A DNA stretch of 35,809 nt. Source: an uncultured Bacillota bacterium. GTDB lineage: Bacteria; Bacillota_I; Bacilli_A; Culicoidibacterales; ZOR0006. This document shows positions 1 to 35,809 of the stretch, one piece after another. The translations under genes and the position numbers were made by a program. Below the pieces are notes generated by a model, which was given only the letters and a program-made list of their open reading frames with translations, did not search any database and was not told where the DNA came from. Location of the stretch: NCBI GenBank assembly GCA_945956935.1, contig CAMFJD010000018.1:1-35809 (forward strand). The letters run 5' to 3'. Position 1 is the stretch's first letter, and every line of letters starts with the position of its first letter.

Positions 1-67
1 ATCATAATTTTAAATTTTACTATCCATTAGTGGTACAAAAGACTTGACCACGTCAGTTAATGGCAAC
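1..67 (+). other. leader-side flank of the CRISPR array
   Basis: This AT-rich stretch precedes the first intact repeat. No repeat copy occurs at the position where one would fall if the array continued leftwards, so the array begins at 68. Because the degenerate repeat is at the other end, this side is probably the leader-proximal end, where new spacers are added. Only the last part of the leader is in the window and I see no promoter in it. Confidence 0.5.
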
Positions 68-631
68 GTTTTGGCGTTATGTTATTGTCGATAGTTCTCA
101 AGCCTCGGTCAATTCACTTCTGCCTTAATGAGTGTTTTGGCGTTATGTTATTGTCGATAGTTCTCAAGCAAGTTTGATGTACTGAATGGGGAAGGTGTCG
201 TTTTGGCGTTATGTTATTGTCGATAGTTCTCAAGCTGAGGTGCAATTATTCGCTTTACCGCAAGGGTTTTGGCGTTATGTTATTGTCGATAGTTCTCAAG
301 CACAGATAATCGATAATCATCCGATGATGTTGTTTTGGCGTTATGTTATTGTCGATAGTTCTCAAGCATATGATTTCCCAAACGAAATGATACTTCAGTT
401 TTGGCGTTATGTTATTGTCGATAGTTCTCAAGCTGAATAGTATCCGTTTTGTTCTGTGTAGCAGTTTTGGCGTTATGTTATTGTCGATAGTTCTCAAGCG
501 ACTGTAGCAGATAATGCTTCAAAGGTGGCGTTTTGGCGTTATGTTATTGTCGATAGTTCTCAAGCTTGTAGCTGAATTCACCAATGATGGAAAGTGTTTT
601 GGCGTTATGTTATTATTAATAGTTCTCAAGA
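68..631 (+). CRISPR. CRISPR array, 9 repeats of 36 nt and 8 spacers of 30 nt, type II-like
   Basis: Repeats start at 68, 134, 200, 266, 332, 398, 464, 530 and 596, a strict 66-nt period. Each begins GTTTTGGCGTTATGTTATTG and ends TCTCAAGC. Every spacer is exactly 30 nt and all differ. The ninth repeat (596-631) has four substitutions: three in its middle and the final C to A. Decay of the terminal repeat marks the trailer end, so the array is read on the + strand with its leader on the left. A GTTTT start, 36-nt repeat, 30-nt spacers and an internal TATGTTATT (also in Listeria-type II-A repeats) point to type II-A. The assignment is inference because no cas9, csn2 or tracrRNA anti-repeat is in the window. 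The cas genes, if present, should lie just to the left. Confidence 0.97.
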
Positions 632-735
632 GGGAGAAAAGATCCCATGTGTTATCCTGAGTTTTAGTTGTTATTTCTATATTTATGGATAGTCTTTAAA
701 TGTATATATGTACTATTTACATATGTAAGTCTGAA

Positions 736-780
736 GAAGCATAGACACAAAAAAGTCGTGTATATGCTTCTTTTGTTTTA
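736..780 (+). terminator. intrinsic terminator after the CRISPR array
   Basis: Arms GAAGCATA (736-743) and TATGCTTC (763-770) pair, with a further GACAC/GTGT pairing inside, followed by TTTTGTTTT. It probably ends the array transcript. The rest of 632-927 holds no ORF or repeat that I can support. Confidence 0.75.
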
Positions 781-1226
781 GGTTGGAAATAGTCTTAATA
801 ATAAGTAGTAAGTATAATTTGATTCTATAATCAGAAATTCAAATTTTATAATAATGATGTATAGAATTTATTTTTTAGTAGTATATTTGAAACTGATACA
901 GAAAATAATAGAATAGGAGGAGATAAGATGAAATATACACAGCAAGAGTACTACGAAGCAATTCAGCATGTAACTAACTTAATTGGAAGGTGCGAAAAAA
1001 TGCTAGGGAAATTTGTGATTGGGACATCTCAACATACATTATTAGTGAATCGAATACAGGCACTAAAAATAGCAAATAGTGTACTTAATGATACAGAAAA
1101 TATCGAGATAGATTTACTTCAATCTGCACTCACACCATTAGAGTCAATTGGTGTTAGTATAAAGTAGTGGACACATTAAGCCGAACTAAGTAAAATTATA
1201 TTTAGTTAAGAAAGGATGTGTCCATT

Positions 1227-1499
1227 ATGGGAAAGGGCAAAAGATACGATCAAGAATATAAAAATATGATAGTAGACTTATATAAATCAGGAATGAGCTT
1301 AGCTGAGCTAAGTAGCGAATATGGCATTGCAAAATCAACAATTAATGGCTGGATTAAAGACGTAAAAGAAATTAAAGTAGATGAAAATGAAGTTATGACA
1401 TTAAAAGAGATTAAAGAGCTAAAAAAAGAAATGGCAAGAATTAAAGAGGAAAATGAAATATTAAAAAAAGCTATGGCCATATTTGCAACAAAAAATTAG
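1227..1499 (+). CDS. IS3-family transposase OrfA (helix-turn-helix and leucine zipper)
   Basis: A 90-residue DNA-binding subunit that recognises the element's ends. Residues about 5-45 form a helix-turn-helix (KRYDQEYKNMIVDLYKSG... then SSEYGIAKSTINGWIK). Residues about 55-85 form a heptad-rich coiled coil (LKEIKELKKEMARIKEENEI) used for oligomerisation. The ATG at 1227 is preferred over the GTG at 1218 because the AAAGGA site (1211-1216) is properly spaced only for the ATG. A run of seven A followed by G (1463-1470), with zero-frame codons TTA AAA AAA GCT, is a -1 slippery site leading into orfB, so an OrfAB fusion is expected. Confidence 0.9.
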   Translation: MGKGKRYDQEYKNMIVDLYKSGMSLAELSSEYGIAKSTINGWIKDVKEIKVDENEVMTLKEIKELKKEMARIKEENEILKKAMAIFATKN

Positions 1500-1552
1500 A
1501 TGAAGTAATAGAATTTATAAATAATAATAAAACTAATCATGATATTAAAACT

Positions 1553-2374
1553 ATGTGTGCCGTTCTAGGCGTAGCCAGAAGCACATATTATAAATCTTTT
1601 GACAAAACTAAATCTAAAAGAGAAATAGAAAATGAGGAATTAAAAGCAGCTATTATAAGGATATATAAAGATAATAGAGGCATATATGGAGCCCCTAGGA
1701 TTCATCATATACTTGGAACAGAAGGTTTTAAAGTATCCTTGAAAAGAATTCAAAGACTAATGAAAAAACTTAATCTTTGTGCAACAACTATAAAAAAATA
1801 TAGACCTCATTCAAATAAAAAGATAGAAAAAGATTTAGAAAACGTTTTGAAAAGAGATTTTACTACTACTTCTATTAATGAAAAATGGGTAGGAGATATT
1901 ACATATATTCATACTATCAAAGATGGTTGGTGCTATTTAGCTTCAGTTCTTGACTTACATTCTAAGAAAATAATTGGCTACGCATTCGGTAAAAGAATGA
2001 CTAATGATTTAGTTGTTAAAGCTTTAAAAAATGCTTATTATAAGCAATTACCTAATAGAAATAAAAAATTAATATTTCATACTGATTTAGGCTCTCAATA
2101 CACTAGTAATGATTTAAAAGAAATATGTAAAGAGTTTAATATTACACAATCATTTAGCAATAAAGGTTGTCCTTATGACAATGCTTGTATAGAATCTTTT
2201 CATTCATCTTTAAAGAAGGAAGAAATATATAGAAATAAATACCGTACCTTCGAAGAAGCTAATATAGCTATTTTTAAATATATTGAATCATGGTATAACA
2301 GAAAAAGGCTACACTCTTCTATTAATTATATGACTCCAGATCAATGTGAATTAATGGCTAGAAGTGCAGCATAA
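1553..2374 (+). CDS. IS3-family transposase OrfB, DDE integrase domain
   Basis: Catalytic half of the transposase. An HTH_21-type segment (IYGAPRIHHIL) is followed by an rve integrase core. The acidic triad is visible: Asp in WVGDITYI, Asp in HTDLGSQYTS, and Glu in ACIESFHSSLKKEE. The second Asp and the Glu are separated by exactly 35 residues (D-35-E). The frame is open well upstream of the first ATG at 1553, through the slippery A-run at 1463-1470, so the native product is probably OrfAB (1227 to 2374) made by -1 frameshifting; the separate ATG start may be minor. No stop or frameshift damages the frame, so the element may be active. Confidence 0.92.
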   Translation: MCAVLGVARSTYYKSFDKTKSKREIENEELKAAIIRIYKDNRGIYGAPRIHHILGTEGFKVSLKRIQRLMKKLNLCATTIKKYRPHSNKKIEKDLENVLKRDFTTTSINEKWVGDITYIHTIKDGWCYLASVLDLHSKKIIGYAFGKRMTNDLVVKALKNAYYKQLPNRNKKLIFHTDLGSQYTSNDLKEICKEFNITQSFSNKGCPYDNACIESFHSSLKKEEIYRNKYRTFEEANIAIFKYIESWYNRKRLHSSINYMTPDQCELMARSAA

Positions 2375-2567
2375 AAAAAGTTTGACTTTTTGTGTCCAAA
2401 ATATTGACATAAGACCAAATTCTGTATAAGACAACAATGGCACAAAGTAAGTATGAGACTGGGACAACTCAGTATAAACGATTCAACAAACTCAAGAATA
2501 TTATGCGATTGATAGTCGACACTATTCATGAAAAAATAGCTGTTGATTAAATGGAGGACTTATATAA

Positions 2568-3146
2568 ATGAAACAGTATAATTTTGAAACAATAAAAAAT
2601 AAAAAAATGATAGACGTCACTATAGAAGAAGTTATATTTGATGAGTGTACATTTGATGGTTGTATATTTGATTCGTGTACATTTATTGATGTGAGTTTTA
2701 AAAAATGTATGTTTCATCGCTGTACTATTATTAATCCTCAGTATAAATCTGGAAGTTTGAACCAAATAGTGGTTCAAGAGTGTCAACTCATTGGAATTAT
2801 TTGGGAACAAATCATTGATAAACGTCAGTATATTCAGCCAATTGATAAAATAGAAGCGTCTTTTTTGAAGTATAATACATTTTATAATCTTGATCTCAGT
2901 CGATTTTGTTTCAGTGGGAATACGATTCAATCATCTGAATTTCAAGAATGTCAATTAATAGCAAGTGATTTTTCAGCATGTAACTTGAATGAAACAATTT
3001 TTGATCAATGTAATTTGGAAAAAGCAGTTTTTCGTGAAGCACATGGCTATAGTATTAATATTTTCACAAATAAATTAAAGCAAGCAATTTTTTCCTATCC
3101 GGATGTGATTGGACTATTAGCACCTCTTGAAATAGTTATTGATTAG
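2568..3146 (+). CDS. pentapeptide-repeat protein (192 aa)
   Basis: The protein is built largely of pentapeptide units with a central Phe or Leu, for example FDECT FDGCI FDSCT FIDVS FKKCM near residues 28-52 and ASDFS ACNLN ETIFD QCNLE KAVFR near 138-164. These units predict a right-handed quadrilateral beta helix. Qnr and McbG, of similar size (about 190-220 aa), mimic DNA and protect gyrase, but most pentapeptide proteins have no known role and nothing here proves gyrase binding. The middle (residues about 80-110) is less regular. The ribosome site is ATGGAGGAC, and the gene starts 17 nt after the remnant of the IS-split gene. It is AT-richer than the downstream housekeeping genes. A terminator follows at 3259-3297. 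Confidence 0.85.
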   Translation: MKQYNFETIKNKKMIDVTIEEVIFDECTFDGCIFDSCTFIDVSFKKCMFHRCTIINPQYKSGSLNQIVVQECQLIGIIWEQIIDKRQYIQPIDKIEASFLKYNTFYNLDLSRFCFSGNTIQSSEFQECQLIASDFSACNLNETIFDQCNLEKAVFREAHGYSINIFTNKLKQAIFSYPDVIGLLAPLEIVID

Positions 3147-3258
3147 AATAGTGCAGAATATGTATATTATATGTTTATGTGTTATATTTATATATTTTCA
3201 TTGAATTTATGAATTTATTCATATGTTTAATAATTTGATAGAATGGGAAAAGGGAGCT

Positions 3259-3297
3259 AAAAAACGTTATTGCCAAAAGGTAAATAACGTTTTTTTG
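3259..3297 (+). terminator. intrinsic terminator after the pentapeptide gene
   Basis: AAACGTTATT (3262-3271) pairs with AATAACGTTT (3283-3292), followed by a T run to 3296. Confidence 0.85.
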
Positions 3298-3369
3298 ATT
3301 AGAGAAATAGAAAATAATAGATGAGAAAAGGATAAAGGCTCCTTCAAAATGAAACGAACATTGATATTG

Positions 3370-3410
3370 TTGAAAAAGTAAACATTGTTACTATATATTT
3401 TTTCTAGTAA
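3370..3410 (+). promoter_or_regulatory. promoter with overlapping inverted repeat upstream of the first AGCS gene
   Basis: TTGAAA (3370-3375) and TATATT (3394-3399) are 18 nt apart and form a reasonable sigma-A promoter. TTACTA (3388-3393) and TAGTAA (3405-3410) form an inverted repeat overlapping the -10 element, a position suited to a repressor. The regulator is unknown. Confidence 0.45.
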
Positions 3411-3448
3411 TATTTTTCGTATATTAAAAATTTTAAGGAGGATTTTTC

Positions 3449-4885
3449 ATGGGATGGATTGAACAATTTAATCAGGCGGTAGAACCACTAAGTAATGGTA
3501 TAGTAGCCATTAATGATTTTTTATGGGGATACATATTAATTGCGATTTTAATTCCACTCGGTGTTTATTTTACCGTGCGTACAAGGGCAGTACAAATACG
3601 GCATTTTAAAGAGATGATCATGTTACTTGGAGATGGAATAGGGAAAAAGAAGGAAAATAAGAATAGTCTCTCTTCGTTTCAGGCCTTTGCAATTAGCACA
3701 GCGTCGCGTGTTGGGACAGGAAATATTGTTGGTGTGACAATTGCTATTGTAACGGGTGGACCTGGTGCAGTCTTTTGGATGTGGATAGTAGCACTAGTTG
3801 GAGCAGCTTCAAGTTTTGTTGAATCGACATTAGCGCAACTATACAAAGAGCGTGATGAAGATGGTGGTTTTATTGGTGGTCCAGCATTTTATATGGAAAA
3901 AGGGTTGAAAAAACGTTGGATGGGTGTGCTTTTTTCAATCTTGATCACAATTTGTTTTGGCTTTATTTTCAATGCAGTACAAGCAAATACAATTGCTCAA
4001 TCAATTAAAACAACGTATGGATTTGATCCAGCAATTATTGGCATTATTTTAGCTGTTGTGACAGGAATTGTTATTTTTGGTGGTGTAAAAAGAATTGCAC
4101 ATGTATCTGAAGTTCTTGTACCTGTGATGGCGGGAGCATATATTTTATTGGCAATATATATATTGATTACGAATATTGGGGCGCTTCCACAAGTAGTATC
4201 AATTATTTTTAAAAATGCTTTTGGTTTAGAACAAATCATTGGTGGAACATTCGGTGGCGTGGTTATGTTGGGAGTAAAGCGCGGTTTATTTTCCAATGAA
4301 GCAGGAATGGGAAGCGCTCCAAATGTAGCTGCAACAGCAGATGTGAGTCATCCAGTGAAGCAGGGGCTCATTCAATCATTAGGTGTATTTACAGATACAT
4401 TACTTATTTGCAGTGCAACAGCATTTATGATTTTATTACCAACAGCTGGCAATATTCAACCAGATGGATTACAAGGTATTGGAATTGTAAATAATATTTT
4501 AACAGCGGAGTTAGGGTCATGGGCAAGTATTTTCCTAACATTTTCGGTAACACTATTTGCAATTAGCTCAGTGTTTGGTAATTATTATTATGGAGAATCT
4601 AATATTGAGTTTTTGACATCGAAACGAGTCTATCTATACTTGTATCGTTTTATCGTTGTTTTCATGGTGTTTTTCGGTGCGATAGCGGAACTAGAAGTTG
4701 TATGGAATATGGCAGATTTATTCATGGGGCTCATGGCATTATTAAACTTAGTGGCTATTGTATTGTTAGGTAAATATGCGTTTAGGTTATTAGAAGATTA
4801 TGAGATGCAAAAAGTACGTGGTGTAAAAAATCCGGTATTTCAAAAAGAGACAATTCCAGAGCTTGAAAACATAACAGAGTGGTAG
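3449..4885 (+). CDS. alanine/glycine:cation symporter family protein (AGCS), copy 1
   Basis: A 478-residue polytopic membrane protein of the AGCS (AlsT/DagA) family, which imports alanine, glycine or related small amino acids with Na+ or H+. Family features are visible: the conserved segment STASRVGTGNIVGVTIAIV near residue 85, and the glycine-rich region VKRGLFSNEAGMGSAPNVAA near 275-295. There are about ten hydrophobic helices and a charged C-terminal tail. The start follows an AAGGAGGATTT ribosome site. A close paralogue with the same opening (WIEQFNQA) lies 154 nt downstream, separated by a terminator, so each copy appears to be transcribed separately. The exact substrate cannot be read from the sequence. 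Confidence 0.93.
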   Translation: MGWIEQFNQAVEPLSNGIVAINDFLWGYILIAILIPLGVYFTVRTRAVQIRHFKEMIMLLGDGIGKKKENKNSLSSFQAFAISTASRVGTGNIVGVTIAIVTGGPGAVFWMWIVALVGAASSFVESTLAQLYKERDEDGGFIGGPAFYMEKGLKKRWMGVLFSILITICFGFIFNAVQANTIAQSIKTTYGFDPAIIGIILAVVTGIVIFGGVKRIAHVSEVLVPVMAGAYILLAIYILITNIGALPQVVSIIFKNAFGLEQIIGGTFGGVVMLGVKRGLFSNEAGMGSAPNVAATADVSHPVKQGLIQSLGVFTDTLLICSATAFMILLPTAGNIQPDGLQGIGIVNNILTAELGSWASIFLTFSVTLFAISSVFGNYYYGESNIEFLTSKRVYLYLYRFIVVFMVFFGAIAELEVVWNMADLFMGLMALLNLVAIVLLGKYAFRLLEDYEMQKVRGVKNPVFQKETIPELENITEW

Positions 4886-4892
4886 AATACTA

Positions 4893-4944
4893 TGCTCAAT
4901 ATAGTCATATTTAGTGAAATACGACTATTATTGAGCATTTTTTT
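4893..4944 (+). terminator. intrinsic terminator between the two AGCS genes
   Basis: TGCTCAATA (4893-4901) pairs with TATTGAGCA (ending 4937), with an inner TAGTC/GACTA pairing, followed by seven T. Confidence 0.85.
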
Positions 4945-5039
4945 GTTTGTAATTCTAACTTTTTAGGGTGAAATTGTTGCTCTTTTGAAAGAAAACAAGT
5001 AATATTATGGGAAGTTAAGCTTTTTGAGGAGGATAAGAA

Positions 5040-6482
5040 ATGAGTTGGATTGAACAATTTAATCAAGCAGCGGCACCATTTAACAATGTCATATTAGCAG
5101 TTAATGACTTTTTATGGGGGTATGTGTTGATTGCTATTTTAATTCCTGTAGGAATTTATTTTACTCTTAAATTGAGAGGAGTACAAATTCGTTCATTTAA
5201 AGAAATGATTGTATTACTTGGAAGTGGTATTGGTAAAAAAGGCGAAAAGAAAGATAAAAATAGCATCTCGTCATTTCAAGCTTTTGCAATTAGTACAGCG
5301 TCGCGTGTTGGAACAGGAAATATTGTCGGGGTGACAATTGCTATTGTAACCGGTGGACCTGGTGCAGTTTTTTGGATGTGGATTGTAGCTTTAGTTGGGG
5401 CAGCATCGAGTTTTGTTGAATCAACATTAGCACAGTTATATAAGGAGCGAGAACCTGAAGGTGGGTTTGTCGGTGGTCCAGCATTTTATATGGAAAAAGG
5501 TTTAAATAAAAGATGGATGGGAATTGCCTTTTCAATACTTATTACAGTTTGTTTTGGATTTATTTTTAATGCTGTGCAGGCAAATACAATTACAATGTCA
5601 ATGGAAACAACTTTTGGTTTTAATCGCATAATGGTAGGAATAGTGTTAGCAATGATCACGGGAATTGTTATTTTCGGTGGAGTAAAGCGTATTGCGCATG
5701 TATCGGAGGTACTTGTACCAATAATGGCAGGAGCATATTTACTGCTGGCACTCTATATTCTAATAACAAATATTACTGCACTGCCAGAAGTGTTTGGAAT
5801 TATTTTTAAAAACGCCTTTGGATTCGAGCAGATTGTTGGTGGAACTTTTGGTGGAGTTGTATTGCTTGGAGTTAAACGTGGTCTTTTCTCAAATGAAGCA
5901 GGAATGGGAAGTGCACCAAATGTGGCTGCGACAGCAGATGTGAGTCATCCAGTGAAGCAAGGGCTTATTCAAGCGTTAGGTGTATTTACAGATACATTAC
6001 TTATCTGTAGTGCGACAGCATTTATGATTTTATTACCAACAGGCGGTGTGATTGATGCCAATGGCATGTCCGGTATTTCAATTGTCAATTCAATCTTAAC
6101 GACAGAATTGGGTGCTTGGGCTGGAATGTTTTTGACAGTATCACTAACACTTTTTGCGCTAAGTTCAGTATTTGGTAATTACTATTATGGAGAATCAAAC
6201 ATTGAGTTTTTGACTTCAAAGCGTCGCTATGTTCACATGTATCGAGCAGTTGTGATTTTAATGGTATTTTTTGGATCAATTGCAGGTCTAGATTTAGTCT
6301 GGAATCTAGCAGATGTATTTATGGGGCTTATGGCATTATTGAATTTATGTGCCATTGTATTGTTGGGTAAACATGCATTTAGGTTACTTAAAGACTACGA
6401 AGATCAAAAAGCAGCAGGAAAAGATCCAGTATTTAAAGCAAGCTCAATGCCTGATATTGCAAATATAACAGAATGGCAATAA
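5040..6482 (+). CDS. alanine/glycine:cation symporter family protein (AGCS), copy 2
   Basis: A 480-residue AGCS symporter, collinear with its upstream neighbour and very similar by eye from the first residues to the C-terminal NITEW. The same diagnostic blocks are present (STASRVGTGNIVG; VKRGLFSNEAGMGSAPN). Differences cluster in the transmembrane segment after GFIFNAVQANTI, in the loop near residue 340 and in the charged tail. The two DNA copies differ at many third codon positions, so the duplication is not recent. It has its own GAGGAGG ribosome site and a terminator on each side. The pair may differ in substrate affinity or expression; this is inference. Confidence 0.93.
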   Translation: MSWIEQFNQAAAPFNNVILAVNDFLWGYVLIAILIPVGIYFTLKLRGVQIRSFKEMIVLLGSGIGKKGEKKDKNSISSFQAFAISTASRVGTGNIVGVTIAIVTGGPGAVFWMWIVALVGAASSFVESTLAQLYKEREPEGGFVGGPAFYMEKGLNKRWMGIAFSILITVCFGFIFNAVQANTITMSMETTFGFNRIMVGIVLAMITGIVIFGGVKRIAHVSEVLVPIMAGAYLLLALYILITNITALPEVFGIIFKNAFGFEQIVGGTFGGVVLLGVKRGLFSNEAGMGSAPNVAATADVSHPVKQGLIQALGVFTDTLLICSATAFMILLPTGGVIDANGMSGISIVNSILTTELGAWAGMFLTVSLTLFALSSVFGNYYYGESNIEFLTSKRRYVHMYRAVVILMVFFGSIAGLDLVWNLADVFMGLMALLNLCAIVLLGKHAFRLLKDYEDQKAAGKDPVFKASSMPDIANITEWQ

Positions 6483-6507
6483 AAGAAGAGCTTTGCTCTT
6501 CTTTTAT
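6482..6507 (+). terminator. intrinsic terminator after AGCS copy 2
   Basis: AAAAGAAGAGC and GCTCTTCTTTT are perfect arms around a TTT loop, starting at the last base of the stop codon. Confidence 0.85.
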
Positions 6508-6586
6508 TAATTAAAAATTATCATTGTGATTTTTTTATGTATGTGTTATTATTTTTGAGGATAAAAATAAAAAAGAGGTGAAAAAA

Positions 6587-6802
6587 ATGATAGATTGGAA
6601 AATGATTACAGTAAGCATGATTGTACTCGCAATTGTAATAGAAGTATGCCTTTGTATATACGAAGTTGTACAAGTAATTACTTCTATGAATTCGGTGAAA
6701 CAGAAATTGATGGAAACTATCATACATATTATAATCACATCCACAGTCATTTTTATTACTTATATTGTTGGACAAAAAAGTATTCTATATTTTATGAATT
6801 AA
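6587..6802 (+). CDS. small two-helix membrane protein (71 aa), unknown function
   Basis: Unrecognised. The protein is mostly two hydrophobic segments: residues about 7-28 (ITVSMIVLAIVIEVCLCIYEV) and about 45-66 (IIHIIITSTVIFITYIVGQ). A short polar stretch containing MNSVKQKLMET lies between them, giving a helical hairpin with both ends probably on the same side of the membrane. The ATG at 6587 is chosen because AGAGGTG sits just upstream; the in-frame GTG at 6578 is part of that ribosome site. It stands alone between two terminators. Confidence 0.65.
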   Translation: MIDWKMITVSMIVLAIVIEVCLCIYEVVQVITSMNSVKQKLMETIIHIIITSTVIFITYIVGQKSILYFMN

Positions 6803-6823
6803 GTCACAATGAGTGACTTTTTT
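6801..6823 (+). terminator. intrinsic terminator
   Basis: AAGTCAC (6801-6807) pairs with GTGACTT (6813-6819) around AATGA, followed by six T. It overlaps the stop codon of the small membrane protein gene. Confidence 0.8.
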
Positions 6824-6898
6824 ATTTTATTTAATGTGTTAGAATAAGTGTGCATTTAGTAGTAGGAGGTCAATACGTAGCTGAAACATTTTTACATA

Positions 6899-6947
6899 TA
6901 TAACAAATTACTATAAAAAACTTGATTTTTTATAGTAATTTGTTATA
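6899..6947. repeat. 22-bp perfect inverted repeat with a 5-nt loop
   Basis: Positions 6899-6920 and 6926-6947 are exact reverse complements around CTTGA (6921-6925). The arms contain AACAAATTACTATA and are AT-rich. No T run follows on the + strand, so this is not a normal terminator for the upstream gene. It lies 33 nt before the start of the next small gene and could be an operator, a leader hairpin or the remnant of a small palindromic element. Confidence 0.8.
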
Positions 6948-6980
6948 GTAACTGAAAGGGTTTGCAAAGGGGTGGTAGAT

Positions 6981-7178
6981 ATGAATAGAACGGAATTTGA
7001 GCAACTTGTCGTCGCAGCACGATTTTCAGCAGATGCAGAGAAGAAGTTAGAACAATTTATGGATGAATGGCCAGAGCAGTATGAGCAATTTACAGGCCAT
7101 AAACCTCATGGAAGAGATGAGGCAGTATTAAATCGAGGGTTTTTTAGTACAGTGAGTGAGTTTAAGCGTGATAAATAA
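6981..7178 (+). CDS. small acidic hypothetical protein (65 aa)
   Basis: Unrecognised. A soluble, charged, probably helical protein beginning NRTEFEQLVVAARFSADAEK, with an aromatic acidic centre (DEWPEQYEQF) and a basic end (SEFKRDK). No signal peptide or membrane segment is present. The ATG at 6981 is chosen because GGGGTGG lies just upstream; the GTG at 6972 overlaps that site. A long perfect palindrome precedes it and a terminator follows at 7200-7229, so it is a single-gene unit. Confidence 0.65.
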   Translation: MNRTEFEQLVVAARFSADAEKKLEQFMDEWPEQYEQFTGHKPHGRDEAVLNRGFFSTVSEFKRDK

Positions 7179-7199
7179 TAAATAAAGAGAAAACATGGG

Positions 7200-7229
7200 A
7201 GATAGTTTTGAGTGAGACTATCTTTTTTT
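7200..7229 (+). terminator. intrinsic terminator
   Basis: AGATAGT (7200-7206) pairs with ACTATCT (7217-7223), followed by a T run to 7229. Confidence 0.8.
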
Positions 7230-7356
7230 GTTTGAAAAAATTTTAAAAAGCACTGTGTCACTATTTTGAATATGGATACGATATAAAAGGTGTCAGATGA
7301 ACATGGTCCTAAAGTAATCTGGCAAAAAATGTACTAAATTGAGAGGAGAAAAGGAA

Positions 7357-7569
7357 ATGGCAAAAACAATTGAGAGTGTACAAGTCAGTTTTAAAATTTT
7401 AGATGGTGTAAACGAAACAGGGTTACCGAAAGAGCGACAAATTATTGTTCGTCATATTTATGATGGATATAGTGATGTTGAAATTTTGGCATTAGCAGAA
7501 GCGTTGAATATGGTACTACCATCTGAAGTAGTATCGAGTACAGTGACAACTAAAACTAGTATACAGTAA
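7357..7569 (+). CDS. DUF1659-family protein (70 aa)
   Basis: A small soluble protein resembling the DUF1659 family, which in Firmicutes is commonly encoded beside a DUF2922 gene, as here. Its function is not established. Visible features are an N-terminal beta-rich stretch (ESVQVSFKILDG), the segment ERQIIVRHIYDGYSDVEILALAEAL, and a Ser/Thr-rich tail. The ATG at 7357 has GAGAGGAG 11-18 nt upstream and AAGGA closer in; upstream in-frame codons lie inside the ribosome site region. A 23-nt gap separates it from the DUF2922 gene, so the two are almost certainly one operon. Confidence 0.75.
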   Translation: MAKTIESVQVSFKILDGVNETGLPKERQIIVRHIYDGYSDVEILALAEALNMVLPSEVVSSTVTTKTSIQ

Positions 7570-7592
7570 AAAATGAAGAGGGGGATTTTATC

Positions 7593-7820
7593 ATGCAACA
7601 AACAACTACAAAAACACTTGAATTACGTTTTCATGCTCCATTAAACAAAAAAAAATATACAATTACGATTCAAAATCCAAAAGAAGTTGATCGTGATCAG
7701 CTAGAAGCAACACTTGCTGCCGTAGTAGAAAGTCAGGCATTGAGATTGGATGGAGCATCTATTGAAGCAATTGATGCGCGATATATAACAAAGGTAATTG
7801 ATGGATTTGTGAGTGAATAA
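7593..7820 (+). CDS. DUF2922-family protein (75 aa)
   Basis: A small soluble protein resembling the DUF2922 family and paired with the preceding DUF1659-like gene. It opens with a beta strand containing KTLELRFHA, followed by the basic stretch NKKKYTITIQNPK and a helix (DRDQLEATLAAVVES). No enzymatic motif is visible and its function is unknown. The ribosome site is AGAGGGGG, 9 nt before the ATG. A terminator follows immediately. Confidence 0.75.
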   Translation: MQQTTTKTLELRFHAPLNKKKYTITIQNPKEVDRDQLEATLAAVVESQALRLDGASIEAIDARYITKVIDGFVSE

Positions 7821-7829
7821 ATAATCTGA

Positions 7830-7858
7830 GGGCGGTGTAGAAAAACACCGCTCTTTTT
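7830..7858 (+). terminator. intrinsic terminator after the DUF1659/DUF2922 pair
   Basis: GCGGTGT (7832-7838) pairs with ACACCGC (7845-7851) around AGAAAA, followed by TCTTTTT. Confidence 0.85.
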
Positions 7859-8171
7859 ATTAGTATCAACGTTGTATAAGTAAAATGACAGATAGAATCG
7901 CTTTTTATTAGTAAAATTACAAAAACACCAAAAAATAGTGAGAAATAAAATCGTAACTGATATACTCAAGGGAGAGTATTTCAGTTGAATTTGGAGATGA
8001 TTATCGAGTGGAGGTTAATCAGTGGGGAAAGACTGTTATGTTACAAATAATAGTAGGAGTACAAGTTGTTAATTATGAGGCAAATCATTGATATGTTAGA
8101 ATTGTCTGTTTTTACGTTTTGCAATTATTGAGATAAAGAATGATTCATTTATTTTGAAAAGGGTGGCAGTG
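7859..8171. other. intergenic stretch without a supported gene
   Basis: About 310 nt. A short open frame containing EFGDDYRVEVNQWGKTVML (about 7984-8090) has no usable start codon or ribosome site. It could be a decayed gene end, but this is not supportable. No strong palindrome was found. Confidence 0.4.
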
Positions 8172-8846
8172 ATGAAAATTATTTTAGTACAACAACAAGA
8201 TATTGTAAAAGAGGCTTTGATTGATTGTTTTCAACGACAACAGTACCATGTTGTTGATTTACAGCAGAAAATGCAAATATTTGATGAGATAGATAGTTCA
8301 CAACCAGTAATTATGATTTGTAATGAGGGATGTTTAACTGAGGGAGAGTATGCTTTTTATCAAAAAGTATCGGTAGTGAATCAAATACCAATGATTATTT
8401 TAACAGAAAAAAATAATCGATTAACTGATGGCCTACCAGAGTATATTCGCAAATTGCGGCGTCCAATTACATTTGCGAAGCTAGTTCAACTAATTGAAGA
8501 ATTACAAGAAAGTGCAGTTCAATCGTCGTATGTTTGTGAACAAAAAGTGATAAAGACAAAAAATTGGGAATTAAGTATGGATACATATGAATTAAAAATA
8601 GCTGAAGTAAAAACTTCATTCTCTCCCAAAGAAATGGTGATTTTTTTTCGTCTAGCTAAGCAGCCAAATACTGTTGTTACACGAGATGAATTACAGGAAA
8701 TATTAGCTACGGAAGTTGTAAATGCAGATTATCGCATGGTTGATTATCATATTCGGCGAATACGAAAAAAACTAGTACCGTTTATTAAGTTTCTTGAGAT
8801 TAAAACGGTATATGGTGCTGGATATCAATTGTTGATTCGAGAATAG
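8172..8846 (+). CDS. OmpR/PhoB-type winged-helix regulator with a degenerate receiver (224 aa)
   Basis: Residues 1-115 have the length and layout of a response-regulator receiver, but its phosphorylation residues are missing. The acidic pair near residues 8-9 is QQ. The phospho-acceptor position carries Asn51 (VIMICNEG) instead of Asp. The conserved Lys before the Pro near residue 100 is Arg (LRRPIT). Residues about 125-222 are an OmpR-type winged helix (SFSPKEMVIFFRLAKQPN ... VDYHIRRIRKKL ... IKTVYGAGYQL). It is therefore probably a phosphorylation-independent regulator. No histidine kinase lies beside it. The ATG at 8172 is used because the AAAGGGTGG site precedes it; the upstream in-frame TTG at 8154 lacks a site. 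Confidence 0.85.
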   Translation: MKIILVQQQDIVKEALIDCFQRQQYHVVDLQQKMQIFDEIDSSQPVIMICNEGCLTEGEYAFYQKVSVVNQIPMIILTEKNNRLTDGLPEYIRKLRRPITFAKLVQLIEELQESAVQSSYVCEQKVIKTKNWELSMDTYELKIAEVKTSFSPKEMVIFFRLAKQPNTVVTRDELQEILATEVVNADYRMVDYHIRRIRKKLVPFIKFLEIKTVYGAGYQLLIRE

Positions 8847-8854
8847 TTATAATT

Positions 8855-8881
8855 AGACATTCACGATTGAATGTCTTTTTT
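8855..8881 (+). terminator. intrinsic terminator
   Basis: AGACATTCA (8855-8863) pairs with TGAATGTCT (8868-8876), followed by a T run. Confidence 0.85.
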
Positions 8882-9024
8882 ATTATAGAATTACTAGAGC
8901 AGGCAAAATAGGTAAATATTAGATAAGAACAAAAAAAACTATAGTATTGATAATTTAAATTATGTATAATGATTGAGTATTAGAGTAAGGAATAAAATGT
9001 CAATAATTTCGAGGTGGAAACAAA

Positions 9025-10017
9025 ATGATTAAATTGTTTATAACGGATTTAGATGGGACATTACTTTATCGAAAAGTCCGTGATGTTGATCCGAATGAAC
9101 GTTGTAAAAAGGCGATTGCACATTTAGAACAACAGGGTGTACAAATTGCGATTGCGACTGGAAGGTACGATAGCGATATTCAAGTAGTAGAGAATTACTT
9201 ACAATTGAAAAAAAAGGGTTATCGGATTGGGATGAATGGGGGAACAATCTATAGTCCAAGTAACGTAAAGATTCGTGAATTATTGCTAGAGGAAAATGAC
9301 GCTCGTGCTATTTTTGATTATGTTGATTCGAAATTACGTCGGCAAACCTCATTTTTAGTAACTTGTACAAGTGATGAAGAACGCTTTTTTCATAAAATAG
9401 GATATTTATTTAATCCGATGTTATGGTTTTTTTGGAAAACTCGTGCTGAAAAAATTAATTCAACAAGTGTAGAACAGTTTATAACATCCGATCGTACGTT
9501 TTATAAAATTTTAGTAAGTGCATCGAAGTATAATACAGATTTTATTGATTTGAAACTGCAAAATAATTTTAATGGATTTGAAGTATTTAAAACATCTCCA
9601 TATTCGGTTGAAGTATGTCCAAAAGGTGCAAATAAAGGGACAGCAATTGAATATATTATGAAAATCGAGGGATTACGTCCCGATGAAGTTGCATTCATCG
9701 GAGATTCAGGAAATGATATTCCTGCACTAAAAGTGGTTAAACATAGCTTTGTTATGGATCATGCGGATCATTATGTGCAAGAACATGCTCGTTATGTTGT
9801 GAGTGATGTAGCTGAAGCGATAGATATGATTTTACGTTATAATGATGATTTATGTTGTCGATTACCACAACAAATTTGCCCCGATAATGAAAAGTGTGAT
9901 GAGAATGTAAAACAATCAATGTATGAAACGCAGCAAATACACTTGAAACGACATAAACAAATACACCATACACAATCATATTCAGTATCAAGACAAAGAA
10001 AGCGTGTTGATCGTTAA
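9025..10017 (+). CDS. Cof-type HAD-superfamily phosphatase with a basic C-terminal tail (330 aa)
   Basis: A cytoplasmic haloacid-dehalogenase-type hydrolase of the Cof/IIB group, which dephosphorylates sugar phosphates, nucleotides or cofactors such as PLP; the substrate is not predictable. Motif I is FITDLDGTLL with Asp8 and Asp10, motif II is AIATGR near residue 45, the Lys of motif III is in CPKGANKGTAI, and motif IV is GDSGNDIPAL near residue 227. Family members are usually about 260-290 residues. Here some 55 extra residues rich in His, Gln, Lys and Arg (ending SRQRKRVDR) follow the catalytic core. The ribosome site is GAGGTGG. It converges on the ttcA-type gene with a shared bidirectional terminator. 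Confidence 0.9.
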   Translation: MIKLFITDLDGTLLYRKVRDVDPNERCKKAIAHLEQQGVQIAIATGRYDSDIQVVENYLQLKKKGYRIGMNGGTIYSPSNVKIRELLLEENDARAIFDYVDSKLRRQTSFLVTCTSDEERFFHKIGYLFNPMLWFFWKTRAEKINSTSVEQFITSDRTFYKILVSASKYNTDFIDLKLQNNFNGFEVFKTSPYSVEVCPKGANKGTAIEYIMKIEGLRPDEVAFIGDSGNDIPALKVVKHSFVMDHADHYVQEHARYVVSDVAEAIDMILRYNDDLCCRLPQQICPDNEKCDENVKQSMYETQQIHLKRHKQIHHTQSYSVSRQRKRVDR

Positions 10018-10033
10018 GGAAAATAGTTGTAAA

Positions 10034-10066
10034 AAATGACCGCTCATTAGAGCGGTCATTTTTTTA
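10034..10066. terminator. bidirectional intrinsic terminator
   Basis: AAATGACCGCTC and GAGCGGTCATTT form a perfect 12-bp stem around ATTA. An A run on one side and a T run on the other let it serve both converging genes. Confidence 0.9.
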
Positions 10067-10819
10067 TTCTACTTCAGATGGTAATTGAAATTGTTCAAGG
10101 GGCCATAATTGAACATTATCTGTATTTGTTAACATGTTCACGAAATTGTGACGTGCTTGAGGATATTCCTTGTAAATACTTTCGAGGAGATGTTTTACAT
10201 CTTCGCGTGATGTATGTTTATCCATTGGACACATTGATTGAACGATTGGTAATTCATCGTGGCGTTCATGGACAGAAATGATGTCTGCTTCATGTACAAG
10301 TGCAAATGGACGAATCATTTCCATTCCATCGCGATCAAGATACATTTTAGGGACAAATGTTGCGAGTTTTCCATTAAATATTGCATTCATAAATACTGTT
10401 TCAATTGCATCATCGACATGATGACCAAATGCGAATTTGTTGCATCCGTGCTGTTTTGCATAATCTATAACAAGTGCTTTTTTAAACTTTGAACATAGTG
10501 AACAAGGTAAACGGCCTTCTTTATCTGCGTTTGCTTCTAATACTTGGCGTAATCCAGTGTCATAAGCATGGTATTCGATTCCTTTATCATTACAAAATTT
10601 TTCTAAAGGTGTAAAATCCATACCATCAAATCCGAATTTCAAAGTGATTCCAACAACTGAAAAATTTTTTTCTGGAAATCGAGTGGCATAGATGTGAAGA
10701 GCCCATAACAATAAAACACTATCTTTTCCACCACTTACTCCAACGGCAACACGATCACCATCTTGAATTAAATCAAACATTTGGTCAGCTTTCCGTAAGC
10801 TTCCTAAAATTTTACGCAT
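10064..10819 (-). CDS. ttcA: TtcA-family tRNA thiolation ATPase (251 aa)
   Basis: A PP-loop ATP pyrophosphatase of the TtcA/TtuA group. TtcA thiolates C32 of certain tRNAs using an Fe-S cluster and a sulfur donor. The ATP-binding P-loop SGGKDS is at residues 29-34, the cluster-binding pair C106-S-L-C109 is centrally placed, and GHHVDDAIET is typical of the family; another Cys occurs in QSMCPMDK. Length is slightly short of the roughly 300 residues of E. coli TtcA, as usual for Firmicutes homologues. The start has AAGGAG 8 nt upstream. The assignment to TtcA rather than another PP-loop thiolase is by overall pattern. Confidence 0.85.
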   Translation of the reverse strand: MRKILGSLRKADQMFDLIQDGDRVAVGVSGGKDSVLLLWALHIYATRFPEKNFSVVGITLKFGFDGMDFTPLEKFCNDKGIEYHAYDTGLRQVLEANADKEGRLPCSLCSKFKKALVIDYAKQHGCNKFAFGHHVDDAIETVFMNAIFNGKLATFVPKMYLDRDGMEMIRPFALVHEADIISVHERHDELPIVQSMCPMDKHTSREDVKHLLESIYKEYPQARHNFVNMLTNTDNVQLWPLEQFQLPSEVE

Positions 10820-10938
10820 AAAATACTCCTTATATAAAAATGTATATTTATTTTATCGTATTTTTGGCAATAACTATACTATTATAAGTAACTCTTAACG
10901 ATAAATGCATGTTTCTAATCTCAAAAATGTATCATACA

Positions 10939-10967
10939 TTCAAATTTATTGTAATAAGTGGTAAAAT
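10939..10967 (+). promoter_or_regulatory. sigma-A-type promoter of truB-ribF
   Basis: TTCAAA (10939-10944) and TAAAAT (10962-10967) are separated by 17 nt, about 40 nt before the truB start. Confidence 0.55.
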
Positions 10968-11008
10968 GAAAGATAAAGTAATTAGTGAAAGAAATGGAAG
11001 TAATATAT

Positions 11009-11914
11009 ATGAACGGTATTTTAGTTGTCAATAAAGATAAAGGCATGACAAGTCATGATGTTGTATTTAAATTACGTAAAATTTTACAAACAAAAAAAGT
11101 GGGGCATACGGGGACGCTAGATCCTGAAGTGGATGGAGTTCTTGTTATTTGCGTTGGTGCGGCGACAAAGGTAAGTCAATTTTTGATGGCAGGTACTAAA
11201 ACGTATCGTGGAGAAGTAACAATTGGGATGAGTACTGAAACAGAAGATGCTCACGGTGCGGTCATTGATAGGAAAGTAGTTGGCAAAAACCAATGGACAG
11301 ATGAGCAAATTGATGCTGTATGTCAATCACTTGTTGGTCGAATTACACAAATACCTCCTATGTATTCTGCAGTAAAAGTAAAAGGAAAGAAATTGTATGA
11401 GTATGCCCGAGCGGGGATAGAGGTAGAGCGTCCAACCCGTGAAGTTGATGTTTTTTCACTAGTCTGGGAACCAGATACATTGATTTATGAAAATGATACA
11501 GTTCGATTTAGTTTTACGGTAACGTCATCAAAGGGACTCTATGTAAGAACATTGGCAGTGCAAATTGGTGAAGCCTTAGGATATCCGGCGCATATGTCAA
11601 ACTTGCGACGATTGGGTTCGGGTGTTTTTACATTAGATCAAGCACAGACACTAACGCAGATTATCGAAAACGGGCCCAACTTTTATAGTGTGGCGGAAGC
11701 GTTACGGGTATATCCACATTTTCAAGCGAATGAGCATGTTGCTAAATTAGTAAGAAATGGAGTCGTGCTACGGGCAAATCAAATTCCATTTCCTTTAACG
11801 ACACCAGAAGTAGTTGTGTATGATGGAAACCAAGCATTAGCCGTGTATGGTCCACATCCAACAAAACCAGATGCATGGAAAGCAATTCGTGGTTTTCAGT
11901 CTGAAAAGGAGTAA
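11009..11914 (+). CDS. truB: tRNA pseudouridine-55 synthase TruB (301 aa)
   Basis: Converts U55 of the T-arm of tRNAs to pseudouridine. The opening NGILVVNKDKGMTSHDVV is the standard TruB N-terminus, so the ATG at 11009 is chosen over the GTG at 10985 and ATG at 10994. The catalytic motif GHTGTLDPEVDGVL carries the nucleophile Asp38; RRLGSG and YVRTLA blocks follow. A C-terminal PUA-like domain begins near residue 235. Only 5 nt separate it from ribF, so the two are co-transcribed, a common arrangement in Bacilli; the usual upstream rbfA is not here. A weak GGAAG ribosome site precedes the chosen start. Confidence 0.95.
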   Translation: MNGILVVNKDKGMTSHDVVFKLRKILQTKKVGHTGTLDPEVDGVLVICVGAATKVSQFLMAGTKTYRGEVTIGMSTETEDAHGAVIDRKVVGKNQWTDEQIDAVCQSLVGRITQIPPMYSAVKVKGKKLYEYARAGIEVERPTREVDVFSLVWEPDTLIYENDTVRFSFTVTSSKGLYVRTLAVQIGEALGYPAHMSNLRRLGSGVFTLDQAQTLTQIIENGPNFYSVAEALRVYPHFQANEHVAKLVRNGVVLRANQIPFPLTTPEVVVYDGNQALAVYGPHPTKPDAWKAIRGFQSEKE

Positions 11915-11919
11915 ATGAT

Positions 11920-12891
11920 ATGCAGGTAATAACACTGAATGAGCAAAAATTTCGTGAACGATTCCAATATCCATTGAATAAGCGATTAGTTATAGCAATG
12001 GGGTATTTTGATGGTGTCCATCTAGGGCATCAACAATTAATTCATGAAGCAAAAAAAGTTTCAAAAGAACAGGATGCACTTACTGCTGTTGTGACATTTT
12101 GGCCGAATCCCAATGTTGCACTAGGGAAAAGTGATGATCAAAGTGCTATCACACCATTACAAATGAAAGAACGTGTGATGGCTCATTATGGTGTGGATGT
12201 GTTAATTACTGTTGAATTTTCACAATGGCTCAGAGAGCTCCCACCACAACAATTTATGGAGCATATTTTAGTACAATTGCCAGTTGCGGCAATTGTTGTT
12301 GGATTTGATTTTCGTTTTGGAAAGGGTGGTATAGGAAATATACAGAGTTTACAAGCGATTCCTTATCCGGTGTATGTTGTTCCGGCTGTCGTTTATAATA
12401 ATTTGAAAATTGGATCTACAAACTTACGACAGTCAATTCGTAATGGAGAAATAGAACTTGCAAATACAATGTTAGGTCGTTGCTATGAAGTAAGTGGTGT
12501 TGTTATGAATGGCTTACAAAATGGTAGGAAGTTAGGATTTCCAACGGTTAATTTAGCATTACAAGAACAATATGTATTACCGAGTACAGGGGTGTATGCA
12601 GTGCGTATTTGTGTACATGGTAAATGGTATAAAGGGATGGCAAATGTTGGTCATGCACCAACAATTCGACGAAATGAATTAACCGGATCATTAGGGAATG
12701 AATTTGAGCCTTTAATTGAAGTTCATATTTTTAATTTTGATCAAAGTATTTATGGTGAGAGTGTGCGAGTACAGTTCGCCAAAAAAATGCGTGACGAACA
12801 AAAATTTAAAGGAGTTGATTGGTTAATTCGACAACTACATGAAGATAAAAGTGAAGTTGAGCAGTATTTTTCTGACTTAATCAATTCGTAA
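11920..12891 (+). CDS. ribF: bifunctional riboflavin kinase / FAD synthetase RibF (323 aa)
   Basis: Makes FMN from riboflavin and ATP, then FAD from FMN and ATP. The N-terminal nucleotidyltransferase domain (residues about 1-175) shows GYFDGVHLGHQQLI near residue 28, GFDFRFGKGG, and GSTNLRQSI, equivalent to the family's SSTxIR motif. The C-terminal flavokinase domain (about 185-315) shows LGRCYEVSG, NGRKLGFPTVNL and STGVYAVR. Length is normal for the family. The AAAAGGAG ribosome site lies inside the end of truB. The nearby FAD-dependent CoA-disulfide reductases and the FMN azoreductase would use its products, but no direct link is encoded. Confidence 0.95.
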   Translation: MQVITLNEQKFRERFQYPLNKRLVIAMGYFDGVHLGHQQLIHEAKKVSKEQDALTAVVTFWPNPNVALGKSDDQSAITPLQMKERVMAHYGVDVLITVEFSQWLRELPPQQFMEHILVQLPVAAIVVGFDFRFGKGGIGNIQSLQAIPYPVYVVPAVVYNNLKIGSTNLRQSIRNGEIELANTMLGRCYEVSGVVMNGLQNGRKLGFPTVNLALQEQYVLPSTGVYAVRICVHGKWYKGMANVGHAPTIRRNELTGSLGNEFEPLIEVHIFNFDQSIYGESVRVQFAKKMRDEQKFKGVDWLIRQLHEDKSEVEQYFSDLINS

Positions 12892-12903
12892 TAGAAAGAA
12901 ATA

Positions 12904-12932
12904 TTGCAACCAGCTGAACAATGTTGTATAAT
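12904..12932 (+). promoter_or_regulatory. strong sigma-A promoter of rpsO
   Basis: TTGCAA (12904-12909), a 17-nt spacer and a perfect TATAAT (12927-12932) give rpsO its own promoter just after ribF. Confidence 0.8.
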
Positions 12933-12937
12933 CTGTT

Positions 12938-13010
12938 ATGACCTTGTTCTAGGCTTTTCGACCACTCCGGCGATTTGCTTTGATAAAGGCGACTTTTTAT
13001 CACAATTAAA
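12938..13010 (+). promoter_or_regulatory. structured rpsO leader, possible S15 autoregulation site
   Basis: About 80 nt of untranslated leader follow the promoter. It can fold: GATAAA and TTTATC flank GGCGAC near 12980-13000. Autoregulation of rpsO through leader structures that mimic the S15 site on 16S rRNA is known in several bacterial groups. I did not match this leader to a specific published structure, so the role is inference. Confidence 0.4.
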
Positions 13011-13024
13011 GGAGGATATTACAA

Positions 13025-13294
13025 ATGGCAATTACTAAAGAACGTAAAAACCAAATCATTGCAGAATATGCAACGAAACCAGGAGACACAGGTTCTCCAG
13101 AAGTACAAATCGCTTTATTGACTGAAAACATCAATAACTTAAATGTGCACTTCAAACAACACAAACATGACCACCACTCACGTCGTGGATTATTACAAAT
13201 GGTTGGACACCGTCGTAACTTATTAAACTATGTTAAGTCAAAAGACGTAGAGCGTTACGTAGCATTAATTAACCGTTTAGGATTACGTCGTTAA
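13025..13294 (+). CDS. rpsO: 30S ribosomal protein S15
   Basis: The 89-residue protein is full length and shows the family blocks [40 protein letters not shown] and RRNLLNYVK. It binds the central domain of 16S rRNA early in 30S assembly. The AAAGGAGGATATT ribosome site is excellent. Its own promoter (12904-12932) and terminator (13387-13410) make it a single-gene unit behind truB-ribF. Confidence 0.98.
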
Positions 13295-13386
13295 TCATCT
13301 TGTTGTTGTCTGACAACTGCAAATTATAAGTAACTATATATTTTTCAAATCACAAAAAATCACAAATAAATCACAAATCACACATG

Positions 13387-13410
13387 AAAGGGCGAAATGC
13401 CCTTTTTTTT
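13387..13410 (+). terminator. intrinsic terminator after rpsO
   Basis: AAAGGGC (13387-13393) pairs with GCCCTTT around GAAAT, followed by a long T run. Confidence 0.85.
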
Positions 13411-13469
13411 TATTATTTTTTTGCGTATAATGAGAGCGTAACAATATAGGAAGTTTCAGGGGGATAAGT

Positions 13470-13832
13470 ATGCAAACAGAACGTTCAAAACAATTATTTG
13501 CAGATTTTATGCAAAAAAAAGATCGTGCACAGACATATTTTCAAAAAGGAGAAGCAATGCTAGCCTTTTGTAAATATACGTACTTTATCGATCATGCTGA
13601 TGCCAATGAGGCACTTGATTATGAAATGTTGGCCAAAATTAGTACATACGTGAAAGAAAAGCATAATTTGAATTTAGATGCAATTATGACTGTCGGTATT
13701 TTAGATAAACGTCAAAAAGAAGGTACTGAAATTAGTGAAGATCAAGCATTGTTTTTAGCAGATGCACGTAAGTATGTTGATGAAACATGGCTACGTTTAT
13801 CATTACATTTAGAACAACCTACATTTAATTAA
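13470..13832 (+). CDS. conserved-looking hypothetical protein (120 aa)
   Basis: Unrecognised. A soluble, probably all-helical protein with no signal peptide or membrane segment. It contains the segments FADFMQKKDRAQTYFQKGEA and EALDYEMLAKISTYVKEKHN, a middle part LDAIMTVGILDKRQKEGTEI, and ends in RLSLHLEQPTFN. The start is supported by CAGGGGG, and a perfect TATAAT at 13426-13431 could be the -10 of its promoter. It is a single-gene unit with a terminator at 13842-13871, between rpsO and the CIRCE-controlled clpB. The codon choice and ribosome site resemble those of its neighbours, so I think it is real. Confidence 0.7.
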   Translation: MQTERSKQLFADFMQKKDRAQTYFQKGEAMLAFCKYTYFIDHADANEALDYEMLAKISTYVKEKHNLNLDAIMTVGILDKRQKEGTEISEDQALFLADARKYVDETWLRLSLHLEQPTFN

Positions 13833-13841
13833 TGATAAGAG

Positions 13842-13871
13842 CACGGAATTTCCAGTGAAACCGTGTTTTTT
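13842..13871 (+). terminator. intrinsic terminator
   Basis: CACGG (13842-13846) pairs with CCGTG (13861-13865), with an inner TTTC/GAAA stem, followed by six T. Confidence 0.8.
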
Positions 13872-13883
13872 AATTAAATATTA

Positions 13884-13910
13884 TTAGCACTCTTGTTGAC
13901 AGAGTGCTAA
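13884..13910. promoter_or_regulatory. CIRCE operator 1 (HrcA site) of clpB, perfect match
   Basis: TTAGCACTC (13884-13892), a 9-nt spacer and GAGTGCTAA (13902-13910) match the CIRCE consensus exactly. HrcA binding here would repress clpB at normal temperature. The spacer contains the promoter's -35 hexamer. Confidence 0.97.
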
Positions 13911-13924
13911 CTCGGTGGTAAGAT
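13896..13924 (+). promoter_or_regulatory. clpB promoter embedded in CIRCE 1
   Basis: A perfect TTGACA (13896-13901) lies inside the CIRCE spacer; 17 nt later is TAAGAT (13919-13924). HrcA bound at CIRCE 1 would directly cover the -35 element. Confidence 0.8.
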
Positions 13925-13940
13925 TGATTCAAGATTTAAA

Positions 13941-13967
13941 TTAGCACTAATAACAAGAGAGTGCTAA
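13941..13967. promoter_or_regulatory. CIRCE operator 2 of clpB
   Basis: TTAGCACTA (13941-13949), a 9-nt spacer and GAGTGCTAA (13959-13967) differ from consensus at one position. It lies in the transcribed leader just before the AAGGAGG ribosome site. Its centre is 57 nt from that of CIRCE 1. Confidence 0.93.
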
Positions 13968-13982
13968 GAAGGAGGATATACG

Positions 13983-16568
13983 ATGATGGATGTAAACAAA
14001 TGGACGACAAACTTACAAATGGCGATTGCAAGTGCGCAAGCGAGCGCAATAGGACGTGCGCAAAGTGAAATTAGCCAATTAAATATTTTTCAAGCGTTTT
14101 GGGAACAAGAACGTTCGTTAACCAAACGAATTTTTGAACGTGCGAATATTTCAACGAATCAAGTTAATCAATTGATACAGCAAGGGTTACAGCAATTGCC
14201 GATACTTGGACAACCAAATAATCAGATCGGTTTTGCAGCAAATGTGTTAACAATGTTCGAGCAAGCAATGACGTATATGAATGAATATAAAGATGATTAT
14301 CTTGCAATTGAGCATGTATTATTGGCTATGACAAAAAGTCGTGATCAACATATTAAAGAGATATTTCATCTGCTATCACTTGACCAAAAAAAAATCAAGG
14401 AATCACTAGAAATTATCCGTGGGAATCAACGAATTACGTCAAAAGAGCCAGAAGCAACATATGAAGTCTTAGAAAAATATGGGCGTGACCTTGTAGCAGA
14501 AGCACGAGCAGGTAAAGTTGAACCAGTAATTGGTCGAGATGAAGAAATTCGCCGTATGATTCAGATTTTATCACGTAAAACAAAAAACAATCCAATTTTA
14601 ATTGGTGAACCAGGGGTAGGTAAAACTGCAGTTGTAGAAGGATTAGCCAGTCGAATCGTACGTCAAGACGTGCCTGAGTCATTAAAAGATAAAATAATTT
14701 TTGAATTAGACCTAGGATCTTTGATTGCTGGAGCAAAGTATCAGGGAGAATTTGAAGAACGTCTTAAAGCAGTATTGAATGAAGTAAAAGAAAGTGACGG
14801 CCGTATTTTGTTGTTTATTGATGAAATTCATATGATTGTTGGTGCTGGTCAGACGTCGGGAGCAATGGATGCAGGAAACTTACTGAAACCGATGTTGGCA
14901 AGAGGAGACCTTCACTTAATTGGTGCCACAACGTTAAATGAATATCAAAAACACTTGGAGAAAGATGCAGCACTCGAACGCCGTTTTCAACGTGTATTAG
15001 TTGAAGAACCAACTGTTGAAGAGACAATCACGATTTTGCGTGGATTAAAAGAGCGCTTTGAGATTCATCATGGTGTGAAAATAGCTGATGCAGCGCTCGT
15101 AAGCGCAGCAGTGATGTCGGAACGTTATGTTACGGATCGTTTTTTGCCAGATAAAGCAATTGATCTTGTCGATGAAGCTTGTGCTATGATACGTACTGAA
15201 ATTGATTCAATGCCTGCAGAATTGGATAGTCTTATGCGAAAAGTGATGCAACTTGAAATTGAAGAAGTGTCATTGAAACAAGAAGATGATGAAAATTCAA
15301 AGCAACGTTTACTCGATTTACGGAAAGAATTAGCTAATACGAAAGAAGCAATGCAAGTAATGAAAGAACAGTGGGAATCTGAAAAAGCGGCAATAGGTGG
15401 AGTGCAAAAATTAAAAGAAGATCTTGAGCATGCACGCCATGAGTTAGAAATGGCACAGGCACGCTCTGATTATGAATTGGCCTCAAGAATCCAATATGAA
15501 ACGATTCCACAGTTAGAAAAAATGATTATTACTGGAGAACAAGCTGAGTTAGTTCAAGAACAAACAAATAAACTTGTTCGTGAGATTGTTACTGACGAAG
15601 AAATAGCTGAAATTATCGCAAAAGCAACAAATATACCGGTTGCAAAATTACTCCAAGGTGAACGTGAGCGATTATTACACTTAAAGGAAACATTAGGAGA
15701 ACGTGTTGTTGGTCAAGATGAAGCGTTAGAATTAACGAGTGATGCAATTATTCGTGCACGTGCAGGAATAAAAGATCCTCAAAGACCAATAGGATCATTT
15801 TTATTTTTAGGATCAACAGGTGTGGGGAAAACAGAAGTTGCCCGTACATTGGCAGAAACGTTATTTGGCTCACAAGAACATATGATTCGTATTGATATGT
15901 CAGAATATATGGAAAAGCATGCGGTAAGCCGATTAGTTGGAGCACCTCCTGGTTATGTAGGTTATGATGAGGGTGGTCAGTTGACAGAGGCTGTGCGTCG
16001 TAATCCATATTCAATCGTTCTATTAGATGAGGTTGAGAAAGCACATCCAGATGTATTCAATATTTTATTACAAGTACTTGATGATGGACGAATTACAGAT
16101 GGAAAAGGGCGTACGGTTAATTTCAAGAATACGATTATTATTATGACTTCAAATATTGGCTCTCATTACTTATTAGAAGAACCAGACTATATGCTTGCGG
16201 CGAGTCATGTGCAGACTGAATTACGTCAGTATTTCTGGCCTGAGTTTTTGAATCGAATTGATGAGACAGTTATCTTTAAACCACTAGCTCAAACACATAT
16301 GTATGAACTTGTTCGTAAACAATTACAGTTATTGAATAAACGAATGATCGAGCAAGATATTCACATTGAATTAACAGATTCAGCGTTACAATTTATTGTC
16401 GAAAATGGTTATGAGCCGCAATTCGGAGCTAGACCATTGAAACGTTTTATCCAAAAACATGTTGAAACGTTAGTTGCTCGTGAAGTTATTGCAGGTCATG
16501 TATTACCAAAGCAAACGATTGTAATCAATTGTGAAGATAACACATTGGTTACGCATATCAAGTCATAG
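13983..16568 (+). CDS. clpB: ATP-dependent disaggregase ClpB
   Basis: An 861-residue Hsp100 ring ATPase that works with DnaK/DnaJ to pull proteins out of aggregates. Order: N-terminal Clp repeat domain (about 1-145), AAA+ domain 1 with Walker [14 protein letters not shown] near 206 and Walker B LFIDEIH, a coiled-coil M domain (about 400-525) that separates ClpB from ClpC/ClpE, and AAA+ domain 2 with Walker [14 protein letters not shown] near 610, [13 protein letters not shown] and an arginine-finger region. Length is normal. Two ATGs are adjacent (13983 and 13986). Dual CIRCE sites place it under HrcA; I see no CtsR heptad repeats, although CtsR controls clpB in many Firmicutes. The dnaJ gene in this window carries the same operator. 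Confidence 0.97.
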
Positions 16569-16581
16569 TTGTTAACCGGAT

Positions 16582-16607
16582 GGGATAACTTTCAGTTATC
16601 CCTTTTT
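16582..16607 (+). terminator. intrinsic terminator after clpB
   Basis: GGGATAACT (16582-16590) pairs with AGTTATCCC (16594-16602) around TTC, followed by TTTTTC and more T. Confidence 0.9.
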
Positions 16608-16763
16608 CTTTTTTAAAAACGAAGGATAGATGAAAAAATAAGGAATCAAATTTCATATTTATCGTTATAAAAGTAATTTTAGTAATAAAAATCTAAATAT
16701 AGTTGTAATTATACTTATAAATAGCTATAATACTTTTATATTCAAAGTAATTTTGTTCGAGAG

Positions 16764-16798
16764 TTTTAACAAGTAGTATCTAAAACTACTTGTTAAAA
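16764..16798. repeat. 14-bp perfect inverted repeat upstream of degV
   Basis: TTTTAACAAGTAGT (16764-16777) and its exact complement (16785-16798) flank a 7-nt loop. There is no T run after it. Together with the terminator and the degV leader it accounts for the structure I can see in the 340-nt gap 16569-16907. It may be an operator. Confidence 0.7.
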
Positions 16799-16865
16799 TA
16801 TATGAAAAATTGTATACTAGTTGTAAAACGAAAGCGATTGCGAGAGTAGCAAGCATTTACTTTTA

Positions 16866-16907
16866 AAGGAGGAGCTAAATACGTTTTGTATTTGGCAAAG
16901 TTAAATT
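16866..16907 (+). promoter_or_regulatory. degV leader: ribosome site separated from the start by a hairpin
   Basis: AAGGAGG at 16866-16872 is the only strong ribosome site, yet the ATG is at 16908, about 35 nt away. Between them AAATAC and GTATTT pair around GTTTT (about 16877-16893). Folding this hairpin would bring the site close to the start codon. No upstream in-frame start exists because TAA at 16902-16904 closes the frame. Confidence 0.55.
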
Positions 16908-17738
16908 ATGAAATTAGCGATTATTACTGATTCAACATTACAAATTTTACCGGAAACATTAGTGAAATATCCCGTATATGAGGTAGCACTTTCAGTTGCA
17001 TTTGGACAACAAACATATAAAGAAAATATTGATATGGATTTAAAAACTTTTTATTCACGTCTTGAAGCTGGCGAATTTGCGACTACTTCACAACCTGCAC
17101 CAGGTGATTTTTTAGTAGTTTATGAAGATTTAAAAGAGCAAGGATATACAGATGTTCTTGTCTTTACGGTTTCGAGTAAAGTTAGTGGAACGTATAATTC
17201 AGCAACTCAAGCAAAGGCAATGATTCAAGGAATAAACATTGTGATTGTTGATACGCAGCAAGCATCACCAATGGCAGGTGAAGTAATCAGCGAGATTGCT
17301 GAACAAGTTTTTGATCATGGTTGGACAATTGAACAGGCAGTAGCATATTTTGATGCAAATAAAGATAATCATAATATTATGGTAGCAATTGATGACTTAG
17401 GTCATTTAAAACGTAGTGGACGCATGAGTTCAGCACAGGCATTATTCGGCGGGTTATTAAATATTAAACCGATTATTGAAATGCGTGACGGACTTGTCGT
17501 TTCAACCAGCAAACAACGCACTATGAAACGTGCTTTAGGTTATATTGTTGAACAAATGGTTGAAAAACAGCCGAAGCGTTTAGTTTTAATGCATGCGTTA
17601 AATACAGAGCGCCAAGCTGAATTAGAAAAAATGCTACGGACAGCCCTACCAGGAATTGCAATAACAGCACGTTATTTAACACCAGCGATTGGAGCTCATT
17701 CAGGACCAACAGTCATAGGAGTCGTTTGGTTTAAATAG
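16908..17738 (+). CDS. DegV-family fatty-acid-binding protein (276 aa)
   Basis: DegV/FakB proteins hold a fatty acid in a buried pocket; some members (FakB) present it to the kinase FakA for phospholipid synthesis. The N-terminus KLAIITDSTLQI is the family's ITDS strand-loop, TTSQPAPGDF near residue 61 is the conserved fatty-acid carboxylate loop, and VFTVSSKVSGTYNSA near 86-100 is another hallmark. GHLKRSGRMS and NIKPIIEMRDG occur in the C-terminal domain. Length is normal. No fakA is in the window, so a specific FakB role is inference. The translation start is unusual (see the leader entry). Confidence 0.93.
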   Translation: MKLAIITDSTLQILPETLVKYPVYEVALSVAFGQQTYKENIDMDLKTFYSRLEAGEFATTSQPAPGDFLVVYEDLKEQGYTDVLVFTVSSKVSGTYNSATQAKAMIQGINIVIVDTQQASPMAGEVISEIAEQVFDHGWTIEQAVAYFDANKDNHNIMVAIDDLGHLKRSGRMSSAQALFGGLLNIKPIIEMRDGLVVSTSKQRTMKRALGYIVEQMVEKQPKRLVLMHALNTERQAELEKMLRTALPGIAITARYLTPAIGAHSGPTVIGVVWFK

Positions 17739-17871
17739 AGTGGGATGACACCACTCTTGCGAAAAAAGGCAAAAACAATAGTTAAGAAATAAATAGAGAA
17801 ATCCACTATAAGCTCAAAAAACTAGGAGAGACTTGGTGGATTCTGACTTATTTCAAGCTTTAAGAAGAAAC
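17738..17871. repeat. structured intergenic repeat family 2, copy 1
   Basis: A GAGTGG/CCACTC hairpin is followed by a segment (17766-17871) that closely resembles 25506-25610, for example GGCAAAAAC, TTAAGAAATAAA and AGAGAAATCCA in the same order. Within it GAAATCCAC and GTGGATTC pair, as do GCTC and GAG, with AAATAA/TTATTT outside them, giving a long imperfect stem. The function is unknown. Confidence 0.7.
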
Positions 17872-17901
17872 TACTATGTTAGCCAAAGTTGAACGAAATA
17901 T

Positions 17902-17940
17902 AAAAATAGCACCTTGCCTCAGCGGCAGAGTGCTATTTTT
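17902..17940. terminator. bidirectional terminator between degV and the drug exporter
   Basis: AAAAATAGCA (17902-17911) and TGCTATTTTT (17931-17940) form the outer stem, with TGCC/GGCA inside. It sits against the stop codon of the minus-strand exporter gene and can serve both strands. Confidence 0.85.
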
Positions 17941-17943
17941 ATA

Positions 17944-19668
17944 TTAATTTATATCATTTAAGAGGCTTTGTTGTTTGATTTCACGCTCTTTATCTGTTAG
18001 AAATAATGTGAATAATAAAGCGATGAGTGCAAAAATACCAATTGTAATAAAAATGTGGGCAAAACCAGTATTTAATGTTTGTTGAAATGTTGTTTGAATA
18101 GTAGGAGCAGCCATATGTAGTTTATCTAGATATTTTGCTTGCTCTTGTGCAATAAAGGTGGCATGAGAAATACCGGTTGGAGCAGGAATATTAGCCAAGG
18201 CAGAGGAAATTTCAGTTTTACTAATATTTTCGATTGTAGATACTATATTGTATGCATTTGCATGCGTAAGTTGATTAGTGACAGTAGCAGATAGCGAACC
18301 AGTAGCCGTGTTAGGATCCATAGGGGGAATTACTTTCAATAGAGCAGTGGGCATTTTTGACCCAGCATCTGAAATGAAACTTATTAATATATTCGGCGAA
18401 ATAGCAACGCCAATACTTCTTATTAAGGATAGAGTTGCCTGGGCAATACTTGCCTGATTTTTATTAGCAAATAATTGAATTAAATAATTTAAAGGTGTTC
18501 CCATAGTCATACCCATACCAAGACCGAAGAGTGCAAAACTGATGTACATATACCATTGATTTAAAGATGGTATAACAATAAAAGCAGTGAAGAAAGCAGC
18601 GAATATACTGATAGTAAATCCTGTGATCAATAAAAATTTTGCAGAAAATTTATCAATTATTCGCCCACCAATTGGACCTCCGAGTCCAGCAAAAACAGCA
18701 ACAAGTGTTACAGCATATCCACCATCACCAGGTTTCATTTTCAACATGTTTTCAGCGAATTGTGGGATGAAGATAAGCCCCATCATGCCACATCCAACGA
18801 GAAAAGCAATAATCAAAGTCAAACTTGTATCTCGAGTTTGAAAAAATGCAAGTGGCAGAATTGGATCAGTCGCACGTTTTTCACGGATGATGAAAAAAGG
18901 TACTAAGATAATACCAATAGCTAAAAAGAACCAAACATCAAAAGTAGTAATTGATTGTTTGAAGGTGTAGAAATTTAAATTTGAGAGAGCGTACATAAGT
19001 GATGAAATAATAATTCCTAGCAACGTGGCACCTATCCAATCTAAGGAAACTTTTTTAGCCAGAGTTTCTTTAGATTTACTAAAAACAACTAATCCAATGG
19101 CAATTAAGCAAATTGGAATATTAACAAAGAATATAACACCCCAGTCAGAAAATCCAAATGTATTTAATAAGACAGTACCAAGAGTTGGGCCAACAAGAGT
19201 GGCAATTCCGTAGATGGCTCCAACAAAACCAAGAGCGAGACCGCGTTTGGCAACTGGGAAGCTTTCACCAATATATGCAACTGCAATAGGCATAATTCCA
19301 CCACCACCAACTGCTTGAATTGCTCGGAAAATAAGCAATAATGGGAAATTATTAAAGTAATTGGACAAACCACAAAGAAGCGATCCAGTCATAAAGATAG
19401 TAATAGAAATAACATAAATTCTTTTTTTCCCAAACAAATCTGCAAGTTTACCACTAATAGGCATAGCTACTGCATAGATTAAAGTATAGAGTGTAATAAC
19501 CCAAACAGACGCATCATTAGAAATATTTAAATCTGCTTCAATTACAGTTCGAACCGGTGAAACGATCCCAGTATCCATAGCACCTATGAAGATTCCCAAC
19601 AAAAAAGCTGTGAGTAATGCCAACTGAGCATACGATAATTTGTTTTTTTTAATTGTTGTTGATGTCAT
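17944..19668 (-). CDS. MFS multidrug exporter, DHA2 (14-TM EmrB/QacA) family, 574 aa
   Basis: A proton-driven membrane exporter. The first transmembrane segment ends LGIFIGAMDTGIVSPVRTVI, typical of DHA2 members (Asp in TM1). Motif A is GKLADLFGKKRIY in the loop after TM2, and motif C resembles LVGPTLGTVLL in TM5. About 14 hydrophobic segments fit the DHA2 family. A long polar extracytoplasmic segment (about residues 430-520) precedes the last helix. The minus-strand start has AAGGAGTTGTTTTTATG. It is a single-gene unit with no TetR or MarR regulator beside it. Substrates cannot be predicted. Confidence 0.9.
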   Translation of the reverse strand: MTSTTIKKNKLSYAQLALLTAFLLGIFIGAMDTGIVSPVRTVIEADLNISNDASVWVITLYTLIYAVAMPISGKLADLFGKKRIYVISITIFMTGSLLCGLSNYFNNFPLLLIFRAIQAVGGGGIMPIAVAYIGESFPVAKRGLALGFVGAIYGIATLVGPTLGTVLLNTFGFSDWGVIFFVNIPICLIAIGLVVFSKSKETLAKKVSLDWIGATLLGIIISSLMYALSNLNFYTFKQSITTFDVWFFLAIGIILVPFFIIREKRATDPILPLAFFQTRDTSLTLIIAFLVGCGMMGLIFIPQFAENMLKMKPGDGGYAVTLVAVFAGLGGPIGGRIIDKFSAKFLLITGFTISIFAAFFTAFIVIPSLNQWYMYISFALFGLGMGMTMGTPLNYLIQLFANKNQASIAQATLSLIRSIGVAISPNILISFISDAGSKMPTALLKVIPPMDPNTATGSLSATVTNQLTHANAYNIVSTIENISKTEISSALANIPAPTGISHATFIAQEQAKYLDKLHMAAPTIQTTFQQTLNTGFAHIFITIGIFALIALLFTLFLTDKEREIKQQSLLNDIN

Positions 19669-19908
19669 AAAAACAACTCCTTTTCGTTTTTAAGTATAAC
19701 AACTTAATTTTGAAATAGAATTATAATACCTTAAAATATGATGTAGAAACGATTTGAATAATATTTTAACAAATGAAGAGATTCGATATGGTTTGAAAAT
19801 AATTGTAAGAAAATATTGAAAAAAGACGCTAATTTAAATAAAAGGTGTTAAAATGAAAAGTGATGGTCAAAAAGAGACTAGAAAAGTTGAACAATGAGAG
19901 GTAATAAA

Positions 19909-21495
19909 ATGAAAGACTCGAACTTTGCAAAAGGGGCTGCAATAGCCACAATTGGGATCGTCTTAACAAAGTTTTTAGGAATGATGTATTCATTTCCACT
20001 CGAAAATTTAATAGGTGATGAAGGTGGAGCGTTATATCAGTATGCATATAGTATTTATGTGATTGTATTAGAAATAGCAACTGCTGGAATACCGTTTGGA
20101 ATGGCAAAATTCGTCGCCATGTATAATTCAAAGGGTGATTATCGTGCAGGGGTAAAGCTTTGGCGTGTCAGTACTTTATATATGCTAGTAGTCGGTATTG
20201 TGAGTTTCTTCGCACTTTTTTTACTAGCACCATTTATGGCTGAAGTTTTTGGCTCGAGTAGTGCAGGACAATCAAGTATTAGTGATATTACATATGTTAT
20301 TCGAATGTTAGCACCAGCTTTAGTGATTGTACCAGTACTTGGTGTGAGTAGGGGCTTTTTCCAAGGATATGGAGAAATGCGTCCAACAGCATATTCACAA
20401 TTTTTAGAACAATTTGTGCGAATTGTTTTTTTACTTGGAGCGGCATATTATGTTATGCGTGTTTTACCTGATGGTAACGTTGTTGTGGCAACTGGATGGG
20501 TTGTATTTGCCTCATTTGTGGGAGCACTTGCAGCACTTGGAGTATTTATATTCTTCTGGTTGAAAAATTTTAAGAGTATTCGTAAAAAAGTAAGAAAACA
20601 AACAGTTCAAGACGAATATAGTGGCTGGGTGTTGTTTAAGCAGTTGATTATCTTCTCACTTCCATTTGTTATTGTAAGTGTCTCAGCTAATATTTATCCA
20701 ATGATATCAAATGCAACATTTAGTTCGACACTTGAACATGTAGGTTACACTTTTGAACAATCGAGTAATATTTTAGCTATTATTAATTTATGGGGTACAA
20801 AAATTACAGCTATTCCTGTTGCGTTATCAATGGGGGTATCGTTAGCACTAATTCCTTACGTGACACAAGCTTATGCGAAAAAAGAGTTCAAAATTGTTCG
20901 TCGTTACACATTGCAATCGATGAACATTATTATTCTATTTACAGTTCCCGCAGCTTTTGGTATTTTGTCAATTTCAGAACCACTGTATACAGGTTTGTAT
21001 AGCCCAAGTGAATATGGTCCAACTATTTTAGGTGTAGATGCATTTCGCGGAATATTTTTGGCATTATCAATGGTAACAGCTGCCGTTTTACAGGGGACAA
21101 ATCATCAAAAGATTGCGATTAGAAATGCTTTGTTAGGAGTATTAGTGAAATTATTAATAAATGTTCCAATGATTTATTTATTTGGTCCGTTAGGTGATAT
21201 TTATGCCTCAATTTTGGCACTTTCAACTGATGTTGGTTTAAATATTTATCACTTGCATCGAATTACACATTTTTCAACGAAACGTTTTTGGCGAAATGCA
21301 ATTTTAACCATAATAGCAAGTGTGATGATGGTTTCTGGAGTTTGGTTGACGAAATTCTTGTATCCATTGGTAGGATTAACAATGGATACAAGAATCTCTG
21401 CTTTATTAATGGTAGTCATTAGTGCAGGTGTGGGAGTTGTAATTTTTGGGGGAATTGCGTATTACTTTGGGTTACTAAAACAACTCAAGCGATAA
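19909..21495 (+). CDS. murJ: lipid II flippase MurJ / YtgP-type polysaccharide transporter (528 aa)
   Basis: An integral membrane protein of the MOP superfamily (MurJ/MviN, YtgP branch), which moves lipid-linked peptidoglycan precursor across the membrane. It starts NFAKGAAIATIGIVLTKFLGMMYSFPL, a typical YtgP opening, and has about 14 hydrophobic helices. Conserved PALVIVPVLGVSRGFFQGYGEMRPTA (around residues 140-165) matches the family. The ATG at 19909 is chosen over the ATG at 19894 because GAGAGGT lies 7 nt before it. The pseudouridine synthase gene begins 20 nt after the stop, the same order as ytgP-ytzG in Bacillus. Other Wzx-like flippases are a less likely alternative. Confidence 0.88.
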   Translation: MKDSNFAKGAAIATIGIVLTKFLGMMYSFPLENLIGDEGGALYQYAYSIYVIVLEIATAGIPFGMAKFVAMYNSKGDYRAGVKLWRVSTLYMLVVGIVSFFALFLLAPFMAEVFGSSSAGQSSISDITYVIRMLAPALVIVPVLGVSRGFFQGYGEMRPTAYSQFLEQFVRIVFLLGAAYYVMRVLPDGNVVVATGWVVFASFVGALAALGVFIFFWLKNFKSIRKKVRKQTVQDEYSGWVLFKQLIIFSLPFVIVSVSANIYPMISNATFSSTLEHVGYTFEQSSNILAIINLWGTKITAIPVALSMGVSLALIPYVTQAYAKKEFKIVRRYTLQSMNIIILFTVPAAFGILSISEPLYTGLYSPSEYGPTILGVDAFRGIFLALSMVTAAVLQGTNHQKIAIRNALLGVLVKLLINVPMIYLFGPLGDIYASILALSTDVGLNIYHLHRITHFSTKRFWRNAILTIIASVMMVSGVWLTKFLYPLVGLTMDTRISALLMVVISAGVGVVIFGGIAYYFGLLKQLKR

Positions 21496-21515
21496 GAAAT
21501 GAGGATAAATTGAAA

Positions 21516-22259
21516 ATGCGAATTGATAAATTACTAGCAAATAGTGGCTTTGGAAGTCGAAAAGATGTCAAAAAATTGCTGAAAAATAGACAAGTTATCG
21601 TGAATGGTGTTACTGTTAAAGATGCTTCGCTACATGTTGATGAAATGAAAGATATGATTTTTGTTGGCGATCAACAAGTCCAGTATGAAGAATTTATTTA
21701 TTTACTTATGAATAAACCAGCGGGAGTTATAAGTGCAACTGAAGACCGTGTCCATGAAACGGTCTTGGATTTATTATCAGAAGCTGACTTTAGTCGCGAA
21801 CCATTTCCAGTAGGTCGATTAGATATAGATACGGAAGGTTTACTGATTTTAACGAATGATGGAAAGTTTGCACATGAGGTACTTGCACCAAAAAAGCATG
21901 TTGATAAGACATATTATGCTAAAATTGATGGAATTGTCACTGAAGCTGATATTCTTGCATTTTCGGAAGGGGTTGTGCTCAAAGGGAATGCGAGTAAAGG
22001 TGAAGCTGACTATGTAGCAAAACCAGCGGGGCTGACTGTCTTGAGCACAAATATTGTAGAAGAAACAAGTGAGATTGAAGTTACTATAACAGAGGGGAAA
22101 TTTCATCAAGTAAAACGGATGTTTGAAAGCGTTGGGAAAACTGTGATATACTTAAAGCGCATTCAGATGGGATGTCTCGTACTCGATCCTGAATTACCAT
22201 TAGGGGCATATCGTAGTCTCACTGAAGCAGAGGTAGCTTTAGTCTTAAAACGCGACTAA
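21516..22259 (+). CDS. rsuA: 16S rRNA pseudouridine(516) synthase, RsuA/YtzG type (247 aa)
   Basis: Isomerises a uridine of 16S rRNA, by homology U516. The N-terminal S4 domain (MRIDKLLANSGFGSRKDVKK...VIVNG) is followed by an RsuA/RluB-type catalytic domain with GRLDIDTEGLLILTNDG, where Asp103 is the expected nucleophile. KTYYAKIDG and EGKFHQVKRM, where the family has KTY and EGxxHQVRRM, follow. The ATG at 21516 has GAGGAT upstream; the in-frame TTG two codons earlier is less likely. It is co-transcribed with murJ. The position specificity is inferred from the murJ neighbourhood and the close resemblance to RsuA. Confidence 0.9.
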   Translation: MRIDKLLANSGFGSRKDVKKLLKNRQVIVNGVTVKDASLHVDEMKDMIFVGDQQVQYEEFIYLLMNKPAGVISATEDRVHETVLDLLSEADFSREPFPVGRLDIDTEGLLILTNDGKFAHEVLAPKKHVDKTYYAKIDGIVTEADILAFSEGVVLKGNASKGEADYVAKPAGLTVLSTNIVEETSEIEVTITEGKFHQVKRMFESVGKTVIYLKRIQMGCLVLDPELPLGAYRSLTEAEVALVLKRD

Positions 22260-22323
22260 AACAAAAAGCGACCAATTTGACGGGCACCACTCTGTGGGTC
22301 CAAAACAAAGAAGGAGCAAAAAA

Positions 22324-22911
22324 ATGAAATTGAACATGACAACACGTCAAATTGCTTTAACAGCAATTTTAAGTGCCTTCACAATGGTACTTGCTTTAAC
22401 ACCACTTGGATTAATTCCAATTAACCCAGTAGTAAATGTAACAATTATTCATATCCCAGTCATTATTGCGGCAATTGTTATAGGGCCTGTAAGTGGGATG
22501 ATTGTAGGATTAGTATTTGGTATTTTTAGCGTGATTAATGCAACAGTCAATCCAGCATTACTGTCACCTGTTTTCTTAAATCCAATTGTAGCTGTAGTTC
22601 CACGGGTTTTAATTGGGTTGACAACTGGTTATGCATATATTGCGATGACAAAAATATCAAAAAAAGAATTGTCACCGCTGGCAGTTGGAATGGCAGCATC
22701 CATTGGAACTTTGACAAATACGGTAGGTGTATTTGCAGGGATTTATTTATTCTATGGAAGTTTTGTTTTAGAAGTAACTGGGGTAGAAGTATTGCCGTTT
22801 CTAACAACGTTATTTGTCACGAATTCGATTCCTGAATTAATTGTAGGTGTTATTTTAATTGTTATTATTATGAAAGCATTATCGCGAACGATTTTACGTA
22901 TGTTTAAGTAA
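22324..22911 (+). CDS. ECF transporter S component, PanT-like (195 aa)
   Basis: The vitamin-binding membrane subunit of an energy-coupling-factor importer. It would need the shared EcfA-EcfA'-EcfT module encoded elsewhere. Six hydrophobic segments are visible, and the N-terminal TRQIALTAILSAF segment contains the A-x-x-x-A spacing used to contact EcfT. PLGLIPINPVVNVTIIHIPVIIAAIVIGP closely resembles pantothenate-type S components of PF12822; RibU and FolT share that family, so the substrate is uncertain. The ATG at 22324 has AAGGAG 8 nt upstream. The 64-nt gap from the pseudouridine synthase contains a short hairpin (22283-22301, CCAC/GTGG) that I could not match to a known riboswitch. Confidence 0.85.
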   Translation: MKLNMTTRQIALTAILSAFTMVLALTPLGLIPINPVVNVTIIHIPVIIAAIVIGPVSGMIVGLVFGIFSVINATVNPALLSPVFLNPIVAVVPRVLIGLTTGYAYIAMTKISKKELSPLAVGMAASIGTLTNTVGVFAGIYLFYGSFVLEVTGVEVLPFLTTLFVTNSIPELIVGVILIVIIMKALSRTILRMFK

Positions 22912-22934
22912 TTGATACTGGTGTAAACGTACCG

Positions 22935-22963
22935 TTGACAGTATAAATAAATATCGTTAGAAT
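22935..22963 (+). promoter_or_regulatory. promoter of the riboswitch-B3/B4 unit
   Basis: A perfect TTGACA (22935-22940), a 17-nt spacer and TAGAAT (22958-22963) lie just before the riboswitch. Confidence 0.75.
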
Positions 22964-22971
22964 AAGAATAT

Positions 22972-23108
22972 AAAGTTTTCTAGGGTTCCGCAATATTGTT
23001 GGTCTGGTCCAAGAGAGAACGCATAGGACGTATATAGTCTTATGTACACGGAAGGAGAAAAGCCTGGGAGATATGCGTATAGCGCTTATTTCTCAAGCTT
23101 TTTTTCAT
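22972..23108 (+). promoter_or_regulatory. ykkC-class riboswitch (guanidine-I type) with terminator-like end
   Basis: Blocks of the ykkC aptamer appear in the right order: TCTAGGGTTCCGC (from 22979), GGTCTGGTCCAAGAGAGAAC (from 23001) and ACGGAAGGAGAAAAGCCTGG (from 23048). The ykkC class includes guanidine-I sensors and relatives for ppGpp, PRPP and nucleotide diphosphates. The absence of an obvious extra 5' stem and the kind of gene controlled make guanidine the first choice. The end has GAGAAAAGC (23055-23063), able to pair with GCTT..TTTCTC (23085-23094), and a CTTATTTCTCAAG hairpin followed by seven T (23099-23105). That fits an ON-type transcription switch. The subtype should be confirmed with covariance models. 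Confidence 0.85.
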
Positions 23109-23128
23109 TTAAGAGGGAGTGTATAGCG

Positions 23129-23836
23129 ATGAAAAAATTTATTGTTGAACAAGAGTTTTGGGAAGTGTTTCCTGATGTTAAAATAGGAATTATTGTAAGT
23201 AAAGATATTGAAAATATGTATAATAATGATGAATCAGAGTATAAAAAATTATTAGTAGATGCACAAATTACTGCGGAACAACATTTGCAGGCAGCTGTTT
23301 TTAGTGATAATCCGAGTATTAAAGTATGGAGACAAGCATTCCAGCAGTTTAAGACAAAAAAAGGTGCTCGTTCATCAATTGAAGCGTTATTAAAACGTGT
23401 ACAAAATGGACAGGGTGTAGGAACAATTAATCCACTAGTTGATATTTACAATTCAATCTCATTAAGCTATGGTTTTCCTTGCGGTGGAGAAGATATTGAT
23501 ACGTTTGTTGGGAATGTTTGTTTGACGAAAGCAAATGGTAAAGAAGCGTTTATTCCACTTGGAAGCGAAATAGATGCACCACCGTATGAAGGCGAAATCG
23601 TGTATAAAGATGATTGCGGTGCAATTTGTAGATGTTGGAATTGGCGAGAGTCTATTAGAACAATGTTGACCCCAAATACGACGAATGCTTTCTTGTGCTT
23701 AGAACTAGTCGATATTACAAGGGAAGCTGAGTTTCAAAAAGCATTACACGAGTTAGCTCATTTAGTTGAGACAAAATTAGGTGGAACGCATACAGTTATT
23801 GTGCTAGATCGTGAACATTCCACTATCAAATTATGA
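23129..23836 (+). CDS. stand-alone B3/B4 (PheRS-beta-like) tRNA-editing-domain protein (235 aa)
   Basis: Resembles the B3/B4 domain (PF03483) of bacterial phenylalanyl-tRNA synthetase beta subunits, which hydrolyses wrongly charged tRNA, but here with no synthetase attached. Conserved-looking parts are WRQAFQQFKTKKGARSSIEALLKRV near residue 70, NPLVDIYNSISLSYGFPCGGEDID near 99-122, and ICRCWNWRESIRTMLTPNT, where the family usually has a WR(D/E) motif. Stand-alone members include CtdA, a canavanyl-tRNA(Arg) deacylase. The ATG at 23129 is chosen because GAGGGAG precedes it; the longer frame back to 23042 runs through the riboswitch. The gene is the only one behind the riboswitch and is closed by a strong terminator. 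Confidence 0.85.
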   Translation: MKKFIVEQEFWEVFPDVKIGIIVSKDIENMYNNDESEYKKLLVDAQITAEQHLQAAVFSDNPSIKVWRQAFQQFKTKKGARSSIEALLKRVQNGQGVGTINPLVDIYNSISLSYGFPCGGEDIDTFVGNVCLTKANGKEAFIPLGSEIDAPPYEGEIVYKDDCGAICRCWNWRESIRTMLTPNTTNAFLCLELVDITREAEFQKALHELAHLVETKLGGTHTVIVLDREHSTIKL

Positions 23837-23842
23837 TATGAC

Positions 23843-23880
23843 AAAACACCACAAAATATTTTGTGGTGTTTTAATTTTTT
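23843..23880. terminator. strong palindromic terminator after the B3/B4 gene
   Basis: Perfect 15-bp arms (23843-23857 and 23858-23872, containing AACACCACAAAA) are followed by TTAATTTTTT. Confidence 0.88.
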
Positions 23881-24081
23881 ATGTACTAAAAAAAGTATTA
23901 CCACCCCTAGCAATACTTTTCATGATTTTCATAAATCTACCCCGTTTATGCAACCTATGTTTAAATTATACGAAAAAATAAATTTTTTTACAATCGCTTT
24001 CAGTGTAATTAATAAAAAAAACATCATTTATTTTCTAAATATAAAAGAAAATGATGAAATGTAAACAAATAACAAAGATAA

Positions 24082-24108
24082 CTAGCACTCCGATATTGAA
24101 AGTGCTAA
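24082..24108. promoter_or_regulatory. CIRCE operator of dnaJ
   Basis: CTAGCACTC (24082-24090), a 9-nt spacer and AAGTGCTAA (24100-24108) differ from consensus at two positions. A TTGAAA (24096-24101) overlaps it and TACACT (24119-24124) follows at 17 nt, a layout like the clpB promoter. The rest of 23881-24199 holds no supported gene. Confidence 0.9.
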
Positions 24109-24199
24109 AAAGGTATGATACACTAGATATACATGTGCAAGACATGGTAAAATAAATAAATAAACGAAAATAAGTAGAAAGATAATAGAGGTGATTTCG

Positions 24200-25318
24200 T
24201 TGGCACAACGTGATTATTATGAAATTTTAGGTTTACAAAAAGGTGCTTCAAAAGAAGACATTAAAAAGGCATTCCGTAAGCTTGCTCGTCAATACCATCC
24301 GGATGTGAATAAAGAAGCAAGTGCAGAAGAAAAATTTAAAGAAATTCAAGAGGCATATGCTGTATTATCAGATGACGATAAAAAAGCTCGTTATGACCAA
24401 TATGGTCATGCCGCTTTTGATCAACAAGGTGGATTTGATGCATCGGGATTCGATTTTGGTGATATTTTCAGTGAGATATTTGGTGGCCGCGGTGGTTTTG
24501 GTGGTTTCGGATTTGGTGGTCAACAGCGTAATCCAAATGCCCCGCGTCAAGGAAATGATTTGCAAATGAGTATGGATATTAGTTTTGAAGAAGCTGCTTT
24601 TGGTGTCAAAAAAGATGTTCGTGTGACACGACAAGAAACGTGTGGGCATTGCAAGGGAAGCGGTGGAGAAAAACCAACAGATGTACATACATGTAGTCAG
24701 TGTAATGGTCGCGGAACGGTACAAACTGTGCAACAAACTCCATTTGGGCGTTTTGCACAAGAGGGTGTTTGTCCAAAATGTCATGGAAAAGGGAAGACAG
24801 TTGATCAAGCATGTCATGAGTGTCGTGGTGCTGGTCAAGTGAGCCGTCAAGCAACGATTGAAGTTTCTGTTCCAGCAGGAATTGATAATGGTCAAACGTT
24901 ACGTGTGAGCGGACAAGGTGAAGCTGGTATCAATGGTGGACCGAGTGGTGATTTATATATTACATTCCGTGTATTACCAAGTAAAATATATCAACGTCAA
25001 GGATATGATGTTCATATAGATGTACCGGTGTCTTACGCTCAAGCAGCATTAGGTGCGAAAGTTGACGTTCCGACATTACATGGAACAGTTGAATTTAGCA
25101 TTCCAGAGGGAACACAACCAGGTGCCGAATTCCGTTTGCGTGGTAAAGGGATTCAAAATTTAAATTCCTCGCGTTTAGGAGATCAATATGTGAAAGTAAA
25201 AGTAGAAGTACCGAAAAAGCTTTCACGTAAACAAAAAGATTTATTAAAACAGCTAGATGCAGAGTTAGGTGGACACCCATCAAGTGAAAAATCATGGTGG
25301 GATAAAGTATTTAATTAA
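24200..25318 (+). CDS. dnaJ: chaperone DnaJ (Hsp40), TTG start
   Basis: The co-chaperone that delivers substrates to DnaK and stimulates its ATPase; ClpB uses the same partners. Residues 1-70 are the J domain (RDYYEILGL...YHPDVN with HPD near 32-34), then a Gly/Phe-rich linker ([10 protein letters not shown]). The zinc centre has four CxxCxGxG repeats ([32 protein letters not shown]), followed by the C-terminal substrate domains. At 372 residues the length is normal. AGAGGTGAT is correctly spaced for TTG at 24200, which gives the usual AQRDYYE start; the GTG at 24191 overlaps that site. Unusually, no grpE, dnaK or hrcA adjoins it. It has its own CIRCE. Confidence 0.96.
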
Positions 25319-25450
25319 AAAAGAGTGATGAACGCGGTGAAAAAACAACGGATAGATAGTTTTCCATCAGTGTGACTAGAAAATAAGGAAAGATGTACCG
25401 GTAGCTGAAATGCCACTCGTATATCTTTTCGTTTTTTTAAACACTGAAGC
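25316..25450. repeat. structured intergenic repeat family 1, copy A
   Basis: Starts at the dnaJ stop codon and matches 35587-35723. Shared order: AGAGYGATGAAYGCGRTG, TTTTCCATCAGTGTG, CTAGAAAATAAGGAA, then AACACTGAAGC. It can fold as hairpin 1 (GGTG...CATC), a long-range stem CAGTGT (25368-25373) with ACACTG (25441-25446), and hairpin 2 (GAAAGATGTAC 25388-25398 with GTATATCTTTTC 25419-25430) followed by seven T, which may terminate dnaJ transcription. Confidence 0.8.
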
Positions 25451-25470
25451 AAGAACTATGTTTAAAACAT

Positions 25471-25610
25471 GAGTGTCTAGCACTGATTTCGCATATAAAA
25501 GTAATGAAGGCAAAAACGAAAATTAAGAAATAAACAGAGAAATCCATCATAAACCAAAAAAAGCAAGAGGGTTATGGTGGTTTTTATTTGTTTCAAACAT
25601 TGAATAAAAG
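25471..25610. repeat. structured intergenic repeat family 2, copy 2
   Basis: Second copy of the element at 17738-17871, beginning with an AGTG/CACT hairpin. Its arms AAATCCATCATAA and TTATGGTGGTTTT pair, extended by AAATAAA/TTTATTT. It directly follows a family 1 copy. The remainder of 25611-25709 shows nothing I can support. Confidence 0.7.
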
Positions 25611-25709
25611 CAATCAATTGATTTATTTATATAAAATATGCAGAGCTGTACTTCTGTGAGATTCAAGTTTTCGATGCCATTCGTTCACTGAAATTAACTA
25701 TAAATCGTA

Positions 25710-25760
25710 CTTCACTATATTTTTTATACAATGATGAGGATGATAGAAAATATAGTGAAG
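25710..25760. promoter_or_regulatory. 14-bp inverted repeat in front of the acetyltransferase gene
   Basis: CTTCACTATATTTT (25710-25723) and its exact complement (25747-25760) are 23 nt apart. The interval contains TATACAAT, which could be a -10 element, so the arms would bracket the promoter. This is an operator-like arrangement; the regulator is unknown. Confidence 0.5.
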
Positions 25761-25808
25761 ACATAGGAGTATGAATATGATACAATCAGCAAAAGGAGCG
25801 TGGAGGAT

Positions 25809-26258
25809 ATGTTTTTCGATACAACCCATTTAAGAAATAATGACATTTATTTATTGCTGAGGCAAACACAAGAAGGTAATGATGAAAAATTATGGGTTCC
25901 AGCCTATCATTTTGCAATTTGTCGGAATGAAGATAATCAAATTGTTGGCCGATGTGATGTACGTATTGGGCATAACAAAAACACCTATTACGGTGGAAAT
26001 ATTGGGTATGAAGTATTTACAAAATATCGGGGCAATCATTATGCAAGTCAAGCGTGTGTTTTATTATTTGAGTTAGCTAAGCAGCACGACTTAACAGAAG
26101 TTGTTATTACATGTGATGAAACAAATATTGCATCACAGAAAACATGTCAAAACGCTGGGTGTGTGTTTGAAGGAATTGTACCGATACCACAGTGGCATGA
26201 TTTATATCGTCGTGAAAATAATCGTGAAACAACATGTAGGTATATAAAAAAGCTGTAA
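25809..26258 (+). CDS. GNAT-family N-acetyltransferase (149 aa)
   Basis: A single-domain acetyl-CoA-dependent acetyltransferase. The order fits a GNAT fold: FAICRNEDNQIVGRCDVRIG (strands 2-3), GGNIGYEVFTKYRGNHYASQACVLL (strand 4 and the acetyl-CoA pyrophosphate loop R-G-N-H-Y-A, where R-G-x-G/H-x-A is expected), then VVITCDETNIASQKTCQNAGCVFEG. Substrate unknown. The ATG at 25809 has AAGGAG 10 nt upstream. A short ORF from ATG 25771, with its own TAGGAG site, overlaps the start in another frame and may be a leader peptide or chance. The stop codon lies inside the terminator shared with the convergent pirin gene. Confidence 0.85.
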   Translation: MFFDTTHLRNNDIYLLLRQTQEGNDEKLWVPAYHFAICRNEDNQIVGRCDVRIGHNKNTYYGGNIGYEVFTKYRGNHYASQACVLLFELAKQHDLTEVVITCDETNIASQKTCQNAGCVFEGIVPIPQWHDLYRRENNRETTCRYIKKL

Positions 26259-26295
26259 TGGCAAGTGCCCCCACTTTGCCGTTACAGCTTTTTAT
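26249..26295. terminator. bidirectional terminator between the GNAT and pirin genes
   Basis: AAAAAGCTGTAA and TTACAGCTTTTT pair, with GGCAA/TTGCC inside. It overlaps the stop codons of both converging genes. Confidence 0.88.
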
Positions 26296-26993
26296 TGCTT
26301 AGCCATTTCAATTACAAAAATATGACTTTTTGTTTTTGCTTGGAAAGTTATATTTGTACCGATAGCTTCAAGACCATCACCAAATTGTAAATCAACAGTA
26401 TTATTTACAATACTATCACCTTCAATTTGAATGACGTATGCTTGACGATTCGTATGAATATCGAGTGATAAACACATTCCTTCATCTAATAATGTAACAT
26501 ACATATTGACATCTTGATGCATGACAATTGGTGCTTCGTTTTGTAATGGTGAAACAAGATGAAACCATTTGTTAACACGTATATCTCGTGGCATACGGAC
26601 ATCACCATATTGTGGAAGAACATTTTTTTTGTCTGGTAAAACCCAAATTTGCAGTATGCGAGTAATATCCTCACTATAATTATATTCACTATGGTAGATT
26701 CCACTTCCCGCACTCATATACTGAGCTTCACCGGCAAAGATGGTTTCATTGTGGTTCATACTATCACCATGAGTAAGTGCACCATCAACAACGTATGATA
26801 GTATTTCCATATCACGATGAGGGTGAAGATCAAATCCATTACGAGGTTGAATGAAATCATCATTTATTACTCGGAGCACACCAAAATTCATTCGATGTGG
26901 GTTGTAATACTCTGCAAAGGAAAAATGAAAATGGCTATCAAGCCAACCATGATTAACATGTCCATGTGATTGATATGGATATTTTGTTAACAT
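26292..26993 (-). CDS. pirin-family bicupin protein (233 aa)
   Basis: A two-cupin metal-binding protein. Some pirins are quercetin 2,3-dioxygenases, others redox-responsive cofactors; the substrate here is unknown. The N-terminal cupin carries the usual metal ligands: HPHRDMEILSYVVDGALTHGDSMNH supplies two His, and MSAGSGIYHSEYN supplies the third His and the Glu. The C-terminal cupin (about residues 140-230) is shorter on ligands, as is normal. The start has AAGGAGTTGATTTAAATG. It lies 28 nt downstream of the azoreductase gene on the same strand, so they form a two-gene operon. The partnership with a quinone/azo reductase suggests a role in handling aromatic or quinone compounds (inference). 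Confidence 0.9.
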   Translation of the reverse strand: MLTKYPYQSHGHVNHGWLDSHFHFSFAEYYNPHRMNFGVLRVINDDFIQPRNGFDLHPHRDMEILSYVVDGALTHGDSMNHNETIFAGEAQYMSAGSGIYHSEYNYSEDITRILQIWVLPDKKNVLPQYGDVRMPRDIRVNKWFHLVSPLQNEAPIVMHQDVNMYVTLLDEGMCLSLDIHTNRQAYVIQIEGDSIVNNTVDLQFGDGLEAIGTNITFQAKTKSHIFVIEMAKQ

Positions 26994-27021
26994 TTAAATC
27001 AACTCCTTTATGATGGGCTGA

Positions 27022-27618
27022 CTAAAAAGTATCAAGCGGAAGTTTTTGAATTGTTTCGGCTAGAATTGTTGGAACATCACCACCAGCATCGAGACCCTCA
27101 GCAGCGACAGTTGTGTAATCATGAACACCTAAGAATGCAAGTAATGTTTTTAAATAACGATCTCCCATTTCAAAATCAGCAGCGGGGCTGTCAGTGTAAA
27201 ATCCACCGCGAGCAGTAATGTGAAGGGCTTTTTTGTTTTTCAGTAGTCCAACTGGTCCATTCTCTGTATATGTGAAGGTAATACCAGCAATTGTTACATA
27301 ATCAAGGTATGCCTTAACGATTGCAGGCATATGTAAATTCCACAACGGTGTTGCAAAAATATATTTGTCAGCACTAGCAAATTGATCAGCGTATTTTAAG
27401 TGTGTTGTTGATCTTTGATCAACTGTTAAGTCACGTGCGGACACGAGTAAATCTTCTGGACGTAAAAAGTCAATATTTTCTTTATATAAATCCAGTTCAA
27501 TAATTTCATCATTTGGATGTAATACTTTGTATTGTGTTAAAAATGTATCTGCAATGTATTCAGAACGAGATGAATCTTTTGGCTTAATATTCGCATGTAT
27601 ATATAATACTTTTGCCAT
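27022..27618 (-). CDS. azoR: FMN-dependent NADH:azo/quinone oxidoreductase AzoR (198 aa)
   Basis: A flavodoxin-like FMN enzyme that reduces quinones and azo compounds with NADH by two-electron transfer. It begins AKVLYIHANIKPKDSSRSEYI, where SxxS-type residues bind the FMN phosphate. FATPLWNLHMPAIVKAYLDYV and ITARGG are conserved AzoR segments. The ATG at 27618 is chosen over the longer frame to 27672 because AAGGAT lies just upstream and the product then starts like the family. It heads the azoR-pirin operon and is divergent from a HxlR-type regulator gene across about 150 bp. Confidence 0.93.
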   Translation of the reverse strand: MAKVLYIHANIKPKDSSRSEYIADTFLTQYKVLHPNDEIIELDLYKENIDFLRPEDLLVSARDLTVDQRSTTHLKYADQFASADKYIFATPLWNLHMPAIVKAYLDYVTIAGITFTYTENGPVGLLKNKKALHITARGGFYTDSPAADFEMGDRYLKTLLAFLGVHDYTTVAAEGLDAGGDVPTILAETIQKLPLDTF

Positions 27619-27731
27619 ATAAAAAAAATCCTTATTGTTGTATTTTATCAGGTGCCACTTGTCCAGCAACATGATATCTGTTATTATAACCTCACAGTTT
27701 ATATTTACAAGTACGCATAAATAATAAAGTA

Positions 27732-27749
27732 ACTATGTAAAAGTATAGT
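27732..27749. promoter_or_regulatory. candidate operator in the azoR-hxlR divergent region
   Basis: ACTAT and ATAGT flank GTAAAAGT, an imperfect palindrome about 20 nt before the regulator's start. TATAGTAT at its right end could be the -10 element. A related TTTACAAGTAC lies at about 27702-27712. This is a suggestion based on symmetry only. Confidence 0.35.
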
Positions 27750-27769
27750 ATTTGATAGGAGCAAGGAAA

Positions 27770-28129
27770 ATGAACGATTTAGATCATCAATATTTTTGCC
27801 CGTTAGAGGCATTTGCGACTGCAATTGGTGGAAAATGGAAGTTAAGGATTATATGGTATCTTGAAAAAACACCTGTTTTACGTTTCAATGAATTGAAACG
27901 AGAAGTTGGCGATGTAACGGATTTGATGTTGACAAAAAGTTTGAAAGAACTCATTGAAGTTGGAATTGTCAGTCGCCATCAATATAATGAAGTGCCTCCG
28001 CGAGTTGAGTATGCACTAACGCAACAAGGAAAAGAACTCCTAGTTGCATTAGAGCCAGTAGTAGAATGGACAAATGTAAATTTAGGGAATAGAGCAGAAA
28101 GGGCAGCAGGAATGTTGCAAGAAGGATAA
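27770..28129 (+). CDS. HxlR/DUF24-family regulator with an N-terminal cysteine (119 aa)
   Basis: A dimeric winged-helix repressor or activator. The core reads CPLEAFATAIGGKWKLRIIWYL, FNELKREV, LMLTKSLKELIEVGIV and PPRVEYALTQQGKEL, all typical of HxlR proteins. Cys10 sits at the position of the redox-active Cys of B. subtilis YodB, which represses azoreductase genes and responds to quinones and diamide. Divergent position beside azoR makes the same job likely here. The ATG at 27770 has AGGAGCAAGG upstream and is preferred to the ATG at 27752. The stop codon lies only 3 nt before prmA, so prmA is probably translated from the same mRNA. Confidence 0.9.
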   Translation: MNDLDHQYFCPLEAFATAIGGKWKLRIIWYLEKTPVLRFNELKREVGDVTDLMLTKSLKELIEVGIVSRHQYNEVPPRVEYALTQQGKELLVALEPVVEWTNVNLGNRAERAAGMLQEG

Positions 28130-28132
28130 TTT

Positions 28133-29050
28133 ATGAATTACCGCGAATGTTGTTATTATACGAATACAGCAGCAACGGATATTGTTGTTGCATTTATGAA
28201 TGAATATAATTTTGGTGTTATTATTGAAGATAGTAGTGATCTGACACGTGAATTTGAAGACCGATTTGGAGAGATTTATCAATTAAATGCAGCTGATTAT
28301 CCTGAAACAGGTGTGAGAATTAAGTTTTATGTACCAGAGAATGAAGATGGATTAAATAATCTCCGAGAACTTCAAGAGCAAATGGAGCAACTACCATTAG
28401 ATAAAACACCTGATTACTGGGAATATAATGAAGTTGCAGATACTGATTGGGATCAGTATTGGAAAGATGATTATCAACCAATTCAACTCAGTGAACGAGT
28501 TGTTGTTAGTCCAACTTGGATTGAGTATGATGCCAAAAATGAAGAAGTTGTTGTTTTGATTGATCCGAAAATGGCATTTGGAACAGGATCACATGAAACG
28601 ACACAGTTATGTGCACAATTACTTGATGAGTATGTGACGGATGAAGATGTTGTTATTGATGTTGGAACTGGCACTGGTATTTTAGCAATTATAGCGAAAA
28701 AACTCGGTGCACAAACAGTATGTGCGAGCGATTTGGATCAAGTCGCTGTCGATACAGCTATTGAAAACATGAGTATTAATACAGTAAGTATTGAGGTAGT
28801 AAAAGCGGATAAACTGGTTGATATTGCTGTAGAACCGACACTGATTGTGGCAAATATTGTTTATGATGTTATTCGAATGCTCATTCCACAAGTCTATGAG
28901 AAACTAATGTCTGGTGGCCACTTTATTACATCAGGTTTAAATGAACAGCAAGGCGAAACAATTTCAGCGCAGTTAGCAGAAATAGGATTTACAATTGTTG
29001 AACACCGCATTTTAAATGGTTGGGCAGGAATTATTGCAAAAAAAAAATAA
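28133..29050 (+). CDS. prmA: ribosomal protein L11 methyltransferase PrmA (305 aa)
   Basis: Methylates ribosomal protein L11 with S-adenosylmethionine. The N-terminal L11-binding domain (about 1-100) is followed by a class I methyltransferase fold with IDPKMAFGTGSHETTQLC, the SAM motif VIDVGTGTGILAI near 178, and VANIVYDVIRMLIP, where the family has the catalytic N-I/L-x-x motif. Length is normal. In many Bacilli prmA follows dnaJ in the dnaK operon. Here it lies about 2.8 kb away behind hxlR, with four unrelated genes and repeats between. The stop-to-start gap to hxlR is 3 nt, and AAGGAT (28124-28129) is its ribosome site. Confidence 0.95.
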   Translation: MNYRECCYYTNTAATDIVVAFMNEYNFGVIIEDSSDLTREFEDRFGEIYQLNAADYPETGVRIKFYVPENEDGLNNLRELQEQMEQLPLDKTPDYWEYNEVADTDWDQYWKDDYQPIQLSERVVVSPTWIEYDAKNEEVVVLIDPKMAFGTGSHETTQLCAQLLDEYVTDEDVVIDVGTGTGILAIIAKKLGAQTVCASDLDQVAVDTAIENMSINTVSIEVVKADKLVDIAVEPTLIVANIVYDVIRMLIPQVYEKLMSGGHFITSGLNEQQGETISAQLAEIGFTIVEHRILNGWAGIIAKKK

Positions 29051-29052
29051 TT

Positions 29053-29100
29053 AAAAAGGCACAGAAGTCTTTGCATAGCAAATGAATTCAGTGCTTTTTT
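29053..29100. terminator. bidirectional terminator between prmA and the Crp/Fnr gene
   Basis: AAAAAGGCAC (29053-29062) and GTGCTTTTTT (29091-29100) pair with one bulge, and TTTGC/GCAAA forms an inner stem. The T run also encodes the lysine-rich end of the minus-strand regulator. Confidence 0.8.
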
Positions 29101-29777
29101 TTTGTATGTGTTGAAGATGTTTGCTGTAGTTCGCGTGGGAAATTGAGGAGAGTAATTAAGCCGCGATTCAAAGTGACATATCCTTCCTTTTCAAAATATT
29201 TAAGCATACGGCTCACTACTTCTCTAGCGCTTCCAAGGTGTTGAGCAACTTGTTCGTGTGTTAGTGTTAGTGTTAATGAATTGGTATAATTTGCTTGTTG
29301 TTGCAAAAAGAGCGCGAGACGGCGATCAAAGGTTTGAAAAATAATTTGATCAAGCACCCACATTATTTCAGATAAGCGTTGTTGGCTTATGTTCAGGAAA
29401 TGTTGCTGGATAGCAATGTTTTGTTCACTCATTTTTGCAATGACATAAGTTGGAATAATAATGAGCTCAAGTGATGACATTGCTTCAATTGTTGTAACAA
29501 AATTGATATTTTCAAACAGACAGGATACCGATAAAATACAATTATCTGTATCAGTTAGTTGAAATAATGTAATCTCGCGACCAGATTCGGAAGTCATAAA
29601 GACACGTAAAAATCCACGTTTGACGATAATCAGTCCATGACATTCATCGCTATCAAAGTGCAGGCGAGTTTTTTTTGCATAGTAGTGTATTTTAGTTTGC
29701 GAAATAAGGTGTTGTTGCTCTAGTGTAGTGAGTGTATTGAAAAAAGGTAGTTGAGATAAATAGGTATGTACTGACAT
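29088..29777 (-). CDS. Crp/Fnr-family transcription regulator (229 aa)
   Basis: The N-terminal cyclic-nucleotide-binding-like beta barrel (about 10-125) includes GLIIVKRGFLRVFMTSESGREITLFQL. The long dimer helix is NISQQRLSEIMWVLDQIIF, and the C-terminal Crp-type HTH is LTHEQVAQHLGSAREVVSRMLKYFEKEGYV. The Arg and Ser that bind cAMP in E. coli CRP are not evident and there is no N-terminal Fe-S Cys cluster, so the signal is something else. Cys46, Cys80 and Cys86 could be redox- or persulfide-responsive (inference). It is divergent from the persulfide-reductase operon. A perfect 17-bp palindrome lies 18 bp upstream of its start, suggesting autoregulation. Confidence 0.9.
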   Translation of the reverse strand: MSVHTYLSQLPFFNTLTTLEQQHLISQTKIHYYAKKTRLHFDSDECHGLIIVKRGFLRVFMTSESGREITLFQLTDTDNCILSVSCLFENINFVTTIEAMSSLELIIIPTYVIAKMSEQNIAIQQHFLNISQQRLSEIMWVLDQIIFQTFDRRLALFLQQQANYTNSLTLTLTHEQVAQHLGSAREVVSRMLKYFEKEGYVTLNRGLITLLNFPRELQQTSSTHTKKKH

Positions 29778-29794
29778 AGGGAGACTCTCCTGTA

Positions 29795-29811
29795 CTGTCT
29801 AAATTAGACAG
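29795..29811. promoter_or_regulatory. 17-bp palindrome, candidate Crp/Fnr operator 1
   Basis: CTGTCTAAATTAGACAG is a perfect palindrome around its central base. It lies 18 bp upstream of the regulator's start codon on the minus strand. Confidence 0.65.
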
Positions 29812-29918
29812 CTGTTAATTGCTTAAATACATGCTTCAGTATGCATGATAAAAACTGCTTTTATTTTAGTTTAAAGAAAACTCATGATTAAGTCGAATTA
29901 ATCTTCAATTAATCTTAT

Positions 29919-29935
29919 CTGTGACAAAGTTACAG
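29919..29935. promoter_or_regulatory. 17-bp palindrome, candidate Crp/Fnr operator 2
   Basis: CTGTGACAAAGTTACAG has the same length and the same CTGT-N9-ACAG outline as the palindrome at 29795-29811 and resembles general Crp/Fnr boxes. It lies 130 bp upstream of the reductase-rhodanese gene. Confidence 0.65.
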
Positions 29936-30064
29936 AACGTAGAAGTAAAAAAAGATAGGATATGGTTAAGTTTTACTACGCATATGTTATGTGAAAATAT
30001 GGTATATTCAAGAAACAGTAGTAAAAGGCATAGTGGACACAAATAATGAAAGAAGGAATTAAAA

Positions 30065-31756
30065 ATGGAAATCAGACGAAAAATTGTGATTATTGGTGGA
30101 GTAGCTGGCGGAGCCACGGCTGCAGCACGTTTACGACGATTGAATGAAAAAGATGAGATTATTATCTTTGAAAAAGATGAGTATATTTCATTTGCAAATT
30201 GTGGTTTACCATATTACATTGGTGGTGTAATTGAAGAACGAGAAAAACTACTCGTTCAGAGTATTGAAGGAATGAGTAAACGATTTAATTTGGACATCCG
30301 TAATTTTAGTGAAGTCACAGCAATTGATCCAATAGCAAAAAAAGTAACAGTGTTAAATCATCAAACGAAAGAAGTGTATGATGAAACATATAATATTCTT
30401 GTATTATCACCCGGAGCGAAACCAATTTGGCCATCATTACCAGGTATTGATCAAGCACATGTCTTTAAAGTCCGTAATATTCCTGATACAGATGCGATTT
30501 TTGACTTTATTGCAACACAACAACCCAAAACTGCTGTCGTTGTAGGTGGGGGATTCATCGGGATTGAAATGGCTGAAGCACTCGTAGAACGTGGATTACA
30601 AGTGACAATTGTTGATAAAAATAATCAGGTTTTACGTCCATTTGATATGGAAATGGCGGCAATTATCGAAAATGAACTAATAGATCATGGCGTTGTCCAA
30701 CATTTACAAGATGGGGTTGAATCTATTGTTGCAAATCAAGTGATATTGACATCTGGTCAAGTGATTGATGCTCAACTCGTCATTATGGCAATTGGAGTTG
30801 TGCCTGAAACAAAATTGGCTCAAATGGCAAACCTTAAGTTAGGAGTGACGGGTGCAATTGAAGTAAATGAACAACTTCAAACGTCAAATTCATCTATTTA
30901 TGCAATAGGAGATGCTATTGAGGTTAAGCATTATATTAGTGGACAAGCTACGAAAATACCATTGGCTTGGCCAGCAAATCGACAAGGGAGACTCGTTGCA
31001 GACCATATAAATGGTTATAATGTACGGTATAGTGGTACACTCGGAACATCAGTTGTTAAAGCATTTACCTTAACAGCAGCAGTAACAGGACTAAATGAGG
31101 AAGCGTTGAAAGTGCAAAATATCCCGTATAAAGCAATCCATATTCATCGTGCTAATCATGCAAGTTATTATCCAGGTGCGAATATAATTACGTTGAAATT
31201 ATTGTTTCAATCAGAAACAGGTGCTATTCTTGGAGCGCAGGCTGTGGGAGGAGATGGGACTGAAAAACGGATTGATGTCATTTCAACAGCAATAAAAGGA
31301 AAGTTGACTATTTTTGATTTGTCAGATTTAGAATTAGCGTATGCACCACCATTTTCAAGTGCAAAAGATCCTGTGAATATCGCGGGTTATGTTGCAACGA
31401 ATGTTTATGATGGTGAGAACGTAATTCACTGGCATCAAGTTGATAATCTTCTTGCGGATAAAGGGTGTTTTATTGATGTCCGTACACCAAATGAATATAG
31501 TCAAGGAAGCATTTCAACAGCTATTAATGTGCCACTTGATGACTTGCGAGAGTTCGTTCAAACGACAGATGTATGTAAAGAAATGCCAGTGTATATTTTC
31601 TGCCAAGTAGGTTTACGTGGTCATGCAGCAGTGTCTATTTTGAAGGATGCTGGATTTACACAAGTATTTAATCTATCTGGTGGATATAAAACATATAGTA
31701 CTGTTAGTACGAAACAGAAACAAGAGCAAAAGGAGGTGTTTCCATGTATGCTTTAA
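30065..31756 (+). CDS. CoA-disulfide/CoA-persulfide reductase fused to a rhodanese domain (563 aa)
   Basis: An FAD- and NAD(P)H-dependent pyridine-nucleotide-disulfide oxidoreductase. The N-terminal FAD motif is IVIIGGVAGGATAAARLRR. Cys46 in ISFANCGLPYYIGG is the single active-site Cys of CoA-disulfide reductases. The NAD(P)H motif is VVVGGGFIGIEMAEAL, and the second FAD motif is IYAIGDAIEV. After a dimerisation domain, a rhodanese domain (about 460-545) carries Cys513 in the loop CQVGLR. Such fusions (CoADR-RHD, Npsr, CoAPR) reduce CoA disulfide, persulfide or polysulfide and release sulfide. It starts after GAAGGAATT and overlaps the next rhodanese gene by 13 nt, so their translation is coupled. 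Confidence 0.92.
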   Translation: MEIRRKIVIIGGVAGGATAAARLRRLNEKDEIIIFEKDEYISFANCGLPYYIGGVIEEREKLLVQSIEGMSKRFNLDIRNFSEVTAIDPIAKKVTVLNHQTKEVYDETYNILVLSPGAKPIWPSLPGIDQAHVFKVRNIPDTDAIFDFIATQQPKTAVVVGGGFIGIEMAEALVERGLQVTIVDKNNQVLRPFDMEMAAIIENELIDHGVVQHLQDGVESIVANQVILTSGQVIDAQLVIMAIGVVPETKLAQMANLKLGVTGAIEVNEQLQTSNSSIYAIGDAIEVKHYISGQATKIPLAWPANRQGRLVADHINGYNVRYSGTLGTSVVKAFTLTAAVTGLNEEALKVQNIPYKAIHIHRANHASYYPGANIITLKLLFQSETGAILGAQAVGGDGTEKRIDVISTAIKGKLTIFDLSDLELAYAPPFSSAKDPVNIAGYVATNVYDGENVIHWHQVDNLLADKGCFIDVRTPNEYSQGSISTAINVPLDDLREFVQTTDVCKEMPVYIFCQVGLRGHAAVSILKDAGFTQVFNLSGGYKTYSTVSTKQKQEQKEVFPCML

Positions 31757-32124
31757 TTGGTGTAACAGTAGTTTTATTATTTATTTTTCTATTTGTACAA
31801 CGAAATATTCAAAATGTTCCACAAATGACTTGGGAGGAATTAGTACAACAGCAAAAAACGCAACAATTTCAATATATTGATGTCCGTACACCAGAAGAGT
31901 TTGAAAAAAAACATGTTTTACATTTCCAAAATATACCGCAATCACAGTTAATGTCACAAGTGAATCAATTAGATAAAAATTTACCAATTATTATTATGTG
32001 TGCAAGTGGGATGAGATCAGCACAAGCAGTAAGAATTTTCATAAAACATGAGTTTCATGCTTTCAATCTTCAAGGGGGGATTCAATCAATACCAATAGAA
32101 AATATCATAATAAAGAAAATATAG
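31744..32124 (+). CDS. membrane-anchored rhodanese-like sulfurtransferase (126 aa)
   Basis: Residues 2-18 form one hydrophobic helix (YALIGVTVVLLFIFLFV), followed by a rhodanese domain (about 28-120). The active loop is C86-A-S-G-M-R, and IDVRTPEEF and FNLQGGI are conserved rhodanese segments. It would carry sulfane sulfur as a Cys persulfide near the membrane. Which side the domain faces is uncertain; the Arg after the helix favours the cytoplasm. The AAAGGAGGTG ribosome site lies inside the preceding gene, and the coding regions overlap by 13 nt. It is probably a sulfur relay partner of the reductase fusion (inference). Confidence 0.88.
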   Translation: MYALIGVTVVLLFIFLFVQRNIQNVPQMTWEELVQQQKTQQFQYIDVRTPEEFEKKHVLHFQNIPQSQLMSQVNQLDKNLPIIIMCASGMRSAQAVRIFIKHEFHAFNLQGGIQSIPIENIIIKKI

Positions 32125-32171
32125 TCTACAGTTAAAAATATAAATTTCAAGAGAATAAAAGGAATGATAAG

Positions 32172-32465
32172 ATGACAGAAATAACTGTGCAAGCACTGCA
32201 AAAAATGATTGGAATAATAGAATTAATAGATGTTCGTGAATCAAATGAGTTTCACTGTGGACATATTCCGACTGCAAAAAATATACCAGTAGGCATAGCC
32301 ATCCAGCAAGCTGATGTGCTATTTTCGAAAGAAGAAACGTATTATATTGTGTGTCAGTCTGGCGGAAGAAGTGCACTAGTTGTAGAGCAATTGTTGTTAC
32401 AGGGGTATGATGCGGTGAACGTGCAAGGTGGAACATTTGCTTGGCCAGAAATGCTTGAATATTAA
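32172..32465 (+). CDS. single-domain cytoplasmic rhodanese (97 aa)
   Basis: A compact rhodanese without a membrane segment. It shows LIDVRESNEFHCGHIPTAKNIPVG and the active loop C61-Q-S-G-G-R, followed by VNVQGGTFAWPEM. It resembles GlpE/PspE-size proteins that move sulfane sulfur between thiols. It is the third rhodanese domain in the cluster; the three active loops (CQVGLR, CASGMR, CQSGGR) differ, which may mean different acceptors. It starts 47 nt after the previous gene and is followed by a terminator, so it ends the reductase operon. Confidence 0.9.
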   Translation: MTEITVQALQKMIGIIELIDVRESNEFHCGHIPTAKNIPVGIAIQQADVLFSKEETYYIVCQSGGRSALVVEQLLLQGYDAVNVQGGTFAWPEMLEY

Positions 32466-32481
32466 ATTATCCATATGGAAT

Positions 32482-32512
32482 AAGCAACAGATAATGTTGC
32501 TTTATTTGTTTT
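32482..32512 (+). terminator. intrinsic terminator after the rhodanese operon
   Basis: AAGCAAC (32482-32488) pairs with GTTGCTT (32496-32502), followed by a T-rich tail (TATTTGTTTT). Confidence 0.7.
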
Positions 32513-32535
32513 AAACAAATAAATATGTAAAATGT

Positions 32536-32565
32536 TTGACACATAGATGGATGTTGATATATAAT
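32536..32565 (+). promoter_or_regulatory. strong sigma-A promoter of the cystine importer unit
   Basis: A perfect TTGACA (32536-32541) and a perfect TATAAT (32560-32565) are separated by 18 nt. About 180 nt of leader follow before the importer gene. Confidence 0.85.
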
Positions 32566-32629
32566 GGCAGTGCTTGGAAGTGCTTAGTACGATATATGCT
32601 AGTGAATTTTGAAAAAAAGGGGAAAAGCA

Positions 32630-32707
32630 ATGAGAAAAAAATATTTTTTACAAAAGATGCTGACAAGTATCATGCGAGCACAGCACCGATGTTGTCAAAT
32701 AGGGTAA
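32630..32707 (+). CDS. Cys-codon leader peptide (25 aa), candidate attenuator of the cystine importer
   Basis: A short ORF behind the promoter, with AAGGGGA 9 nt before its ATG. The peptide starts MRKKYFLQKM and ends AQHRCCQIG, with adjacent TGT TGT codons (32690-32695) three codons before the last sense codon. The next gene imports cystine. TGACAA (32661-32666) can pair with TTGTCA (32692-32697), and that 3' arm covers the second Cys codon, so a ribosome waiting for Cys-tRNA would open the hairpin. No T-rich terminator lies between the ORF and tcyP, so control may act on translation or RNA stability. Cys-rich leader peptides are known in actinobacteria. Its assignment here is inference from position, ribosome site and codons. 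Confidence 0.6.
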   Translation: MRKKYFLQKMLTSIMRAQHRCCQIG

Positions 32708-32749
32708 ATGTAATCTGATTTAAAAATAGGATAGAAAAGAGGAAAAAAG

Positions 32750-34159
32750 ATGTTTACAGGACCATTTTTTGAACAATTTTTATTTATTACTAGCCCAATG
32801 ACAATCATTGCGATTGCAATACTTATTGGGGCATTTATATTTATGTTTATGTTGCAAAAGAAACGTGTGAAGTTTTCAACACGAATGTTTATTGCATTAG
32901 GACTAGCAATTGGACTTGGAGTAGCACTTCAATTAATTGCAGGATTACCGGCAGACCCTTCAACGATAACGTGGTTGGATGAAACCAGAACATGGTATAG
33001 CTTATTTGGAAGTGGTTTTACAAAGTTACTTCAAATGCTAGTCATTCCGATTGTATTTATTTCAATTGTTCGCGTTGTTATGAATTTAGAAGGTCAGAAT
33101 CTAGGTAAAATGACTGGAAGAACAATTGCTTGGATGTTGGGAACAACGGCTGTTGCTGCAGTGGTCGGAATTGTGTTAGCAAATGCTTTCCAACTAGGTC
33201 AAGGATTAGAATTAGCGTCGTCATCAGTAGAACCTAAGGAAGTAACAACACTTGTAACAACGATGTTGAATTTAATTCCAAGCAATCCAATTGCAATTAT
33301 GAGTGAAGGAAATGTCATTGCTTTAGTTATTTTTGCTTCATTTATTGGAATTGCGACGATGCGTATGGGAAAACGCAAACCGGAAGTTATCGCGCCGTTT
33401 AAAGATTTAATTGAAGCAGCATATCAAATTATTATGAGTGTTGCGATGACAATTATTAAATTAATGCCATATGGTGTCATCGCTTTACTAGCAGGAACAA
33501 TTGTTGGACGTGGATTAGATGCGATTTTGTCAGTTGGAATGGTGGTCGTTGTGATTTATTTAGCGATTGTGCTTCAATTTATGATTCATATGGGTATACT
33601 TTCAGTACATGGTTTAAATCCAGTGAGCTATTTACGTAAAGGGTATGAACCATTAGTACTTGCATTTACATCACGTTCGAGTATGGGGACATTACCAGTA
33701 ACAGTAGAGACACTAACTGAAAAATTGGGTGTAAATGGAGCAACAGCTAACCTTGTATCAAGTCTTGGAACGACAATGGGAATGAATGGATGTGCAGGTA
33801 TTTATCCAGCTGTTTTAGCAGTCATGTTAGCACGAATGACAGGAATTCCAATGGATGCACAATTTTATGTGTTGCTTGTGGTCGTTGTGACATTAGGATC
33901 TGTAGGTATTGCCGGAATACCGGGAACAGCTACAGTCTCAGCGTCAGTTACTTTAAATGGTGTTGGTCTTGGCTCAGCATTTAGCTATATTGGTCCAGTT
34001 TTAGGAATTGATCCTATTTTAGATATGGGACGCACAATGTTAAATGTAAATGGAACAATGGTAACTGCGGTAGTCGTTGATAAATCATTAGGGACACTAG
34101 ACATTGAGAAATTCCATTCGAAAGATCAAGTGTTTGCTGAGGATATTGAAGTTGCATAA
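32750..34159 (+). CDS. tcyP: TcyP-type L-cystine:cation symporter (469 aa)
   Basis: A member of the dicarboxylate/amino acid:cation symporter family, in the TcyP branch that imports cystine. Hydrophobic helices run from the N-terminus (PMTIIAIAILIGAFIFMFML) to the re-entrant regions. Conserved segments are KLLQMLVIPIVFISIVRVVMNL near residue 95, AFTSRSSMGTLPVTVE near 305 (the SSS-like helical hairpin 1 region), TMGMNGCAGIYPAVLAVMLA, and IDPILDMGRTMLNVNGTMVTAVV near 425, where the family binds substrate and Na+. The ribosome site is AGAGGAAAAAAG. Position between persulfide-handling genes and a CoA-disulfide reductase, plus the Cys-codon leader, supports cystine as substrate. Confidence 0.92.
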   Translation: MFTGPFFEQFLFITSPMTIIAIAILIGAFIFMFMLQKKRVKFSTRMFIALGLAIGLGVALQLIAGLPADPSTITWLDETRTWYSLFGSGFTKLLQMLVIPIVFISIVRVVMNLEGQNLGKMTGRTIAWMLGTTAVAAVVGIVLANAFQLGQGLELASSSVEPKEVTTLVTTMLNLIPSNPIAIMSEGNVIALVIFASFIGIATMRMGKRKPEVIAPFKDLIEAAYQIIMSVAMTIIKLMPYGVIALLAGTIVGRGLDAILSVGMVVVVIYLAIVLQFMIHMGILSVHGLNPVSYLRKGYEPLVLAFTSRSSMGTLPVTVETLTEKLGVNGATANLVSSLGTTMGMNGCAGIYPAVLAVMLARMTGIPMDAQFYVLLVVVVTLGSVGIAGIPGTATVSASVTLNGVGLGSAFSYIGPVLGIDPILDMGRTMLNVNGTMVTAVVVDKSLGTLDIEKFHSKDQVFAEDIEVA

Positions 34160-34189
34160 ACTTCATAAAATAAGTGAAAATCAATGAAT

Positions 34190-34240
34190 AATAGCATCCC
34201 TCCATTGTTTTGAAAATGTAGAAGGATGCTATTTTATTTT
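34190..34240 (+). terminator. intrinsic terminator after tcyP
   Basis: AATAGCATCC (34190-34199) pairs with GGATGCTATT (34224-34233), followed by TTATTTT. Confidence 0.8.
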
Positions 34241-34261
34241 AGAAAGAAATGAGTGATAGTG

Positions 34262-35590
34262 ATGAAAGTAGTTATTATTGGTGGAATTGCAGCAGGAGCG
34301 ACAGCAGCAGCGAAGCTAAAACGTGTGAATAAAAAAGCTGAGATTATCATGTATGACAAAGGAAAATACGTTTCATTTGGAGCATGTGGGTTACCATATT
34401 TTATCGGTGGGCAGTTTGACAATCCACAAAATATGATTAGTCGTACACCAGAACAATTTGAAAAAACAGGAATTATCGCCAAAACAGAACATAACGTGAC
34501 TAAAATAGATGTTGAAAACAAGCGTGTATATGGAGTTGATTTAACAACTCAAATACCTTTTGAAACAACATATGATACATTATTAATTGCAACAGGGGCA
34601 ACGCCAATATTACCTAATTTGCCAGGAATACAGCTATCTGGAATATATACAGCAACAAAACTTGAAGATGGTGAGATGTTGAGAAATCAATTAGATGCAA
34701 TTGAAACTGTAACAATTGTTGGTGCTGGATTTATTGGGTTGGAATTGGCGGAGCAACTTCATGAACTAGGGAAAAAAGTACGGATTATTGAATTGAGTAA
34801 TACGGTAATGGGAAAAGTGTTTGATTCTGAAATAAGTGAACATATTGCCCAGGAAATTCGAAGAAAAGGGCTTGATTTACATTTAGAAGAATCTGTTATA
34901 GGTTTTGAAGGTGAGGGGAAAGTAACTCATATTGTTACAAAAAAAGCTCGTTATGAAACGGATGCTGTTATTGTTGCAATTGGATTCAAGCCAAATACTC
35001 AATTAGTTGATGGATTGGGTATGGAACAACTGGAAAATGGCGCGATTATTGTAAGTCAGCAAGGAAAAACCTCTATTCCTGATATTTATGCTGTTGGAGA
35101 TTGTGCAACCGTGCACAATAAACTGTTGAATGAGCCGATGTATTTACCACTCGCTACGACGGCAAATAAATTGGGACGAATTGTAGGAGAAGTGATTGGT
35201 GGACTAGATAGTGCTTTTCCAGGTATGCTTGGAAGTTCAGCGATACGTTTCTTAGGAATTGAAGCAGCAGCTACAGGATTAACAGAGCAAATGGCTCAAC
35301 TGAAGGGGATAGATTATAAAACAACAGTAATAAAAGATAATGATCATACAAGTTATGTGAAAGGTGCAGTTGAGTTAACAGTAAAATTAGTATATCATGC
35401 ACAAACGAAAGTCCTTTTAGGTGGACAAATAGTAGGACCAAAAAATGCTGTTCTACGAGTTGATGTTTTGGCAGCAGCAATTTATAAAGAAATGACAACT
35501 GATGAATTAGGATTGTTAGATTTAGTTTATTCTCCTCCGTTTGCAAGAACATGGGATATCTTAAACGTTGCAGGAAACGTAAGTAAATAA
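34262..35590 (+). CDS. CoA-disulfide reductase-like FAD/NAD(P)H oxidoreductase (442 aa)
   Basis: Same fold as the reductase part of the 30065-31756 gene but without a rhodanese domain. The FAD motif is VVIIGGIAAGATAAAKLKR. Cys42 lies in VSFGACGLPYFIGG, which resembles CoA-disulfide reductases (SFxxCxLPY) more than water-forming NADH oxidases (SFLxCGM). The NAD(P)H motif is VTIVGAGFIGLELAEQL, and the second FAD motif is IYAVGDCATV. The C-terminal domain has the YSPPFARTWD segment that supplies the Tyr/Tyr pair region in CoADR. ATG 34262 is used rather than GTG 34253; the ribosome site (GAGTGAT) is weak. NADH oxidase or peroxidase activity remains possible. Repeat family 1 copies follow its stop codon. 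Confidence 0.88.
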   Translation: MKVVIIGGIAAGATAAAKLKRVNKKAEIIMYDKGKYVSFGACGLPYFIGGQFDNPQNMISRTPEQFEKTGIIAKTEHNVTKIDVENKRVYGVDLTTQIPFETTYDTLLIATGATPILPNLPGIQLSGIYTATKLEDGEMLRNQLDAIETVTIVGAGFIGLELAEQLHELGKKVRIIELSNTVMGKVFDSEISEHIAQEIRRKGLDLHLEESVIGFEGEGKVTHIVTKKARYETDAVIVAIGFKPNTQLVDGLGMEQLENGAIIVSQQGKTSIPDIYAVGDCATVHNKLLNEPMYLPLATTANKLGRIVGEVIGGLDSAFPGMLGSSAIRFLGIEAAATGLTEQMAQLKGIDYKTTVIKDNDHTSYVKGAVELTVKLVYHAQTKVLLGGQIVGPKNAVLRVDVLAAAIYKEMTTDELGLLDLVYSPPFARTWDILNVAGNVSK

Positions 35591-35735
35591 AAAGAGAGCG
35601 ATGAATGCGATGGAAAAGAGAAAACACATAAAATTTTCCATCAGTGTGGCTAGAAAATAAGGAAGGATATACAGGCAGCTGAGATGCCGCCCGTATATCC
35701 TTGCGTTTTTGTGAACACTGAAGCATGAATCGTAT
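35587..35735. repeat. structured intergenic repeat family 1, copy B
   Basis: Begins at the stop codon of the preceding gene. Hairpin 1 is GATGGAAAA (35608-35616) with TTTTCCATC (35633-35641). The long-range stem is CAGTGT (35641-35646) with ACACTG (35714-35719). Hairpin 2 is AGGATATAC (35663-35671) with GTATATCCT (35692-35700), with GGC/GCC inside, followed by GCGTTTTTG. It is the first of two tandem units with a 149-nt period. Confidence 0.85.
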
Positions 35736-35809
35736 TTAAAAAGAGAGCGATGACTGCGATGGAAAAGAGAAAACACATAAAATTTTCCATCAGTGTGGCT
35801 AGAAAATAA
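35736..35809. repeat. structured intergenic repeat family 1, copy C, cut by the window edge
   Basis: Matches copy B with one difference over about 70 nt (ACTGCG in place of AATGCG), through CTAGAAAATAA, where the window ends. The tandem arrangement suggests duplication in place. Confidence 0.85.

Follow-up and report, generated by a model that had tools for sequence, protein, structure and literature searches.

The stretch of DNA analysed here (henceforth referred to as the window) comprises 35,809 nucleotides and represents contig 18 of a 1.84-Mb genome with a GC content of 34%. Among the genomes compared, the only congener was Firmicutes bacterium ZOR0006 (henceforth ZOR0006), and both species are gut-associated Firmicutes. 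The gene of interest, tcyP, encodes a symporter (Table 1) whose relatives annotated as 'L-cystine transporter' are 37–40% identical to it and whose best matches on plasmids carry the name glutamate or dicarboxylate symporter; cystine is its likely substrate, as judged from sequence similarity. The gene is part of a sulfur-redox cluster (29088–35590) that contains genes for a Crp/Fnr-type regulator, a CoA-disulfide reductase with a rhodanese-like tail, two small rhodanese-like proteins, TcyP and a second CoA-disulfide reductase. Upstream of tcyP we found the TTGACA/TATAAT promoter that a preliminary description of this DNA had called perfect, with a spacer of 18 bp, followed by the 25-codon open reading frame (ORF) that had been reported to possess a ribosome site of its own: the ORF and its Shine-Dalgarno (SD) region are both present, and AAGGGGAAAAGCA precedes the ATG. 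As had also been described, two adjacent TGT codons (codons 21 and 22; 32690–32695) are located three codons ahead of the last sense codon. In the window, these Cys codons are 60 nt from tcyP and the stop codon of the leader ORF is ~43 nt from it. Elsewhere in the window, a Guanidine-I riboswitch (Rfam RF00442, 87 bits; 22969–23072, + strand) is located ahead of a gene (23129–23836, + strand) encoding a B3/4-domain protein (PF03483) to which no function is assigned and which, to our knowledge, is not among the guanidine-linked genes.

Table 1. Features of the tcyP locus, in positions of the window.
Feature	Position	Strand	Remarks
Promoter, TTGACA-N18-TATAAT	32536–32565	+	12/12 consensus
SD region of the leader ORF, AAGGGGAA	32617–32624	+	sequence; ZOR0006 equivalent AAAGGAAAGG
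Leader ORF, ATG-led, 25 codons, MRKKYFLQKMLTSIMRAQHRCCQIG and stop	32630–32707	+	predicted ORF; orthologue in ZOR0006
Weak hairpin, arms 32661–32666 (TGACAA) and 32692–32697 (TTGTCA)	32661–32697	+	judged not significant
CGA TGT TGT (Arg20 Cys21 Cys22)	32687–32695	+	conserved heart of the leader
SD site of tcyP, GAGGAAA	32739–32745	+	GAGGAAA likewise before ZOR0006 tcyP
tcyP-like gene, SDF-family symporter, 469 aa	32750–34159	+	PF00375 at 352 bits

The TcyP orthologue of ZOR0006 is 74% identical to that of the window; the gene 5′ of tcyP differs between the two genomes, and tcyP and the CoA-disulfide reductase gene that follows it have stayed together. The first codons of tcyP (32753–32780) are identical at 26 of 28 nt, compared with 72% across the whole gene, and in the window a U-run in these codons pairs with the tcyP start codon in the predicted fold. 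As in the window, the ZOR0006 promoter matches the consensus at 12/12 positions around an 18-bp spacer, and between it and tcyP there is an orthologous SD-led ORF of 40 codons (MLDVFQQQNRHSVITHTRNRCCTWGILSEYKTEKRGKILC, at L003:1385–1507), so that in both species a predicted SD-led ORF occupies the position of a leader peptide. When the two peptides were aligned by position, only M1, Q8, I14 and R20-C21-C22 matched among 25 residues. Arg-Cys-Cys (RCC) thus occupies exactly codons 20–22 in both ORFs, with the Cys codons 56 nt from tcyP in ZOR0006, and the sole difference within CGA-TGT-TGY (8 of 9 nt identical) is the synonymous change of TGT to TGC. Neutral sites between the two species are near saturation, as judged from the fourfold-degenerate third positions of tcyP, 75 of 172 of which are identical (44%, with 34% expected from composition). 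Most other segments of the leader are 31–48% identical and the stretch from the tcyP SD to the ATG is 55% identical; what stands out from this diverged leader is the promoter (26/30) and RCC (8/9). The retention of RCC while the peptide drifts, upstream of the gene for a putative cystine transporter, is the codon pattern of a leader peptide. The preliminary description had expected the regulatory codons to be near the end of the ORF, which is true of the window but not of ZOR0006, where they are codons 21–22 of 40. Overall, the conserved Cys-codon leader is likely to be real, the conservation being that of one comparison between two species, with covariation beyond its reach.

We then compared TcyP loci outside the genus. 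Contig searches with a TcyP alignment as the query recovered 80 loci (ZOR0006 and 79 others), whereas a single TcyP protein as the query gave no match, and ~20 further loci came from searches of the order, class and phylum. No comparable leader was detected at the ~100 TcyP homologues outside the genus that were obtained in these searches, and within these collections the Cys-codon leader is therefore restricted to the genus. The check proposed in the preliminary description, namely whether a short ORF retains its tandem Cys codons while the rest of its peptide drifts, is thus positive for ZOR0006 (RCC at codons 20–22) but negative for the ~100 homologues outside the genus. At one locus (L286) an SD-led ORF, MNLVICCKTQPTTNTHMCSFTHVK, which contains adjacent Cys codons, is found 127 nt upstream of the gene for a TcyP homologue that is 35% identical and contains an in-frame TGA; this upstream ORF (uORF) is probably a product of chance, since its rate is as expected by chance.

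The preliminary description had further proposed that a ribosome stalled for want of Cys-tRNA opens a hairpin, one arm of which overlaps the second Cys codon, and so raises tcyP expression. The arm (32692–32697) can indeed pair, to form a helix of 6 bp with a 25-nt loop and a predicted energy of about −2.8 kcal/mol; however, helices touching the Cys codons were equally long in 198 of 200 shuffled sequences, and in ZOR0006 the sequence after RCC no longer yields this hairpin arm, and the hairpin is not conserved. The leader of the window is predicted to fold no better than its shuffles (z −0.91), and the same applies to that of ZOR0006. When a ribosome stalled at the Cys codons was modelled, the predicted unpaired state of the tcyP SD changed from 0.64 to 0.67 in the window and from 0.75 to 0.73 in ZOR0006. 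We therefore rejected the opening of this weak, unconserved hairpin as the regulatory step, given that in both species the tcyP ribosome site is predicted to be as accessible with the modelled stall as without it. Predicted folds of the two species revealed no conserved RNA structure by which this ribosome site is linked to the leader. No intrinsic terminator was detected between 32566 and 32750 or, on the coding strand, in the ZOR0006 leader, in agreement with the earlier statement that no T-run terminator separates the ORF from tcyP, and the leaders are thus not transcription attenuators of the intrinsic type. Similarly, no protein matched Rho (TIGR00767) above the cut-off in either genome (the window genome includes ~75 kb of N), and a Rho-dependent attenuator was set aside as Rho was not found. 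Transcription termination, whether intrinsic or Rho-dependent, is thus unlikely to be the output. The earlier suggestion that the mechanism is translational or acts through RNA decay has gained strength from the failure to find Rho and from the presence of two RNase J enzymes in each of the two genomes.

These results bear directly on whether the leader could be a classical translational attenuator of the erm or cat type, in which the tcyP ribosome site would be hidden by folding of the leader until a ribosome stalling at the Cys codons made it accessible. Translation would be a natural output where neither a terminator nor Rho is found, and the polycysteine leaders of Mycobacterium have been described as translation attenuators (PMC13236596); but no alternative structure hiding the tcyP ribosome site was predicted, the tcyP SD is largely unpaired in both predicted folds and unaltered by the modelled stall, the leaders fold no better than shuffles and the hairpin at the Cys codons is unconserved, all of which make such an attenuator unlikely. 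In a related arrangement, ribosomes leaving or crossing the leader ORF would set the initiation of tcyP, and a stall 50–60 nt upstream would free the site. The ZOR0006 leader ORF does extend across the tcyP ribosome site, with its stop codon inside ATGTTAA, and, to judge from the distances, both species would have room for a stalled ribosome next to an initiating one. However, the window has no such overlap, its ORF stopping ~43 nt before tcyP, and as the overlap is not conserved we regard coupling or occlusion of this kind as quite unlikely.

We also considered whether CGATGTTG and the promoter spacer could be bound by an unknown regulator, either as operators in the DNA or as sites in the RNA, with the ORF being incidental. 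The spacer is conserved at 14 of 18 positions, its conserved 3′ half, ATGTTGATA, preceding the −10 element, and it has ATGTTG in common with the RCC site. Against this, the readable sequence of the window genome has CGATGTTG between called genes only at the tcyP leader and contains no other exact copy of the promoter motif; further, in both species CGATGTTG sits within an SD-led ORF and has an identical codon number, the single change in its nine bases being synonymous, so that we consider this explanation very unlikely. A transcription factor may, to judge from its conservation, act at the promoter spacer as well. All genome-wide statements on the window genome are bounded by crude gene calls and by ~75 kb that reads N (72 kb of contig 5, and contig 52 of 2.9 kb).

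That Arg-Cys-Cys is a nascent-peptide arrest motif, or one that senses thiols or metals, instead of a sensor of Cys-tRNA appears highly improbable: translational copper sensing by a nascent exported protein has been reported in another bacterium (PMC9973294), and thiol and rhodanese genes adjoin tcyP, but few residues are kept (M1, Q8, I14 and RCC being the only matches by position), and it is generally understood that adjacent regulatory codons ahead of the gene for a probable transporter of that amino acid fit tRNA sensing better. The least probable of the readings considered is that both species inherited a meaningless short ORF by chance, which is favoured by the comparison being of two species only and by the frequency of short SD-led ORFs (about 25–29% of shuffled leaders), but which is at odds with the persistence of RCC, of its codon number and of the promoter despite near-saturated neutral sites. 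A uORF with adjacent Cys codons arose in 22 of 4000 shuffled window leaders and in 19 of 4000 shuffled ZOR0006 leaders, and these codons fell at positions 21–22 in 0/4000 and 1/4000, respectively; in the readable window genome, adjacent Cys codons are present in 2 of the 118 SD-led ATG uORFs upstream of genes. With regard to a wider regulon, the readable genome contained no second SD-led ATG uORF with RCC ahead of any recognisable sulfur gene, and the cysKE operon (C7:4727–6155) lacks a Cys leader in both species, which indicates that the leader is import-specific among the genes examined. When four genomes were searched for the pattern of an SD, a uORF and RCC, the genus members were comparable to the reversed control apart from the tcyP leaders, and genome G003 yielded more.

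In Firmicutes, amino-acid shortage is generally taken to be sensed chiefly through T-boxes and protein regulators, ribosome-mediated leaders playing a minor part. Firmicute cysteine genes are usually controlled by CymR (a member of the Rrf2 family), LysR-type regulators or cysteine T-boxes (PMC2940859). In neither of the two genomes did any protein exceed the family cut-off for Rrf2/CymR. T-boxes gave 13 matches in each genome; the leader is not a T-box riboswitch, since the window contains no Rfam T-box, and none of the 13 in the window genome stands before a recognisable cysteine gene, as read by eye.

From what is known of leader peptides and from the conservation of RCC, we infer that Cys-tRNA is sensed at codons 21–22, and this sensing half of the proposal is, on sequence grounds, well supported for a two-species comparison. 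A shortage of Cys-tRNA would cause a ribosome to stall at these codons, and more cystine importer would be made. The output would be post-transcriptional, a step that we hold with lower confidence than the stall. The likeliest single route would be one in which the stalled ribosome acts as a 5′ roadblock that shields the downstream mRNA from RNase J, as in stall leaders of the ermC type, and the next likeliest a direct effect on tcyP translation. In Bacillus subtilis, 5′ roadblocks such as a ribosome stalled near the 5′ end stabilise the mRNA downstream (PMC3997798). Given these roadblocks, two RNase J enzymes and the lack of any terminator, Rho or switch in our searches, protection of the mRNA would be the simplest output that fits the anatomy. 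The ZOR0006 leader, which enters the tcyP start, suggests a direct effect on initiation, whereas the window leader, with its earlier stop, does not. Overall, we assign a probability of roughly 0.64 to the reading that the leader ORF is a sensor of charged Cys-tRNA at which a stall would raise importer output post-transcriptionally, most likely via protection from RNase J. More tentatively, and with considerable doubt, we suggest that a hungry ribosome near the 5′ end might merely shield the importer mRNA from RNase J, without the need for an RNA switch or terminator, in a lineage without CymR or a cysteine T-box. If the proposal is true, a tandem-Cys leader before a cystine importer extends Cys leaders beyond Actinobacteria and Alphaproteobacteria, and it becomes testable whether a stalled ribosome alone, without switch, terminator or Rho, regulates a metabolic gene via mRNA decay. 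A literature search, conducted mostly outside subscription papers, returned no description of a Cys leader before tcyP or in any Firmicute.

Several known systems invite comparison. The leader ORFs of Mycobacterium cys operons contain Cys runs and no conserved hairpins (Seliverstov 2005, PMC1262725), and polycysteine leader ORFs were also described in Mycobacterium by Canestrari 2020, as cited in PMC13236596 and PMC9094748. Like the tcyP leader, they have adjacent Cys codons in a short ORF before a cysteine-supply gene and no conserved terminator hairpin; unlike it, they are leaderless ORFs of Actinobacteria that precede cys operons, whereas here an SD-led ORF precedes a cystine importer gene in a Firmicute. 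Rho, suggested as a possibility for the mycobacterial leaders, was not found in the two genomes studied here. In Rhodobacterales, uORFC-8-2 before cysS is marked by two prominent stems and ends in a U-run, which fits an intrinsic terminator (PMC8632094). Both it and the tcyP leader have tandem Cys codons whose position within a short uORF hardly varies, but the tcyP leader has neither stems nor terminator and the gene controlled by uORFC-8-2 encodes a synthetase, for which reasons we rejected membership of this family. The ermC leader is antibiotic-responsive and contains a defined hairpin switch. In this Gram-positive example, as proposed here, downstream expression rises when a ribosome stalls in an SD-led leader ORF, and the ermC stall sequence also stabilises mRNA in Bacillus (PMC3997798); the difference is that the proposed signal for tcyP would be a hungry codon and that no switch was found in its leader. 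Cysteine T-boxes and CymR (PMC2940859) likewise serve to raise the supply of cyst(e)ine in response to a shortage of cysteine or charged Cys-tRNA, but a T-box binds the tRNA directly and CymR is a protein, and neither was found for cysteine here (for T-boxes, among the genes of the window genome). The T-box genes of the window genome, as assigned by eye and from specifier positions, are tyrS, metG, leuS, asnA, serS, pheS, ileS and thrS, together with genes for asparaginyl-type, aspartyl-type and glycyl synthetases and a doubly T-boxed amino-acid ABC transporter. In the two tandem T-boxes ahead of an amino-acid ABC transporter gene (contig 20:18178–18698), both specifiers look, by eye, like CGC (arginine).
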